Origin: Janibacter cremeus
Lineage (GTDB): Bacteria > Actinomycetota > Actinomycetes > Actinomycetales > Dermatophilaceae
Direction of reading: 5' to 3'
Assembly: GCF_013409205.1 (NCBI RefSeq)
Contig: NZ_JACCAE010000001.1
Coordinates: 682,001 to 746,000, forward strand
Length of the DNA: 64,000 nt
Shown here: piece by piece, positions 1 to 64,000 of the stretch
Position numbering within the stretch: position 1 is the first letter of the stretch
How the letters are laid out: every line of letters begins with the position of its first letter
Notes under the pieces: model-generated
Database searches by the model: none
The model's input: the letters and a program-made list of their open reading frames with translations, nothing else
Told to the model about the DNA's origin: nothing
Translations under genes and position numbers: made by a program

Positions 1-940
1 AAACGCGACTGAACTCCTCGACGGTGAACTTCTCGACGTCCTCGCCGCTCTCCCCCTTCGCCGGCGGGTAGGCCAGCAGACCGAGGAAGTTGACGACGGC
101 CTCGGGCAGGTAGCCCTGCTCCTCGAACCACGTCAGGCGCGCCTCGGGGTTCTTGCGCTTGGAGATCTTCGACTTGTTCTGGTTGCGCAGCAGCGGCATG
201 TGCGCGAACTTCGGCGGCTCCAGCCCGAGCCACTGGTAGAGCAGGACATGCTTGGGCGTGGAGGAGATCCACTCCTCACCGCGCACGACGTGGGTGATGC
301 CCATCTCGTGGTCGTCGACGACGACGGCCAGGTGGTACGTCGGGAAGCCGTCGCCCTTGAGGATGACCTGGTCGTCGGGCACCGGCGCCGAGACGGTTCC
401 GCGGATGACGTCCTCGAAGGTCGTCGGGGCGTCGTCCGGCACGAGCATGCGCACGACGGGGGTGTCGTTGAAGCCCTCCAGCTGCGCGCGCTCCTCCTTG
501 GTCTTGCCGACGCACATCCGGTCGTAGCCGGTGGGCAGCTTGAGCTTCTGCTGCTTCTCGCGCATGGCCGCCAGCCGCTCGGAGGAGCACCAGCAGTGGT
601 AGGCGTGGCCGTCCTCGATGAGCTTGTCGACGTAGGGCCGGTAGGTCTCCAGACGCTCGCTCTGGCGGTACGGCGCGTAGGGGCCGCCCACGTCCGGACC
701 CTCGTCCCAGGTCAACCCGAGCCACCCGAGGGTGTCGTAGAGCTGCTGCTCGCTCGTGGCGTTGAACCGTGCCCGGTCGGTGTCCTCGATGCGCAGGACG
801 AAGGAGCCGCCCTGCTGGCGCGCGTACGCGAGGTTGAACAACGCCATGTAGGCGGTGCCGACGTGCGGGTCACCGGTCGGCGACGGGGCGACGCGCAGTC
901 GGGGGGCGGTGGTCTCGGAGGCTGCAGAGGAGTCGCTCAT
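1..940 (-). CDS. gltX: Glutamyl-tRNA synthetase, 5' part (3' end outside window)
   Basis: Charges tRNA-Glu with glutamate in the cytoplasm. The minus-strand reading from ATG at 940 runs open to the window edge (about 313 residues seen). The N-terminal class I signature is RVAPSPTGDPHVGTAY, a zinc-region CWCS follows near residue 115, and the KMSKS-type loop appears as KISKR near residue 270. These give a canonical class Ic GluRS catalytic domain; the anticodon-binding domain lies off the left edge. The start places the HIGH-like motif at the usual distance from the N terminus. The gene follows the FAH-family gene and ynfA on the same strand, with the plus-strand enoyl-CoA hydratase between. 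Identification is secure; only the C-terminal part is unseen. Confidence 0.97.
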   Translation of the reverse strand, partial: MSDSSAASETTAPRLRVAPSPTGDPHVGTAYMALFNLAYARQQGGSFVLRIEDTDRARFNATSEQQLYDTLGWLGLTWDEGPDVGGPYAPYRQSERLETYRPYVDKLIEDGHAYHCWCSSERLAAMREKQQKLKLPTGYDRMCVGKTKEERAQLEGFNDTPVVRMLVPDDAPTTFEDVIRGTVSAPVPDDQVILKGDGFPTYHLAVVVDDHEMGITHVVRGEEWISSTPKHVLLYQWLGLEPPKFAHMPLLRNQNKSKISKRKNPEARLTWFEEQGYLPEAVVNFLGLLAYPPAKGESGEDVEKFTVEEFSRV

Positions 941-1000
941 GATGGCCCGATGCTATCGCTCGCCCTTCCCTGCGGCTGACCCCTCTGCCACGCTGCACGG

Positions 1001-1783
1001 ATGACCACCGAACTCGTCACCGTCGACACCACGGACACCGTCACCACCATCACCATCGAGCAGCCGCAGACACGCAACGCCCTGTCCGTGCCCGTGATGG
1101 AGGCCCTGATCGACGCCCTCGAGGAGGTCGCCGCTCGCACCGACGTCCACGCGGTCGTCCTGGCCACGGCGGGTCATGTCTTCTCCTCCGGCCACGACCT
1201 CGCCGAGGTCCGCGCGGCCGACGATGAGGAGCAGCAGCGGATCTTCTCCGTCTGCTCGCGCCTGATGCTGAAGGTCCAGCAGATCCCCCAGCCGGTCATC
1301 GCCCGCGTCCAGGGGGTGGCCACCGCCGCCGGGTGCCAGCTGGTGGCGACCTGCGACCTGGCCGTGGCCGCCGCCTCGGCACGCTTCGCCACCCCGGGTG
1401 TGCGCATCGGTCTCTTCTGCTCCACCCCGATGGTCGCCCTCTCGCGCGCGGTCCCGCGCAAGCAGGCCATGCGGATGCTGCTCACCGGTGAGATGGTTCC
1501 CGCCGAGCGGGCCCTGGCGATGGGTCTGGTCTCCGACGTGGTCCCCGACGAGGACCTGGTCGCCGCGACGGACGAGATCGCCCGCACGGTCGCCGGTGCG
1601 TCCTCGGCCACCGTCGCCGTGGGCAAGCGCGCCTTCTACGACCAGATCGACCTGCCGGTCGAACGCGCCTACGAGGAGATGACCAAGGTCATGGTCGACA
1701 ACGCTCTCTCGCCCGATGCCCGGGAGGGCGTCGGCGCCTTCCTCGACAAGCGTGAACCGCAGTGGCAGCACCGCACGCACTGA
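1001..1783 (+). CDS. Enoyl-CoA hydratase/isomerase family protein (ECHDC3-like)
   Basis: This 260-residue protein has the full length of a crotonase-fold enzyme. The oxyanion-hole elements are visible as SSGHDLAEV (residues ~63-71) and QGVATAAGCQLVATCDLA (residues ~104-121), followed by the family-typical FATPGVRIGLFCSTP. The GLFCSTP segment resembles the ECHDC3 subgroup more than fatty-acid beta-oxidation hydratases. In that subgroup the usual catalytic glutamates are not obvious, so the reaction is uncertain. It is transcribed divergently from gltX and has no operon partner. Substrate is unknown; crotonase superfamily membership is firm. Confidence 0.88.
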   Translation: MTTELVTVDTTDTVTTITIEQPQTRNALSVPVMEALIDALEEVAARTDVHAVVLATAGHVFSSGHDLAEVRAADDEEQQRIFSVCSRLMLKVQQIPQPVIARVQGVATAAGCQLVATCDLAVAAASARFATPGVRIGLFCSTPMVALSRAVPRKQAMRMLLTGEMVPAERALAMGLVSDVVPDEDLVAATDEIARTVAGASSATVAVGKRAFYDQIDLPVERAYEEMTKVMVDNALSPDAREGVGAFLDKREPQWQHRTH

Positions 1784-1815
1784 CCGGGGTGCGGGTGCGG
1801 GCGAAGGGGGTCGCC

Positions 1816-1859
1816 CCCCTTCGAGGCTCCTGCGTCGCACCTCAGGACACCGCTTCGTC
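1816..1859 (+). repeat. Dispersed ~45-bp repeat, copy 1, with a preceding hairpin
   Basis: This is the first of five related copies in the window (others at 25273, 33036, 33341 and 36684). The shared core reads CCCCTTCGAGGCTCCT, a variable triplet, then CACCTCAGGACACCG. A 9-bp hairpin (CGAAGGGGG / CCCCCTTCG, 1802-1823) overlaps its left end. The right end supplies the stop codon of the convergent ynfA gene, and the hairpin may terminate the upstream enoyl-CoA hydratase gene. Confidence 0.75.
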
Positions 1860-2193
1860 AGGCCGAGCGGGGGGCGTACATGATCACCGCGACGCCGACG
1901 AGGCAGAGCAGGGCGCCGGCGACGTCCCAGCGATCGGGCCGGAAGCCGTCGACGGCCATCCCCCACAGCAGCGAGCCGGCCACGAAGACCCCGCCGTACG
2001 CGGCGAGGATGCGGCCGAAGTTCGCGTCCGGCTGGAAGGTCGCGACGACGCCGTAGAGGCCCAGGGCGATGACCCCGGCACCGATCCACAGCCAGCCGCG
2101 GTGCTCGCGCAGGCCCTGCCACACCAGCCACGCACCGCCGATCTCCAGCAGCGCCGCGAGGACGAAGAGGGGGACCGAGCGGGCGACGTCCAC
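1858..2193 (-). CDS. YnfA/UPF0060 family small membrane protein
   Basis: This 111-residue, four-helix membrane protein has the UPF0060 pattern. It begins [20 protein letters not shown] and continues with [14 protein letters not shown] and a closing [11 protein letters not shown]. These proteins are small multidrug-resistance-like membrane proteins of unproven function. The GTG start at 2193 lies 9 nt after the FAH-family gene on the same strand, so the two are probably cotranscribed. The stop codon lies within the right end of the dispersed repeat, so the last residues may be shaped by that element. Confidence 0.92.
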
Positions 2194-2202
2194 GTCAGTG
2201 GC

Positions 2203-2976
2203 TCACTCTGCGGCGACGAAGGGGTTGGACAGCGACCCGATGTTCTCGATCTCGATCTCGACCCGCTGGCCGGCGGTGACCGGACCGACCCCCGCCGGCG
2301 TACCGGTGAGGATGATGTCGCCCGGCAGGAGGGTGAAGGACGTGGAGCAGTAGCTGATCAGGTCGAGGACCTCGTGGACCATGTCGCGGGTGTGTCCGTC
2401 CTGGACGACCTCGCCGTCGCGGCGGGTGACGACGCGCACGTTCTGCGGGTCGAGGTCGGTCTCGATCCACGGCCCGAGCGGGCAGAAGGTGTCCATGCCC
2501 TTGGCCCTGGCCCACTGGCCGTCCCCACGCTGCAGGTCGCGGGCGGAGACGTCGTTGGCGATCGTGTAGCCGAAGATGACCTTCGCGGCCTCGTCCGCGG
2601 AGATGTCCTTGCACATCCGTCCGATGATCACCGCGAGCTCACCCTCGTAGTGGACCTCGCTGGTCGAGCGCGGGATGACGACGGGGTCGTTGGGCCCGAC
2701 GACCGCGGTGTTGGGGATGAGGAACATCATCGGCTCCGGTGGAACCTCGTTGCCCATCTCCGCCGCGTGGTCGGCGTAGTTGCGTCCGATCCCGATGATC
2801 TTGCTGCGCGGGATGACGGGGGCCAGCAGGCGTACCTCGTCGACCGTCGTCGTCCTCCCGGTCAGCTCGATCCGTTGGTAGAGCGGGTCCCCGCTCACCT
2901 CGGCGATCTTGCTCCCGCCACCGTCGACGAGACCGTAGACCGGCTCGTCACCTTCCGTGTACCTCGCGATGCGCAC
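2203..2976 (-). CDS. Fumarylacetoacetate hydrolase family protein
   Basis: A 257-residue FAH-fold enzyme starting at GTG. It shows the family signature IGRNYADHA near residue 63, the metal-binding acidic set around HYEGELAVIIGR (~108-119), GYTIANDVSARDLQ (~135-148), and the closing LTGTPAGVG (~222-230). Members act on 2-oxo or acylpyruvate substrates (fumarylpyruvate hydrolase, 2-hydroxyhepta-2,4-diene-1,7-dioate isomerase, oxaloacetate decarboxylase). The sequence does not distinguish between these. It lies upstream of gltX on the same strand, an arrangement I recall as common in actinobacteria, where it is probably a housekeeping metabolite-repair enzyme. Confidence 0.92.
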   Translation of the reverse strand: MRIARYTEGDEPVYGLVDGGGSKIAEVSGDPLYQRIELTGRTTTVDEVRLLAPVIPRSKIIGIGRNYADHAAEMGNEVPPEPMMFLIPNTAVVGPNDPVVIPRSTSEVHYEGELAVIIGRMCKDISADEAAKVIFGYTIANDVSARDLQRGDGQWARAKGMDTFCPLGPWIETDLDPQNVRVVTRRDGEVVQDGHTRDMVHEVLDLISYCSTSFTLLPGDIILTGTPAGVGPVTAGQRVEIEIENIGSLSNPFVAAE

Positions 2977-3043
2977 ATCGCCACCCTAGGCGACGTGGTG
3001 GCCGGCCCGTCAGCGTGCTCACGCGGCGACCTACGCTGGTCGG

Positions 3044-3979
3044 GTGGGCACGCCGGGTGAGAGGACGCTTCCTCGGCAGGAGTGGCTCGCGCTGGCACGG
3101 GAGCACCGGGCACGGGTCGAGTACCTGGTCTCCGGTCACCGCGGGCGGCGGCGACGCGGCGAGCGTCACCCGATCGAGGACTTCCTCTTCGAGTACTACC
3201 GCCACCGCCCCACCCACCTGCGGCGATGGCACCCCGGCGCCGGCATGGCGCTGGCCGATGCGGTCGACGTCTACGGCGACCGCTCCGGGTACGTCGTGGA
3301 CGAGGAGGGCACCGCCCGCCTGGACGTCCCCTCCTTCGTGGAGCGAAGGGGGCGCGCCATCGGCTTCGTCCACGACCTGCTCGACGCGACGCTGTCGCGA
3401 CCCGCGACGCACGACTGCTTCGGGCTGCACGAGTGGGCGATGGTCTACCGGCTCGCCCCGGGCGAGCAGCGCCACGAGCAGCTCCCCCTTCGCCTGTCGC
3501 AGGCCGGGACGGATGCCGTCGTCGACGGCAACCGCGTGCGCTGCAGCCACTTCGACGCCTACCGCTTCTTCACGCCGGACGCGATGGGGCACAACTCCCT
3601 TCGTCCCTCTCGTGAGGACCAGGTGGCCTTCGAGCAGCCGGGCTGCCTGCATGCGGGGATGGATGTCTACAAGTGGTGCTTCACACTCGCCCCGGCGGTC
3701 CCATCCGACCTGACCCTTGCGGCCTTCGAGCTGGCGCTTCAGATCCGTGAGCTGGACATGGCCGCCTCCCCGTACGACCTGACCGACTTCGGCATCGAGC
3801 CGGTCGCGATCGAGACACCGGCCGGCAAAGCCGAGTACGTGGAGCGCCAGCGGGGCTTCACCATCCGCTCCAACACCCTGCGTCGTCGGCTCCTCGACGT
3901 CCTGCAGGACCTCACCGCAGCGGCCTGCCCCACGGTGACGTCGCCGACTGACAGGGTTGGGACATGGACGGACCGCTGA
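3044..3979 (+). CDS. Conserved actinobacterial protein usually labelled 3-methyladenine DNA glycosylase
   Basis: A 311-residue cytoplasmic protein starting at GTG, divergent from the FAH-family gene. It has a conserved His/Asp/Trp-rich body, including HPIEDFLFEYYRHRP near residue 44, HDCFGLHEWAMVYR near 125, and RCSHFDAYRFFTP near 167. Databases often call this family 3-methyladenine DNA glycosylase, but I see no helix-hairpin-helix or AlkA/Tag motif that would support that reaction. The label is recorded as a family name only. It overlaps the next gene by 16 nt, suggesting coupling if that gene's upstream start is used. Confidence 0.7.
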   Translation: MGTPGERTLPRQEWLALAREHRARVEYLVSGHRGRRRRGERHPIEDFLFEYYRHRPTHLRRWHPGAGMALADAVDVYGDRSGYVVDEEGTARLDVPSFVERRGRAIGFVHDLLDATLSRPATHDCFGLHEWAMVYRLAPGEQRHEQLPLRLSQAGTDAVVDGNRVRCSHFDAYRFFTPDAMGHNSLRPSREDQVAFEQPGCLHAGMDVYKWCFTLAPAVPSDLTLAAFELALQIRELDMAASPYDLTDFGIEPVAIETPAGKAEYVERQRGFTIRSNTLRRRLLDVLQDLTAAACPTVTSPTDRVGTWTDR

Positions 3980-4839
3980 TCCCCGACCCGGGGCGCTTCC
4001 ACGACGGAGGCGCCATGGATGGTCAGCCGGATCTCGAGGCGCCACCGGTGATCCTGCTGCGCCGGGACCTGGCCGACCCGCCCAACGAGTTCCGCCTGAT
4101 GCGTCGCCTGGGCTACCGCGACCGGGAGCTCGGGGACCTGCTCGTGCCGGCCGACCCGGAGGACTTCGCCACGGACTTCGCCTCGGTCCCCCAGGTCTTC
4201 GGCTGGCTGCTTCCGCGCACCGGCACCTACCTTCCCGCGGCGATCCTGCACGACGGCCTCGTCGGGGACCCCGGCCAGCCGGCGTCCTACATCAGCGTCG
4301 AGGGGCACGAGGTCCACTGGGACGAGGCCAACCGGGTCTTCCGCGATGCGATGGCCGACTCGGGGACCCCGATCGTGCGCCGCTGGCTGCTGTGGACCGG
4401 GGTGACCCTGGCCGTGATGGCCGTGGGACGGCAGACCGACTGGTCCACGGCGCTCAGGTGGCGCTGGCGGATCACCGTGGTCGGGACCCTGCTGGCCCTG
4501 ACCGTGCTCGGCCTGTGGACCACCGCGGACCTGCTCGACATCGTCGGTGGCGTGCCCTGGATGGGCGAAGGACCGTTGTGGACCCGTCTGCTCACCGGGG
4601 CGGCCGGCGCGATCGCCATCCCGCTCGCCCTCGCCCAGCTGTGGGGGCGGTTCCGCGTCGCCGGCATGATCACCGGAACCCTGCTCGCGCTGTTGCTGCA
4701 CGTCACCATCGCGGTGCTCGCGCTGACCGCCCTCTACAACGCGGCCGAGTGGTTGTGCCACCGGGCGCCGTGGCTCGCGCAGGTCGTGGCGGCGCTCATC
4801 GCGATCACCGCGGGCGTCATCGTCATCGTCTCGGTCTGA
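3964..4839 (+). CDS. DUF1353-type N-terminal domain with C-terminal membrane segments
   Basis: A 291-residue protein. The first ~135 residues match the DUF1353 pattern: FATDFASVPQ followed by TGTYLPAAILHDGL. The rest contains about four hydrophobic segments (roughly 140-155, 172-190, 215-235, 240-290). DUF1353 proteins are known from phages and bacteria and have no assigned activity. The fusion to membrane helices suggests a membrane-anchored version. An alternative ATG at 4015 would remove 17 residues and the overlap with the upstream gene. I cannot state a function. Confidence 0.78.
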   Translation: MDGPLIPDPGRFHDGGAMDGQPDLEAPPVILLRRDLADPPNEFRLMRRLGYRDRELGDLLVPADPEDFATDFASVPQVFGWLLPRTGTYLPAAILHDGLVGDPGQPASYISVEGHEVHWDEANRVFRDAMADSGTPIVRRWLLWTGVTLAVMAVGRQTDWSTALRWRWRITVVGTLLALTVLGLWTTADLLDIVGGVPWMGEGPLWTRLLTGAAGAIAIPLALAQLWGRFRVAGMITGTLLALLLHVTIAVLALTALYNAAEWLCHRAPWLAQVVAALIAITAGVIVIVSV

Positions 4840-4857
4840 ATCGCCCGCGAGCGCAGG

Positions 4858-5574
4858 TCAGGGCAGGTCGGGCGGGCCGGGCTCGACGACGAAGCCCATG
4901 AGCTTCATCAGTGCGCGCAGGTAGGCGCTGAAGTACTCCTGCGGATCCATCGTCAGGTCGCCGAAGACTCCCCTGGTCTCGAAACCGATGTGTCCGCTGA
5001 TCGCCGCGAGTGCCGACAACGAGATCGACCGCGCGGCGGCCGAGCCGTCCTCCCCGTCCGGCGACGACGCCAGCGGGAAGGCGGAGGCGTCGGGATCGAG
5101 CTGGCCGGCTCGGATCGCGTCCGCGCAGATGCTCGCCTGCATCTCCAGGGTTCGAGCGGTCATGGCGCGCAGCTGCTCGGTATACGCGCGGATCACTCGC
5201 GGTGAGACCAGCAGCTCGTACTCGGTCCGGTGGGCGACGTACCACTCCCGCATGGCCATGGCCACCAAGTAGTAGGCGGTGGCGTGGTCGCCCTCGGGCG
5301 CCTGCGCCCGAGCCTCCTCCATCACGTCACCGACCGCCTCGTAGGCCCGAGCCGCCAGCAAGCAGAGCAGCTCGTCGTGCCCGGCCACGTGACGGTAGAG
5401 ACCCGACGGCGTCATGTCGACGGCACGAGCGACGGCCCGCATGGTCACACCGCTCGGACCGTGGACGCGCAGCTCGGTGCGCGCAGCCTCGAGAATCTCG
5501 TTCAGCGCCCGCTGCTGGATCCGCTCCCGTCGTGTGATGCCGATGCGGTCCGGTTCCGATCCGGCATCGGGCAT
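4858..5574 (-). CDS. TetR/AcrR family transcriptional regulator
   Basis: This 238-residue regulator has an N-terminal TetR helix-turn-helix, with RVHGPSGVTMRAVARAVDMT and SGLYRHV (residues ~36-65), and a helical ligand-binding C-terminal domain of the WHG type. The ATG at 5574 was chosen because a strong Shine-Dalgarno sequence (AAGGAGG) sits 6-7 nt upstream. The promoter region carries two perfect 20-bp direct repeats, a plausible autoregulatory operator. No obvious efflux or enzyme target is adjacent: it faces the DUF1353 gene and lies downstream of the PucR-type regulator. The regulon is unknown. Confidence 0.93.
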   Translation of the reverse strand: MPDAGSEPDRIGITRRERIQQRALNEILEAARTELRVHGPSGVTMRAVARAVDMTPSGLYRHVAGHDELLCLLAARAYEAVGDVMEEARAQAPEGDHATAYYLVAMAMREWYVAHRTEYELLVSPRVIRAYTEQLRAMTARTLEMQASICADAIRAGQLDPDASAFPLASSPDGEDGSAAARSISLSALAAISGHIGFETRGVFGDLTMDPQEYFSAYLRALMKLMGFVVEPGPPDLP

Positions 5575-5592
5575 GGCAACCTCCTTGACAGA

Positions 5593-5633
5593 GAGCAGGG
5601 TTGGGCTTGAGTCGAGCAGGGTTGGGCTTGAGT
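5593..5633. repeat. Two perfect 20-bp direct repeats upstream of the TetR gene
   Basis: The unit GAGCAGGGTTGGGCTTGAGT occurs at 5593-5612 and again at 5614-5633, one base apart. It lies just upstream of the Shine-Dalgarno sequence of the TetR gene. The 21-bp spacing equals two helical turns, so both copies would face the same side of the DNA. It may be a tandem operator or a recent duplication. Confidence 0.7.
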
Positions 5634-5674
5634 GTAAGCCTCTTTCCTGAATCAGTGGCTGAATGGTGCAAAAC

Positions 5675-6826
5675 TCAGATCGTGCGCAGCACGACCAGAG
5701 CCAGGTGGAGCTCGAGGCGGTCCCTCCCCCGAGAGAGATCCAGGCCGGTGAGCGCCTCGATGCGGTGGATCCGGTGGTACACGCTCTGCCGGTGCAACCC
5801 GAGCCGGGCGGCCGTCGCCGCGACCGACCCGGCCTCCTCCAGATGCACCCAGACGGTCTCGACAAGCTCCTCCGGTCCGGCCAGCAGTGCGGTGACCGCG
5901 GGCGTGCGCACCGCCTCGACGAGCTCGTCCGCACCACGCCCCCCGAGCAGTCGCGTCACCCCCAGCGAGTCCCAGGCGTGGACCCTGGTCGCCGCCGGAC
6001 CGGACGGCTGTGCCGGGGTCGAGGGTCGTACGACGCGAAGGGCGGCGCGCGCCCGTCGGTCCGAGGCGCCGGCCTCGTGCAGGGACACCTCGTCGCCGAC
6101 CCCCGCCACGACCTCCGGCAGACCGAGTCGGGCCAGGCCGGTGATCGCGGACTCGACGACGTCCGTCACCGGTGAGCCGGGCCCGCCGGCCGGGATGAGC
6201 AGCACGAGGTCCCCGGCGCGCTCGGCGACCGCGACGTCACGAGGCACTCCTCCCGGCCCGTGGACCTGCTCGACCTGCAGCTGCACCCCGGGCGCCCCGC
6301 CGAGAACGGCGACGACGATGCGCGCCGAGCTGGCCACCGCGAGGTCATCGGCGAGCTCGCGTGCGATGCCGCCGCGCCCCTGGGCCCCCGTCTCGATGAG
6401 GTCGAGCAGGAGGCGCTCGGTCTCCCTGCGGCGCGAGGTGACCCTCGCCAGGGCCTCCCCCGCACCGGTCGCGAGGGCCTGGGCCGCGCGGATGCGCTCG
6501 GGTGCCAGCCCCTCCGGCGGCTCCACCGCCCAGAGATAGCCCCGCACGACGCCGCGAGCGCGCGCGGGAAGGCACAGCCGTGCGGCGATCTCGCGCTCCG
6601 GATTGGCGGGGACGTGGACCGGTCCGCGCGCCCGTGCGATGTCGAAGGACTCGAACCACTCCCGCGTGCGTGGTCCGGCACCACGGCCGAGGACGGTCTC
6701 GACCCGAACGCGGTCGGTGGTCGCGTCGTGGGCGGCGAAGGCGAGCAGGCGCAGCCGGCGGTCCTCGAGCGTCACCGGCGCCTGGAGGATCGCCGAGGCC
6801 TCATCCACCAGCTCTTGCAGATCCAT
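5675..6826 (-). CDS. PucR-family transcriptional regulator, probable regulator of putA
   Basis: A 383-residue protein. The C-terminal PucR-type helix-turn-helix is clear: VAATAARLGLHRQSVYHRIH followed by RIEALTGLDLSRGRDRLELHLAL. Upstream are a GAF-like sensory region and a GGDEF-related middle domain (residues ~1-300). It is transcribed divergently from putA with about 80 bp between the genes. Families of this type (PruC/PutR-like regulators in actinobacteria) activate proline dehydrogenase in response to proline, so that role is likely here. The divergent layout supports it; the inducer is inferred. Confidence 0.9.
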   Translation of the reverse strand: MDLQELVDEASAILQAPVTLEDRRLRLLAFAAHDATTDRVRVETVLGRGAGPRTREWFESFDIARARGPVHVPANPEREIAARLCLPARARGVVRGYLWAVEPPEGLAPERIRAAQALATGAGEALARVTSRRRETERLLLDLIETGAQGRGGIARELADDLAVASSARIVVAVLGGAPGVQLQVEQVHGPGGVPRDVAVAERAGDLVLLIPAGGPGSPVTDVVESAITGLARLGLPEVVAGVGDEVSLHEAGASDRRARAALRVVRPSTPAQPSGPAATRVHAWDSLGVTRLLGGRGADELVEAVRTPAVTALLAGPEELVETVWVHLEEAGSVAATAARLGLHRQSVYHRIHRIEALTGLDLSRGRDRLELHLALVVLRTI

Positions 6827-6836
6827 TGGACAAGTG

Positions 6837-6847
6837 TATGACTCATA
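6837..6847. promoter_or_regulatory. Candidate regulator site between pucR-type gene and putA
   Basis: A short perfect dyad, TATGA-C-TCATA, stands in the A+T-richer stretch between the divergent regulator and putA. Its position suggests a binding site for the regulator, but it is short and unproven. Confidence 0.35.
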
Positions 6848-6907
6848 ACTTCAAACGAGTATCAGATGTCTGTGGTGCGCCATCCGCGTCGACCCTACCG
6901 TCGGAGG

Positions 6908-9900
6908 ATGACCACCGCACCCGAGACCGCGACCTCCCCCGGCACCCACCCGGCGACCGCAGCCCTGACCCCCTTCGTCGAGGATGCCGTCGCCCTCGCC
7001 GAGCGCTGGGCCGCTGCGGCGCACGCCGGTGAGACCAGGCGCGAGGCGCAGACCACCGGCCAGCTGGCCGCGCTGCTCTCCGACTCCGATGGCGGTCTGG
7101 ACCTGGCCGTCTTCTTCGTCGACCGCGTGGCCCGCCCCGAGGACGACAAGGTCGCGGCCAACGCGCTCAGCCGGATCACCGCCTCGGACGCCGCCTCCTT
7201 CCTCGGCCCGCTCGACCGCGGGCTGCTCGGGCTCGGCGCCACCGTCGCCAGGATCGCCCCGAAGGTGGTCGTCCCGGCCGCCCGCGCCCGGATGAAGCAG
7301 ATGGTCGGCCACCTCCTCGTCGACGCGCACGACCCCAAGCTCGGCAGGCACCTCGCCGCCGCACGCGAGAACGGGTTCCGCCTGAACATCAACCTGCTCG
7401 GTGAGGCCGTCCTCGGCGAGGACGAGGCCGCCGCCCGCACCCGGCGCACCCGCGAGCTGCTGGAGCGCGGCGACGTCGACTACGTCTCGATCAAGGCCTC
7501 CTCGCTCGTCAGCCAGATCAGCGTGTGGGACACCCACGGCACGGTGGAGCGGTGCGTCGAGCGACTGCGGCCCCTCTATGCCGCGGCGAAGTCGTCCACC
7601 CCGCACGCCTTCGTCAACCTCGACATGGAGGAGTACCGCGACCTGGAGATGACGCTCCAGCTGTTCATGGCGATCCTCTCCGAGCCGCAGTTCCACGACC
7701 TCGAGGCCGGCATCGTCCTGCAGGCCTACCTGCCCGACGCGCTGCCCGCGATGGAGCGCCTCATCGCCTTCGCCGCCGAGCGCCGGGCGAAGGGGGGTGC
7801 CGGCCTGAAGATCCGTCTGGTCAAGGGCGCCAACCTGGCGATGGAGGGGGTCGAAGCCGTCATGCACGGCTGGGAGCAGGCCCCCTACCGCACCAAGGGC
7901 GACGTCGACGCCAACTACCTGCGCTGCGTCGAGCGGGCGCTGCGCGAGGACAGCGTCGCGGCCGGTGTGCGCATCGGTGTCGCCTCGCACAACCTCTACG
8001 ACGTCGCCAGCTCGCACCTGCTCGCCCAGTCGCGTGGTGTCCAGGACGCCCTCGACATCGAGATGCTGCAGGGCATGTCACCGGCGCAGGCGCGCGCGGT
8101 CCGCGACGACGTCGGCACGGTCGTGCTCTACACCCCGGTCGTCGCGCCGGAGGACTTCGACTCCGCGGTGTCCTACCTCGTGCGTCGCCTCGAGGAGAAC
8201 GCCTCCCCGGAGAACTACCTGCACGCCTTCTTCTCCGACGACTCCGCGGCGATGCCCGACCAGGAGACGCGCTTCCGCGACAGCGTCGATGCCATCGGGT
8301 CGACCCCGACCGGCCCGCGCCGACCCGCCGAGCCCGCACGGATCGCCGACGCCTTCGCCAACACCCCCGACTCGGACCCGGCCCTGGCCGAGCACCGGGA
8401 GTGGGCCGCCCGCGCCGTCGCCGAGCCGATGCCCGAGCTGACCTCCCGCCACCTGGATACCGTCGCCGACGTGGAAGAGGTCGTCGCGACCGGCCGTGCG
8501 GCGCAGGCGGGTTGGGCCGCCCGCCCGGCCGCCGAGCGCGCCGCGCTCCTGCGCGATGCCGCACGTGAGCTCGACTCGCGGCGGCAGACACTGGTGTCGG
8601 TCATGGCCGCCGAGGGCGGCAAGACCATCGTCGAGTCCGACCCGGAGATCTCCGAGGCCGTCGATTTCGCCCGCTACTACGCCGACCGGGCGCTCGAGCT
8701 CGAGGACGGGCCGATGACCGACGGGGCGAGCTTCACCCCCTTCGCCCTGACGCTGATCACCCCGCCGTGGAACTTCCCGGTCGCCATCCCGATCGGTGGT
8801 GTGCTCGCCTCGCTCGCCGCCGGGTCCGCCGTGATCATCAAGCCCGCACCGCAGACGCCTGCCTGCGTGGAGGAGGCCGTCGCCGCCCTGCACGCAGCCG
8901 GCGTCCCGGCCGACGTGCTGCAGGTGGTGCGCGCCCCGGAGGACGAGGTCGGCCAGCGCCTGGTCTCCCACGAGGACGTCGAGGCCGTCGTACTCACCGG
9001 CGGGAGCGAGACCGCCCGGCTCTTCGCCGGGTGGCGCGCCGGACGCGAGGAGGGCGCGCGGGTGCTCGGGGAGACCTCCGGCAAGAACGCCCTGGTCATC
9101 ACCCCCTCTGCGGACATCGACCTCGCGGTCGCCGACCTCGTCTCCTCCGCCTTCGGGCACGCGGGCCAGAAGTGCTCCGCCGCCTCCCTGGGCATCCTCG
9201 TCGGATCGGTTGCCGACTCGCCCCGCCTGCGCCGCCAGCTCGTCGATGCGGCCTCCTCGGTCACCGTCGGCTGGCCGAGCGACCTGGGGACCCGGATGGG
9301 CCCGGTCATCGAGCCGCCGAGTGGCAAGCTGCTGCGCGCCCTGACCACCCTCGAGCCCGGTGAGAGCTGGCTGGTCGAGCCGCGCCAGCTCGACGACACC
9401 GGCCGCCTGTGGTCGCCTGGTGTCAAGGAAGGGGTGGCCCCCGGGTCCTTCTTCCACCTCACCGAGGTCTTCGGTCCCGTCCTCGGACTGATCCGGGCCG
9501 ACTCCCTCGAGGAGGCGATCGAGTTGCAGAACGCGACCGACTTCGGTCTCACCGGTGGCCTGCACAGCCTCGACGAGAGCGAGATCCAGCAGTGGACCGA
9601 CGCAGTCGAGGTCGGCAACGGCTACGTCAACCGGCACATCACCGGTGCGATCGTGCAGCGCCAGTCCTTCGGTGGGTGGAAGTCATCGTCGATCGGCCCC
9701 GGCGCCAAGGCCGGTGGCCCGAACTACGTCGCCCAGTTGGGCACGTGGAGCGCAGACGGCCTCCCGACACACGGCACCACGCCGTCGTCCGCGGTGCGCC
9801 GCACCGTCGACGCGCAGCTGGGCGCACTCGGCGAGAAGGTGCCCGAGGCGGATCGCCCGTGGCTCGAGGCGGCGATCGCCAGCGACGCCGCCGCGTGGGC

Positions 9901-10351
9901 CCTGGAGTTCGGTGTCGAGCACGACAAGAGCGCGCTGGTGGTGGAGACCAACGTCTTCCGCTACCGCCCGCACCCGAACGTGCTCGTCCGGGCCGGGGTG
10001 GGCACGTCCGTCGCCGAGGTCGTGCGCCTCGTCGCCGCCGCGACGCTCACCGGTGCCGGTGCGCTCGTCTGCGCCGACCCCGCGCTGAAGCTCCCCACGA
10101 GCCTGGGCCACGTCCAGGTGGTCGCCGAGGACGACGCCGCCTTCCTCGCCCGCGCCTGGCAGATCGACGACGCTCGGGTGCGCCTGGTCGGGCAGGACGC
10201 GCCGGCACTCGTCGACGATCTCGTCGCTGCGGGGGTGGACGTCATCTCCGGTCCGGTTCTGGCGACCGGGCGCCGCGAGCTGCTGCCCTTCCTGCGCGAG
10301 CAGGCGGTGAGCACCACCCGCCACCGTTTCGGGCACGTGTCGAAGGACTGA
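6908..10351 (+). CDS. putA: Bifunctional proline dehydrogenase / L-glutamate gamma-semialdehyde dehydrogenase
   Basis: Oxidises proline to glutamate in two steps. The 1,147-residue protein carries a FAD-dependent proline dehydrogenase half (to ~residue 440), with NINLLGEAVLGEDEA, RLVKGANLAMEG and ASHNLYDVA. The aldehyde dehydrogenase half (~480-1000) has TPPWNFP, GETSGKN (general base Glu near 721) and GHAGQKCSAA (nucleophile Cys near 757). About 140 C-terminal residues extend beyond the catalytic core. There is no N-terminal DNA-binding domain, so control falls to the divergent PucR-type protein. An in-frame ATG at 6866 would add 14 residues including an Arg-rich stretch; I prefer 6908. Convergent with cimA, 6 nt apart. 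Confidence 0.95.
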   Translation: MTTAPETATSPGTHPATAALTPFVEDAVALAERWAAAAHAGETRREAQTTGQLAALLSDSDGGLDLAVFFVDRVARPEDDKVAANALSRITASDAASFLGPLDRGLLGLGATVARIAPKVVVPAARARMKQMVGHLLVDAHDPKLGRHLAAARENGFRLNINLLGEAVLGEDEAAARTRRTRELLERGDVDYVSIKASSLVSQISVWDTHGTVERCVERLRPLYAAAKSSTPHAFVNLDMEEYRDLEMTLQLFMAILSEPQFHDLEAGIVLQAYLPDALPAMERLIAFAAERRAKGGAGLKIRLVKGANLAMEGVEAVMHGWEQAPYRTKGDVDANYLRCVERALREDSVAAGVRIGVASHNLYDVASSHLLAQSRGVQDALDIEMLQGMSPAQARAVRDDVGTVVLYTPVVAPEDFDSAVSYLVRRLEENASPENYLHAFFSDDSAAMPDQETRFRDSVDAIGSTPTGPRRPAEPARIADAFANTPDSDPALAEHREWAARAVAEPMPELTSRHLDTVADVEEVVATGRAAQAGWAARPAAERAALLRDAARELDSRRQTLVSVMAAEGGKTIVESDPEISEAVDFARYYADRALELEDGPMTDGASFTPFALTLITPPWNFPVAIPIGGVLASLAAGSAVIIKPAPQTPACVEEAVAALHAAGVPADVLQVVRAPEDEVGQRLVSHEDVEAVVLTGGSETARLFAGWRAGREEGARVLGETSGKNALVITPSADIDLAVADLVSSAFGHAGQKCSAASLGILVGSVADSPRLRRQLVDAASSVTVGWPSDLGTRMGPVIEPPSGKLLRALTTLEPGESWLVEPRQLDDTGRLWSPGVKEGVAPGSFFHLTEVFGPVLGLIRADSLEEAIELQNATDFGLTGGLHSLDESEIQQWTDAVEVGNGYVNRHITGAIVQRQSFGGWKSSSIGPGAKAGGPNYVAQLGTWSADGLPTHGTTPSSAVRRTVDAQLGALGEKVPEADRPWLEAAIASDAAAWALEFGVEHDKSALVVETNVFRYRPHPNVLVRAGVGTSVAEVVRLVAAATLTGAGALVCADPALKLPTSLGHVQVVAEDDAAFLARAWQIDDARVRLVGQDAPALVDDLVAAGVDVISGPVLATGRRELLPFLREQAVSTTRHRFGHVSKD

Positions 10352-10357
10352 CCCACC

Positions 10358-11938
10358 TCAGCGCACGGGAACCCCGGCGCGCATCAGGCCGTAGGTGATG
10401 CCGTCGAGGAGTGCTTCCCACGAGGCCTCGACGATGTTGTCGGCGACACCCACCGTCGTCCACGACGTGTGCGCGTCGCTCGTCTCGATGAGCACCCGGG
10501 TCGTGGCGTCGGTGCCGTGCGCGGCGTCGAAGATGCGCACCTTGTAGTCGATCAGGTCCAGGGCCTCGATCTCGGGGTAGACGACCGTGAGCGTCTGGCG
10601 CAGCCCGTGGTCCAGCGCGTTGACGGGGCCGTTGCCCTCCCCGGTCGCGACGAGGCGATGGCCACCGGCGACGGCCTTGACGGTCGCCTCCGACAGTGCG
10701 TTCTCCCCGCCCCGGGCATCGATCATCACCCGCCAGGACTCGACCTGCGCGTACTGCGGTGCCTCCTCCTCGAGCTCGCGGCGCAGCAGCAGCTCGAAGG
10801 ACGCGTCGGCCGCGTCGAAGGTGTACCCCTGCTGCTCCAGCTGCTTGACCTTGGCCAGGACCCGCGACAGTGCTTCGTCGTTCCCGGCCAGGTCGATGCC
10901 GAACTCGCGGCTCTTCAGCTCCACCGTGGCGCGGCCGGCCATGTCCGAGACGAGCATGCGCATGTCGTTGCCGACCGACTTGGGGTCGATGTGCTGGTAC
11001 AGGTCCGGGTCGACCTTGATCGCGCTGGCGTGCAGACCGGCCTTGTGCGCGAAGGCTCCCGAGCCGACGTACGGCTGGCGGGAGAAGGGTGGGAAGTTCG
11101 TCACCTCGCTCACCGCGTGGGCGATGCGGGTCGCGTCCTGCAACCGATGCGGCTCGACCAGGTCCATGCCGAGCTTGAGCTGGAGGTTGGCGACGAGCGT
11201 GATCAGGTCGGCGTTGCCCGTGCGCTCTCCATAGGCGTTGATCGTCCCCTGGACGTGGTCGGCGCCCGCCTCGACGGCGGCCATCGAGTTGGCGACCGCG
11301 CAGCCGGTGTCGTTGTGGCAGTGGATGCCCAGCCGGGCACCGGTCGCTGCCCGCACGTCGGCGACCGCATCGCGAACCTGCCCGGGCAGCATGCCGCCGT
11401 TCGTGTCGCACAGGGCGATGACCTCGGCACCGGCCTCGTGGGCGGCGCGCACGCAGGCCAACGCGTACTCGCGGTCGAGGAGGTAGCCGTCGAAGAAGTG
11501 CTCGGCGTCGATCATCACCGTGCGCCCCTGCGCGTGCAGGTGCGCGACGGTGTCACTGATCATGGCGAGGTTCTCCTCGCGGGTGGTGCGCAGGGCGCGC
11601 TCGACGTGAGCCGGGTGGGACTTGGCCACGAGGGTGATCACCTCGGCTCCGGAGTCGAGCAGTGCCTGCACCTGGGGGTCGCGGGCGGCATCGATGCCGG
11701 CCCTGCGGGTCGCGCCGAAGGCCGCGAGCGTCGCGGTGTGCAGCTCCAGCTCGCCGAAGGCCCGGGCGAAGAACTCGGTGTCGTTGGGGTTCGCCCCCGG
11801 CCACCCCCCTTCGATGTGGGTCACGCCCAGCTCGTCGAGGAGGCGGCTGATCGCCAGCTTGTCCGCGACCGAGACGTTGATGCCCTCCTGCTGGGCACCG
11901 TCGCGCAGGGTCGTGTCGTAGACGTGGAAGCCGTGCAT
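10358..11938 (-). CDS. cimA: Citramalate synthase
   Basis: Condenses pyruvate with acetyl-CoA to (R)-citramalate, giving a threonine-independent route to 2-oxobutyrate and isoleucine. The 526-residue protein starts with YDTTLRDGAQQEG, the DRE-TIM substrate and metal site. It continues with GGWPGANPND and the metal-binding GIHCHNDTGCAVAN, and ends in a LeuA-type regulatory domain (EGNGPVNALD near residue 425). The ATG at 11938 is preceded by GGAAG at proper spacing and matches the family length. An upstream in-frame extension would intrude into the attenuator leader and is rejected. CimA rather than LeuA is supported by the sequence type and the ilv context. Transcription is probably set by the leader and terminator upstream. 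Confidence 0.93.
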   Translation of the reverse strand: MHGFHVYDTTLRDGAQQEGINVSVADKLAISRLLDELGVTHIEGGWPGANPNDTEFFARAFGELELHTATLAAFGATRRAGIDAARDPQVQALLDSGAEVITLVAKSHPAHVERALRTTREENLAMISDTVAHLHAQGRTVMIDAEHFFDGYLLDREYALACVRAAHEAGAEVIALCDTNGGMLPGQVRDAVADVRAATGARLGIHCHNDTGCAVANSMAAVEAGADHVQGTINAYGERTGNADLITLVANLQLKLGMDLVEPHRLQDATRIAHAVSEVTNFPPFSRQPYVGSGAFAHKAGLHASAIKVDPDLYQHIDPKSVGNDMRMLVSDMAGRATVELKSREFGIDLAGNDEALSRVLAKVKQLEQQGYTFDAADASFELLLRRELEEEAPQYAQVESWRVMIDARGGENALSEATVKAVAGGHRLVATGEGNGPVNALDHGLRQTLTVVYPEIEALDLIDYKVRIFDAAHGTDATTRVLIETSDAHTSWTTVGVADNIVEASWEALLDGITYGLMRAGVPVR

Positions 11939-12055
11939 CGTGGTTCTTCCGTTGGGGACGAAGGGGTGTGTGACACCTGCTCGTCGCGCCGGTCCGTCGC
12001 TGGGGTGATGCTCCGGATCCGATTGCCTCGTCGCCACCTGCTCGACAAATGCAAA

Positions 12056-12106
12056 AGACCCCCCGGGTGCGGGAGGTCTGCGCGACGAGCGGGTGGCTCG
12101 TCGCGC
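12056..12106 (-). terminator. Attenuator hairpins upstream of cimA
   Basis: Read on the minus strand, a perfect 10-bp hairpin (GCGCGACGAG / CTCGTCGCGC, 12080-12106) starts directly after the leader stop codon. A second GC-rich hairpin (12056-12079) follows, closing with GGTCTTTT at 12053-12059. The second is a Rho-independent terminator. The two hairpins directly behind a leader peptide with Leu and Ile codons form a classic transcription attenuator. Confidence 0.82.
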
Positions 12107-12148
12107 CTAGATAATGAGGAGGGCCGCGGTGGCGGCACGCTGCTTCAT
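12107..12148 (-). CDS. Branched-chain amino acid leader peptide of cimA
   Basis: A 13-codon minus-strand reading frame encodes MKQRAATAALLII and stops at TAG. The two Leu codons followed by two Ile codons sit right before the stop, as in ilv/leu leader peptides where stalled ribosomes prevent terminator formation. In-frame upstream ATG/GTG codons (12157-12160 region) could add 3-4 residues. No strong Shine-Dalgarno sequence is evident, so the exact start is uncertain. Isoleucine as a sensed end product fits the role of CimA. Confidence 0.78.
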   Translation of the reverse strand: MKQRAATAALLII

Positions 12149-12225
12149 CGGGGGCATCACGCTGTCACTGTGGCACTCTCCACCGCGGCCTCCTCACCCC
12201 TGTCCGCCATGTGGACGGTGCGGGC

Positions 12226-13029
12226 TCACCGGCCGAGAGCGGCGAGGAGGGCCTCGAGCGTGCGGGCCACGCCGTCCTCGTCGTTGCCCGGGCAGTGGTC
12301 GGTGACCGCGGCGAGCACGTCGGAGTGGGCATTGGCCACGGCGAAGGAGCGCCCGGCCCACGTGAGCATCGGTAGATCGTTGGGCATGTCCCCGAAGGCC
12401 CAGGCCTCGCTGGCCGCGATCCCCAGCTCGTCGCACCACTCGGCGAGTGCAGCGGCCTTGGTCACCCCGACCGCGGAGATCTCGGCCAGTCCCCCGGCGC
12501 CGGAGAAGGCGACGACGGCGCGCTCCCCGACGACCTCGGTCGCGACCTCGATGAACTCCTCGTCCGTCAGGTGCGGGTTGCGGGCCAGCAACTTGCCGAC
12601 GGCCGCGTCGTCGAGCAGCTCGATCTCCGAGGTCGTCACCAGGTCCTCGGGATGGTCGTGGATCGCGGCGAACATGCTCTCGGCGGCCAGCCCGGACGCG
12701 CGCTCCGCGGCGAACCCGGTGCCCGGTACCTGCTCGCGCAGGTCGCGGACGATCTGCGTGACGACCTCCCGCGCCATCGTTCGCTCCTGGAAGACCCGCT
12801 GGCGCCCGACGTCGTAACGGAAGGCGCCGTTGCCGCAGATCGCCACGCCCCGGGCACCCACGACGTGCGCGAGCTCGTCGAGCCACCTCGGCGGGCGGGC
12901 GGTGACCAGCACCGTCTCGAGACCGATCTCGGCGACTGCGCGCAGTGCGTCCACCGATCGCGCCGAGACGCTCCCGTCCGAGCGCAGCAGGGTGCCGTCG
13001 AGGTCGGTCGCGATGAGTCGTGGGTTCAC
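12226..13029 (-). CDS. Cof-type HAD-superfamily hydrolase
   Basis: This 267-residue phosphatase has HAD motif I as ATDLDGTLL right at the N terminus, motif II in LVTAR, a C2 cap insertion through the middle, and motif IV in AFGDMPNDLPML (~residue 197-208). Such enzymes dephosphorylate sugar phosphates, FMN or related metabolites; the substrate is not predictable. I chose the GTG at 13029 because it puts motif I at the usual distance. A TTG at 13083 would overlap ilvE by 22 nt. It follows ilvE by 32 nt on the same strand and is probably cotranscribed with it. Confidence 0.9.
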   Translation of the reverse strand: MNPRLIATDLDGTLLRSDGSVSARSVDALRAVAEIGLETVLVTARPPRWLDELAHVVGARGVAICGNGAFRYDVGRQRVFQERTMAREVVTQIVRDLREQVPGTGFAAERASGLAAESMFAAIHDHPEDLVTTSEIELLDDAAVGKLLARNPHLTDEEFIEVATEVVGERAVVAFSGAGGLAEISAVGVTKAAALAEWCDELGIAASEAWAFGDMPNDLPMLTWAGRSFAVANAHSDVLAAVTDHCPGNDEDGVARTLEALLAALGR

Positions 13030-13061
13030 GGGGAAGCCTGCGGCCGGCGCACTCCCGCGGG

Positions 13062-14162
13062 TCAGACCAGTCGGGTCAGCCAACCGTGGGTGTCCTCTGC
13101 GACGCCGTACTGGATGTCCAGGAGGGTCTGTCGGATCCTGCGGGTGACCTCTCCCCCTTCGGCGCCGGCCGTCGACGGGGCTGACCCGCCGTCCCAGCGC
13201 AGCTCACCGACGGGCGTGACGACGGCAGCGGTGCCGCAGGCGAAGACCTCGGTGATCTCCCCGGAGACGACGCCGTCCTTCCACTCGTCGATCCCGATAC
13301 GGGCTTCCTCGGGCTCCAGCCCGAGGTCGGGGGCGAGGTCGAGGATCGAGGCGCGGGTGACGCCCTCGAGGATCGATCCGGTCAGGGCAGGGGTGCGCAG
13401 CTTCCCGTCCTTGGTGACGAAGAAGAGGTTCATCCCACCGAGCTCCTCGATGTAGGTGTGCGTCGAGGAGTCCAGGAAGACGGCCTGGTCGCAGCCCTGG
13501 GCGATGCCCTCCAGCTGACCGGCCAGCGACGAGGCGTAGTTGCCACCGCACTTGGCGGCGCCCGTGCCACCGGCACCGGCACGCGCGTAGTCGGTGCTCA
13601 GCCACAGGTTGACCGGCTTCATGCCACCCGGGAAGTAGGCGCCTGCGGGGCTGGCGATGATGGAGAAGGTCACCTCGTTGGCCGGACGGACGCCGAGGAA
13701 GGCCTCCGAGGCGAACATGAAGGGACGCAGGTAGAGGCTCGACTCACCGGTGCCGGAGTCGGGCACCCAGGCCTGGTCGACCTCGACCAGTGCGCGGATG
13801 GCACCGATGAAGTCCTCCTCGGAGAGCACCGGCAACGCGAGTCGCTCGCAGCTGCGGGCCATCCGGGCGGCGTTGCGCTCCGGGCGGAAGGTCCACACGG
13901 ACCCATCCGCGTGGCGGTAGGCCTTCATGCCCTCGAAGACCTCCTGCGCGTAGTGCAGGACGGCCGCGGCAGGCGAGACCTGGAGCGGGCCGAAGGGGCG
14001 GACCTGACCGTCGCGCCAGCCCTCCCCCTTCGTCCACGTGGCGGTGAGCATGTGGTCGGTGAAGGTGGTGCCGAAGGCCGGGTTGGCGAGGATCATCTCG
14101 CGCTCGGCAGCGGGCACGGGGTCTTCGCGGCGGGTGGTTGCGAAGGTGAGTTCAGCGGTCAT
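13062..14162 (-). CDS. ilvE: Branched-chain amino acid aminotransferase
   Basis: Transfers the amino group between glutamate and the 2-oxo acids of valine, leucine and isoleucine, the last step of all three pathways. The 366-residue protein is a fold-type IV PLP enzyme. The PLP lysine is in GAAKCGGNYASS (~residue 200), substrate-site residues are in YAQEVFEGMKAYR, and the C-terminal FACGTAAVVTPVG binds the cofactor phosphate. The ATG at 14162 was chosen; a GTG at 14171 is also in frame but lies only 3 nt from the GGAG. It follows leuB by about 60 nt in the same direction. Confidence 0.96.
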   Translation of the reverse strand: MTAELTFATTRREDPVPAAEREMILANPAFGTTFTDHMLTATWTKGEGWRDGQVRPFGPLQVSPAAAVLHYAQEVFEGMKAYRHADGSVWTFRPERNAARMARSCERLALPVLSEEDFIGAIRALVEVDQAWVPDSGTGESSLYLRPFMFASEAFLGVRPANEVTFSIIASPAGAYFPGGMKPVNLWLSTDYARAGAGGTGAAKCGGNYASSLAGQLEGIAQGCDQAVFLDSSTHTYIEELGGMNLFFVTKDGKLRTPALTGSILEGVTRASILDLAPDLGLEPEEARIGIDEWKDGVVSGEITEVFACGTAAVVTPVGELRWDGGSAPSTAGAEGGEVTRRIRQTLLDIQYGVAEDTHGWLTRLV

Positions 14163-14222
14163 CGGTGACACGGCTCCTCGGGTGTTCGGTTCCCCGCAGG
14201 ATAGTCCTCCCTGTGGGGCCCA

Positions 14223-15308
14223 TCACAGTCGGGCGGCGATGGCGTCACCGATGACCGAGGTGGACCGCTCACCCGCCCGCTCGGCGAGATCCGCGGCGAC
14301 CGCGGACTCGACCCGCTGGGCATCCTCGGGTCGGCCGAGGTGGTCCAGCAGCATCGCCGCCGAGAGGATCGCGGCCGTCGGGTCCGCCTTGCCCTGCCCG
14401 GCGATGTCCGGCGCGGAGCCGTGGACCGGCTCGAACATGCTCGGCGCCTCGCGGGTGGGGTTGATGTTGCCGCTCGCGGCCAGCCCGATGCCACCGGCGA
14501 CCGCCGCGGCGATGTCGGTGATGATGTCGCCGAAGAGGTTGTCGGTGACGATCACGTCGAAGCGCGCGGGGTCGGTCGCCAGGAAGATCGTCGCCGCGTC
14601 GACGTGCTGGTAGGCGGTCTCGACGTCCGGGAACTGCGCGCCGACCTCCTCGACGGTGCGGCGCCACAGGTGGCCGGCGTGGGTGAGCACGTTGTGCTTG
14701 TGCACCAGGGTCAGGTGCTTGCGCGGGCGGGCCTGCGCACGGGCGAAGGCGTCACGCACGACCCGCTCGATGCCGAATCGGGTGTTGACGCTGACCTCCG
14801 TTGCGACCTCGTGCGGGGTCCCGACGCGCAGCGCTCCGCCGTTGCCGACGTAGGGGCCCTCGGTCCCCTCGCGCACGACGACGAAGTCCAGGCCCTTGTC
14901 GGTCACCTCGCTCGACAGGGGGCTGGTCACGCCGGGGTAGAGCTTGGCTGGACGCAGGTTGACGTAGTGGTCCAGCGCAAAGCGAAGGGGGAGCAGCACG
15001 CCCCGCTCGAGCACGCCCGAGGGGACACTCGGGTCACCGATCGCACCGAGCAGGATGCCGTCGTGGCCGCGGATCTCCGCCACGACGGAGTCCGGCAGGG
15101 TCTCCCCCGTGCGGTGCCAGCGCTGGGCACCGAGGTCGTACTCGGTGGCCGAGAAGGTCACTCCCGAGCCGAGCGCCTCGAGGACCTTGCGCCCCTGCGC
15201 GACCACCTCGGGGCCGATCCCGTCGCCGCCGAGGACGGCGATGTCGAAGGAGATCGGGGGGTCCACAGGGGGCGGAGCCCCCTGTGCGTTCTGCTGCGCG
15301 TCGCTCAT
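14223..15308 (-). CDS. leuB: 3-isopropylmalate dehydrogenase
   Basis: Oxidatively decarboxylates 3-isopropylmalate in leucine synthesis; a LeuB can also act on the methylmalate made by the citramalate route. The 361-residue protein shows the beta-decarboxylating dehydrogenase pattern: GGDGIGPEV near residue 28, the active-site arginine region [23 protein letters not shown], and the NAD-side [13 protein letters not shown] near 288. The first ~18 residues are a Pro/Gln-rich extension before the core. leuA, leuC and leuD are not in this window. It lies between ilvD and ilvE on the same strand. Confidence 0.96.
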
Positions 15309-15387
15309 GTGCTCAGGCTAGGCCGCCGTCCCGACATGTGAACCCCTTGTCCCGAGATGCGGACGCCCCCCGTGAAGGCCGGTCAGC

Positions 15388-15451
15388 CAGGACGCAGAAA
15401 TCGAGTCAGGACGTAGGTATGACTACGTCCTGACTCGATTTCTGCGTCCTG
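15388..15451. repeat. 29-bp perfect inverted repeat between ilvD and leuB
   Basis: The arm at 15388-15416 and its exact reverse complement at 15423-15451 flank the 6-nt loop GTATGA. There is no T run on either side, so it is not a standard Rho-independent terminator. It ends 5 nt from the ilvD stop. It could be an RNA stabiliser or processing hairpin at the ilvD 3' end, or a mobile palindrome. Confidence 0.85.
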
Positions 15452-15456
15452 AGTGG

Positions 15457-17298
15457 TCAGTCGACCTTGCGGGCGGCGCCCTTGTCGGCCGACTGGGCGA
15501 ACTTGGCGAAGATCTTCAGCGCCGGGGAGACGGGGCGCTTGCGGGAGAGCGGAGTCCACCCCTTCGCATCCTGCGCTGTGCGGCGACGCTGCAGCTCCGT
15601 CTCGTCGACGAGGAGGTTGACCCGACGGCCGGGGATGTCGAACTCGATGACGTCGCCGTCCTGCACCAGCCCGATGGCGCCACCGGCGGCGGCCTCCGGG
15701 GAGACGTGACCGATCGACAGGCCGGACGAGCCGCCGGAGAAGCGACCGTCGGTGATCAGGGCGCACTTCGGGCCCAAGCCGGTGCCCTTGAGGTAGGAGG
15801 TCGGGTAGAGCATCTCCTGCATGCCCGGCCCGCCCCTGGGCCCCTCGTAGCGGATGACGACGACCTCACCCTCCTGCACCTGCTTGGACAGGATCATCTC
15901 CACGGCCGCCTCCTGGGACTCGGCGACGCGCGCCGGGCCGGTGAAGGTCCACTGGTGCTCGGGCACACCGGCGGTCTTGACGATGCAGCCGTCCGGGGCG
16001 AGGTTGCCGGTGAGCACGGCCAGGCCACCCTCGCTGGAGTAGGCGTGCTCGACCGAGTGGATGCACCCGTTCTCGGGGTCGGTGTCCAGGCTCTGCCAAC
16101 GGTTGGTCGAGGAGAAGGCCTGCGTGGTGCGCACGCCGCCGGGGGCGGCGTGGAAGAGCTCCTTCGCCTTGTCAGTGGCGGTGCCGGAGCGGATGTCCCA
16201 GTCGGCCAGCCACTCGTCGAGCTTGGTGCTGTGCACGGCCCGCACGCCGGTGTCGAGCATGCCGCCGCGGCCCAGCTCACCCAGGATCGCCGGGATCCCG
16301 CCGGCACGGTGGACGTCCTCCATGTAGAAGTCGCCCGAGTTGGGCGCGACCTTGACCAGGCACGGGGTGACGCGGGAGAGGGCGTCGATGTCGTGCTGGT
16401 CGAAGTCAACCTGTGCCTCCTGCGCCGCGGCCAGCAGGTGCAGGATCGTGTTGGTCGAGCCACCCATCGCGATGTCCAGGCGCATGGCATTGGCGAAGGC
16501 GGGCTTGGTCGCGATCGAGCGGGGCAGCACCGACTCGTCGTCGCCGTCGTAGTAGTCGCGGCACAGGTCGACGACGAGGCGGCCGGCGTCGAGGAAGAGG
16601 TCGCGACGCGCCTCTGCGGTCGCCAGCGTCGAGCCGTTGCCGGGCAGGGAGAGACCGAGAGCCTCGGTCAGGCAGTTCATCGAGTTGGCGGTGAACATGC
16701 CCGAGCAGGACCCGCACGTCGGGCAGGCGGACTGCTCGATCGCGGTGATCTCCTCGTCGCTGACGCTCTCGTCGACGGCCTTGACCATGGCGTCGACGAG
16801 GTCCAATCGGGTGGCGGCGGTGCCGTCCTCGCCGATGATCGCCTTGCCGGCCTCCATCGGCCCGCCCGAGACGAAGACCGTGGGGACGTTCAGCCGCAGC
16901 GCGGCCAGGAGCATGCCCGGGGTGATCTTGTCGCAGTTGGAGATGCACACCAAGGCGTCGGCACAGTGCGCATTGACCATGTACTCGATCGAGTCGGCGA
17001 TGACCTCGCGGCTGGGCAGCGAGTAGAGCATCCCGTGGTGGCCCATCGCGATGCCGTCGTCGACGGCGATGGTGTTGAACTCCTTGCCCACTCCCCCGGC
17101 CTCCTCGATCGCACCGGCGACGAGCTGGCCCATGTCCTTCAGGTGCACGTGCCCGGGCACGAACTGGGTGAAGGAGTTGGCGATCGCCACGATCGGCTTG
17201 CCGAAGTCCCCCTCGCCCATGCCGGTCGCGCGCCACAGGGCGCGGGCACCGGCCATGTTGCGACCGTGGGTGGTGGTTCGGGAACGCAGCTCAGGCAT
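15457..17298 (-). CDS. ilvD: Dihydroxy-acid dehydratase
   Basis: Dehydrates 2,3-dihydroxy acids to 2-oxo acids in valine/leucine and isoleucine synthesis, using an Fe-S cluster. The 613-residue protein has the family start [19 protein letters not shown]. The cluster cysteines lie in [11 protein letters not shown] and [18 protein letters not shown], and the C-terminal signature is [14 protein letters not shown]. The ATG at 17298 matches the usual N terminus; a GTG at 17304 is two codons upstream. Length is typical. The ABC exporter separates it from ilvBNC, which sits upstream on the same strand. Confidence 0.97.
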
Positions 17299-17348
17299 GG
17301 CCACACCGTAGTTCGCCCGTCCGGTCGGTGATACGGCGTCTCACACGC

Positions 17349-17385
17349 CAGACCGCCCCGACGCCGGTTCGGCGGGGGCGGTCTG
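17349..17385 (-). terminator. Hairpin downstream of the 24-codon ORF
   Basis: An 11-bp stem (CAGACCGCCCC / GGGGCGGTCTG) is capped by a smaller GCCG/CGGC stem. It lies between the short minus-strand ORF at 17418-17492 and ilvD. It has no long T run, as is common for actinobacterial terminators. Confidence 0.6.
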
Positions 17386-17417
17386 AACTGCGTGCGGAGA
17401 CTGACCTTCAGTTGATG

Positions 17418-17492
17418 TCAGTCGCTGCCCTGCTCGCGCCGGTCCAGGCTCTCCTGGAGGGCGCGGCGGACCTCGGCGGTCTCGTCGCTCAT
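17418..17492 (-). CDS. Possible 24-residue small protein
   Basis: The frame begins ATG AGC GAC GAG and encodes a highly charged peptide (starts MSDETAEVRRALQESLDRRE). An AGGAG lies 6 nt upstream of the ATG, a better ribosome-binding site than many neighbours have. A hairpin follows about 30 nt downstream. The composition predicts a single amphipathic helix. It is not a leader peptide of the ilv type, since it lacks runs of branched-chain codons. I do not recognise a family; it could be a genuine small protein or a chance frame. Confidence 0.45.
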   Translation of the reverse strand: MSDETAEVRRALQESLDRREQGSD

Positions 17493-17728
17493 GGTGGCTC
17501 CTGCGGTGGTTCGGAAGGTCGTGGGGCCCGTCGCGGATCGCGCGTCGGGACACCCCGACGGTACGCCTGCCGTCCCACCCTCCGGAATGCCCTGTCCACC
17601 CCTCGGACGGCCTCGATGACTCCCGGCGAGGAGGGCGAAGGGGGCATCCCCCCTTCGCCCGATGCGGCCGAGGACGCCACGAAAACCGGGAGGCGATTGT
17701 CGGTCCGGCGGCATAACCTCGAAGGGTC
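17493..17728. other. Intergenic region upstream of the ABC exporter, with a 12-bp hairpin
   Basis: No protein gene is supported here. It should contain the promoters of the divergent short ORF and the ABC exporter. A perfect 12-bp hairpin (GGGCGAAGGGGG, loop CATC, CCCCCTTCGCCC) lies at 17633-17660. It contains the CGAAGGGGG word that recurs through the window. Confidence 0.55.
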
Positions 17729-20700
17729 ATGACCCAGACCCTCACCCGCGAACCCGAGGCCCCGGCACCACCCCCGCCGCCCGCTTCGGCAGATCCCTCC
17801 CGACGCATCGACTGGCGACGGATGTCCTCGCCCTGGACCGGCGCAGCACTGGTGTGCGCCCTCGCGGCCGCCATCGCCCTCACCCTCGGGACGGTGATCA
17901 TGGGCCGGCTCGCCGAGGACCCCACGAGCACTCTGGTGTGGGTGCTCGCCGCGTGCATCGTCGGCGGGGCCCTCCTCGACACGGTCGGCAAGATCGTCTG
18001 GGTCGGCCTGTCCGACAAGGCCGAGGGCCGCCTGCGTGAGGACCTCCTCGATGCGGTACTCGCCCAGCCCGTGCCCGTCCTCGCCGAGCAGGCCGTCGGC
18101 GAGATCCTCGACCGCATCGATGACGACACCCACGAGGTCGGCAACCTCATTCGCTGGCAGGTGTGGATGTTCTTCCGTGCGGCCTTCGCAGTGCTGCCGA
18201 TGTGGATCGTCGCGGGCGTCACGTGGTGGCCGGCCTGGTTGCTCTTCCCGCTGCTCGGCGGGCTCACCGCCGTCGTCATCCGGCCACTTCTCGGCGAGAT
18301 CGCCCGCCGCAAGGTCGTCGAGGAGATCGCCTGGACCGACCACGCGAGCGCACTGGAGGAGGGAGTCGCCGGTCGGGACGACCTGCGCACGAGCCTGGGG
18401 CAGGCCCATGTCGTCCACCGTCTGGCCCGGCTGTCATCGCGGGTCCACCACGAGCTGCTGCGCGTCCTGCTCGTCGAGCGGGCACTGGCCCGTCGTGCCG
18501 GTGTCCTCCTGCACGGGCTGCTCGCGGCCATCGCCGTGGCGGGCGTCGCACTCGCCTCGCGGGACCACCTGTCGGTGGCCGCGCTGGTGACGCTCTTCCT
18601 GGTCACGGCGACCTTCGTCGGGCAGATCTCCATGCTCGCCAACAACCTGTCGGACCTGCAGGAGGGCTTCGGCGCGATCATCCGGTTGCGTCAGACGCTG
18701 GCGGTGCACCCGGAGCCGGAAGGGGGCCGGGACCTGCCGAGGCAGGGGCCTGTGGCTCTGCACTTCCATGATCTCGACTTCTCCTTCCACGAGGGCTCCT
18801 TCGCCCTGCACGGTGTCGAGCTGACAGTGCCGGCCGGAGAGACGATGGCCCTCGTCGGACGGACCGGGTCCGGGAAGTCGACCTTGGCCTCCTTCGTTTC
18901 CCGGGCGATCGAGCCGCCCCGCGGAAGCGTGCTGCTCGGGGGCGTCGATGTACTCGATCTGGACCTGCAGCGGCTGCGCGCAGCCGTCGGCGTGGTCACC
19001 CAGCGCACCGAGGTCCTCGCCGGGACCCTCGCGGAGAACATCGCGATCTTCGGCGACGTGCCCCGTCTGCAGGTCGAGAGCGCGGTCGACGAGCTCGGGC
19101 TGCACGACTGGGTCGCCGGGCTGCCCGACGGTCTCGACACGCTTCTCGGCCCCGGAGGCACGACGCTGTCCGCCGGGGAGGAGCAACTCGTGGCCTTCGC
19201 CCGTCTGCTCGTGCGGGACGTGCGCGTCGTCGTCCTCGACGAGGCAACTGCCCGGATGGACCCCGTCACCGAGCGCCGGGTCGTCGCCGCGGCCGACCGT
19301 CTGCTCAGCGGTCGGACCGGCGTGCTCATCGCCCACCGCCTGACCACCATCGAGCGGGCGCCACACCTCGCGGTCCTCGACCATGGACAGGTGGTGCAGC
19401 AGGGCCTGCGCTCAGAGCTGGCCCTGGCCGACGGCCCCTTCCGGGAGCTGCTCCTGGCCAGCCGTACCAGCGAGCCCTCGCTCGAGTCGCCACCCGAGCA
19501 GCAGGGCGAGGCCGGCCAGGTGCCCCCCGACGCCAGCGACCCGACCGGGGGGCGCCGGCGGAGCGAGGAGTCCCTCGCCGTGCGCGACGTCGGTGACGGA
19601 CCGTCCTTGGCGCGCGGCATCCTGCACGCACTGCTGATCAAGCCGGCATGGGGGCTCTTCGGCGCCTCGCTCTTCCTCCTCGGATCACTCGCCGGTGCAC
19701 AGGGCGCCGTGACCGGTCTGCTCTGGGGGCTGATCGTCGAGCGGCTGGAGCGCGGCGACGCCGTGGGGTGGCTGACCACCGTCCTCGTGACCGGGCTGGT
19801 GCTGACCCCGCTGCTGCTCGCGCAGGCCTTCGTCACCTACCCGCGTTGGTGGGTCGAGGTGATGCTGCGCACCCGCATGTCGGTGCTCCACGGCCAGACC
19901 GTGCAGACCCGTCTGCCTCGCACCCCGCCCGGTGAGGTGGTCGCACGGTCGATGGACGCCGACCGCTACGCCCGCTACTCCGACCGGTGGATCGACTTCG
20001 TCAACGGCCTGCTCGTGACCGCGCTGACGGCCCTGCTCGCCGGCACGTGGGTGGCCGGCGCGATCCTGCTGGTGGTCATGGTCACTTCGGCGCTCGCGTC
20101 GACGGCCGGACGCCCTGCCGCGGGCCGCTCGGCTGCTGCGGCCTCGACGGCGCGGGCTCGCTTCGGTCGAGCCCTCGTCTCCGCGTTGGAGTCGATGCGC
20201 ACGGTCAAGCTCGCGGCCGCCACCTCGGCGGTGCAGGGGCACCTGCGCGGGGTCGACGCGGGCCGGGTCGCTGCCGCGGTCCGAGAGCACCGCATCCAGG
20301 CTTTCCTGCAGGGCGTGCCGATGGTCATGGTCCAGTGCGGCGTCGTCGCGGCATGGGCGGTCTACCTCCTCGGTGGGTGGGGTCTGGCGACCGCGCTGCT
20401 CGTCGCCAGCGCCGTGGCCGGATTCGAGTGGTTCGGACGCGTCGCAGGGCTGGTGGTCACCGAGGCTCCCGGCACGCGCCACTGGCAGGTCGAGACGAGC
20501 CGGTTCGCCGGTGGCGTGGACCTGATGGACCTTCCGGCCGGGGTCGACCTCGTCTCCGGCGAGGCGCCGGGGCCGGCGCCCGTCGCCCGTGTCCCCCTGG
20601 AACGGCTCGAGCTGCGCGGTGTGTCCGGTGTCCACGAGGACGGCACCATCGGGGTCAGCGACGTCGACCTGACCGTCGATGCCGGGGAGCTCGTGCTGCT

Positions 20701-21277
20701 CGTCGGTCAGGTGGGATCCGGCAAGTCCAGCCTGCTGGCCGCCATGGCGGGGCTGGTCGATCACCGCGGGGACGTGCTGTGGAACGGCGACCCCGTCGAG
20801 GAGGTGCAGACCTTCATGCGGCCCGGTCAGGTGGCCCACGTCGCCCAGGTGCCGCGCGTGCTCTCGGGGACCTTCGGCGACAACGTGCGGCTCGGACACG
20901 AGCGGCCCTTCGAGGTGCCGATCGCGCAGGCACGGCTCGCGTCGGACATCGAGGAGGCCGGCGGCCCGCAGGCCCTCGTCGGTCACCGCGGGGTGCGCCT
21001 GTCGGGTGGCCAGGTGCAGCGGCTGGCCCTGGCCCGGGCCATGGCCACCCAGGCCGAGCTGCTGCTCGCCGACGACGTCTCGAGCGCGCTCGACGCAGCG
21101 ACGGAGATCGAGCTGTGGCAAGGACTGCGCGAGCGTGGCGCGACCGTCATCGGTGCGACCTCCAAGCGTGCCGCGCTGGAGCGGGCCGACCGGGTCGTCG
21201 TGCTCGTCGCCGGCCGGGTCGCCGCCGTCGGTCCGTGGGAGTCGCTCGCGCCCCGGTGGGGACACCTCGCGGGGTAG
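17729..21277 (+). CDS. Single-chain heterodimer-like ABC exporter (TMD-NBD-TMD-NBD)
   Basis: This 1,182-residue protein is two type IV ABC exporter halves fused by a ~50-residue linker. Half 1 has membrane helices (~40-300) and an ATPase domain (~340-580) with GRTGSGKST, signature LSAGEEQ, VVVLDEAT and the switch His in IAHRLTT. Half 2 has helices (~635-930) and an ATPase domain (~955-1182) with GQVGSGKSS and intact LSGGQVQR. In half 2 the Walker B glutamate is Asp (LLADDVSS) and the switch His is missing (GATSKRA). One ATP site is thus predicted catalytic and one degenerate, as in CydDC-like or TmrAB-like heterodimers. Substrate is unknown. It lies on the opposite strand inside the ilv block. 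Confidence 0.92.
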   Translation: MTQTLTREPEAPAPPPPPASADPSRRIDWRRMSSPWTGAALVCALAAAIALTLGTVIMGRLAEDPTSTLVWVLAACIVGGALLDTVGKIVWVGLSDKAEGRLREDLLDAVLAQPVPVLAEQAVGEILDRIDDDTHEVGNLIRWQVWMFFRAAFAVLPMWIVAGVTWWPAWLLFPLLGGLTAVVIRPLLGEIARRKVVEEIAWTDHASALEEGVAGRDDLRTSLGQAHVVHRLARLSSRVHHELLRVLLVERALARRAGVLLHGLLAAIAVAGVALASRDHLSVAALVTLFLVTATFVGQISMLANNLSDLQEGFGAIIRLRQTLAVHPEPEGGRDLPRQGPVALHFHDLDFSFHEGSFALHGVELTVPAGETMALVGRTGSGKSTLASFVSRAIEPPRGSVLLGGVDVLDLDLQRLRAAVGVVTQRTEVLAGTLAENIAIFGDVPRLQVESAVDELGLHDWVAGLPDGLDTLLGPGGTTLSAGEEQLVAFARLLVRDVRVVVLDEATARMDPVTERRVVAAADRLLSGRTGVLIAHRLTTIERAPHLAVLDHGQVVQQGLRSELALADGPFRELLLASRTSEPSLESPPEQQGEAGQVPPDASDPTGGRRRSEESLAVRDVGDGPSLARGILHALLIKPAWGLFGASLFLLGSLAGAQGAVTGLLWGLIVERLERGDAVGWLTTVLVTGLVLTPLLLAQAFVTYPRWWVEVMLRTRMSVLHGQTVQTRLPRTPPGEVVARSMDADRYARYSDRWIDFVNGLLVTALTALLAGTWVAGAILLVVMVTSALASTAGRPAAGRSAAAASTARARFGRALVSALESMRTVKLAAATSAVQGHLRGVDAGRVAAAVREHRIQAFLQGVPMVMVQCGVVAAWAVYLLGGWGLATALLVASAVAGFEWFGRVAGLVVTEAPGTRHWQVETSRFAGGVDLMDLPAGVDLVSGEAPGPAPVARVPLERLELRGVSGVHEDGTIGVSDVDLTVDAGELVLLVGQVGSGKSSLLAAMAGLVDHRGDVLWNGDPVEEVQTFMRPGQVAHVAQVPRVLSGTFGDNVRLGHERPFEVPIAQARLASDIEEAGGPQALVGHRGVRLSGGQVQRLALARAMATQAELLLADDVSSALDAATEIELWQGLRERGATVIGATSKRAALERADRVVVLVAGRVAAVGPWESLAPRWGHLAG

Positions 21278-21296
21278 CCCGCCCGAATCACACCTG

Positions 21297-21362
21297 CCCT
21301 ACGGCGTTGAGCGCGCCTGCGCCCCGAAATTTCGCGTGACAGGTGCACACAACGCCGTAGGG
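21297..21362. repeat. 13-bp inverted repeat after the ABC exporter
   Basis: CCCTACGGCGTTG at 21297-21309 pairs with CAACGCCGTAGGG at 21350-21362. The 40-nt interior contains the 10-bp palindrome CGAAATTTCG. It lies 20 nt past the exporter stop and may end its transcript or be an inserted palindrome. Confidence 0.65.
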
Positions 21363-21378
21363 GGCTTCGCCGACATGA

Positions 21379-21422
21379 CGAAGGGGGTGCCACCGGTCCG
21401 CGGACCGGTGGCACCCCCTTCG
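21379..21422. terminator. 44-bp perfect palindrome between ABC exporter and ilvC
   Basis: Two 22-nt arms meet with no spacer: CGAAGGGGGTGCCACCGGTC and two more bases, followed by the exact reverse complement. It sits 21 nt downstream of the ilvC stop between convergent genes. The position suggests a bidirectional terminator, although neither strand has a T tract. Confidence 0.75.
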
Positions 21423-21443
21423 CTCGCGGTGGTCAGCGACTCG

Positions 21444-23069
<1,626 letters not shown>

Positions 23070-24971
23070 TCACTTTCCGTCCTGGTCGGCGTCTTCGGGC
23101 TGCTCGACCGCTTCTGAGTCCTCGCGGTCCCAGACCGGGGCGGTGTCGCGGGCGACCTGGATGGCGTCGTTGCTCACGCCGGCGGGCACCATCGGCCACA
23201 CCATCGCGTCGCGCTCGACGACGAAGTCGATGACGACCGGCCGGTCGTTGATGGACATCGCCTCCCGGATCGTCGCCTCGAGGTCGTCGGGGTGCTCGCA
23301 GCGCAGCCCGACGCAGCCGTAGGCCTCGGCGAGCTTGACGAAGTCGGGGATGCGGTTGCCGACCGAGGTGTGCAGGTCGGTGTTGGAGTAGCGCTCGTTG
23401 TAGAAGAGCGACTGCCACTGGCGGACCATGCCCAGACTGGAGTTGTTGATGATCGCGACCTTGATCGGGATGTCGTTGATGACGCAGGTCGCCAGCTCCT
23501 GGTTGGTCATCTGGAAACAACCGTCACCGTCGATGGCCCAGACGGCACGGTCCGGCTCGCCGACCTTGGCGCCCATCGCGGCGGGCACCGAGTAGCCCAT
23601 CGTGCCGGCACCGCCGGAGTTCAGCCACGAGTGGGGCCGCTCGTAGTCGATGAACTGGGCGGCCCACATCTGGTGTTGGCCGACCCCGGCGGCGTACACG
23701 GCCTCGGGACCGGCGATCTCGCCGATCCTGCGGATGACCTCCTGAGGCATCAGCGCGTCCGCGCTGTGTGGCTGGTAACCGACCGGGAAGTCCTGCGTCC
23801 ACCCCTTCGTCGTCGCGGCCCATGCGGCGTAGCGACGCGGCACGACCTCGGCGGCCGGTCCCTCCCCCGCCTCGACCGCGGAGATGAGCTCGGCCAGGAT
23901 CGCCCGGGCGTCACCGACGATCGGCACGTCCGCGACGCGGTTCTTGGAGATCTCCGCCGGGTCGATGTCGGCGTGGATGACCCGGGCACCGGGCGCGAAG
24001 GACGCCAGCTGGCCGGTCACCCGGTCGTCGAAGCGCGCCCCGATCGTGATCAGCAGATCGCTGCGCTGCAGCCCCGTCACGGCGGCGACCGACCCGTGCA
24101 TGCCGGGCATGCCCAGGTGCAGGTCATGGGCGTCGGGGAAGGCCCCCCGGGCCATCAGCGTGGTCACGACCGGGATACCGGTGAGCTCGGCCAGTCGCAG
24201 CAGCTCGGCGTGCCCCCCGGAGCGGATCACACCGCCGCCGGCGTAGATGACCGGACGCTCGCTGGCGGCCATGAGCTTCACGGCCTCACGGATCTGCTTG
24301 GCGTGCGGACGGGTCACCGGGTGGTAGCCGGGCAGGTCGTACCGCGGTGGCCAGCGGAAGGTCGTCGTGGCCTGCAGGGCGTCCTTGGCGATGTCGACCA
24401 GGACGGGGCCGGGGCGACCGGTGCTGGCGATGTGGAAGGCCTCGGCGATGACGCGCGGGATGTCGTCGGCGTCCGTGACGAGGTAGTTGTGCTTGGTCAC
24501 CGGCATCGTGATGCCACGGATGTCCGCCTCCTGGAAGGCGTCGGTGCCGATCGACCCGGAGGCCACCTGGCCGGTGATCGCGACCATCGGGACGGAGTCC
24601 ATGTGGGCGTCCGCGATCGCCGTGACGAGATTGGTCGCGCCGGGCCCGGAGGTGGCCATGCACACACCGACCTTGCCGGTGGCCGAGGCGTAGCCCTCGG
24701 CGGCGTGGCCGGCGCCCTGCTCGTGCCGCACGAGGATGTGCCGGACCGTGGTGGAGTCCATGAGCGGGTCGTAGGCCGGCAGGATCGCGCCGCCGGGGAT
24801 GCCGAAGACGACCTGGGCACCGACGTGCTCGAGCGCACGGACGAGGCTGCTGGCTCCGGTCACCTGCTCGGGCACCGATCGTGCGGCCTCGGCCCGACGC
24901 GCCACGGCGGCCGGGCTCGGGGTGCTGCTACGTGTATCAGTCACCGTGTGTCCTTCGTTTGGGCGTGCCAT
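23070..24971 (-). CDS. ilvB: Acetolactate synthase large (catalytic) subunit
   Basis: A ThDP-, FAD- and Mg-dependent enzyme that condenses pyruvate with pyruvate or 2-oxobutyrate, the first committed step. The 633-residue protein has [10 protein letters not shown] and the catalytic-Glu region [15 protein letters not shown] (~residue 80-94), an FAD-binding middle domain, and the ThDP motif [20 protein letters not shown] near 485. The ATG at 24971 is supported by GGAGG a few bases upstream; a GTG nine codons downstream is an alternative. It is the first gene after the leader and terminator upstream and is cotranscribed with ilvN and ilvC. Confidence 0.97.
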
Positions 24972-25001
24972 CCGTGTCTCCTCCCATGATCTCCCGACAT
25001 G

Positions 25002-25077
25002 AAAAAACCCCTCAGCCCGGGTCCGGGCGTGAAGGGCGCGCGCTGCAGTCGACGACGTCGTCGCTCAGGCAGCGCGC
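25002..25077 (-). terminator. Attenuator hairpins upstream of ilvB
   Basis: On the minus strand a 9-bp stem (GCGCGCTGC / GCAGCGCGC, 25038-25077) spans the end of the leader ORF. A second hairpin built on GCCCG/CGGGC with outer CCCT/AGGG pairs follows and runs into six Ts (25002-25008). This is a standard Rho-independent terminator positioned for transcription attenuation of ilvBNC. Confidence 0.82.
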
Positions 25078-25103
25078 CGGGGAAGTACGAGGAGGAGTGC
25101 CAC
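25065..25103 (-). CDS. Branched-chain amino acid leader peptide of ilvBNC
   Basis: A 12-residue frame starting at GTG encodes MALLLVLPRRAA. The codons GCA CTC CTC CTC GTA CTT give three Leu, one Val and one Leu in a row. A GGGAGAGAG stretch lies 7-11 nt upstream as a ribosome-binding site. An upstream in-frame GTG could lengthen the peptide by about nine residues. With the hairpins downstream it forms a leucine/valine-sensing attenuator. Confidence 0.78.
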   Translation of the reverse strand: MALLLVLPRRAA

Positions 25104-25260
25104 GAGGCAACTCTCTCCCGCGGCCACGATCGTGTCAACGCTTGAGACAACCCCGTCCGCCATTCGGAACGGCTCGGTTCGCAGCGGACGACGGGAGCGC
25201 CGTCGGTCGGCCCGACGAAAAGCCGATGACCTGTGGGCCCTGCAGTGGCAGGCTGAGCAG

Positions 25261-26238
25261 GTGAGATGCATCCCCCTTCGAGGCGCCCACGCGGGACGTG
25301 GGACCCACTCCGTCGCGCCTCAGGACATCGCCTTCGTCCTACCGGCCGGGGCCGACGACCTGACCGTGCGCCCGTTGACCATGGCCGACGCCGAGGCGGT
25401 CACCGCGCTCGCGCGCGCCGACGAGCTCGAGGTGCTGGCCGAGCCGATGACCGAGCTCGTCGACGTGCTCGGTGAGTGGCGCCGGCCGAGCGTCGACCTC
25501 GAGCGGGACTCGATCTCGGTGTGGGCGCACGAGCGCCTCGTCGCCCAGGGCTTCGTCGCCGGCCGCGGGTCGGTCGAGGCTGTCGTCACGGCCGACCGGC
25601 GCGGTCGCGGCCTCGGCACCGCCCTCGTGGCGTGGCTGCGCGCCACCTCGTCGGCCCGAGGCCTGACCACGATGGGGCAGACCATCCCCCTCGAGAGTCC
25701 CGCAGAGGCCTTCCTCGTCGCCGCCGGGGCGCGGGCCACGTACGACTCGTGGGTGCTCGAGCTGCTCCCCGACCACACCGTGCCCACCCAACCGCTGCCC
25801 GAGGGGCACGTGCTCGACCTCGCCCGCGACGACGAGCTGCCGGCCGTGCACCGCGTCGTCGACGACGCGTTCAGCGCGTGGCCGGAGCGTGAGCCCGTGC
25901 CCTACGCGGACTGGCACGCGGAGTTCATCGAGGGCGACGAGGCGGCGCCGTGGCAGCGGCGGGTGGTGCGTGACGGTGCCGGTGCGGTGGTGGGTGTCGC
26001 GATGGTCACCGCGAGCGAGGACGGGATGGTCTGGGTCAACCAGCTCGCGGTTCGCTCCGACCGGCGCGGCCAGGGGCTCGGGCGCGCCCTGCTCGCGGAC
26101 TCCTTCGTCGCGGGCCGGCGGCGCGGCCTCTCCCGTGCCGGGCTGTCGACCGACTCGCGGACCGGTGCACTGCCGCTGTACGAGGGTGTCGGGATGGTGG
26201 TCACCGCCTCCTTCCGCCACCTCGTCCTGGACGTCTGA
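25261..26238 (+). CDS. Tandem GNAT-family N-acetyltransferase
   Basis: A protein of about 325 residues with two GNAT folds. The first contains the acetyl-CoA loop RRGRGLGTALVAWLR (~residue 115-130); the second contains WVNQLAVRSDRRGQGLGRAL (~258-278) and a typical C-terminal GALPLYEGVGM. Tandem GNATs include mycothiol synthase MshD, but nothing here identifies the substrate. The start is uncertain: GTG at 25261 places the dispersed repeat in the coding region, while GTG at 25366 begins VRPLTMADAEA at the natural start of the first domain. It is divergent from the ilvBNC leader. Confidence 0.82.
   Translation: MRCIPLRGAHAGRGTHSVAPQDIAFVLPAGADDLTVRPLTMADAEAVTALARADELEVLAEPMTELVDVLGEWRRPSVDLERDSISVWAHERLVAQGFVAGRGSVEAVVTADRRGRGLGTALVAWLRATSSARGLTTMGQTIPLESPAEAFLVAAGARATYDSWVLELLPDHTVPTQPLPEGHVLDLARDDELPAVHRVVDDAFSAWPEREPVPYADWHAEFIEGDEAAPWQRRVVRDGAGAVVGVAMVTASEDGMVWVNQLAVRSDRRGQGLGRALLADSFVAGRRRGLSRAGLSTDSRTGALPLYEGVGMVVTASFRHLVLDV
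25273..25339 (+). repeat. Dispersed repeat, divergent longer copy
   Basis: This copy keeps both ends of the shared element (CCCCTTCGAGGC and CGCGCCTCAGGACATCGCCTT) but has about 20 extra bases with an internal GCGGGACGTGGGACC stretch. It occupies the first codons of the tandem GNAT gene if that gene starts at 25261. Confidence 0.65.
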
Positions 26239-26256
26239 GGGCGAAGGGGGCGGGAG

Positions 26257-26790
26257 TCAGCTGACGGGGACGGGGACGTGGAAGCGGTCGAGGGTCGCCG
26301 AGTCGAAGGCCAGCTCGGTCCACGGGCCGCAGTAGCGCAGCACCGCCACTGCGCCGGGCGGGAACCCCTCGGCGAGCAGGTCGTGCGCGGGCGCCGACCC
26401 GTCGCCGTCGGCGAGCAGGCTGGCCGCTGCCGGCAGGCCCGGCGCGTGGCCGACGACGAGGAGCACGCTGGCGTCCTCGCGGGCCTCGCGCACGACGGCG
26501 AGAACCTCCTCGGCGCCGGCGTTGTAGAGCCGGTGCTCGATCTCGACCTCGGCCTCGGCGCAGCCGCCCGCGGCGATCTCGGCCATGGTCTCGCGGGTGC
26601 GTTGGGCCGGTGAGCACATCACCTCGTCGCAACCGATGCCCTGCTCGACCAGCCAGCGCCCGACGTCCTGGGCCTCCTCCCTCCCGGCGTCGGTCAGGCT
26701 GCGCTCGCGATCGTCCTGACCGGCACTCGCGGACTCTGCCGAGGCGTGCCGCAGCAGGACGAGGGTCCGGTCCTCCGCTGACGTCGTCAT
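26257..26790 (-). CDS. SixA-type histidine phosphatase
   Basis: This 177-residue protein belongs to the histidine phosphatase (phosphoglycerate mutase-like) superfamily. The catalytic RHG-type motif is LVLLRHASAES at residue ~9, the second Arg is in SPAQRTRETM, and the second catalytic His is in VVGHAPGLP. This matches the SixA family, which removes phosphate from phosphohistidine, though actinobacterial members may act on other substrates. It lies convergent to the GNAT gene and downstream of the 2-hydroxyacid dehydrogenase. Confidence 0.9.
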   Translation of the reverse strand: MTTSAEDRTLVLLRHASAESASAGQDDRERSLTDAGREEAQDVGRWLVEQGIGCDEVMCSPAQRTRETMAEIAAGGCAEAEVEIEHRLYNAGAEEVLAVVREAREDASVLLVVGHAPGLPAAASLLADGDGSAPAHDLLAEGFPPGAVAVLRYCGPWTELAFDSATLDRFHVPVPVS

Positions 26791-26879
26791 GATCTGAGTG
26801 TGGCCCGCCCCACAGCGGATTACCACCCCCGACGCGGCAGACGTCACCGATCCGCCACTGCTGTGGCGACGACGTGGCG

Positions 26880-27797
26880 TCAGGAGGGGTTGACCACGTT
26901 GAGCGGCTCCTCGCCCACGGCGAGGAGGCGCAGCTGACGGCGCAGCAGATCGACCATCCGCGGCCGGAAGGCGTCGGTGACGCCACCGGTGTGCGGGCTG
27001 ATGATCACGCCGGGCTCGCTCCACAGCGGGTGGTCGGACGGCAGCGGCTCCGGGTCGGTGACGTCGAGGGCGAAGCGCAGCCGTCCCGTGTGCCGCAGCG
27101 CCGCCTGAGTGTCCAGGGCCGGACCACGTCCGACGTTGACGACGAGCGCGTCGTCGGCCAGGGCCGAGAGCGCCTCCTCGCCGAGGATGCCGGTCGTGGC
27201 GTCGGTCCCCGGCAGCACCGAGACCACGATGTCCTGCTCGGGCAGCAGGTCGGCCAGCTCGTCGATGCCGTGGACCCGGTCCACGAGGTCGTCCCCGCCC
27301 CGTGCCCGCGAGGCCACCGCCGTCATGTCCACCTCGAAGGGGGCCAGTCGCGCCGCGATCGCCGATCCCACGGAGCCGTAGCCCAGGAGGAGGATGCGCT
27401 TGTCGGCCAGGCCCGGCCGGAAGTGGCGGGGCAGCCACTCCCCCTTCGCCTGGGCAGTGGCGAACTCGTCGAAGCCGCGCTGGGAGGCGAGCACGAGGGC
27501 CACCGCCAGCTCGGACGTCGCCGCGTCGTGGACCCCTTGCGCGTTGGCCAGGGCGACGCCCTCGGGGATCACCGGCAGCGCAGCGTCGTGGCCGGCGGAG
27601 AGCAGCTGCACGAAGCGCACGGACGGCTTGCCGCCCACCGGCTCGATCTGCGCGGTGGACGCCATGTACGGCGCGACGAAGACCTCGACGTCCTCCCCCG
27701 GAGGTGGCTGTGTGGGGTCCCAGACGATCGGGTTCACGCCCTCGATCGGTCCCACGTCGTCGAGCCAGGTCTGGTCAGGGAAAGAGACGGTCAGCAT
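26880..27797 (-). CDS. D-isomer-specific 2-hydroxyacid dehydrogenase family protein
   Basis: An NAD(P)-dependent oxidoreductase of 305 residues. The Rossmann motif is LLLGYGSVGSAIAARL (~residue 138-153). The catalytic residues are Arg in VNVGRGPALD, Glu in DVTDPEPLP and His in ISPHTGG. The protein lacks the ACT domain of phosphoglycerate dehydrogenase, so it is not SerA; a glyoxylate/hydroxypyruvate reductase-type reaction is the closest guess. The ATG at 27797 is used; an ATG three codons upstream is possible. It follows gatB by 36 nt on the same strand. Confidence 0.9.
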   Translation of the reverse strand: MLTVSFPDQTWLDDVGPIEGVNPIVWDPTQPPPGEDVEVFVAPYMASTAQIEPVGGKPSVRFVQLLSAGHDAALPVIPEGVALANAQGVHDAATSELAVALVLASQRGFDEFATAQAKGEWLPRHFRPGLADKRILLLGYGSVGSAIAARLAPFEVDMTAVASRARGGDDLVDRVHGIDELADLLPEQDIVVSVLPGTDATTGILGEEALSALADDALVVNVGRGPALDTQAALRHTGRLRFALDVTDPEPLPSDHPLWSEPGVIISPHTGGVTDAFRPRMVDLLRRQLRLLAVGEEPLNVVNPS

Positions 27798-27833
27798 GCC
27801 CCTCATCGTAGGCATGCCGACCGCTGGAGTGGC

Positions 27834-29408
27834 TCAGTCCTCGACGCCGAGCTTGTCGAGGATGAGCGCGCGGGCCTTGCCGGCGTCGGCCTGACCCTTC
27901 ATCTCCTTCATCACCTGGCCGATGAGGGCACCGGCCGCCTGGACCTTGCCGCCGCGGATCTTCTCGGCGATGTCGGGATTGTCCGCGATGACCGTCTCGA
28001 CCGCACCCTCCAGGGCGCCGTCGTCCCGGACCAGCTCCAGGCCGCGGGCGTCGGCGACCTGTGTCGGGCCCCCTTCGCCGTCGAGGACGCCCTCGAGGAC
28101 CTGGCGGGCCATCTTGTCGTTGAGCCGACCGGCGCTGACCATCGACTCCAACTCGGCCACGTGGGCCGGCGTCAGACCGACCTGCTCGGCGTACCCGACG
28201 AGGTCGGTCGCGGCCTCGTTCGCGCGGCGGGACGGCTCGCCGAGCCACCACTTGCGGGCCGACTGCGGCTTCGCCCCGGCCGCGACGGTGGCCTCGATGA
28301 GCTCGCTGGCGCCGGCGTTGAGCACGTCGCGCATCTCCAGGTCGGAGTAGCCCCACTCGTCCTGCAGCCGCTTGCGACGCTCCGCGGGCGGCTCGGGCAG
28401 GGTCGCGCGCAGCTCCTCGACACGCTCGCGCGTGGGTGCGACGGGCACCAGGTCGGGCTCGGGGAAGTACCGGTAGTCCTCCGCGTCGGACTTCTCACGG
28501 CCGCTGGTGGTGATGCCGGTGTCCTCGTGCCAGTGGCGCGTCTCCTGCAGGATCGAGCCACCGCCGGTCAGGACGGCCGCGTGGCGGCAGACCTCGTAGC
28601 GCACGGCCCGCTCGACGGATCGCAGGGAGTTGACGTTCTTGGTCTCGGAGCGGGTGCCGAGCGGGACCTCGAGCTGCTCGGGTGCCACGGCGTCGTCGCC
28701 TGCCCGGGCGCGCAGGGAGAGGTTGACGTCGCAGCGCATGGAGCCCTGCTCCATCTTCACGTCGGAGACGTCCAGCGCCCGCAGCAGGTCACGCAGTGCG
28801 GAGACGTAGGCCTTGGCGACCTCCGGAGCACGCTCGCCCGCCCCGACGATCGGCCTGGTGACGATCTCGATGAGGGGGATCCCGGCCCGGTTGAAGTCGA
28901 CGAGCGAGTACTCGGCGCCCTGGATGCGACCGGTGGAGCCACCGATGTGCATGCTCTTGCCCGTGTCCTCCTCCATGTGCGCGCGCTCGATCTCCACTCT
29001 GAAGGTCTCGGTGCCCTCGCCGGAGCGGGCCGGGATCTCCACGTCGAGGTAGCCGTCGAAGGCGATCGGCTCGTCGTACTGGGAGGTCTGGAAGTTCTTC
29101 GGCATGTCCGGGTAGAAGTAGTTCTTCCGGGCGAAGCGGCACCACTGCGCGATCTCGCAGTTCAGGGCCAGCCCGATCCGGATCGCCGACTCGACACCGG
29201 TCTCGTTGACCACCGGCAGGGCGCCAGGCAGGCCGAGGCAGACCGGGCAGACCTGGGTGTTGGGATCGGCGCCGAAGCCGGTGGCACAGCCGCAGAACAT
29301 CTTGGTGTTCGTGCCGAGCTCGACGTGGACCTCCAGACCCATCACCGGGTCGAAGGTGGTCAGGGCCTCGTCGTACCCGAGGACCTCGTCGGTGGTGGTG
29401 CTCGCCAT
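27834..29408 (-). CDS. gatB: Aspartyl/glutamyl-tRNA amidotransferase subunit B
   Basis: The GatCAB kinase/tRNA-binding subunit that activates misacylated Glu-tRNA-Gln or Asp-tRNA-Asn before amidation. The 524-residue protein has [18 protein letters not shown], the zinc ligands CGC...CPVCLGLPG, the [11 protein letters not shown] kinase-region segment, and the YqeY/GatB tail domain at residues ~375-524. GltX in this window would supply the misacylated substrate in organisms without GlnRS. It is 3 nt downstream of gatA. Confidence 0.97.
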
Positions 29409-29411
29409 GTC

Positions 29412-30926
29412 TCAGGCTCCCTTCGTGGTGGCCAGGTCGGGGGCCTGCTGCAGCAGCTGACCGCCCCAGGCGGAGACGAGGCGCTGCTCGAGGGCGGCGC
29501 CGACGGTGTACAGGCGATCATCGGCCATGGCCGGGGCGAGGACCTGGAAGCCTGCGGGCAGGCCGTCCTCGGCGAGACCACTCGGCAGGGACATGCCGGG
29601 CAGCCCGGCGAGGTTGGCCGGGATCGTCGCGATGTCCCCGGCGTACATGGCGGTCGGGTCGCTGGTCTTCTCACCGAAGCGGAAGGCCGTCGTCGGGGCG
29701 GTCGGGCTGACGAGGACGTCCGCGGTCTCGAAGGCCCGGGCGAAGTCGTCGGCGATGAGGCGACGCACCTTCTGGGCGTTGCCGTAGTAGGCGTCGTAGT
29801 AGCCCGAGGACAGGGCATAGGTGCCCAGGATGATGCGGCGCTTGACCTCCGCACCGAAGCCGGCGTCGCGGCTGGCCGCCATGACCTGCTCGGCGCTGGG
29901 CGCATCGACGCCCTGCGGACCGACCCGCAGTCCGTAGCGCATCGCGTCGAAGCGGGCGAGGTTGCTGCTCGCCTCGCTCGGCATGATCAGGTAGTACGCC
30001 CCGAGCGCGTAGACGAAGTTGGGGCAGGAGACCTCGACGACCTCGGCACCGGCGTCGACCAGGTGCTGCACGGCCTCGTCGAAGCGGGCCTGGACCTGCG
30101 GCGCGAAGCCCTGGCCGGTCAGCTCCTTGACGATGCCGACCCTCATGCCGGAGACGTCCGCACGCCGGGCGGCACCGACGACGTCGGGGACGGGAGCGTC
30201 GATGGAGGTCGAGTCGAGCGGGTCGTGCCCGGCCATGACCTCGTGCAGGAGTGCCGTGTCCATCACGGTGCGCGCGCAGGGACCGGCCTGGTCGAGGGAG
30301 GAGGCCATCGCGATCAGCCCGTAGCGCGACATCGCGCCATAGGTCGGCTTCACGCCGACCGAGCCGGTCAGGGCCGCCGGCTGACGGATCGAGCCGCCGG
30401 TGTCGGTCCCCGTGGCGAAGGGGGCTTGCCAGGACGAGACGGCCGCGCTGGAGCCACCGCCGGAGCCGCCGGGGGTGCGGTCGAGGTCCCACGGGTTGCG
30501 GGTCGGGCCGAAGGCGGAGTGCTCCGTCGAGGAGCCCATCGCGAACTCGTCCATGTTGGTCTTGCCGAGGATCGGCAGACCGGCGGCCTTCAGCTTGGCC
30601 ACGACCGTGGCGTCATAGGGCGGGACCCAGCCCTGAAGCATCTTCGACCCGGCGGTCGTCGGGATGCCGGTCGTGGTCATCACGTCCTTGACGGCGATGG
30701 GGACGCCGGCGAGGCGGTGGAGGTCCTCCCCCTTCGCCCGGCGCTCGTCGACGGCACGGGCCTGCGCCAGGGCGGACTCGCCCGAGACGTGGAGGTAGGC
30801 GCCGATGGTCTCGTCCACGGCCTCGATCCGGTCGAGGTGGGCGCGGGTGACCTGCTCCGAGGAGAGGTCACCGCAAGCCAGCGCGTCGGCGAGCGCGGCA
30901 GCGGTCATGCGGGTGGGGTCACTCAC
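29412..30926 (-). CDS. gatA: Aspartyl/glutamyl-tRNA amidotransferase subunit A
   Basis: The glutaminase subunit that liberates ammonia from glutamine and channels it to GatB. The 504-residue amidase-signature protein has the Ser-cisSer-Lys triad. The Lys lies in VPIAVKDVM (~residue 80), and the cis-Ser/Ser pair lies in the Gly/Ser-rich [13 protein letters not shown] and the downstream [15 protein letters not shown]. It starts at GTG, ends 3 nt before gatB, and begins 31 nt after gatC. Confidence 0.97.
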
Positions 30927-30957
30927 GTGGGGTCCTTCGCGGGGAGGTCGTCAGTCG

Positions 30958-31254
30958 TCAGTCTTCGGTGAGGATGCGCGGCACGGCGAATCGGGACAGC
31001 TCCGAGTCCGGTGCGCCGGCGAGGGCTTCCTGCGGGGTCAGCGAGGGACGAACCTCGTCCGGGCGGGTGACGTTGGTGATCGGCATGGGGTGGCTCATCG
31101 GCGTCACGTCCGCGATCGGCGCCTGCTGCACCGCCTCCACGGAGGTGATGATCTGGCCGAGCTCACCGACCATGGTGTCGAGCTCGGCGCCGGAGAGGTC
31201 GATGCGGGCCAACGAGGCCAGGTGGGCCACGTCGTCACGGGAGAGGTCTGCCAT
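30958..31254 (-). CDS. gatC: Aspartyl/glutamyl-tRNA amidotransferase subunit C
   Basis: A small subunit of 98 residues that wraps around and stabilises GatA. It matches the family: LSRDDVAHLASLARIDLS at the N terminus, TPMSHPMPITNVTRPDEVRP in the middle and FAVPRIL near the end. The ATG at 31254 gives the standard length; a longer in-frame extension upstream would run into the inverted-repeat element and is rejected. First gene of gatCAB. Confidence 0.95.
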   Translation of the reverse strand: MADLSRDDVAHLASLARIDLSGAELDTMVGELGQIITSVEAVQQAPIADVTPMSHPMPITNVTRPDEVRPSLTPQEALAGAPDSELSRFAVPRILTED

Positions 31255-31324
31255 GCGCGACAGTCTAGGAGTTGGCGGGCGGTGCCCGGTCCCCGGTCGT
31301 TCGGCGGACCTCCCTCTGCAGGCT

Positions 31325-31430
31325 ACTTGCGGGTACGACGGGCACCTCGCGCCCCGCTCGTGCGTCGAATCCCTCAAACACAGGCCTCTGGCTCCGCCCG
31401 GTCCCGCAGGTGCACGTCGTACCCGCAGGT
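31325..31430. repeat. 106-bp inverted-repeat element A, upstream of the DUF559 gene
   Basis: A left arm ACTTGCGGGTACGACGGGCA-CCT at 31325-31347 and its near reverse complement at 31408-31430 (21 of 23 positions) flank a 60-nt interior. The element lies between gatC and the DUF559 gene. It matches element B in arm sequence, total length and interior length. Confidence 0.8.
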
Positions 31431-31479
31431 CACTTCACCTGTGGACAACCGTGCGCACGTGACGGCTCATGCGACAACG

Positions 31480-32430
31480 ATGCGGGAGATGGATGTGGCA
31501 CAGGTTCTCCACGACCTCGGGGGGGTCGCCTCCCGCGCCGAGCTACTCACGCAGGTCACCGAGGGGGCGTTGCGTCGAGCCGTGGCCTCCGGCGCCGTCA
31601 TGCGCCAGTCGCGAGGCCGCTATGCCCTGCCCACCACCCCGAGGATCGGTGAGCGCGCCGAGCTCACGGAACTGGCGGAGGCCGGACGGCGCGCGGCCCA
31701 CGCGGTCTCCGGCACTGCGATCCTGCTGAGCGCGACCGCGCGGTGGGGGTGGCCGACCAAGTGGGTACCCACCAAGCCTCAGGTCGCACTCCCTCGCAAC
31801 CGCAGGGTCACCCCGCGCGTGCGCCGAGCCTTCGATGTGCGCTTCCGCGACGTGCCCTCGAGTGACCGCGAGGACGGCTGGGTGACCTCTCGGGTGCGCA
31901 CCGCGCTCGACTGCGCCAGTCTCCTTGAGCCGGACGAGGCGGTCGCGGTCCTGGACTCCGCGCTGCGCGAAGGTACGGTCGACAGGGACGAGTTGCTCCT
32001 CGCGGCGGCGGGCTTGGCCCCGTTGTACCGCCGGAAGGTCGATGAGCTGGTCCGGTTCGCCGATCCGCTGGCTGCCAACCCCTTCGAGTCGGTGCTGCGC
32101 TGGATCGTCTCCGACATCCCCGGGTTGGGCGTGCAACCCCAGGTGCGCGTCACCGACGACGACGGCCTGATCGGCATCGTCGACCTCGCCGATGAGCAGC
32201 TGCGGATCGTCATCGAAGCGGATTCCTTCGAGTGGCACGGCCAGCGCGAGGCCCTCGAGCGGGACTGCATCCGCTACAACCGCCTGATCGCGCAGGGGTG
32301 GCTGGTGCTGCGCTTCAGCTGGGATCAGGTCATGCACCACCCGGAGCGGGTCCGTGAGCTGGTCCGTCGCACCGTCGTCCAGAGCTACCTGCGGGTACGA
32401 CGTGCACCTCCCTCTGGGCTGGCACCCTGA
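31480..32430 (+). CDS. DUF559 / PD-(D/E)XK nuclease-like protein with AbiEi-type N-terminal helix-turn-helix
   Basis: This 316-residue protein has two parts. The N-terminal ~60 residues resemble the winged-helix found in AbiEi-type proteins (LGGVASRAELLTQVTEGALRR, ending SRGRYALP). The C-terminal domain carries a Vsr-like nuclease pattern: IVDLADEQLRIVIEADSFEWH, then RDCIRYNRLIAQGW and LRFSWDQV. This is the DUF559 arrangement, with acidic residues spaced as in PD-(D/E)XK enzymes. DNA cleavage is inferred, not shown. The last ~15 residues are encoded by inverted-repeat element B, which supplies the stop. ATG at 31480 is used; GTG 31459 and ATG 31489 are alternatives. Confidence 0.82.
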   Translation: MREMDVAQVLHDLGGVASRAELLTQVTEGALRRAVASGAVMRQSRGRYALPTTPRIGERAELTELAEAGRRAAHAVSGTAILLSATARWGWPTKWVPTKPQVALPRNRRVTPRVRRAFDVRFRDVPSSDREDGWVTSRVRTALDCASLLEPDEAVAVLDSALREGTVDRDELLLAAAGLAPLYRRKVDELVRFADPLAANPFESVLRWIVSDIPGLGVQPQVRVTDDDGLIGIVDLADEQLRIVIEADSFEWHGQREALERDCIRYNRLIAQGWLVLRFSWDQVMHHPERVRELVRRTVVQSYLRVRRAPPSGLAP

Positions 32431-32492
32431 AGGCGGGGATACGGGGCAAGCAGCACAGCCCAGCGACACAGGTGCACGTCGTACCCGCAAGT
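32387..32492. repeat. 106-bp inverted-repeat element B, overlapping the 3' end of the DUF559 gene
   Basis: A left arm at 32387-32409 (core TGCGGGTACGACGTGCACCT) and its reverse complement at 32470-32492 (22 of 23 positions) flank a 60-nt interior. The interior contains a smaller TGGGCTG/CAGCCCA pair. The left arm lies in the last codons of the DUF559 gene. Length and arms match element A. Confidence 0.82.
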
Positions 32493-32519
32493 AACACTCG
32501 GAGACAGCAGCAAAGACGG

Positions 32520-33398
32520 TCAGAGCAACGGCACCGTTGCGCGGGTGCGCTCGACGCTGCCGCGATCGATGTCGGCGACGAGCACGTCCTCTCCCCCGCC
32601 CAGACGGGCGCGCACCTCACCGGTCGGGTCGGCCAGGGCGGAGCGGCCGATGCCGAAGGGCCCGTTGATCGCGTCCTTCGTCCACGCCTGCCCGACGGCG
32701 AGCAGCCAGGCCTGGGCATCGTGGGCGCGGGCTCTTGTGAGCAGATCCCACTGCGACGCCTTGCCGGGGCCGTCGCCCCACGAGGCGGGCAGCACGACGA
32801 GCTCGGCGCCGCGACGCCCCAGCTGGGTGAACTGCTCGCCGAAACGCACGTCGTAGCAGGTCGCCAGGCCGACGGTCCATCCCTCGACGTCGACGGTGAC
32901 GAGCTCGTCGCCGGGTGCGACGGTGTCGGACTCCTTGGACCCGAAGGCGTCGTAGAGATGGACCTTGCGGTAGGTCGTCTCACTCGTCCCGGGACCGGTG
33001 ACGAGGAGGGTGTTGTGCACCCGGGTGCGGTCCCTCCCCTTCGAGGCTCCTCCGTCACACCTCAGGACACCGCCTTCGTCCGTCGTGATCGCGTCCGCCG
33101 GGGTGAACATCCCGACGACCACGGTCACACCGTGCTCGTGCGCGAGCGCACGGACGCCGTCGGCGAAGCGTCCGTCCAGGGGCTCGGCGACAGTGTCGAG
33201 CCGCCCGGCGAAGGAGGCCATCGCCGCCTCGGGATGCACGACGAGGCGTGCGCCACGCTCGGCGGCGCGGGCGGTCAGGTCCGCGATGGTGCGCAGGTTC
33301 TCGCTCGGGTCACCGGTGGCGGTGAACTGCGCTCCGGCCAGGCGAAGGCGCTGTCCTGAGGTGTGACGAAGGAGCCTCGAAGGGGAGTCGGGTGCCAT
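32520..33398 (-). CDS. Carbon-nitrogen hydrolase (nitrilase superfamily)
   Basis: A 292-residue amidase/nitrilase-fold enzyme. The catalytic triad is visible: Glu in HPEAAMASF, Lys in YRKVHLYDAFG and Cys in GLATCYDVRFGEQF (~residue 182). It resembles the NIT2/omega-amidase-like or C-N hydrolase group; the substrate is unknown. The native N terminus would be RLAGAQFTATGDP, but ~18 residues precede it and are encoded by one copy of the dispersed repeat. A second, inverted copy encodes about 15 residues inside the protein after FTPADAITTDEGG. Both inserts keep the frame and lie outside the triad motifs. Confidence 0.88.
   Translation of the reverse strand: MAPDSPSRLLRHTSGQRLRLAGAQFTATGDPSENLRTIADLTARAAERGARLVVHPEAAMASFAGRLDTVAEPLDGRFADGVRALAHEHGVTVVVGMFTPADAITTDEGGVLRCDGGASKGRDRTRVHNTLLVTGPGTSETTYRKVHLYDAFGSKESDTVAPGDELVTVDVEGWTVGLATCYDVRFGEQFTQLGRRGAELVVLPASWGDGPGKASQWDLLTRARAHDAQAWLLAVGQAWTKDAINGPFGIGRSALADPTGEVRARLGGGEDVLVADIDRGSVERTRATVPLL
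33036..33081 (+). repeat. Dispersed repeat inside the carbon-nitrogen hydrolase gene
   Basis: This copy reads CCCCTTCGAGGCTCCTCCGT, then CACACCTCAGGACACCGCC on the plus strand. It is in frame with the minus-strand hydrolase gene and encodes the segment around DEGGVLRCDGGASKG, which is absent from the family core. Confidence 0.75.
33341..33385 (-). repeat. Dispersed repeat at the 5' end of the carbon-nitrogen hydrolase gene
   Basis: An inverted copy lying about 260 bp from the copy at 33036, with one mismatch over 34 bp of the shared core. It encodes residues ~5-19 of the hydrolase (SPSRLLRHTSGQRLR). Confidence 0.75.
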
Positions 33399-33422
33399 AC
33401 CGTCCACCCTAGGCTGGGCGGT

Positions 33423-33866
33423 ATGGCGACTCTCTTCACCAAGATCATCACCGGCAAGATCCCCGGCCGCTTCGTCTGGTCGGACGAGACGTGCGTGGCC
33501 TTCCTGACCATCGACCCCCTGACCGACGGACACACCATGGTCGTCTCCCGCGAGGAGATCGAGCAGTGGACCGACGCGGATCCTGCAACGTGGTCGCACC
33601 TGCAGCGCATCGCACACATCATCGGTCGGGCCCAGCAGGCCGAGTGGGAGGCACCGCGCGTGGGAATGCTCCTCGAGGGATTCGAGGTGCCCCACCTGCA
33701 CGTACACACCTGGCCGGCCTACTCCGGCGCGGACTTCGACCCGCACGCCGTGATGCGCGACGTGCCCGACGAGCGATTCGAGGAGGCCGCGGAGCGGTTG
33801 CGCACTCGCTTGCGCACCGACGGCCACGCGGCGAACGTTCCCGGGCCGGGGCCGCTGCCGGGCTGA
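33423..33866 (+). CDS. HIT family protein
   Basis: A 147-residue histidine-triad nucleotide hydrolase/transferase. The N-terminal FTKIITGKIPGRFVWSDE and FLTIDPLTDGHTMVVSR are typical, and the triad is HLHVH near residue 93. HIT proteins hydrolyse AMP-linked compounds such as AMP-lysine or dinucleoside polyphosphates; the cognate substrate is unknown. It is divergent from the carbon-nitrogen hydrolase, with only ~25 bp between the starts. Confidence 0.93.
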   Translation: MATLFTKIITGKIPGRFVWSDETCVAFLTIDPLTDGHTMVVSREEIEQWTDADPATWSHLQRIAHIIGRAQQAEWEAPRVGMLLEGFEVPHLHVHTWPAYSGADFDPHAVMRDVPDERFEEAAERLRTRLRTDGHAANVPGPGPLPG

Positions 33867-33950
33867 TTCGTCCGGCCGTACCGGTCAGACGTGGGGTCGG
33901 ATGACGGGCCGGGGCAGACAGTGGAGCGCAGAACGTGTAGGCATGGGGGT

Positions 33951-34445
33951 ATGGCTACCACTGCATTCAAGGGCAACCCCGTCAACACCGTCGGCGAGCT
34001 GCCGGCCGCCGGCGCCAACGCTCCGGCCTTCGACCTCGTCGGCGAGGGCCTGTCCGCGCTGACGAGCGCCGACGTGTCCGGCCGCGTCGTCCTCAACATC
34101 TTCCCGAGCATCGACACCGGCGTCTGCGCTGCGAGCGTGCGCAAGTTCAACGAGCTCGCCGCGTCCATCGACAACACGACCGTCGTCAACGTCTCGAAGG
34201 ACCTCCCCTTCGCACAGGCCCGGTTCTGCGGCGCCGAGGGCATCGAGGATGTCAAGGTCGGTTCGGCCTTCCGCTCCTCCTTCGGTGAGGACTACGGCGT
34301 GACCATGGACGACGGGCCGATGGCGGGCCTGCTCGCGCGCTCGGTCGTCGTGCTCGACGCCGACGGCGCGGTCATCCACACCGAGCTCGTCCCCGAGATC
34401 ACCCAGGAGCCGGACTACGACGCCGCCGTCAAGGCGCTCGGCTGA
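33951..34445 (+). CDS. tpx: Thiol peroxidase
   Basis: A thioredoxin-dependent peroxidase that reduces hydroperoxides. The 164-residue atypical 2-Cys peroxiredoxin has the peroxidatic Cys in [16 protein letters not shown] (~residue 60) and the resolving Cys in [10 protein letters not shown] (~residue 94). The Tpx-specific N-terminal [13 protein letters not shown] is present. Length is typical. It is followed by a strong hairpin that separates it from the convergent helicase gene. Confidence 0.95.
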
Positions 34446-34467
34446 GCCACTGACGACCTTCGCTCGT

Positions 34468-34503
34468 CCTCGGCCCGGTGACCTCGCGGTCACCGGGCCG
34501 AGG
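34468..34503. terminator. 16-bp hairpin between tpx and the DEAD-box helicase
   Basis: A perfect stem (CCTCGGCCCGGTGACC / GGTCACCGGGCCGAGG) has the tetraloop TCGC. It lies 23 nt after the tpx stop between convergent genes. No T tract follows on either strand, which is usual for this GC range. Confidence 0.75.
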
Positions 34504-34564
34504 GGTGTCACGCCGGGGGACCGATCGGGAGCGGGGCCCTCATCGCCAGGGGCTCCCGGCCCGA

Positions 34565-36286
34565 TCAGGGACGCCGACCCTTGCGGTGGGGCTTCTTGTC
34601 GGACCGCCCGCCACGCCCCTGGTCCTCCCGCAGCTCGATGAGCTGACCGGATATCCGGGTCCCGCGCAGTCGGTCGGCTGTCCCCGCCGGCAGTTTCGCG
34701 GGCAGTTCCACGAGCGAGTGGTCGGCACGGATGTCGATGTTCCCGAAGTCCGCACGGCCCAGACCGCCCTCGTTGGCGATGGCACCGACGATCTGGCGCG
34801 GTTCGACTTTCTGTCGTCGTCCGACGGCGATCCGGTAGGTGGCCATCGGGCCCGACGCACCACGCGGCCCGCGCTCACTCCGCTTGCCCCCCTTGCCGCG
34901 GTCCTTGCGCTCGTCCCGCTCGCGCCTGGGCGGGCGCACGGGCTCCGGATCCATCAGCATCGGCTCATCGCCCTGCAGGACGATCGCCAGGGCGGCGGCG
35001 ACGTCCAGCTCCGGTACGTCGTACTCGCGCACGTAGTGGGCGACGACGTCGCGGAAGGAGGCGAGCTCGTCGGTGGCCAGCGCGGCCGTGATCCGGTCGT
35101 CGAGTCGGCTCAGCCGGTTGGCGTTGATGTCCTCCACGCTGGGCAGCGGCATCTCGGTCAGCCGTGTGCGGGTGGCCTTCTCTATCGCCTTGAGCAGGTG
35201 ACGCTCGCGCGGTGTCACGAAGGAGATCGCATCGCCCGAGCGCCCTGCCCGCCCCGTGCGCCCGATGCGGTGCACATAGGACTCCGTGTCGGTCGGGATG
35301 TCGTAGTTGACGACGTGGCTGATCCGTTCGACGTCGAGCCCGCGTGCGGCCACGTCGGTCGCGACGAGGATGTCGAGCTTGCCCGACTTCAGCTGGGCGA
35401 CGGTGCGCTCGCGCTGCGCCTGGGCGACGTCGCCGTTGATGGCCGTGGCGGAGAACCCGCGGGCGCGCAACTTCTCGGCGAGCGTCTCGGTCTCGTTCTT
35501 GGTCCGGACGAAGACGATCATCCCCTCGAAGTTCTCGACCTCGAGGATCCGCGTGAGGGCGTCGACCTTCTGCGGGTAGGAGACGATGAGGTAGCGCTGG
35601 GTGATGTTGGGTGCCGTGGCCGTGGTGCGTTCGACGGTGATCTCGAGCGCATCGGTCAGGTACTTCTTGGAGATGCGCCGGATCTGCGAGGGCATCGTCG
35701 CGGAGAAGAGGGCGACGTGCTTCTCCGCAGGGGTCTCGGCGAGGATCGTCTCGACGTCGTCGGCGAATCCCATCTTGAGCATCTCGTCGGCCTCGTCCAG
35801 CACCAGGAAGCGCAGCTCCGACAGGTCGAGCGTGCCCTTCTCGAGGTGGTCCATGATCCGGCCGGGGGTGCCGACGACGACGTGCACGCCACGACGCAGG
35901 GCGCTCAGCTGCACGCCGTAGCCCTGACCGCCGTACACCGGAAGCACCTTCACGCCCGGCATCCGTGAGGCGTACTTCTCGAACGCCTCGCACACCTGGA
36001 GCGCGAGCTCACGGGTCGGGGCCAGGACGAGCGCCTGGGGCGACTTCTGCTTGGGGTCGAGCCGGCTGAGGATCGGCAGCGCGAAGGCCGCGGTCTTGCC
36101 CGTGCCCGTCTGCGCCAGCCCGACGACGTGACGCCCCTCCAGCAGTGCCGGGATCGTCGCCGCCTGGATCGGGGACGGCGTCTCGTAGCCGATGTCCTTC
36201 AGGGCGCGCACGACCCGGTCGTCGAGACCGAGGTCGGCGAAGGACTGCTGGTCGGGCTCCGGGCTGGTCACGCTGTCGTCACTCAC
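34565..36286 (-). CDS. DEAD-box RNA helicase (DeaD/CsdA-like)
   Basis: An ATP-dependent RNA helicase of 573 residues. The motifs run in order: Q motif (SFADLGLDD...PSPIQAATIP), AQTGTGKT, PTRELALQ, TPGRIMD, DEAD, SAT, and ARGLDVERI...HRIGRTGRAGR. The C-terminal ~110 residues are a basic linker followed by a DbpA-type RNA-binding domain and a Lys/Arg tail. This is the CsdA/DeaD layout involved in ribosome assembly and mRNA turnover in the cold. GTG at 36286 is used; a GTG twelve codons upstream is possible. Confidence 0.93.
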   Translation of the reverse strand: MSDDSVTSPEPDQQSFADLGLDDRVVRALKDIGYETPSPIQAATIPALLEGRHVVGLAQTGTGKTAAFALPILSRLDPKQKSPQALVLAPTRELALQVCEAFEKYASRMPGVKVLPVYGGQGYGVQLSALRRGVHVVVGTPGRIMDHLEKGTLDLSELRFLVLDEADEMLKMGFADDVETILAETPAEKHVALFSATMPSQIRRISKKYLTDALEITVERTTATAPNITQRYLIVSYPQKVDALTRILEVENFEGMIVFVRTKNETETLAEKLRARGFSATAINGDVAQAQRERTVAQLKSGKLDILVATDVAARGLDVERISHVVNYDIPTDTESYVHRIGRTGRAGRSGDAISFVTPRERHLLKAIEKATRTRLTEMPLPSVEDINANRLSRLDDRITAALATDELASFRDVVAHYVREYDVPELDVAAALAIVLQGDEPMLMDPEPVRPPRRERDERKDRGKGGKRSERGPRGASGPMATYRIAVGRRQKVEPRQIVGAIANEGGLGRADFGNIDIRADHSLVELPAKLPAGTADRLRGTRISGQLIELREDQGRGGRSDKKPHRKGRRP

Positions 36287-36378
36287 AACCCGACCGTAGT
36301 CGTGCCCGGCCCGTCGGGACACGTTTGGCCCCTGACGGATACGTCACGGCAGGGCGCGAAGGGGGTGGCCCCCGGCCC

Positions 36379-38951
<2,573 letters not shown>

Positions 38952-38998
38952 TCACAGTGTTGGATGGCACCACCCCATCGGCTACCCAGGAGTTCTCC

Positions 38999-40498
38999 AT
39001 GACCAACTTGGCCAGCAACCTCGTTGCGACCGCCCAGGCACACCCCGACCAGGTGGCCATCAAGCTCGACGACGCGGAACTGACCTGGCAGCAGCTGCAC
39101 GGCATGGCCGCCAGGGCCGCCGGCGCCATGCGCGCCGCCGGTCTGGAGCCGGGCGACCGTGTCGCGCTGATCCTGCCGAACATCCCCGCCTTCCCGGTGC
39201 TCTTCTACGGCGCCCTGCTGGCCGGCGGCACCGTCGTGCCGATGAACCCGCTGCTGAAGGCCCAGGAGATCGAGTACTTCTTCACCGACTCCGGTGCGAA
39301 GTTCGCCTTCGCGTGGGGCGACTTCCTCGGCGAGGCGCAGGGCGGCGCGGAGGGGACCTCGACGAAGGTGATCGCCTCCGGCCCCGTCGGCCCGAGCGAG
39401 GAGGACCTGCCCGCGGGTGAGCCACTCGCCGCGCCGGTCGAGCGCGACGACGAGGACACCGCGGTCATCCTCTACACCTCGGGCACGACCGGCCGGCCCA
39501 AGGGCGCGGAGCTGACGCACCGGAACCTCCACCTGAATGCGCAGCGCTCCGCGCACGACATCATCGGCATCACCTCCGACGACGTCGTCATGGGCTGTCT
39601 GCCGCTCTTCCATGTCTTCGGTCTGACCTGCGGCCTCAACGCCGCGACTCTCACCGGCGCGACCCTCACCCTCGTGCCCCGCTTCGAGCCCGGAAAGGCG
39701 CTGGAGGTCATCGAGCGCGACCAGGTGACGATCTTCGAGGGCGTGCCGACGATGTACGGCGCGATGCTGCACCACCCTGCCGTGGACGCCACCGACATCT
39801 CGAGCCTGCGCACCTGTGTCAGCGGCGGCTCGTCGCTGCCGGAGCAGACCCTCACCGAGTTCGAGGCGAAGTTCAAGGTGCGGCTGCTCGAGGGCTACGG
39901 CCTGTCGGAGACCTCCCCCGTGGCCTCCTTCAACATGCTCGACAAGCCGAGCAAGCCCGGGACGATCGGGCGGGCCATCCCCGGCTGCGAGATGAAGCTC
40001 GTCGATGACAACGGCGACGAGGTCGGCCCCGGCGAGGGCGTCGGTGAGATCGCCATCCGCGGCGACAACATCATGAAGGGCTACTGGAACAAGCCCGAGG
40101 AGACCGCCGCGGCCATCCGCGACGGCTGGTTCTACAGCGGTGACATCGCGAGCGTCGACGATGAGGGGTACTACACCATCGTCGACCGCAAGAAGGACAT
40201 GATCATCCGCGGCGGGATGAACATCTACCCCCGCGAGGTCGAGGAGGTGCTGTACACGCACCCGGACGTGCTCGAGTGCGCTGTGGTCGGAGTGCCGCAC
40301 CCGGAGCTCGGCGAGGACGTCGGGGCAGCGGTGTCCCTGCGCGAGGGCGCCTCGGGTGACGTCGACGAGATCCGGGCCTACGTCAAGGACCGGATCGCGG
40401 CCTACAAGTACCCCCGCCTGGTGTGGGTGCTGGACGAGATCCCCAAGGGCCCGACGGGCAAGATCCTCAAGCGCGAGGTCCAGGCCCCGAGCGCCTGA
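38999..40498 (+). CDS. AMP-forming acyl-CoA ligase (long-chain fatty-acid-CoA ligase type)
   Basis: An adenylate-forming enzyme of 499 residues that activates a carboxylic acid with ATP and CoA. Signature motifs are [16 protein letters not shown] (~residue 160), [10 protein letters not shown] (~300), WFYSGDIAS (~375), [18 protein letters not shown] and the catalytic Lys in PTGKILKRE near the C terminus. An AGGAG lies 7 nt before ATG 38999. Chain length and substrate are not predictable. It is divergent from ligA and convergent with the biotin carboxylase gene. Confidence 0.92.
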
Positions 40499-40509
40499 AC
40501 CGCGAGGCC

Positions 40510-40584
40510 GTGCCCGAAGGGGCCTCCTGGTGCATCTCGTGGCGGATACCGCCGGTGATGACGCCGGGAGGCCCCTTCGTGCAC
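40510..40584. terminator. Long inverted repeat between acyl-CoA ligase and accC
   Basis: Arms of 18 nt (40510-40527 and 40567-40584) contain a 13-bp perfect stem, CGAAGGGGCCTCC / GGAGGCCCCTTCG, plus GTGC/GCAC outside one mismatch. The 39-nt loop has an inner GGCGG/CCGCC stem. It lies between convergent genes, 11 nt past the ligase stop and 21 nt past the accC stop, and is a likely bidirectional terminator. Confidence 0.7.
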
Positions 40585-40605
40585 GATCCCCGACGCGCGA
40601 TCGAC

Positions 40606-41961
40606 TCAGCGCGGGCCGGTCGAGCGCTCCTCGAACCACGTGGTCGTGACGCCGCCCGCGCGGAAGGCCTCGTCCGCGATCAGCGACAGGTGCAGGTCAC
40701 GTGTGGTCACCACGCCCTCGACGGTGAACTCGGTGAGGGCCTGCTCGGCACGGGCCAGTGCTTCGTCACGGTCCCGACCGTGGACGACCACCTTGGCCAC
40801 CAAGGAGTCGTAGTACGGCACGATCTGCCCACCTGCCACGAATCCGGAATCCACCCTCACCCCGGGACCATTCGGTGAGTCGAATCGGACGAGCTCCCCC
40901 GGCGAGGGGAAGAAGTCCTGCTCCGGGTCCTCGGCGTTGATCCGGAACTCCACGGCAGCGCCGGAGAGCGTGATGTCGTCCTGGGTCACCGACAACGGCT
41001 CCCCTGCGGCGACCCTCAGCTGCTCGGCGACCAGGTCCGTATTCGTCACCATCTCGGTGATCGGGTGCTCCACCTGGATGCGGGTGTTCATCTCGATGAA
41101 GTAGAACGCCTGCCCCTCGACGAGGAACTCCACGGTGCCCGCGCCCTGGTACCCGACCTCGGCGGCCAGGCGGACCGCCGCGCTCGTGATCTCGTCCCGC
41201 AACGTCGCGGCCAGCCCCGGAGCTGGTGCCTCCTCGAGCAGCTTCTGCCGGCGCCGCTGGACCGAGCAGTCCCGCTCGAAGAAGTGGACGACGTTGCCGT
41301 GCGTGTCACCCACGACCTGGACCTCGATGTGCCTGGCGTTCTCGATGCACCGCTCGAGGTAGAGCGAGCCGTCGCCGAAGGAGGCGCTGGCCTCGGCCTG
41401 CGCGGTCGCAACCGCGTCATCGAGCTCGTCGTCGGTCCGCACCACGCGGATGCCTCGGCCGCCACCTCCGGCAGCCGCCTTGATCAGCAGGGGGAAGCCG
41501 ACGTCGGCGGCTGCGGCACGCGCGGCCGCCGCGTCGGCGACGACCCCCGAGCCGGGGACGACGGGGACACCGGCCTGCTCGGCGGTCCGGCGTGCAGCGG
41601 CCTTGTCACCCATCGACTCGATCACCTCGGCCGAGGGACCCACGTAGGTCAGTCCCGCCTCGGTCACACGCCGGGCGAACTCCGGGCGCTCGGCCAGGAA
41701 TCCGTATCCCGGGTGCACGTGGGTGCACCCGGAGTCGCGTGCTGCCTCCAGGACCGCGTCGATGTCCAGGTAGGAGCGACGAGCTGGTGAGGGGCCGATG
41801 CGGCGGGCATCGTCGGCGAGTACCACCCAGCGCGAGTCGGCATCGGCGTCGGAATGCACCGCGACCGCCTCCCAACCACAGGTGTGCGCTGCCCTGATGA
41901 CACGGACCGCGATCTCGCCGCGGTTGGCGACGAGGACCCGTCGGGTGGGTGCGGCGCTCAC
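40606..41961 (-). CDS. accC: Biotin carboxylase (AccC-type) of the Mo-hydroxylase/PxpABC operon
   Basis: Carboxylates biotin on the carrier protein using ATP and bicarbonate. The 451-residue ATP-grasp protein has VLVANRGEIAVRVIRAA at the N terminus, the ATP loop KAAAGGGGRGIR (~residue 160), the catalytic FIEMNTRIQVEHPITE (~285-300), and a C-terminal EFRINAEDP region. It is shorter than fused acyl-CoA carboxylase alpha subunits and lacks its own biotinyl domain. It overlaps the carrier gene by 4 nt. Rather than fatty-acid synthesis, its context ties it to the PxpBC carboxyltransferase-like subunits. Confidence 0.95.
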   Translation of the reverse strand: MSAAPTRRVLVANRGEIAVRVIRAAHTCGWEAVAVHSDADADSRWVVLADDARRIGPSPARRSYLDIDAVLEAARDSGCTHVHPGYGFLAERPEFARRVTEAGLTYVGPSAEVIESMGDKAAARRTAEQAGVPVVPGSGVVADAAAARAAAADVGFPLLIKAAAGGGGRGIRVVRTDDELDDAVATAQAEASASFGDGSLYLERCIENARHIEVQVVGDTHGNVVHFFERDCSVQRRRQKLLEEAPAPGLAATLRDEITSAAVRLAAEVGYQGAGTVEFLVEGQAFYFIEMNTRIQVEHPITEMVTNTDLVAEQLRVAAGEPLSVTQDDITLSGAAVEFRINAEDPEQDFFPSPGELVRFDSPNGPGVRVDSGFVAGGQIVPYYDSLVAKVVVHGRDRDEALARAEQALTEFTVEGVVTTRDLHLSLIADEAFRAGGVTTTWFEERSTGPR

Positions 41962-42191
41962 TCCAGGACCGCCACGTCCTGCCCGACGGACAGCTCGGAC
42001 TCGTCGTCTACCAGGAACTCCTTGATGGTTCCGCCTGCCGTTGCCTTCAGCTCGGTGAAGTTCTTCATCACCTCGATCAGGCCGATCGTCTGGCCCTCGG
42101 TGACCTGGTCGCCGTCGTTGACGTACACCTCCTGGTCCGGGGAGGGGCGACGGTAGAACACTCCGGGGAGCGGAGAGGAGATCGTGGGCAT
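41958..42191 (-). CDS. accB: Biotin carboxyl carrier protein
   Basis: A 77-residue biotinyl domain. The lysine is in LIEVMKNFTEL, where the usual AMKM reads VMKN, a variant often seen in urea-carboxylase-like and oxoprolinase-linked carriers. It starts directly with SSPLPGVFYRRPSPDQ and has no N-terminal Pro/Ala linker, so it is a minimal stand-alone carrier. It lies 46 nt after pxpC, and its stop overlaps the accC start. Confidence 0.93.
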   Translation of the reverse strand: MPTISSPLPGVFYRRPSPDQEVYVNDGDQVTEGQTIGLIEVMKNFTELKATAGGTIKEFLVDDESELSVGQDVAVLE

Positions 42192-42237
42192 CGTGCTTCC
42201 TTTCGACGAGTTTGCGTAGCTGTGCGTGTGGTCGGGC

Positions 42238-43212
42238 TCAGGCCAGTGCCGAACGAATCCGGTCCAACCAACGGGTGCGGTCGGCGCGCGCGGCCAGGGC
42301 CTCGTCGATGCCGACGTCCCGGAACCGGATCGTGTCGCCCGTCTTGGCCTGTCCGAACAGGTCCCGGTCGACAGAGATGACCGTGGCGATCGTGACGTAA
42401 CCACCACCGGTGACCGCGTCGCCGAGGAGGACGATCGGCTCGTCCCCACCCGGTACCTGGATCGAGCCCAGCGGGTAGCCGAGGTCGACCACGTTCGCCG
42501 GATCGCTGCCCGCCCCGAAGGGTTGCTCGCGCTCGACGAAGTCGAGCGTGCCGCCGCGCAGCCGGTACCCGACCCTGTCCGCGTCCTTGGTGATCCGCCA
42601 CGGGGTGCCCAAGAAGGACTCGAGTGCGTTCTCCGTGAGCCGGTAGGAGCACAACCCGACGACGGCCCTGACCTCGACGTCGGAGGGGAACTGCGGCACC
42701 AGGTCGTCGGGGACGACAGCGCCTTGCGTCCCTCCCGAAGCATCACCCAGCGGGAGGACGTCACCATCGGTCAGGGTGCGACCCTCGTGGCCACCGAGCC
42801 CGATCAGGGTGTAGGTCGAGCGCGATCCCAGGTACTCCGGTACGGCGACGCCGCCGGAGACCGCGATGTACGGGCGGGCACCCGTGGTGATCATCCCGAA
42901 TGCCAGTACGTCGCCACTGGTGACCCTGGTGCTCGCCCACATCGGAACCGGTTCGCCGTTGAGCGTGACGGCGGCGTCCCCACCGGTCACCGCGACGATC
43001 CGCTCGTCGGTGAACTCCAGCGTCGGTCCGATGTACGTGGCCTCCAGGGCGGCGGCGCCCTCGGGGTTGCCCACGAGGAGGTTGGCGACCCGGAAGGAGA
43101 ACTGGTCCATCGCACCGGAGGGCGGCATGCCGATGGCATACCGGCCCGTGCGGCCGAGGTCCTGGACGGTCGTCGACAGTCCACCCGAGACGACTCTCAC
43201 CTGTGCACTCAT
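42238..43212 (-). CDS. pxpC: 5-oxoprolinase subunit C family protein (biotin-dependent carboxyltransferase-like)
   Basis: A 324-residue CT_A/KipA family protein, homologous to part of the urea amidolyase carboxyltransferase domain. Signatures are GGLSTTVQDLGRTGRYAIGMPPSGAMDQFSFR (residues ~9-40, read in pieces), the SGGVAVPEYLGSRSTY segment (~120-135), and a C-terminal VTGGGYVTIATVISVDRD. With PxpB it forms the PxpBC complex. It overlaps pxpB by 4 nt. The native substrate may be a lactam other than 5-oxoproline, given the operon content. Confidence 0.92.
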   Translation of the reverse strand: MSAQVRVVSGGLSTTVQDLGRTGRYAIGMPPSGAMDQFSFRVANLLVGNPEGAAALEATYIGPTLEFTDERIVAVTGGDAAVTLNGEPVPMWASTRVTSGDVLAFGMITTGARPYIAVSGGVAVPEYLGSRSTYTLIGLGGHEGRTLTDGDVLPLGDASGGTQGAVVPDDLVPQFPSDVEVRAVVGLCSYRLTENALESFLGTPWRITKDADRVGYRLRGGTLDFVEREQPFGAGSDPANVVDLGYPLGSIQVPGGDEPIVLLGDAVTGGGYVTIATVISVDRDLFGQAKTGDTIRFRDVGIDEALAARADRTRWLDRIRSALA

Positions 43213-44108
43213 CGGTACAGCACCTCCAGCAGACGGTCGTTGACTCCTTGTGGGTCGTCGAGGAAGGCTGCGGGCGAGAACTCGACGTCGTGCTGGCGAT
43301 ACCGGAACGTCCCTGCCTCCACCTCCCTGCGGGTGTCGTCGAACTCCGCGCGGTCCACGGATCGGTACCTCAGGATGTCGCCCGCCCTCGGGAAGACGAT
43401 GGAGTGGTCGAAGTCCGGGTGGTCCTGGCGCACGTTGAGCACCGGCGTGGCAGACATCCCGTACAGCTGGTATCCGCCGGCGCCCTGGACCGGGTAGACC
43501 ACCGAGAAGGCACCACCGATCCCGAAGGCCCGTTCCGGGGTGAAGGTCCGGGGACGCACGTACTTGGGGACCTGCACCTGCCGTTCCCTCGGCTCGAGCT
43601 GGTAGCAGAACGGCAGACCCGGGACGAAGCCGAGCATCGTCACGATCCACGGGTTCCCGGCCAGGTGCTCGATGAAGGCCTCGACGCTGTCGAAGCCGTT
43701 GGTGCGGGCGCCGTACTCCAGGTCGGTCGACTCCGGGTCCTGGTGCCGGTCGCGGAAGCGCATCATCGCCTCGTGCGTCCAGGGATCGTTGTAGAGCACC
43801 GGCACGTCCACCACGCGGGTCTGCAGCGTGAAGCCCTCGGGCACCTCCTGGAAGCGCCCTTCGAGATCCTTCAGCAGCCCCATGAGTTCCGCCGGGGGCA
43901 CGACGTCGGGGTCGAACCGCACGAGGTAGGACGCATTGGAGGGACAGATGTCGACCAGGCCCGACATCTGCCTGTTCTCCAGCTCCTGGGTGATGAGTGT
44001 GGCCTTGATGTTGGCCTCCATGCTCATCTCCTCGGCGATCTCGACGAAGATGAACTCGTCTCCCCCGTGCTCGTAGCGCGCGGGGGGCAGCTGCACCGGT
44101 TGGCTCAT
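43209..44108 (-). CDS. pxpB: 5-oxoprolinase subunit B family protein
   Basis: A 299-residue CT_C_D/KipI family protein, the partner of PxpC. It shows the conserved GFVPGLPFCYQLEP, the preceding AFIEHLAGNPWIVTML, and the FGIGGAFSVVYPVQGAGGYQ segment of the allophanate hydrolase subunit 1 family. An AGGAGGG lies just upstream of ATG 44108. It overlaps pxpA by 4 nt and pxpC by 4 nt, so translation of the three should be coupled. Confidence 0.92.
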   Translation of the reverse strand: MSQPVQLPPARYEHGGDEFIFVEIAEEMSMEANIKATLITQELENRQMSGLVDICPSNASYLVRFDPDVVPPAELMGLLKDLEGRFQEVPEGFTLQTRVVDVPVLYNDPWTHEAMMRFRDRHQDPESTDLEYGARTNGFDSVEAFIEHLAGNPWIVTMLGFVPGLPFCYQLEPRERQVQVPKYVRPRTFTPERAFGIGGAFSVVYPVQGAGGYQLYGMSATPVLNVRQDHPDFDHSIVFPRAGDILRYRSVDRAEFDDTRREVEAGTFRYRQHDVEFSPAAFLDDPQGVNDRLLEVLYR

Positions 44109-44884
44109 GAACCCTCCTGGTCGATGTGGTGGAGGGACCGGATCGTCCACCCCTTGCTCGTGATGCGATCGACGACCGCGTGGGCGTTGTCGACGGCCCC
44201 GGGACGGTCCGAGTGCAGGCAGATCGTGTCCGCCCGGATCGAGGACTCGACACCGTTGACCGAACGGATTCGGCCGTCGAGGATGTCGGCGACCTGGTCG
44301 GCACACCACTGTGGGTCACGACGCTGGTTCTTCGGGTCGATGATGATGTGGCCGTCATCGGTGTACTCCAGGTCGGCAAAGGCCTCGGCTGCCACCTTGT
44401 GGCCACGCTCGCGCTGGCGCTCGGCACAGTGCCCGGCCTCGAGCACCATCAGGAGCGACGCGTCCATCTGGGCGACGGCATCGGCCACGGCGTCCGCCGC
44501 GTCGTCGTCCTTCATCAGCAGCCCATAGAGGCTGCCGTGGGGTTTGACGTGGCGAAGGGGGACCCCCAGCTGGTCGGCGAAGGCGCGCAAGGCACCCGTC
44601 TGGTACAGCACCGCCTGCGCTGCCTCTGCCGGGGAGAAGGCCATCGCCCGGCGCCCGAAGCCGGTGAGGTCGGGGAATCCCGGGTGCGCGCCCAGCCCGA
44701 TCTCGTGCTCCTTGGCGAGCGTGACCGAGGTGGACATCGTCGCCGGGTCGCCGGCGTGCCACCCGCAGGCGACGTTGATCGAGGAGATCAACGGGGCCAG
44801 CGACTCATCGGCGCCCAGGGTCCACCGACCGAAGCTCTCACCACCATCCGCATTGAGATCGATGAGTTTCGTACTGGCACTCAT
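44105..44884 (-). CDS. pxpA: 5-oxoprolinase subunit A (LamB/YcsF family)
   Basis: The catalytic or activating third subunit of PxpABC, a 259-residue LamB/YcsF TIM-barrel protein. Signatures are IDLNADGGESFG at the N terminus, NVACGWHAGDP, GAHPGFPD and the VKPHGSLYG segment. In E. coli and B. subtilis, PxpABC opens 5-oxoproline with ATP. Here the extra biotin carboxylase and carrier support a carboxylation-based mechanism for lactam opening, as in urea amidolyase. The gene starts 43 nt after the FAD-subunit stop. Confidence 0.93.
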   Translation of the reverse strand: MSASTKLIDLNADGGESFGRWTLGADESLAPLISSINVACGWHAGDPATMSTSVTLAKEHEIGLGAHPGFPDLTGFGRRAMAFSPAEAAQAVLYQTGALRAFADQLGVPLRHVKPHGSLYGLLMKDDDAADAVADAVAQMDASLLMVLEAGHCAERQRERGHKVAAEAFADLEYTDDGHIIIDPKNQRRDPQWCADQVADILDGRIRSVNGVESSIRADTICLHSDRPGAVDNAHAVVDRITSKGWTIRSLHHIDQEGS

Positions 44885-44927
44885 GCACACGCTCCTGTCG
44901 TGACGATTCCGGGACGGTCGCTTCTCC

Positions 44928-45788
44928 TCATCCACCCACTCCTGCGGCTGCGGTGACCGCTCTGCCTGCGAGGACTCCCGCGAGGTGGCGGCGGTACTCG
45001 GCCGTGCCCGCGGCGTCGACTGCCGGGGAGGTCCCCTCACCAGCACGCGCTGCCGCATCGTGCAGTGCGCCTTGTTGGAGCGGCGCTCCCCTCAGGGCTG
45101 CTTCGGCCGCCTCGGCCCGCAGCGGGGTCTGCCCCATGTTGGCCATCCCGAGACGCGCCCGGGCGACGGCACCGTCCTCGACCTGCACCGCCGCCGCCAC
45201 GGCGACGATGCACCAGGACTGGGCCACCTGCGCAAACTTCTCGTAGTGCATCCCCCACCCGGTGTGCTTGGGCACCCGGACCGCGGTCACCACCTCCCCT
45301 TCGTCCAACGCAGTGGTGAAGGGGCCGTGGAAGAACTCGGCCGCAGGCACGGTCCGCGCACCGGCGGGCCCGCTGATCTCGATCGCCCCGTCGAGGGCGA
45401 GCACGGCGGGTGCGATGTCACCGGCCGGGTCGGCGTGGGCCAGGGAGCCGCCGATGGTCCCCCGGTACCTGATCTGCGGATCCCCCACCGAGGCAGCTGC
45501 CTGTCCCAGGACCCCGGCGTGCGCGGCGACGAGCGGGTCGTGGGCCACGGTGTGGTGGGTGGTCATGGCACCGATGACGAGGTGATCGCCCTCCTCGCGC
45601 ACCTGCTTCAGCTCGGGGACCCGACGCAGGTCGACGAGCAGGTCCGGGTCGGCCATCCGCATCCGCAGCACCGGCATCAGCGACTGCCCACCACCCATGA
45701 TGGTGGCCTCGCCCCCGCCGTCGGCGAGGCTGCGCACCACCTCCTCGATGCTGGTGGGTGAGGTGTACTCGAAGTCCACGGGCCTCAT
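44928..45788 (-). CDS. FAD-binding subunit of a molybdenum hydroxylase (CoxM-like)
   Basis: A 286-residue medium subunit of the xanthine dehydrogenase/CO dehydrogenase superfamily. The FAD site is IMGGGQSLMPVLRMRMADPD (~residue 29-48), followed by ASVGDPQIRYRGTIGGSLAHADPAGD (~95-120, read in pieces) and a CO_deh_flav_C tail. It passes electrons from the 2Fe-2S subunit to FAD and on to an external acceptor. It overlaps the large subunit gene by 4 nt. Confidence 0.93.
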   Translation of the reverse strand: MRPVDFEYTSPTSIEEVVRSLADGGGEATIMGGGQSLMPVLRMRMADPDLLVDLRRVPELKQVREEGDHLVIGAMTTHHTVAHDPLVAAHAGVLGQAAASVGDPQIRYRGTIGGSLAHADPAGDIAPAVLALDGAIEISGPAGARTVPAAEFFHGPFTTALDEGEVVTAVRVPKHTGWGMHYEKFAQVAQSWCIVAVAAAVQVEDGAVARARLGMANMGQTPLRAEAAEAALRGAPLQQGALHDAAARAGEGTSPAVDAAGTAEYRRHLAGVLAGRAVTAAAGVGG

Positions 45789-48217
45789 GCCGTCACCTGT
45801 CCCTCGGTCGCGCGTGCGGATGCCTCGTGGATCGCGGTCCACACCTTCAGTGGTGTGCACGGCATCGTGATGTCGGTGACTCCGAGCGGTCGCAGCGCGT
45901 CCAGGACACCGTTGACGATGGCCGGGGGTGCCGCCGTGGTTCCTGTCTCGCCGACCGCCTTGACGCCCAGCGTGTTGGTGGTCGCCTCGGTCACCGTGGT
46001 GTCCGTGCGATAACGCAGGACGTCGGGAGCGGCGGGGACGAGATAGTCGGCCAGGGTGCCGCTGGTCAGCTGCCCCTCGTCCGAGTACTGGATCTCCTCG
46101 TACAGCGCCTGCGCGATGCCCTGCGTCAGTCCGCCGTGCACCTGACCGTCGACGATCATCGGGTTGACGATGACGCCCACGTCCTGGACGCAGACGTAGT
46201 CGCGGACCCTCACCCGGCCGGTCTGCGTGTCGACCTCGACGGCCGCCAGGTGGGTCCCCGTCGGGTAGGAGAAGTTCTCCGGGTCGAAAGTGAAGTCCGC
46301 ATCGAGGTTCGGCTCCAGCCCGTCCGGGAGGTCGTGCGCGAGCCACGTGCTGAGCATGATCTCCTGGATCGTCACCCCGCTGGTCGTGCCCTTGACCGAG
46401 AACTTCCCCCCGACGAACTCGAGGTCGTCGGCGCTGGCCTCGAGCAGGTGGGCGGCGATCGGCCTCGCCTTTTCCACGACCTTGCGGGCCGCCCCGACGA
46501 TGGCCATCCCACCGACGACCAGCGAGCGGGACCCGTAGGTGTCCATGCCCTTGTGCGAGGACGCGGTGTCGCCGCTGATCAGGATGATGTCGTCGAAGGG
46601 GATGCCCAGCTCGTCAGCGACGATCTGGGAGAAGGCAGTCGCGTGGCCCTGCCCGTGCGAGGTGGTGCCCACCACGACCTCGACCTTGCCCGTCGGCAGC
46701 ATCCGGACCGTGGAGTGCTCCCACCCGCCGGACCCGTAGTTCAGCCCGCCGAGCACGCGGCTGGGCGCGAGGCCGGACAACTCGACGAAGGTGCACACCC
46801 CGATGCCGAGCTGGACCGGATCCTTCGCCTCACGGCGCCGCTGCTGCTCCGCCCGGAGCTCGTCGTACCGGAACATCGCCAGTGCCTTGTCGGTGGCCTG
46901 GTCGTAGTTGCCCGAGTCGTAGGTCAGACCGGCGGCGGTGGCGTACGGGAACTCCTCGGCCCTGATCCAGTTGCGTCGTCGCACCTCGATCGGGTCGAGG
47001 TCCAGCTCGACGGCCAGCTCATCCATCATCCGCTCGATGCCGAAGGTCGCCTCCGGCTTCCCCGCACCGCGGTAGGCATCGGTCATCGTCTTGTTGGTGA
47101 AGACGTCCGTGCAGTGGAAGCTGTAGGCGGGGACCCGGTAGATGCCGTTGAACATGAACCCGCCCAGCAGCGGGATACCTGCGGTGAGGATCCCCAGGTA
47201 GGCACCCATGTCGGCGGTGAGATCCACGTCCAGAGCCGTGATCGTCCCGTCGCGCTTCGCGGCCAGAGTCAGCTCCTGCACCTGGTCCCGGGCGTGGTGC
47301 GAGGACTGCATGGACTCGCTGCGGGTCTCGGTGTACTTGCACGGCAACCGCAGACGCCGGGCAACGAGGAGCACGAGCGCCTCCTCACGGGTGAACTGCA
47401 ACTTGCCGCCGAAGCCCCCACCGACGTCCGGGGCCACGACACGCAGCTCGTGCTCCGCGATGGGCTGGGTCATCGACATGAGGATGCGCACGATGTGCGG
47501 GACCTGGGTCGCCGACCACATCGTCACCTGCTCGGCGTTCGGATCGACCACGATCGAGCGGGGTTCGATGTATGCGGGCGTGATGCGGTTCTGCCGGAGG
47601 GTGCGTCGCACGACGACCTGGTCCGGGTCGGACTCCGCCTCTCGGATCACCGCAGCCGCGTCGCCCCCGGTACCGAGCGTGACCGAGTCCAGCCCCCAGG
47701 TGGCGCACACGTTCGTGCCCAGGTCGGGGTGGACGAGCGGACTTCCCTCCTGCTTCGCCGCCAGTGGATCGACGACCACGGGCAGCTCGTCGTAGTCGAC
47801 GTCGATCAGCTCGAGGGCGTCCTCGGCAGCCTCCTTGGACGTCGCCGCCACGACCGCCACGATGTCGCCGACGTGCTTGACCGCGCCGACGCTCAGCGGG
47901 AAGTACGGCGGCGTCTTCATGTCGTCGCTGACCGTCCACGCCGTCGGCATCGCGCCCTGCTCCGGCAGGTCCTCGCCGGTCCAGACCCCGACGACACCGT
48001 GGGCCCGAGCTGCCTCCGCGGTGTCCAGGCTCGTGATCGTCGCATGCGCCACCGGAGAACGGAGCACCGACAGGTGCACCATCCCCGGCAGGGTCATGTC
48101 ATCGGTCCAGCGGGTCCGACCGGTCAGGGCCCGCTCGTCCTCGCGGCGCAGTCGCGCGCGGCCGATCTCGGGTCGCTGCTCGTCCTCGGCCACGGTCGGA
48201 TCGGATGTCGTGGTCAT
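45785..48217 (-). CDS. Molybdopterin-binding large subunit of a molybdenum hydroxylase (CoxL form II-like)
   Basis: This 810-residue catalytic subunit carries the Mo-cytosine dinucleotide cofactor. The N-terminal a/b hammerhead ends near residue 160, and GGGFGGKLQFTRE lies at ~260-272. The active-site loop reads TDAYRGAGKPE (~residue 375), and the catalytic base Glu is in AVGETGTTAAP (~residue 755). AYRGAGR/K marks form II large subunits. True CO dehydrogenase has AYRCSFR, so CO oxidation is not expected. Form II enzymes hydroxylate heterocycles or aldehydes. It overlaps the 2Fe-2S subunit gene by 4 nt. Confidence 0.94.
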   Translation of the reverse strand: MTTTSDPTVAEDEQRPEIGRARLRREDERALTGRTRWTDDMTLPGMVHLSVLRSPVAHATITSLDTAEAARAHGVVGVWTGEDLPEQGAMPTAWTVSDDMKTPPYFPLSVGAVKHVGDIVAVVAATSKEAAEDALELIDVDYDELPVVVDPLAAKQEGSPLVHPDLGTNVCATWGLDSVTLGTGGDAAAVIREAESDPDQVVVRRTLRQNRITPAYIEPRSIVVDPNAEQVTMWSATQVPHIVRILMSMTQPIAEHELRVVAPDVGGGFGGKLQFTREEALVLLVARRLRLPCKYTETRSESMQSSHHARDQVQELTLAAKRDGTITALDVDLTADMGAYLGILTAGIPLLGGFMFNGIYRVPAYSFHCTDVFTNKTMTDAYRGAGKPEATFGIERMMDELAVELDLDPIEVRRRNWIRAEEFPYATAAGLTYDSGNYDQATDKALAMFRYDELRAEQQRRREAKDPVQLGIGVCTFVELSGLAPSRVLGGLNYGSGGWEHSTVRMLPTGKVEVVVGTTSHGQGHATAFSQIVADELGIPFDDIILISGDTASSHKGMDTYGSRSLVVGGMAIVGAARKVVEKARPIAAHLLEASADDLEFVGGKFSVKGTTSGVTIQEIMLSTWLAHDLPDGLEPNLDADFTFDPENFSYPTGTHLAAVEVDTQTGRVRVRDYVCVQDVGVIVNPMIVDGQVHGGLTQGIAQALYEEIQYSDEGQLTSGTLADYLVPAAPDVLRYRTDTTVTEATTNTLGVKAVGETGTTAAPPAIVNGVLDALRPLGVTDITMPCTPLKVWTAIHEASARATEGQVTA

Positions 48218-48699
48218 CGTCCTGCCTCCTGCTCGCCCGCGGTCTGCGAGTAGGCCATGACCGCCGAGACGATCCCCTGGTAGCCGGTGCAGCGGCACAT
48301 GTTGCCCTTGAGCCCCTCACGGACCTCGTCCTCGGTCGGCTCGGGGTTCTCCCGTACGAAGCACACACTGCGCATGAGCATCCCGGGGGTGCAGTAACCG
48401 CACTGCAGACCGTGGTGCTCGTGGAAGGCCTGCTGGACCGGGTGCAGGGTGCCGTCGGCAGCGGCCAGCCCCTCGACGGTCTCGATCTCGGCGCCGTCGG
48501 CCTGCACGGCGAGGACGGAGCAGGACTTGATGCTCTCCCCGTCGACGAGCACGGTGCAGGCCCCGCAGTTGCTGGTGTCGCACCCGACGACGGTGCCGGT
48601 CTTGCCCAGCGTCTCGCGCAGATGGTGCACCAACAGGGTTCGGGGTTCCACCTCGTGGGTGAAGTTCATGCCATCGACATTGACGGTGATGCGGGCCAT
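48214..48699 (-). CDS. 2Fe-2S subunit of a molybdenum hydroxylase (CoxS-like)
   Basis: A 161-residue small subunit. The N-terminal plant-type ferredoxin cluster is GCDTSNCGACTV, with the fourth Cys in IKSCSVLA. The C-terminal helical cluster uses CGYCTPGM and CRCTGYQGI. ATG at 48699 is preceded by GAAGGAAG and begins ARITVNVDGMNF, the family start. It is the first gene of the eight-gene operon. Confidence 0.95.
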   Translation of the reverse strand: MARITVNVDGMNFTHEVEPRTLLVHHLRETLGKTGTVVGCDTSNCGACTVLVDGESIKSCSVLAVQADGAEIETVEGLAAADGTLHPVQQAFHEHHGLQCGYCTPGMLMRSVCFVRENPEPTEDEVREGLKGNMCRCTGYQGIVSAVMAYSQTAGEQEAGR

Positions 48700-48717
48700 C
48701 GCGCTTCCTTCGTTGGT

Positions 48718-48748
48718 CCGGACTGCCACTGTCCGGCCAAGACTGTCC
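48718..48748 (-). promoter_or_regulatory. Candidate operator upstream of the Mo-hydroxylase/Pxp operon
   Basis: On the minus strand, GGACAGT occurs twice with a 14-bp period (48728-48734 and 48742-48748). A CCGGAC/GTCCGG dyad with a 7-nt spacer overlaps the nearer copy (48718-48736). It lies 20-50 bp before the first gene, where a regulator would act. No regulator gene is in the cluster. Confidence 0.4.
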
Positions 48749-48792
48749 CAAGTCATCGGAAGTGACAAGGGCCACTCTGCGGCGACGAGAGA

Positions 48793-49773
48793 TCAGCCGG
48801 CGGCGAGGTCCGTCAGGGCGGTGGCCAGATCGCCGGTGGTGCGCAGGACCGAGACCGCCGACGAAGGGGGTGCCCCGGCCAGTCCGCACGCGGGCGTGAT
48901 CACGAGGTCACCCAGCGCGGCATCGGGCAGACCGATGCGGTGCCAGTCGCCGACGAGCCGGTCGCGGGCAGCACGCCAGTCACTCTCGCCCGAGGTCGGG
49001 ACGGCTCCCGCCCAGAGGGTGGTGCCGGCCTCGACGGCCTCTGCCAACTGCTCCCAGCGGGGGCCGTCGACGCGCGAGGTGTCCAGGGAGATCCCGTCGG
49101 CGCCGCTCTCCCGCAGCAGCGTCACCGGGACCTCTCCGCTGCAGCAGTGCAGGACGCTGGTGTGCCCCCGGAGCGCATCGATGATCGTCCGCAGCCCGTC
49201 GCGCACCTCGCCGCGGCCGACGGCGCGCAGGCGTCCGTAGCCGGACTGGGTCGGCAGGCGCCCCTCGAGCACAGCGGGCAGGCCGGGCTCGTCGATCTGC
49301 ACGACCACCGAGGCTGCGGGCACGAGTCGCTCGACATCAGCAACGTGCCGGCGCACTCCCTCGGCGAGCGCCCCGGCGATGTCACGACGCGCCCCCCGGT
49401 CGGAGACGGCACGTTCCCCCCGAGGCAGCTCGATGCTCGCACCGAGGGTCCACGGGCCGGCGACCTGGAGCTTCAGCGAGCCGGTCCACCCGTCGTAGGC
49501 CTCGGCGAGCTCGTCGAGGTCCTCGCGCAGGAAGCCACGGGCCCTGCCTTCCTCCCGGCTCGGCCGATCGGTGAAGCGCCATCCGTAGGGCTGGGTCTCC
49601 ACGTGCAGGTCGGCGAGCATCGCGGCACCACGGCCGATGATGTCGGCGCCGGGGCCGCGGGCGGGCAGCTCGGGCAGGTGGGGAATGCCGTCACCGAGCA
49701 GGTCGCGGACGGTGACGACGGCCTCGCGCGGGCGCTCCCCCGGCCAGGAGCCGATGCCCGAGGCGAGGGTCAC
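48793..49773 (-). CDS. MetE-like / UROD-fold methionine synthase-type protein
   Basis: A 326-residue single-domain relative of the cobalamin-independent methionine synthase C-terminal half. Zinc-type ligands are visible in [10 protein letters not shown] (~residue 205) and [10 protein letters not shown] (~290), with the start [13 protein letters not shown]. It lacks the folate-binding N-terminal half of MetE, so methyl transfer from a donor other than methyltetrahydrofolate, or another role, is likely. It overlaps mnmA by 4 nt. This pairing recurs in actinobacteria as I recall. Confidence 0.85.
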
Positions 49774-50984
49774 GCCGCGCCCCCATTGGTTCGAGGTACT
49801 TCCGGTGGGACATCCGTCGCGGGATTACCTCGACCCACCCCGGCCGCTTCGCCGCCTCGTGCCGCATCGCTACCCGCGCGGGCAGCCCGACCCGCTCGAC
49901 TGATCGTCCCGGACCCGACGACGCGCGTCCCGTCGTAGAGCACGATCGACTGGCCCGGAGCCGCGCCGCGGACCGCGGTGTCGAGGCGGACCCGCAGCCG
50001 GGCCCCACCCCCTTCGCCCGCGCTGTCCTGGATGACCTCGGCGAGCGCGGGGATCTCCTCGCCGTGGGCGCGGATCTGGGCACCGAGGCGGTGGCTGCCG
50101 GACGCGGCCGGACCGCACCAGCGCACGTGGTCGGCCTCGATCTCGTCGGCGCCGAGCAGGTCGGCCGTGCCGATGAAGACCCGGTTGGACTCCGCCTCGA
50201 CCCGGGTGACGTAGCGCGGCTGCCCGTCCAGGCCGGAGCGGTCGAGCCCGAGCCCGCGGCGCTGCCCGATGGTGAACCCGTAGGAGCCGCGGTGCTCGCC
50301 GACGACCTCGCCGGAACCCTCGTCGACGATCTCGCCCTCGCGCTCGCCCAGACGCTGCGTCAACCAGCCGCGGGTGTCGCCGTCGGAGATGAAGCAGATG
50401 TCGTGGCTGTCGGGCTTCTTGGCCACGGCGAAGCCGCGCTGCGCGGCCTCGGCGCGGATGTCCGGCTTGGTCGTGTCCCCGAGCGGGAAGAACGCGCGGG
50501 CCAGCTGCTCCTCGTCGAGCACGCCGAGCACGTAGGACTGGTCCTTGGCGTCGTCGACGGCGCGGTGCAGCTCGCGGCCGTGGGGCCCGTCGACGATCTG
50601 GGCGTAGTGCCCGGTCGCGACGGCATCGAAGCCCAGCGCGAGTGCCTTGTCGAGCAGGGCGGCGAACTTGATCTTCTCGTTGCAGCGCAGGCACGGGTTG
50701 GGGGTGCGGCCGGCCTCGTACTCGGCGACGAAGTCCTCGACGACGTCCCGCTCGAAGGGGGTGGCCATGTCCCACACGTAGAACGGGATGCCCAGCCGGT
50801 CGGCGACCCGACGGGCGTCGCCGGCGTCCTCGATGGTGCAGCACCCGCGGGCGCCCTCGCGCAGGGTCTTGGCGTCCTTGGCCAGGGCGAGGTGCACTCC
50901 GACGACGTCGTGACCGGCGTCGATCATCCGGGAGGCGGCGACGGCGGAGTCGACCCCGCCACTCATTGCGGCGACGACGCGCAT
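49770..50984 (-). CDS. mnmA: tRNA-specific 2-thiouridylase
   Basis: Thiolates the wobble uridine (U34) of tRNAs for Lys, Glu and Gln, using sulfur from a cysteine desulfurase. The 404-residue protein has the PP-loop [11 protein letters not shown] at residue ~7, the catalytic Cys in [14 protein letters not shown] (~105), and the second Cys in [11 protein letters not shown] (~200). The C-terminal ~40 residues after the beta-barrel domain are a low-complexity Ala/Gly/Arg tail not seen in most MnmA proteins. The start overlaps the desulfurase stop (TGATG). Confidence 0.95.
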
Positions 50985-52168
50985 CAGGCCGCTCCGCTCG
51001 CGCGACGGGCCCGTCCGACGGCGTCGGGCAGGGCGGCGAGGATCGTCTCGACATCGGCCTCGGTGGAGGACGCGCCGAAGGAGACGCGAAGGGAGCCGCG
51101 TGCCTCCTCCTCGGAGCGTCCCATCGCCAGGACGACGTGGGAGGGCTGCGGGATGCCGGCCTGGCAGGCCGATCCCGTCGAGACCGCGACGCCGGCGGCG
51201 TCGAGGAGGTAGAGCATCGAGTCGCCCTCGCACCCGGGGATGGTGATGTGGGCGTTGCCCGGCAGGCGCGTGGTGACGTCGCCGGCCTCCCAGCAGCCGG
51301 TGATGCGGATGTCGAGGTCGAGCTGCTGCGTCCCGGTGAGGAAGCGGTCGCGGAGGGCACCGATGCGCGCGGCCTCCGCCTCCCTTCGCTCCACGGACTC
51401 GGTCAGGGCGACCGCGAAGGCTCGGATCGAGGCGACGTCCAGGGTGCCCGAGCGGATGCCGCGCTCCTGCCCACCACCGTGGCTGAGGGCGATCAGGCGG
51501 GCGTCGCGCCGGGCCACGAGGGCGCCGATGCCGATCGGTCCGCCGAGCTTGTGCGCGCTGACACTCATCAGGTCCACGCCGCTGTCGGCGAAGTCCACGG
51601 GCAGGTGCCCCACCGCCTGCACCGCGTCGGTGTGGAAGGCCAGCCCGTACTCGTGGGCGATCCCGGCCATGGCGGCGACGTCCTGGACGGTGCCGACCTC
51701 GTTGTTCGCCCACATCACCGACACGGCGGCGACGTCGGTGGGGTCGGTCTCGATCGCCGCGCGCACGGCGCTCGGCTGGACGGTGCCGCACTCCCCCGGC
51801 TCGACGAAGGTCGCCTGCGCGCCCTCGTGCTCGACGGCGTGGTCGACGGGGTCGAGGACGGCGTGGTGCTCCACGGCGCTGGCGACGATGCGGGTGCGGC
51901 GTGCATCGGCCGCGCGGGCGGAGCGGAAGCTACCGGTGATCGCGAGGTTGTCCGCCTCGGTCCCGCCGGAGGTGAAGACGATCTCGCTCGGCCGGGCGCC
52001 CAGCGCCGAGGCGATCTGCTCACGGGACTCCTCGACCGTGCGCCGCGCGTCGCGGCCGGGGCCGTGCAGGCTCGAGGCGTTGCCGGCGATCGCCAGTTGC
52101 TCGACCATCGCCTCCCGGGCAGCCGGGAGCATGGGCGTGGTCGCCGCGTGGTCGAGGTACGTGGTCAT
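50984..52168 (-). CDS. Cysteine desulfurase
   Basis: A PLP-dependent enzyme (394 residues) that supplies persulfide sulfur, here probably to MnmA. Motifs are [10 protein letters not shown] at the N terminus, SGGTEADNL, the PLP Lys in [12 protein letters not shown] (~residue 205) and the active-site Cys loop STGSACQAG (~325), which is short, as in class II NifS/IscS-like enzymes. ATG at 52168 is used; a GTG one codon upstream is possible. It is translationally coupled to mnmA. Confidence 0.94.
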
Positions 52169-52241
52169 CACCCAGAGTCTACGGATGGACGAAGGGGGTT
52201 ATTCCCGCGTTCGCCATCGGTGCCCCTGCCATGCTGGGGAC

Positions 52242-53168
52242 ATGGTCGAGCTGCCGCTGTCCGGAACCGTTGCCCTCGTCGCCGGCGCCACCCGGGGTGC
52301 CGGGCGAGCCCTGGCCGTCGAGCTCGGCCGGGCGGGGGCCTTCGTCCACGCGAGCGGGCGCAGCAGCCGCACATCCGGCGCGTCCGAGATCGAGCGCCCG
52401 GAGACGATCGAGGACACGCTCGACCTCGTCGAGGCGGCCGGCGGCGCGGGCGTCGCCGAGGTGGTCGACCACACCGACCCGGACGAGGTGAGGGCCCTCG
52501 TCGAGCGGATCCGTGAGCGCCACGGGCGGCTGGACGTCCTCGTCAACGACATCTTCGGCGGGGACCGGTATGCGCAGTTCGGCACCCCGCTGTGGGAGCA
52601 CGACCTGGCCGGTGGCCTGCGGATGCTGCGCATGGGCATCGACACGCACGTCATCACCAGCGCCCTCGCCCTGCCGCTGATGCTCGGGTCCGGTGGCGGG
52701 CTCCTGGTGGAGATGACCGACGGCCCGCGGGAGGTCAACCGTGACTACCGCGACGGCGTCGGCTTCTTCTACGACTACGTCAAGGGCAGCATCGACCGTC
52801 TCATCACGAGCCTGACCGCCGAGCTGGCCGGGCTCCCGGTGACCGTCGTCGGCGTGACGCCGGGGTGGCTGCGCTCGGAGGCGATGCTCGAGAACTTCGA
52901 GGTGACCGAGGAGACCTGGCAGGAAGCGGCCGAGCGGGTGCCCGGTTTCGGCGCCTCGGAGACGCCGACGTACGTCGCGCGGGGCGTGGCCGCCCTCGCG
53001 GCGGATGCCGGCGTGGCCCGCCACCACGGCGCCCTGTTCACGGCGCGGCAGCTGTCCGACACGTACGAAGTGACCGACGTCGACGGCTCGAGGCCGGACT
53101 GCTGGGGGCTGATCCGCGACCTCGGATGGGAGGACCAACCGACGGGGATGCTGCCCGACTACCGGTGA
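52242..53168 (+). CDS. Short-chain dehydrogenase/reductase family oxidoreductase
   Basis: A 308-residue SDR with the NAD(P) motif VAGATRGAGRALAVELGRAG (residues ~13-32) and LDVLVNDIFGGD (~100). The catalytic Tyr/Lys is FFYDYVKGSIDRL (~residue 178-190). It is longer than a minimal SDR because of a C-terminal extension (GALFTARQLSDTYEVTDVDG). The YxxxK is YDYVKG, so the tyrosine-lysine spacing is three residues from the second Tyr; the fold and activity are credible. Substrate unknown. It is divergent from the desulfurase. Confidence 0.9.
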   Translation: MVELPLSGTVALVAGATRGAGRALAVELGRAGAFVHASGRSSRTSGASEIERPETIEDTLDLVEAAGGAGVAEVVDHTDPDEVRALVERIRERHGRLDVLVNDIFGGDRYAQFGTPLWEHDLAGGLRMLRMGIDTHVITSALALPLMLGSGGGLLVEMTDGPREVNRDYRDGVGFFYDYVKGSIDRLITSLTAELAGLPVTVVGVTPGWLRSEAMLENFEVTEETWQEAAERVPGFGASETPTYVARGVAALAADAGVARHHGALFTARQLSDTYEVTDVDGSRPDCWGLIRDLGWEDQPTGMLPDYR

Positions 53169-53322
53169 GCCCCCGTCGCCACAGAGCGCCCGAGGCGTGC
53201 GCGTTGCGAGACAGCGCGAGCCCGGTGCGCCCGGGGCCCTCGGGTGCGATGGTTGGGGGAATGGGCGGCGACGTCCGAACGTTTGACTGCACGGTGCACA
53301 CATCGATCGGAGGAGGACACGG

Positions 53323-54834
53323 GTGGCGGGTCAGGCCGACGCGGTCTCAGATCCCCATGACGTGATCTCGGACGCGCACCGCTGGCGTGTGCTGTGGGTG
53401 CTGCTCGTCGCGATCTTCATGTCCCTGATCAGCGTGAGCATCGTCAACGTCGCTCTCCCCTCCATCCAGGACGGCCTCGACGCCAGTGACTCGGACGCCC
53501 AGTGGGTGCTCGCCGGATACGCCCTGACCTTCGGCGTCGTCCTCGTCGCTGCCGGACGCGCGGGCGACCTCATGGGGCGCGGGGGCATCTTCGTCCTCGG
53601 CGTCATCGTCTTCACCCTCGCCTCGATCACCGCCGGTCTGGCACCCAATGCCGACGCGCTCAACGCCGCCCGTTTCATTCAGGGCGTCGGTTCGGGTCTG
53701 CTCAACCCGCAGGGCGTGGGGATGATCCAGCAGTACTTCCGTGGCTCCGAGCGGGGGAAGGCCTTCGGCTACTTCGGCAGCGTCGTCGGCGTCGCGGTCG
53801 GCATCGGTCCGGTGCTCGGTGGCCTGCTCATCGAGCTCGGTGGACCCGAGCTGGGGTGGCGCCTGACCTTCCTCGTCAACGTCCCCGTGGGCCTGCTCTG
53901 TCTCGCGCTCGCGCTGCGCTGGTTCCCGCGTCCGCTCCTGCGCCGCACCGCGGCGGGGGCGCCCAAGGCCTCCCGGTCCTTCGATCCGGTCGGCTCGATC
54001 CTCCTCGGACTGGCCGTGCTGGCGACGATGTTCCCCTTCGTCGAGGGTCGCTCGTCGGCGTGGCTCTGGCTGCTGTTGCCCGTCGGCATCCTCCTCGGGT
54101 GGGCCTGGGTGAAGTGGGAGCAGCACTACCGCGCCACGGGCCGGGCCCCGATGGTCGACCTCGACATCTTCTCCATCCGCAGCTTCACCAACGGCAGCGT
54201 CATCGTCATGCTCTACTTCCTGGGCATGACGAGCATCTGGGTGCTCGTGGCGCTGTACCTGCAGGAGGGCACCGGCAAGAGCGCCCTCCAGGCCGGCTTC
54301 ATCGGTGTCCCCTCCGCACTGATCTCCGCCTACGCCGCGAGCTGGGCCGGCAGACGTGTCAACCGCTACGGACGCAAGGTCGTCATCGGTGGCCTGGTCT
54401 TCGCGCTGGTCGGACTGGCGCTGAGCATCGTGGTCGTCGTGCTGCAGGCACAGGGCCTGGTGAGCGAATGGTGGCTGCTTGCGAGTCTGGCCTTCATCGG
54501 CGTCGGACAGGGAGCCGTCATCAGCCCCAACCAGACCCTGACCCTGGCCGACATCCCGCTCGACTACGCCGGCAGCTCCGGAGCGGTGATGCAGACCGGA
54601 CAGCGCATCGGCACCTCGATCGGCATCGCCGTCATCACCTCCGCCGCCTTCGCCACGCTCGGCGTCAGCGGCAGCTGGTCGGTCGCGATCGCGGTCGGGT
54701 TCGGCCTCATCGGCCTGGTCGTGCTCATGGCCCTGGCCTTCGCGTTCAAGGACCAGCACGACCGGATGCGGGACACCGCAGCGACCTTCCACGGCAGCTC
54801 CCCGCCACCTTCTGCGCGACCGCTCACCCGCTGA
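53323..54834 (+). CDS. DHA2-family MFS transporter
   Basis: A 503-residue drug/proton antiporter-type membrane protein with about 14 transmembrane segments. Motif A is GRAGDLMGRGGIFVLG (~residue 66), motif C-like glycines occur in GVAVGIGPVLGGLL (~156), and the DHA2 pattern DASDSDAQWVLAGYALTFG is present at ~50. A strong GGAGGAGG precedes the GTG start at 53323. The last codons and the stop lie in a 26-bp tandem duplication shared with the convergent MMPL gene. Substrate unknown. Confidence 0.92.
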   Translation: MAGQADAVSDPHDVISDAHRWRVLWVLLVAIFMSLISVSIVNVALPSIQDGLDASDSDAQWVLAGYALTFGVVLVAAGRAGDLMGRGGIFVLGVIVFTLASITAGLAPNADALNAARFIQGVGSGLLNPQGVGMIQQYFRGSERGKAFGYFGSVVGVAVGIGPVLGGLLIELGGPELGWRLTFLVNVPVGLLCLALALRWFPRPLLRRTAAGAPKASRSFDPVGSILLGLAVLATMFPFVEGRSSAWLWLLLPVGILLGWAWVKWEQHYRATGRAPMVDLDIFSIRSFTNGSVIVMLYFLGMTSIWVLVALYLQEGTGKSALQAGFIGVPSALISAYAASWAGRRVNRYGRKVVIGGLVFALVGLALSIVVVVLQAQGLVSEWWLLASLAFIGVGQGAVISPNQTLTLADIPLDYAGSSGAVMQTGQRIGTSIGIAVITSAAFATLGVSGSWSVAIAVGFGLIGLVVLMALAFAFKDQHDRMRDTAATFHGSSPPPSARPLTR

Positions 54835-54860
54835 CTTCTGCGCGACCGCTCACCCGCTGA
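54809..54860. repeat. 26-bp tandem duplication at convergent stop codons
   Basis: CTTCTGCGCGACCGCTCACC plus six more bases occurs twice without a gap (54809-54834, 54835-54860). The first copy ends with the MFS stop codon; the second contains the MMPL stop codon (54850-54852 on the minus strand). It looks like a recent local duplication. Confidence 0.85.
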
Positions 54861-56946
54861 CGTGTCGGGCGTGGTGCACTGCCTGGGGCTTCGAGGGCCA
54901 CCAGAAGCGGTCCCCCAGGATCGTGATGAGCGCGGGCACGAGCACGCTGCGCACGAGCAGCGTGTCGAGGAGGACGCCGACGCCGACGATGATGCCCACC
55001 TGGGTCAGCACCAGCAGCGGTAGCACCCCCAGCACCGCGAAGACGGAGGCAAGCAGCACGCCTGCGCTCGTGATGACACCTCCGGTCACCGCCAGGGCAG
55101 TGACGATGCTCCCGCGGGTGTCTGCGGTCTCCAACACCTCCTCGCGGGCACGAGTGGTCAGGAAGATGTTGTAGTCCACGCCGAGCGCCACGAGGAAGAT
55201 GAAGGCCAGCAGGGGCACGCTGAGGTCGATGGCCGAGAACCCGAGCCAGTGCTCGAAGACGAACCACCCGATGCCCAGGGCCGACAGGTAGGACAGGACC
55301 GTCGTGGTGGTCAGCACCAGTGCTGCGACGACCGAGCGCAGCAGCACCAGCAGCACCACCAGCACGATGCCCAGCACCACGGGCACGAGGACCGCACGGT
55401 CACGGGTGGCGGCATCACGGGAGTCGACGTCCTCGGCCACCTCCCCGCCCACGAGTGCATCTGGTGCCACCTCGGCGAGCTCGACCCGAAGGTCGCGGGT
55501 GGTCGCCAGACTGCCACTGGTCCCGGCCGCGTCGGCCAGCACCACGTCAACCTCGGCGAGGTCGTCCTGCGTCCCGGCCGTCCTCACGTCGACGGCACCC
55601 ACCCTCTTCGCGGCGGCCGTCACCGTCTCGACATCATCGGGGTGGGTAGCCACGCGCAGCGGCGAGGAGAACCCGGCCGGAAATGCCTCGGCGAGACGCT
55701 CCTGCGCGACAACCGATTCCGGGGGGTCACGGAACTGCTCGGTCTGCGACAGGCCCGCACGTACTCCGAGAGCAGCCGAGGCGAGCGCGAGAAGTCCCAG
55801 CACACTCACCACGGCCACCGCGACGGGTCGACGCCCCACCGACCGGCCCAGCCGCGCCCAGACACCATCCCTGGTGGGGTCGTGCTGACCCTTGCGGGGG
55901 ACGAATGGCCAGAACAGCCAGCGGCCGGGGAGCACCATCGCCGAGGGGAGGAGGAGCAGGGCGAATGCCACTGCCACGGCGAGACCGAGCGCTCCGACGA
56001 AACCGATTCCACGCAGGAAGGCCGCGTCGGCCAGGCCGAGGGATGCCAGCGCCAGGATGACGGTCCCGGAACTGGCCAGGATGGCCGGTCCGGCCTGCCC
56101 GACGGCGCGGCGCATCGCCTCGTGGCGACTCTCGTGTCGCCGCAGCTCCTCGCGGTAACGGGCGATGAGCAAGAGCGCATAGTTGGTCCCGGCGCCGAAG
56201 ACGAGCACCGAGGTAATGCCGGTGATCGCCCCGTCGACGCCGACCCCCGAGAGGGCTGAGAAGGTCTCCGCCGCCGCCAGTGCCGTCCGGTCGGCGAGCC
56301 CGACCACGGCCAGGGGGACGAGCCAGAGCCACGGGCTGCGGTAGGTGATCAGCAGGAGCAGGGCGACGACCGAGGCCGTGACCGCCAGGAGCCGGACGTC
56401 CGCCCCCTCGAAGACCTTCCCGAGGTCGGCCTGGAATGCCGGGCCCCCGGTCACCTCGCCACGCAGGCCGTCGGGCAGGGCCTGCGCGAGCGTGGCCCGC
56501 AGGTCCTCCACGACGGCACCGTTCTGCTGGTCGGTGAGGTCACCGGGCAGTGGCACGGTGATCAGCGCGGCCGAGCGGTCCTCGGCCGGAACGGGTCCGG
56601 AGACCTCACCCTCGGCCGAGTCGGCGAGCGCACGTGTCAGGCCCTGCAGCGACCCGAGGTCCTCTCCGGTGAGGTCGCCGTCGGGACGGGAGATGACGAC
56701 GATGGCCGGCGCCTCGTCCGACGACGGCAGCTCGGCGAGGCGGTCCGCGGCCCGCGCCGACTCCGAGTCCGCCGGCAGGTTCGAGGCAGTGTCCTCCGAG
56801 GTCGTCGGTGCGGGAGCCAGCGTCAGGGCCAGCCCCGCCAGGACGAGTCCCAGCAGCACGACCAGCCAGGAGCGACGCGGGCCGACGAGCGAGACCATGG
56901 GGCGCATCAGGATCGGATAACTCATTCGAGTGTCGAACTTTTCCAT
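54850..56946 (-). CDS. MMPL family RND-type transporter
   Basis: A 698-residue lipid- or drug-exporting membrane protein of the MMPL family. It has two repeats, each with one membrane helix, a large extracytoplasmic loop and a five-helix bundle. The family proton-relay signature FGAGTNYALLLIARYREELR (~residue 245-264) appears in repeat 1, and VALGVDYNIFLTTRAREE (~595) in repeat 2. ATG at 56946 is preceded by TACTCT at 7 nt, consistent with a leaderless transcript. It is divergent from the MarR-led operon and probably shares its control. Confidence 0.92.
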   Translation of the reverse strand: MEKFDTRMSYPILMRPMVSLVGPRRSWLVVLLGLVLAGLALTLAPAPTTSEDTASNLPADSESARAADRLAELPSSDEAPAIVVISRPDGDLTGEDLGSLQGLTRALADSAEGEVSGPVPAEDRSAALITVPLPGDLTDQQNGAVVEDLRATLAQALPDGLRGEVTGGPAFQADLGKVFEGADVRLLAVTASVVALLLLITYRSPWLWLVPLAVVGLADRTALAAAETFSALSGVGVDGAITGITSVLVFGAGTNYALLLIARYREELRRHESRHEAMRRAVGQAGPAILASSGTVILALASLGLADAAFLRGIGFVGALGLAVAVAFALLLLPSAMVLPGRWLFWPFVPRKGQHDPTRDGVWARLGRSVGRRPVAVAVVSVLGLLALASAALGVRAGLSQTEQFRDPPESVVAQERLAEAFPAGFSSPLRVATHPDDVETVTAAAKRVGAVDVRTAGTQDDLAEVDVVLADAAGTSGSLATTRDLRVELAEVAPDALVGGEVAEDVDSRDAATRDRAVLVPVVLGIVLVVLLVLLRSVVAALVLTTTTVLSYLSALGIGWFVFEHWLGFSAIDLSVPLLAFIFLVALGVDYNIFLTTRAREEVLETADTRGSIVTALAVTGGVITSAGVLLASVFAVLGVLPLLVLTQVGIIVGVGVLLDTLLVRSVLVPALITILGDRFWWPSKPQAVHHARHVSG

Positions 56947-56950
56947 TGCC

Positions 56951-56969
56951 GAAAGAGTACGATACTTTC
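56951..56969. promoter_or_regulatory. Putative MarR operator between MMPL and marR-type genes
   Basis: An imperfect palindrome (GAAAGAGTACGATACTTTC) fills the 24-bp gap between the divergent starts. It contains plausible -10 elements in both directions (GATACT toward the regulator, TACTCT toward the MMPL gene), each 4-7 nt before the start codon. The layout suggests overlapping leaderless promoters covered by one operator. Confidence 0.5.
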
Positions 56970-56970
56970 C

Positions 56971-57492
56971 GTGACTGTGTACCACCCGCCTTCGAGCCCA
57001 CCCCCTGAGCCGGCGGCCCCCCACGCTGCGCTCCCGGACGGGGCGGGACCACGCGCTGAGCTCCTGAGATCGCTGCGCGCACTGACGACCGCGCTGAACC
57101 ACTGGATCGATGTGCGCGCTGAGCGTCAGGGCGTGCATCGCACCCACCTCAACGCTCTTGCGCACGTGATGGGCGCGGAGGACGCCGGCGCACTGATCTC
57201 GCCCGGGGAGCTCGCCGACGCCCTTCCCCTGAGCGCATCGGCCACGACCGCCCTCGTCGACCGGCTCGTTGAAGCCGGCCATGCCGAGCGACACCCTCAC
57301 CCCCGGGATCGTCGCCGCACCGTGCTGACCAGCACCACCAGCGCGCACGAGACCGGCGGCCGGATCTTCGGCCCACTGGCGGCACGCCTGGGCGGCGTCG
57401 TGGAGCAACTGGACGACTCCGAGGTCGAGATCGTCACCCGGTTCCTCGACCGCGCCACCCAGGCCATGACCGTCGCCGAGGAACAGGAGTGA
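56971..57492 (+). CDS. MarR family transcriptional regulator
   Basis: A 173-residue winged-helix regulator. The recognition region reads LSASATTALVDRLVEAGHAE and the wing is RHPHPRDRRRTVLT (~residue 95-115). A Pro-rich stretch of ~25 residues precedes the first helix. It starts at GTG, probably as a leaderless message. It overlaps the ABC ATPase gene by 4 nt, so it heads the efflux operon and probably represses both that operon and the divergent MMPL gene. Confidence 0.92.
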   Translation: MTVYHPPSSPPPEPAAPHAALPDGAGPRAELLRSLRALTTALNHWIDVRAERQGVHRTHLNALAHVMGAEDAGALISPGELADALPLSASATTALVDRLVEAGHAERHPHPRDRRRTVLTSTTSAHETGGRIFGPLAARLGGVVEQLDDSEVEIVTRFLDRATQAMTVAEEQE

Positions 57493-58484
57493 ATCACATG
57501 ACAACCACCACCGACACCGGGACGACCACCGATACGGCCGCGACGGATGCGGATGCGGTCATCGAGGTGTCGGACCTGCGCAAGCAGTACGGCGCCCGCG
57601 GCCCGGAGGCGCTCAAGGGCGTGAGCTTCACCGTCGCCCCGGGTGAGATCTTCGGTCTGCTCGGTCCCAACGGGGCGGGCAAGACCACGACCATCGGGGT
57701 GCTGACCACCCGCGTGCGTCCCTCGAGCGGCTCGGCCTCGATCGACGGCATCGATGTCGCTGCCCAGCCGCAGCAGGTCAAGCGTCGGATCGCCGTGATG
57801 CCGCAGCGCGCGAACCTCGACCGAGCGCTGACCGCGCGGGAGAATCTCACCTTCCACGGTGCCTACTTCGGGGTCGGCCTCGCTGCGCGCCGACGGCGAG
57901 CGGACGAGCTGCTCGAGGAGTTCGGCCTCGCCGACCGCGCCACCGAGCGGGTGGACAACTACTCCGGTGGGATGGCGCAGCGGTTGATGATCGCCCGTGC
58001 CCTGATGCACCAACCGGTGGTGCTCTTCCTCGATGAGCCGACCACGGGTCTGGATCCGCAGTCGCGCCTGTTCCTGTGGGATCGGGTCGCCGAGCTGCGG
58101 GCGTCGGGAACCACGATCCTGCTGACCACTCACGACATGGCCGAGGCGGACCGGCTGTGCGACCGGATCGCGATCGTCGACCACGGCGAGCTCATCGCGC
58201 TCGACACCCCGAGCGGTCTGCGCGGGTTGCTGCCCGAGGGGCGGGGACTCGACCTGGTCGTGCGCGGCCGCGTCGACCCGGCCGCAGCCTTCGAACCCAT
58301 GGGTGTCGTCGAGACCGTCGAGCTCGACGACGACCGCTGGCGGGTGCGGTGCTTCGGTGAGCCCAACCTCGCCGAGGCGATCGCGGTGGCAGAGAGCAAC
58401 AACTGTGAAGTACTCGACGTGCACCGTCTCGAGGGCAGCCTCGAGGACGTCTTCGTGCACCTGACCGGACGGGACCTGCGATGA
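57489..58484 (+). CDS. ABC transporter ATP-binding protein (DrrA-like)
   Basis: A 331-residue ATPase of the drug-export DrrA type. Walker A is GLLGPNGAGKTTT (~residue 54), the signature is NYSGGMAQRL (~157), Walker B is VVLFLDEPTTGLDP (~177), and the switch His is in LLTTHDMAEADRL. A C-terminal ~80-residue domain follows, as in DrrA. It starts at GTG 57489 (or ATG 57498) and overlaps both the regulator and the permease gene by 4 nt. DrrAB pairs export hydrophobic compounds. Confidence 0.93.
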   Translation: MNHMTTTTDTGTTTDTAATDADAVIEVSDLRKQYGARGPEALKGVSFTVAPGEIFGLLGPNGAGKTTTIGVLTTRVRPSSGSASIDGIDVAAQPQQVKRRIAVMPQRANLDRALTARENLTFHGAYFGVGLAARRRRADELLEEFGLADRATERVDNYSGGMAQRLMIARALMHQPVVLFLDEPTTGLDPQSRLFLWDRVAELRASGTTILLTTHDMAEADRLCDRIAIVDHGELIALDTPSGLRGLLPEGRGLDLVVRGRVDPAAAFEPMGVVETVELDDDRWRVRCFGEPNLAEAIAVAESNNCEVLDVHRLEGSLEDVFVHLTGRDLR

Positions 58485-59302
58485 GCACCACCAGCAGCAC
58501 GATGGCCCGCAGCAGCATGACCGCCAACTCCACGGCCACCAGGGCCTTCGTCGGCCTCTTGCAGCGGGACACGTGGAACACCGTGCGTCACGACCTGCCC
58601 GGATTCCTGGCCCAGGCCCTGCTCCAGCCACTGGCCTTCCTGTTCGTCTTCGGCAGGGTCCTGCCCGAGATCGGCGCGGCCGGACCCGACTACGGTGCCC
58701 AGCTGCTGCCGGGCATCATCGCGCTGACCCTCGTGCTCACCGCCCTGCAGAACGTCGCGCTGCCCCTGGTCATCGAGTTCTCCTTCACCAAGGAGATCGA
58801 GGACCGACTGCTCGCGCCTCTGGCCCCGTGGGCGGTCGCGCTGGAGAAGCTGGTCTTCGCGACCCTCCGGGCGATCGTCGCGGCAGCCCTGATCCTCCCG
58901 CTCGGTGCCCTCATCCTGCCCGGCGGGCTCCAGGTGCAGGGAGCACACTGGCCCCTCTTCGTCGTGCTGCTCGTCGTCGGCGGCTTCGCCGGGAGCGCCA
59001 TCGGTCTGGTCCTGGGCACGGTGGTCCCGCCCAACCAGATCAACGTCATCTTCGCGGTCGCACTGACGCCGCTGATCTTCACCGGCGCCACCTTCTACCC
59101 TTGGCAGGCGTTGGACAGCCTGCGCTGGTTCCAGGTCGTGACGCTGTTCAACCCGCTGACCTACGTCTCCGAGGGGATGCGCGGCACGCTGACCGCCGCA
59201 CCGCACCTGCCAGCAGGATGGATCGTGGTCGGAGTCACCGTCGCCACCGCGGGCTTCCTGCTGGTCGGGGTGCGTGGCTTCCTGCGACGCGCCGTCGACT
59301 GA
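58481..59302 (+). CDS. ABC-2 type permease (DrrB-like)
   Basis: A 273-residue permease with about six membrane segments. The ABC-2 signature region lies around GVVPPNQINVIFAVALTPLIFTGATFYP (residues ~186-210, read in pieces), close to the DrrB motif. The start overlaps the ATPase stop (ATGA). With the upstream ATPase it forms a two-component exporter. Substrate unknown; the neighbouring MMPL and MFS genes suggest a hydrophobic or drug-like cargo. Confidence 0.92.
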   Translation: MSTTSSTMARSSMTANSTATRAFVGLLQRDTWNTVRHDLPGFLAQALLQPLAFLFVFGRVLPEIGAAGPDYGAQLLPGIIALTLVLTALQNVALPLVIEFSFTKEIEDRLLAPLAPWAVALEKLVFATLRAIVAAALILPLGALILPGGLQVQGAHWPLFVVLLVVGGFAGSAIGLVLGTVVPPNQINVIFAVALTPLIFTGATFYPWQALDSLRWFQVVTLFNPLTYVSEGMRGTLTAAPHLPAGWIVVGVTVATAGFLLVGVRGFLRRAVD

Positions 59303-59319
59303 CTGTCGCATCGGAGGCT

Positions 59320-61212
59320 CTACGGGGTGACGATGGCGAAGTCGGGGTCGCCGGGGTCCAGCACCGCGGACAGTCGATCGATCGTCGACGGATCGCCGGT
59401 GAGCTCGATGCCCGCGTCGGCGAGACCGTCTGCCGTGAGACCGCCGAGCGCCAGGGCCGGAAGGGCGCGACGTGTTGTGGTCAGGGTGGCGTCCGGATCG
59501 CCGTGCTGCGGCTGGGAGCTGTAGGTGAGTGCTCCGTTCGAGAGTCTGAGCCGGTAGCGCTCGCTCGCGTCGGACAGGACGACGTCGATCGAGAGGCTCT
59601 CATCCCATGCCGCCGGACCGTTGATCTGGACCGCGATCGCATCGAAGAGCATCGCCGGGCTCAGCTGGGCGACCATGTCAGGCGATGCGGTCACCGTGGG
59701 GGTACCGAACTGGCCCTCTCGGAGCTCGAAGGCCCCGGAGAGGAAGAAGTTGCGCCAGGTGCCGTTCTCCGACCCGTACCCGAGCTGCTCGAGCGTGTCG
59801 GCGAGCAGCTCGCGTGCGCCGTCGTGGTCGGGCTGGGCGAAGACGACGTGGCTGGTCACCTCGGCTGCCCAACGGAAGTCACCGGAGTCGAACGCGGCCT
59901 GTCCGTTGGCGAGCACGGCGTCGGGGCCGCCGCCGAGGTCGACGTAGCGCTTGGCCTTCTCGACCGGTGGGTGTTCCCACAGATGGGCCGGGTTGCCGTC
60001 GAACCAGCCGAGGTAGCGCTGGTAGACGGCCTTGACGTTGTGGCTCACCGAGCCGTAGTACCCGCGCGTGCTCCACGCGTTCTCAAGAGCGGGTGGGAGG
60101 GTGATCTCCTCGGCGATCTCCGGTCCGGTCAGGCCCTTGTTCAACATCCTCAGCGTCTGGTCGTGCAGATAGGCGTAGAGATCACGCTGCAGGGACAGGA
60201 AGCCCACGACGCGCTCGTTGTCCCATGTCGGCCAGTGGTGGGATGCGAAGACCGCCTCCACCTCGGCGCCGAACAGGTCGATGGTCTCGGTCAGGTACTT
60301 CGCCCAGACGTGCGGGTCGCGAACGACGGCGCCGCGCAGCGTCAGCAAGTTGTGCAGGTTGTGGGTGGCGTCCTCGGCCGCGCACAGTGCCTTGTGGTCG
60401 GGGAAGTAGAAGAGCATCTCCGAGGGGGCCTCGGTGTCCGGTGCCATCTGGAAGACGATCCGTACGCCGTCGACGACCTCTTCGTGACCGGTCGTGGTGA
60501 TCTCGAGGGTCGGCGCGATGAAGGTGACCGTGCCGGTCGAGGTCGTCTGCCCGAGGCCGGCGCCGAGCGCGCCTTCGGCGTTGCGGGGCAAGGCTGCGCC
60601 GTACATGTAGCCGGCCCGCCGGCCCATCGCCGTGCCTGCATAGACGTTTTCCGAGACCGCGTGCTCGACGAAGCCCTCCGGAGCGAGCACCGGCACCCGG
60701 CCCGCATCTACGTCCTCCTGGGTGATCACTCCCTTGACCCCGCCGAAGTGGTCGACGTGGGAGTGGGTGTAGATCACCCCCACGACCGGACGGTCACCGC
60801 GGTGCTCGCGGTAGAGCGCGAGAGCCGCCGCGGCGGTCTCGGTGGAGATCAGCGGGTCGATCACGATCACCCCGGTCTCGCCCTCGACGAAGCTGATGTT
60901 CGACAGGTCCATCCCGCGTACCTGGTAGATACCTGGCACGACCTCGAACAGGCCATCGGTCGCGACCAGGGTCGACTGCCGCCACAGGCTGGGGTTGACC
61001 GTGTCCGGGGCCTCACCCCGGATGAAGGCGTAGGTGTCGTTGTCCCACACAGTGCGCCCGTCCTCGGCGAGGACCGCATTGGGCTCGCGACGCCCCACGA
61101 ACCCGCGCTTGGCGTCGTCGAAGTCCTGAGTGTCGTCGAACGGTAGACGCGCGCGCAGATCGCTCTGCTGCTCGGCCATGGTGGACGATGCCGGCTTTGG
61201 CCTGATTGACAT
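59320..61212 (-). CDS. Alkyl sulfatase / metallo-beta-lactamase fold (SdsA-like)
   Basis: A 630-residue enzyme that cleaves primary or secondary alkyl sulfates. The metallo-beta-lactamase motif is YTHSHVDHFGG (~residue 165), with further zinc ligands in EDATHNLHN (~275) and SHHWPTW (~315). The alkyl-sulfatase dimerisation domain follows (~330-470). An SCP2-like domain closes the protein (~505-630, ending DPDFAIVTP). It has no signal peptide, unlike the secreted SdsA1, so a cytoplasmic role is likely. ATG at 61212 or 61179 is possible. It is convergent with the DrrB-like gene. Confidence 0.93.
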   Translation of the reverse strand: MSIRPKPASSTMAEQQSDLRARLPFDDTQDFDDAKRGFVGRREPNAVLAEDGRTVWDNDTYAFIRGEAPDTVNPSLWRQSTLVATDGLFEVVPGIYQVRGMDLSNISFVEGETGVIVIDPLISTETAAAALALYREHRGDRPVVGVIYTHSHVDHFGGVKGVITQEDVDAGRVPVLAPEGFVEHAVSENVYAGTAMGRRAGYMYGAALPRNAEGALGAGLGQTTSTGTVTFIAPTLEITTTGHEEVVDGVRIVFQMAPDTEAPSEMLFYFPDHKALCAAEDATHNLHNLLTLRGAVVRDPHVWAKYLTETIDLFGAEVEAVFASHHWPTWDNERVVGFLSLQRDLYAYLHDQTLRMLNKGLTGPEIAEEITLPPALENAWSTRGYYGSVSHNVKAVYQRYLGWFDGNPAHLWEHPPVEKAKRYVDLGGGPDAVLANGQAAFDSGDFRWAAEVTSHVVFAQPDHDGARELLADTLEQLGYGSENGTWRNFFLSGAFELREGQFGTPTVTASPDMVAQLSPAMLFDAIAVQINGPAAWDESLSIDVVLSDASERYRLRLSNGALTYSSQPQHGDPDATLTTTRRALPALALGGLTADGLADAGIELTGDPSTIDRLSAVLDPGDPDFAIVTP

Positions 61213-61361
61213 GGCCTGACTCTTCCACTGTCACCCAAAACATGGAAGGCCCGAAAATGCAAATCTGTACAGAAGGTCGGCGGCGTGGGTAAACGGTGGT
61301 TCGATGGCCTCTTCAGCAGTCTGTCGCATCTGTTGGGCTTCGCACGGGCCGACGAAACCGC

Positions 61362-62042
61362 TCAGGTGGTCAGTCCGCCGATGCCCTGGCCCAGCATCTT
61401 CGCGCCGAGGATGAGCAGGACGACCATCATGATGACCGCGTTGTGATCGGACATGAACCCCTTGATCGAGGCGAGCGGGCCAGCGGCCTTCGACGCAGCG
61501 AACACGTAGAACAACACGGGGCCGGCCACAGTGACCGAGCCGATGACGACGAAAACGGTGATGGCGATGGTGGTCGGTCCGCCGGACAGTCCCGCCTGGG
61601 CGATGCCGGCCGCCGCGGCGAGCGTGAGCGCCAGGTTCTTGGGATTGAGGCCCGAGAGCAGGGCACCGAGGCCGAGGGATGCCGGCATGCCGAAACCGTC
61701 GATCGCGGCCATCCACGTGGGCATCACGGGTTCCTCGCCCGGCTTAGGGCGTTTGCGCCACTGCCCGGCGGCCATCACCAGGAACAGCGCACCAAGCACG
61801 ATCTTGAGGATGTCGACCCCGATCGATGCACCCGAGTCGGGATCGTCCGAGCCGCTGGCGGCCAGCACCACGATCACGTTGACGATGACGAGCCCGAGGA
61901 CCCAGCCCAGGGCGAAGGCAGAGCCACGTGACTTGGCCTGCGGGGTTCCGAGCATCAGGATGACCGCGATGATCGGCACCGGACTCAGCGCAACCCCCAA
62001 CGCCAGCGGCAGAATGTCACCGATCGCAGCGCCCACAGCCAC
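61362..62042 (-). CDS. GAP family protein (Sap, sulfolipid-1-addressing-like)
   Basis: A 226-residue membrane protein of the GAP family, with about six hydrophobic segments. It has the N-terminal LPLALGVALSPVPIIAVILML and an internal GLNPKNLALTLAAAAGI repeat-like partner. Mycobacterial members are linked to glycopeptidolipid and sulfolipid export; function here is unknown. The GTG at 62042 is used; a second GTG two codons later has better spacing to AAGGGAG. It lies upstream of the alkyl sulfatase on the same strand with ~150 bp between. Confidence 0.85.
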   Translation of the reverse strand: MAVGAAIGDILPLALGVALSPVPIIAVILMLGTPQAKSRGSAFALGWVLGLVIVNVIVVLAASGSDDPDSGASIGVDILKIVLGALFLVMAAGQWRKRPKPGEEPVMPTWMAAIDGFGMPASLGLGALLSGLNPKNLALTLAAAAGIAQAGLSGGPTTIAITVFVVIGSVTVAGPVLFYVFAASKAAGPLASIKGFMSDHNAVIMMVVLLILGAKMLGQGIGGLTT

Positions 62043-62406
62043 TCCCTTCAGATCACATCCGCGCCCCAGATGCCAAGGCGGCCCCGGTTGTTGAGACCGA
62101 TCCGATCTTCACCTGTTGAGGGTGAGTCAACTCACCCTGCAGGCAACGATACAGCCGAGTTGCGCGCTCTCAGTCAGGCAGGATCCGAGGTTCTCCGAAT
62201 GCACGATGTTTCCGGGGTGCAGTCGTTTCGTGTGTAAGAGGAGAGAGGCGAGAATTCAGAAACGTGAGCTGTCGCCGAGATTTCGAGGCGTCCCTTGATG
62301 GCGGATCAGCCTGCAGCGTAGACATGGAGACATCACGCTGACAGAATGAAACACGAAGAGGGCCGACGGCAAAGGACGCCTTCGCGAGATTCAAAGGGGA
62401 GCGTAG
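62043..62406. other. 364-bp intergenic region between GAP and SHOCT genes
   Basis: No protein gene is convincing here. It is lower in GC than its surroundings (A+T-rich stretches near 62150-62260 and 62330-62400). It should hold the divergent promoters of the GAP gene and the SHOCT-domain gene, plus the dyad at 62119-62138. Short open frames lack ribosome-binding sites and recognisable content. Confidence 0.55.
62119..62138. promoter_or_regulatory. Perfect 9-bp dyad upstream of the GAP gene
   Basis: AGGGTGAGT, spacer CA, then ACTCACCCT forms a 20-bp operator-like palindrome 77 bp upstream of the GAP start. It resembles binding sites of TetR or GntR-type regulators. No such regulator is adjacent. 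Confidence 0.5.
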
Positions 62407-62781
62407 ATGTCGTTCTGGGATGTTCTCTGGCTCATCATCGTGAGTTTCGGCTTTCTCTTCTATCTGATGATGTTGTTCTCGATCATCGGCGACTTGTTCG
62501 CCGACCATGAGACCCGCGGCATCGTCAAGGTGGTGTGGGTCGTCTTCTTGTTGGTTGTCCCATTGCTCACCGCGCTGGTGTACCTGCTCGTTCGTGGCGA
62601 CGGGATGGCGCGCCGACGTGCCCGGACGGTCCAGTCGGCCGTTGATGCGCAGGACGCCTACATCAAGTCCGTGGCCACTCCTGCACCCGCTGATCAGATT
62701 CAGAAGGCGAAGGCGTTGCTGGACGAGGGCACCATCACGCAGCAGGAGTACGACTCGCTCAAGAGCAAAGCCTTGAGCTAG
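62407..62781 (+). CDS. SHOCT-domain small membrane protein
   Basis: A 124-residue protein with two membrane helices (~5-30 and ~43-62) arranged as in PLDc_N domains (DETRG-type DHETRGIVKVVWVVFLLVVP loop). A C-terminal SHOCT motif follows: QIQKAKALLDEGTITQQEYDSLKSKAL (read in pieces, residues ~95-122). SHOCT is a short helical motif of unknown role at protein ends. GGGGAG lies ~5 nt before the ATG. It is followed at 18 nt by the next gene. Confidence 0.85.
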   Translation: MSFWDVLWLIIVSFGFLFYLMMLFSIIGDLFADHETRGIVKVVWVVFLLVVPLLTALVYLLVRGDGMARRRARTVQSAVDAQDAYIKSVATPAPADQIQKAKALLDEGTITQQEYDSLKSKALS

Positions 62782-62798
62782 ACCGCTGGTATCCCATC

Positions 62799-63434
62799 AT
62801 GTCTGCCCAGACTGATGACCGTGCCGGGAAGGCCCGGGAGACGATCATCGTCATCGTGCTGTCCCTGACGGCTGTGCTCACCGCGTGGAGCGGCTTCGAG
62901 AGCAGCAAGTGGGGCGGCAACATGTCCATCAACTTCTCGAAGGCGTCCGCGCAGCGGATCGAGGCATCCCGCCAGGCCACGCACGCCGACGCCGCGCGCG
63001 CCATTGATCTGCAGATCTTCGGCATCTATCTGAAGGCCGTTGCCGAAGATGACCAACGGCTCGCTGACTTCGCGCAAGAGCGTTTCACCCCCCACTTCGA
63101 GGTGGCCTTCAAAGAGTGGAAGTCCACGAAACCCCTGACGAACCCCTCAGCCCCCAAGAGCCCCTTCCAGCTCGACTCCTACCTCCCACCAGGGTCCATC
63201 AGGGCCGCAACCGCGGACGAGCGTGCCGACGCTCTCTTCCAAGAAGGCCTGGACGACAACGCGCGGGGTGACCGCTACACCCTGCTGACGGTGCTGTTCG
63301 CGCTGGTCCTCTTCTTCGCCGCCTTCACCACCCGCATCGAATCACGCGTCCTCGCGTGGGCTCTTGTGACGATGACCTCCGTCCTCATGATCGTCGGCAT
63401 CGCCTTCCTGGCCGTCCTGCCCAAACTGTTGTGA
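62799..63434 (+). CDS. Uncharacterised membrane protein (DUF4337-like)
   Basis: A 211-residue protein with one N-terminal helix (~14-32), a soluble stretch with a SKASAQRIEASRQATHADAAR segment (~50-70), and two C-terminal helices (~160-178 and ~184-208). The layout resembles DUF4337-type proteins, which have no assigned function. It follows the SHOCT gene closely on the same strand and may be cotranscribed. It starts at ATG 62799. Confidence 0.72.
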   Translation: MSAQTDDRAGKARETIIVIVLSLTAVLTAWSGFESSKWGGNMSINFSKASAQRIEASRQATHADAARAIDLQIFGIYLKAVAEDDQRLADFAQERFTPHFEVAFKEWKSTKPLTNPSAPKSPFQLDSYLPPGSIRAATADERADALFQEGLDDNARGDRYTLLTVLFALVLFFAAFTTRIESRVLAWALVTMTSVLMIVGIAFLAVLPKLL

Positions 63435-63606
63435 AGCCGGGCCGGCGCCGGTGCAGTGCTACTCCATGGGCCTGCCGCTCGCGTGTCCCGCGTTCATGAC
63501 CGTGTCCAAGGCCGTGCGAGCAAACCGCACCCGAAACCTTGCCGCGATCGAGTTCAGCCTGTCCAACTGCAGAATCGAAGGCCTCAATCTCCAAGATCCC
63601 AGCTGT

Positions 63607-63984
63607 TCAGCCACCGCGGCCACGCAGGACCACGCCGAAGATGAAGAACATCACCAGCCATATCGCGAGCCCCGTGATGAGGAAGATCCCGATCACGACG
63701 AGGTAGGCGAGAGGACTGTTGAGGGGGAACCAGCCGCTCAAGATCAGCGCAGGAAGTACCGTGCAGAGCATGATCGTGAAATGGATCGCCGATTGGCGCG
63801 GGAGTTCCCACCGGTCGACTCCGTAGATGACCGAGGCGCCGCTCGTGGCCGCGACAATCACGCCTACAGCGAAGGTGCTTCGCGCATTGGCCGAGTCCCC
63901 CTCGACAAGCAAGGCGATGCCCATCACCCCGAAAATGACGGAGGCAGCACCTGCCAAGATGAGTCCTCGACGAAGCGGCGCCAT
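63607..63984 (-). CDS. DUF3021-type small membrane protein
   Basis: A 125-residue protein with four hydrophobic segments. The motif YGVDRWELPRQSAIHF followed by a Leu-rich helix and SGWFPLN matches the DUF3021 pattern. In many bacteria DUF3021 genes sit next to a LytTR-type regulator; the flanking gene would lie beyond the right edge. Function unknown. The ~170 bp between it and the preceding gene hold nothing I can support. Confidence 0.75.
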   Translation of the reverse strand: MAPLRRGLILAGAASVIFGVMGIALLVEGDSANARSTFAVGVIVAATSGASVIYGVDRWELPRQSAIHFTIMLCTVLPALILSGWFPLNSPLAYLVVIGIFLITGLAIWLVMFFIFGVVLRGRGG

Positions 63985-64000
63985 GGCGTCATGGTATCCA

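What the first reader, a model, noticed from the sequence alone, without database searches (positions are those of the whole stretch)
40606..48699. Eight-gene operon joining a molybdenum hydroxylase to a biotin-dependent PxpABC-type lactamase
The genes run 2Fe-2S, Mo, FAD, pxpA, pxpB, pxpC, biotin carrier, biotin carboxylase on one strand. Five of the seven junctions are 4-nt overlaps; the other two gaps are 43 and 46 nt. The parts suggest a two-stage pathway. The Mo enzyme hydroxylates a carbon next to N to give a lactam. The biotin carboxylase and carrier then feed a PxpBC-like carboxyltransferase, with PxpA opening the ring. PxpABC and urea amidolyase chemistry are known; a dedicated Mo hydroxylase in the same operon, and the substrate, are not something I can name. 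Cleavage by carboxylation rather than phosphorylation is an inference.
Basis: partly seen in the sequence, partly recalled or inferred. Interest (0 to 1): 0.75.

Follow-up and report, generated by a model that had tools for sequence, protein, structure and literature searches.

The report
Biotin-powered lactamase joined to molybdenum hydroxylase
Some bacteria and archaea seem to open ring-shaped amides (lactams) with a biotin enzyme instead of plain ATP activation, and at least three lineages appear to have separately placed a remodelled molybdenum enzyme beside it, probably to make the lactam; this gives a testable function to a widespread and probably misnamed gene family.

Summary
The eight-gene operon is real and exactly as described. 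It behaves as a cassette: 7 of 16 Janibacter genomes have its PxpB (complete operon in the six read), and in 9 of 9 others its two flanking genes are neighbours. Its PxpB and PxpC are not the usual 5-oxoprolinase subunits, which Janibacter has elsewhere. They form a third carboxyltransferase clade, apart from 5-oxoprolinase and urea carboxylase, and usually travel with biotin carboxylase, carrier and PxpA in Actinomycetota, Pseudomonadota and Halobacteria. PxpB keeps the general-base lysine of urea carboxylase (45 of 45; canonical PxpB has arginine, 19 of 19). This supports carboxylation rather than phosphorylation. Mo subunits linked to such clusters are not one clade: at least three lineages recruited them, each changing the same two active-site segments relative to unlinked paralogs. 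GABA transaminase, succinate-semialdehyde dehydrogenase and biotin-transporter genes beside some relatives suggest 2-pyrrolidinone opened to GABA. Best reading: Mo hydroxylase makes the lactam, BC/BCCP/PxpBC N-carboxylates it, PxpA opens it. Substrate and PxpA chemistry are inferred. The exact eight-gene order was seen only in Janibacter.

The parts
48214..48699 (-). 2Fe-2S subunit of a xanthine-oxidase-family Mo hydroxylase (161 aa)
   Evidence: Fer2_2 and Fer2; start and overlaps
45785..48217 (-). Mo subunit (810 aa). Loop AYRGAGKPEA at residues 381-390 and VKAVGETG at 752-759. Glu757, at the position of the catalytic Glu of the family (position recalled), is kept and followed by Thr758 (codon 45944-45946)
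   Evidence: Pfam; motifs; best-scoring solved chains are CODH and quinoline 2-oxidoreductase large subunits
44928..45788 (-). FAD subunit (286 aa)
   Evidence: FAD_binding_5 and CO_deh_flav_C
44105..44884 (-). PxpA (LamB/YcsF family), proposed ring-opening hydrolase
   Evidence: one branch separates BC-linked from canonical PxpA (quick tree)
43209..44108 (-). PxpB-like carboxyltransferase half (299 aa). Lys182 (codon 43563-43565) aligns with urea carboxylase Lys1605
42238..43212 (-). PxpC-like carboxyltransferase half (324 aa)
   Evidence: tree
41958..42191 (-). biotin carboxyl carrier protein (77 aa), biotinyl-lysine motif EVMKNF (Lys43, codon 42063-42065)
   Evidence: NF005457 above its cut-off; MK motif in 37 of 37 carriers read
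40606..41961 (-). biotin carboxylase (451 aa)
   Evidence: NF006367 above its cut-off; two motifs in 39 of 39 sequences (2 of them urea carboxylases), RxNAE in 34 of 39; their catalytic roles are recalled
40505..40600 (.). long GC-rich hairpin between the convergent 3' ends of the operon and of the acyl-CoA-ligase-like gene; possible shared terminator
   Evidence: -60 kcal/mol, z -5.3, 0 of 200 shuffles as stable; the pattern scan did not list it as a T-tailed terminator
38957..40498 (+). flanking acyl-CoA-ligase-like gene (name from reading the sequence): one border of the insertion site
   Evidence: neighbour of the other border gene in 9 of 9 Janibacter genomes without the operon
48793..49773 (-). 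flanking methionine-synthase-like gene (name from reading the sequence): other border of the insertion site

Best explanation
A catabolic cassette for a short lactam, or for the cyclic imine that gives it. Step 1 (inferred): the three-subunit Mo hydroxylase hydroxylates the carbon next to nitrogen of a cyclic imine, most likely 1-pyrroline (cyclised 4-aminobutanal), to give 2-pyrrolidinone. Step 2 (supported by sequence and phylogeny): biotin carboxylase uses ATP and bicarbonate to carboxylate the biotin carrier, and PxpB plus PxpC act as a urea-carboxylase-like carboxyltransferase that moves the carboxyl group to the lactam nitrogen, with PxpB Lys182 as general base. Step 3 (inferred): PxpA hydrolyses the now labile N-carboxylactam. 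The N-carboxy amino acid then loses CO2, giving GABA, which enters ordinary transaminase and semialdehyde dehydrogenase steps. ATP is thus spent through biotin and bicarbonate, not by phosphorylating the lactam. My odds: biotin-dependent carboxyl transfer 0.85; real functional coupling to Mo 0.8; a lactam giving an omega-amino acid 0.65; 2-pyrrolidinone in particular 0.45 (0.5 before I recounted the clusters without GABA genes); 1-pyrroline as the Mo substrate 0.35.
For: Carboxyl transfer: own BC and BCCP; PxpA, BCCP and BC found with this PxpB in 37, 36 and 37 of 40 loci, most losses at contig or stretch ends, and all three in 7 of 7 further Micrococcales loci; PxpC tree with three clean clades, the BC-linked one at 100/99; Lys182 aligned with K. 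lactis Lys1605, described as most likely the essential general base (PMC5770610 passages): Lys in 45 of 45 BC-linked, 10 of 11 urea carboxylases, Arg in 19 of 19 canonical sequences read of 20 loci; BioY in 8 of 14 Rubrobacteraceae loci, bioB near the Acidiphilium cluster. Coupling to Mo: linked Mo subunits need at least 3 label changes on the tree, 0 of 200 bootstrap trees give one origin; 35 of 35 unlinked carry AYRGAGRPEA and GEA, while linked ones carry KPE+GET (Janibacter 6 of 6), RSE+GES (Rubrobacteraceae 6 of 6), RAE+GES (Natrinema 1 of 1); 40 further genes: 6 of 6 linked altered, 5 apparent exceptions found to be linked too, the other 29 unaltered in what could be read. GABA: gabT in 8 of 14 Rubrobacteraceae loci, over the NCBIfam cut-off in the two scored, SSADH over it in one of two scored, and both annotated in Ruegeria sp. 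TM1040; ycsF/pxpA is related to the 2-pyrrolidinone utilisation gene lamB of Aspergillus nidulans (PMC3412718 passage). Not 5-oxoproline: pxpABC is present elsewhere in this genome.
Against: No enzyme of this clade has a tested activity that I could find. GABA genes are absent from most clusters: a gabT hit of 50% identity or more lies in 9 of 40 loci (8 Rubrobacteraceae, Ruegeria), in 1 of 9 Pseudomonadota and 0 of 5 Janibacter loci, and none was detected in 7 further Micrococcales loci. Janibacter itself has no GABA transaminase over the TIGR00700 cut-off (best 361 of 507 bits); a PRK08117-type aminotransferase beside SSADH-like and amidase genes could replace it, but that aminotransferase is in 14 of 16 Janibacter genomes with or without the operon. 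Most clusters lack a detected Mo gene (15 of 40 have one; 0 of 7; some are cut short), so the lactamase can work without it. The Natrinema link rests on one genome. The Rubrobacteraceae clusters carry the Mo subunit without FeS and FAD genes. No transporter or regulator is among the eight genes.
Confidence: 0.55

Rival explanations
1. A second, biotin-dependent 5-oxoprolinase: the same reaction as canonical PxpABC, with the Mo enzyme unrelated or acting on a proline-derived imine.
For: PxpA scores over an NCBIfam PxpA subfamily cut-off (276.8 of 226); all three Pxp parts are homologous to PxpABC.
Against: All 16 Janibacter genomes already carry a canonical-type pxpA, pxpB, pxpC group (own copy without BC or BCCP within about 8 kb). 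PxpB and PxpC fall far below the PxpB and PxpC equivalog cut-offs (63 of 146 and 214 of 500 bits). PxpA and PxpC form separate clades. The active-site Arg/Lys position differs. GABA genes lie beside some relatives.
Confidence: 0.12
2. The same biotin-dependent ring opening, but on another ring: delta-valerolactam, a cyclic imide such as succinimide, a hydantoin or other cyclic ureide, or an aromatic N-heterocycle that the Mo enzyme first hydroxylates.
For: Urea carboxylase, and guanidine carboxylase (recalled), show that this CT fold accepts ureido-type N-H groups. An amidase-signature gene recurs beside the cluster (6 of 40 loci, 1 of 7), which would fit an imide or amide route. GABA-type transaminases also take 5-aminovalerate (recalled). 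Most clusters outside Rubrobacteraceae have no clear GABA genes.
Against: gabT and SSADH together beside the cluster in some Rubrobacteraceae and in Ruegeria fit a C4 omega-amino acid best.
Confidence: 0.28
3. Two separate functions that merely sit side by side: an aldehyde-oxidising Mo enzyme and a lactamase with no shared pathway.
For: NCBIfam's best-scoring model for the FeS and FAD subunits is glyceraldehyde dehydrogenase, below cut-off; most BC-linked clusters have no Mo gene detected.
Against: Polyphyletic linkage in three lineages with changes in the same two active-site segments in every linked gene read and in no unlinked one; 4-nt overlaps inside both parts and presence or absence as one cassette.
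Confidence: 0.12
4. The Mo enzyme works after ring opening, for example on 4-aminobutanal or succinate semialdehyde, and not before it.
For: Aldehydes are common substrates of this Mo family (recalled); 4-aminobutanal and 1-pyrroline interconvert, so the two readings overlap.
Against: Three Rubrobacteraceae clusters already hold an SSADH gene nearby (L063, L069, L202).
Confidence: 0.2

Closest known systems
PxpABC 5-oxoprolinase (E. coli ybgJKL; C. glutamicum pxpTABC, PMC13274462: listing, abstract start and two passages seen; Niehaus 2017 recalled)
   Same: Homologous PxpA, PxpB and PxpC; lactam chemistry
   Different: No BC or BCCP beside this genome's canonical copy; Arg instead of Lys at the general-base position; separate clades; far below the PxpB and PxpC equivalog cut-offs; a canonical copy coexists in the genome
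Urea carboxylase / urea amidolyase (TIGR02712; K. lactis structures 3va7, 5i8i)
   Same: BC, BCCP and a CT of the same families; general-base Lys, KY..RT.T segment
   Different: Separate genes, not one chain; sister clade, not inside; TIGR02712 scores far below cut-off; PxpA present and no allophanate hydrolase among the eight genes
Aspergillus nidulans lamA/lamB 2-pyrrolidinone utilisation (lamB through a PMC3412718 passage; lamA and GABA co-regulation recalled)
   Same: LamB is the PxpA homolog; lactam to GABA
   Different: Fungal, no Mo enzyme known to me; whether LamA is a biotin enzyme was not tested here
ATP-dependent caprolactamase CapAB, hydantoinase HyuAB, eukaryotic 5-oxoprolinase (PMC8453981 passages seen)
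   Same: ATP-driven lactam opening; a role of bicarbonate is discussed for CapAB
   Different: Unrelated protein families; no hydantoinase/oxoprolinase domain was reported in the operon
Xanthine-oxidase-family Mo hydroxylases of the AYRGAGRPEA group (own paralog about 60% identical)
   Same: Three-subunit architecture and the glutamate after the VKxxG segment
   Different: Altered loop (K for R) and Thr after that Glu; linked to the lactamase cluster

Membership tests
PxpABC 5-oxoprolinase | PxpA, PxpB and PxpC homologs together | tested here: met
PxpABC 5-oxoprolinase | PxpB and PxpC pass the equivalog cut-offs TIGR00370 and NF045499 | tested here: not met
   63.1 of 145.6 and 214.3 of 500 bits
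PxpABC 5-oxoprolinase | PxpC inside the canonical clade | tested here: not met
   separate clade, 100/99
PxpABC 5-oxoprolinase | 5-oxoproline to glutamate activity | not testable with these tools
   -
Urea carboxylase | BC, BCCP and CT present | tested here: met
Urea carboxylase | CT general-base Lys (K. lactis Lys1605) | tested here: met
   PxpB Lys182; role from PMC5770610 passages
Urea carboxylase | single chain over the TIGR02712 cut-off, CT inside the UC clade | tested here: not met
Urea amidolyase pathway | allophanate hydrolase partner | tested here: not met
   none among the eight genes; not searched in the rest of the genome
Xanthine-oxidase-family Mo hydroxylase | FeS, Mo and FAD subunits with Fer2, MoCoBD and FAD_binding_5 domains and the catalytic Glu | tested here: met
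   (the catalytic role of this Glu is recalled)
Aerobic CO dehydrogenase (form I) | CoxL over TIGR02416 and loop AYxCSFR (recalled) | tested here: not met
   616.5 of 991 bits; loop AYRGAGKPEA
Biotin carboxylase plus carrier | conserved motifs and biotinyl-lysine | tested here: met
2-pyrrolidinone lactamase (LamB-type) | LamB/PxpA homolog | tested here: met
   PF03746; link of the family to lamB in PMC3412718
2-pyrrolidinone lactamase (LamB-type) | opens 2-pyrrolidinone to GABA | not testable with these tools
   only neighbourhood evidence, in part of the loci

The most novel reading that the evidence does not exclude
A new catabolic strategy for lactams: biotin-dependent N-carboxylation marks the ring nitrogen, a LamB/PxpA hydrolase opens the marked ring and the CO2 falls off, so biotin is used to drive a hydrolysis. 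In at least three lineages (Janibacter, Rubrobacteraceae, Halobacteria), and perhaps a fourth (Diaphorobacter), a Mo hydroxylase was recruited separately and changed in the same active-site segments (shown for the first three) to feed it a lactam made from a cyclic imine, forming a previously undescribed route such as 1-pyrroline to 2-pyrrolidinone to GABA.
Probability: 0.4. Interest if true: 0.87.

Novelty: new variant of a known kind. Interest (0 to 1): 0.7.

Why it matters
The genes of these clusters are labelled in public records as 5-oxoprolinase, urea carboxylase, acetyl-CoA carboxylase or allophanate hydrolase (labels seen). If the reading is right, they form a distinct biotin-dependent lactamase with one diagnostic lysine, which lets anyone split the annotations by sequence. 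It also gives a tractable model of enzyme coupling: the same Mo-enzyme segments changed when separate lineages joined it to the same partner. Lactams such as 2-pyrrolidinone are industrial monomers, so a defined enzyme set for making or removing them would be useful.

Tried and rejected
Form-I CO dehydrogenase was rejected on loop and score. Urea carboxylase and canonical PxpABC were rejected as membership. I looked for a single-chain fused version of this clade: 88 proteins returned from a capped set of 7988 scored candidates, the top one at 35% identity over 96% of the queried part; the long ones with an informative name are called urea carboxylase, urea amidolyase or 5-oxoprolinase/urea amidolyase family, none LamA. 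I asked whether the Janibacter PRK08117-type aminotransferase tracks the operon: it does not (14 of 16 genomes, one copy with stops inside). I looked for columns shared by the Janibacter and Rubrobacteraceae linked Mo subunits against their paralogs: 3 columns met the rule, none clearly meaningful. AlphaFold model of PxpB: mean pLDDT 52, too poor to use, so no fold search was run. Promoter scan: nothing found. My first PxpB conservation table used badly cut canonical sequences; it was replaced. The literature searches listed no paper that I recognised as describing a biotin-dependent PxpBC lactamase or the Mo plus PxpABC pairing; I saw listings, and passages of six papers. The library holds open-licence papers only, and the key PxpABC paper and the two Aspergillus lam papers are not held.
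Full report
Observation. The eight genes are present at the stated place, on the minus strand, with five 4-nt overlaps and gaps of 43 and 46 nt. Pfam and NCBIfam identify each part. The host is a Janibacter: the three records found with PxpB are Janibacter at 86-89% identity. A long hairpin lies between the operon's end and the convergent neighbour (-60 kcal/mol, z -5.3), although it did not match the tool's T-tail terminator pattern.

The operon is a cassette. Seven of 16 Janibacter genomes hold a second, divergent PxpB besides the canonical one; I read the locus in six of the seven and all eight genes are there. In the 9 genomes without it, the two genes that flank the operon here are neighbours: 85-164 nt apart by aligned ends in 7 of 9 and about 0.6-0.9 kb apart in the other two (G011, G001), with no operon gene detected in the stretch. 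The operon therefore appears to have come or gone as one unit.

It is not the ordinary 5-oxoprolinase. All 16 Janibacter genomes have a canonical-type pxpA, pxpB, pxpC group; in this genome it has no biotin genes within about 8 kb. The operon's PxpB scores 63 bits against the PxpB model (cut-off 146) but 118 against urea carboxylase (cut-off 1304); PxpC scores 214 against a PxpC cut-off of 500. On a tree of 67 PxpC-type sequences (11 canonical of 18 available, 11 urea carboxylases, 45 others, called BC-linked), the three groups are each one side of a well-supported branch (BC-linked 100/99; 100% of 200 bootstrap trees). The label BC-linked was given to all loci found as high-scoring PxpB relatives; in some short loci the BC gene itself is outside the stretch. 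PxpA splits the same way (quick tree).

It has the marks of a biotin carboxyltransferase. PxpB Lys182 aligns with Lys1605 of K. lactis urea amidolyase, described as most likely the essential general base of the carboxyltransferase (PMC5770610, passages seen). In the alignment it is Lys in 45 of 45 BC-linked and 10 of 11 urea carboxylases, and Arg in all 19 canonical PxpB that I could cut out of 20 loci. The biotin-carrier lysine motif is present in 37 of 37 carriers and two biotin carboxylase motifs in 39 of 39 sequences, two of these being urea carboxylases; a third, looser motif matched 34 of 39. Of 40 loci with this PxpB, 37 have PxpA, 36 the carrier and 37 biotin carboxylase. Most misses lie at contig or stretch ends (L059, L202, L203, L204; for L060 a BC gene lies beside the Mo gene on another contig of the genome), but L098 lacks PxpA and BC and L089 a detected carrier without that excuse. 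Seven further Micrococcales loci have all five. A biotin transporter gene (BioY) lies between pxpB and biotin carboxylase in 8 of 14 Rubrobacteraceae loci, and bioB follows the Acidiphilium cluster. I take f30 to be Rubrobacteraceae because G112:C3 has the same length and gene layout as a named Rubrobacter indicoceani plasmid.

The Mo enzyme was recruited more than once. Besides Janibacter, a Mo gene sits in the cluster in Rubrobacteraceae, in the archaeon Natrinema gelatinilyticum (B, C, carrier, CoxG-like, FeS, Mo, FAD, A, then BC on the other strand), and a distant Mo trio follows the Diaphorobacter cluster (29% identity; not in the tree). Of 21 genomes in a 396-genome phylum sample with this type of PxpB over 300 bits, I count 13 with Mo close by on the same contig, and in three more (G220, G422, G063) split contigs show the link; one search scored only the two best Mo candidates of each genome, so Mo genes can be missed. 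On a tree of 48 Mo subunits the 13 linked rows need at least three label changes; none of 200 bootstrap trees gives one origin. Janibacter's gene groups with ordinary actinobacterial paralogs (its own paralog is about 60% identical and lies near an XdhC gene), the Rubrobacteraceae genes with Rubrobacteraceae paralogs, and Natrinema's with haloarchaeal ones.

The same two segments changed each time. All 35 unlinked Mo subunits of that tree have AYRGAGRPEA and an alanine after the glutamate of the VKGxGE segment (one reads TKG, one SKG). Janibacter (6 of 6) has AYRGAGKPEA and GET; Rubrobacteraceae (6 of 6) have (A/S)YRGAGRSEA and GES; Natrinema (1) has AYRGAGRAEG and GES. I then read 40 more Mo genes, labelled by linkage before looking, some labels marked uncertain. 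All 6 linked ones were altered (RSE or RAE; GES in the five where the second segment could be read). Of the other 34, 29 were unaltered (in 4 of these only the first segment could be read) and 5 were altered. Reading the contigs of those five showed all five to be linked as well: four with the carrier and PxpA, one with biotin carboxylase 2.3 kb away. The motif therefore agreed with linkage in every gene I could check.

What is the substrate? In Rubrobacteraceae, 8 of 14 loci have a GABA transaminase within about 6 kb (over the TIGR00700 cut-off in the two scored), three an SSADH (over cut-off in L063, just under in L069) and four an agmatinase-type gene. Ruegeria sp. TM1040, in another phylum, has annotated gabT and SSADH near its cluster. 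In 4 of 9 haloarchaeal loci a class-III aminotransferase gene adjoins. YcsF/PxpA has long been related to lamB, the 2-pyrrolidinone utilisation gene of Aspergillus nidulans (PMC3412718 passage). Opening 2-pyrrolidinone gives GABA, so I favour that lactam. Oxidation of a cyclic imine to a lactam by a Mo hydroxylase has a known parallel, nicotine iminium to cotinine by aldehyde oxidase (recalled). Against it: clear gabT hits lie in 9 of 40 loci only, 1 of 9 in Pseudomonadota and 0 of 5 in Janibacter, and none in 7 more Micrococcales loci; Janibacter has no GABA transaminase over cut-off, and the best substitute aminotransferase does not track the operon. A different small lactam, imide or ureide stays open; an amidase gene recurs in 6 of 40 and 1 of 7 loci.

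Conservation of order. The exact eight-gene order was seen only in Janibacter. Among 396 genomes of the order, 10 had a PxpB match at E below 1e-60: three Janibacter and seven at 46-51% identity, whose clusters show no Mo gene. Protein hits from other named taxa exist (an Ornithinimicrobium MAG at 84%, a Beutenbergiaceae MAG at 88%), but their gene order could not be read.

Novelty. I found no paper describing this clade as a biotin-dependent lactamase or the Mo pairing (searches, in an open-licence library that lacks the main PxpABC and Aspergillus lam papers). The parts are known; the combination, the diagnostic lysine and the repeated Mo recruitment appear new. I file it as a new variant of a known kind.

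Noticed in passing
L061-L070 and L154-L156 (Rubrobacteraceae): The cluster-linked Mo subunit stands without detected FeS and FAD genes, while the unlinked paralog elsewhere has both; the linked one may borrow them.
   Followed up: partly
L058, Rhodococcus jostii RHA1 pRHL2: A BC-linked cluster with its genes spread out lies within about 10 kb of a bacterial microcompartment locus with an aminotransferase.
   Followed up: no
L057, L081, L094, L096 (Pseudomonadota): Conserved layout LysR, pxpA, accB, accC, pxpB, pxpC followed by a TorT-like binding protein and an ABC transporter, suggesting uptake of the substrate.
   Followed up: no
L216:4657-6138, L068:12733-14247, L079:5355-6845: Similar amidase-signature genes recur beside or inside the cluster in Micrococcales, Rubrobacteraceae and Halobacteria; their role in the pathway is unknown.
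   Followed up: partly
L063:4378-6722: The linked Mo gene of G231 is split between two reading frames: sequencing error or pseudogene.
   Followed up: no
L095 (Methylobacterium aquaticum plasmid): A hydantoinase/oxoprolinase A/B pair lies downstream of the BC-linked cluster, so two putative lactam-opening systems are close together.
   Followed up: no
window 59320-61212: Alkyl-sulfatase-like metallo-beta-lactamase-fold gene.
   Followed up: no
P0179, P0184, P0196: Proteins of about 680 aa (one from a Bacteroidales MAG) with PxpB, a biotin/lipoyl domain and PxpC in one chain, another biotin-linked arrangement.
   Followed up: no
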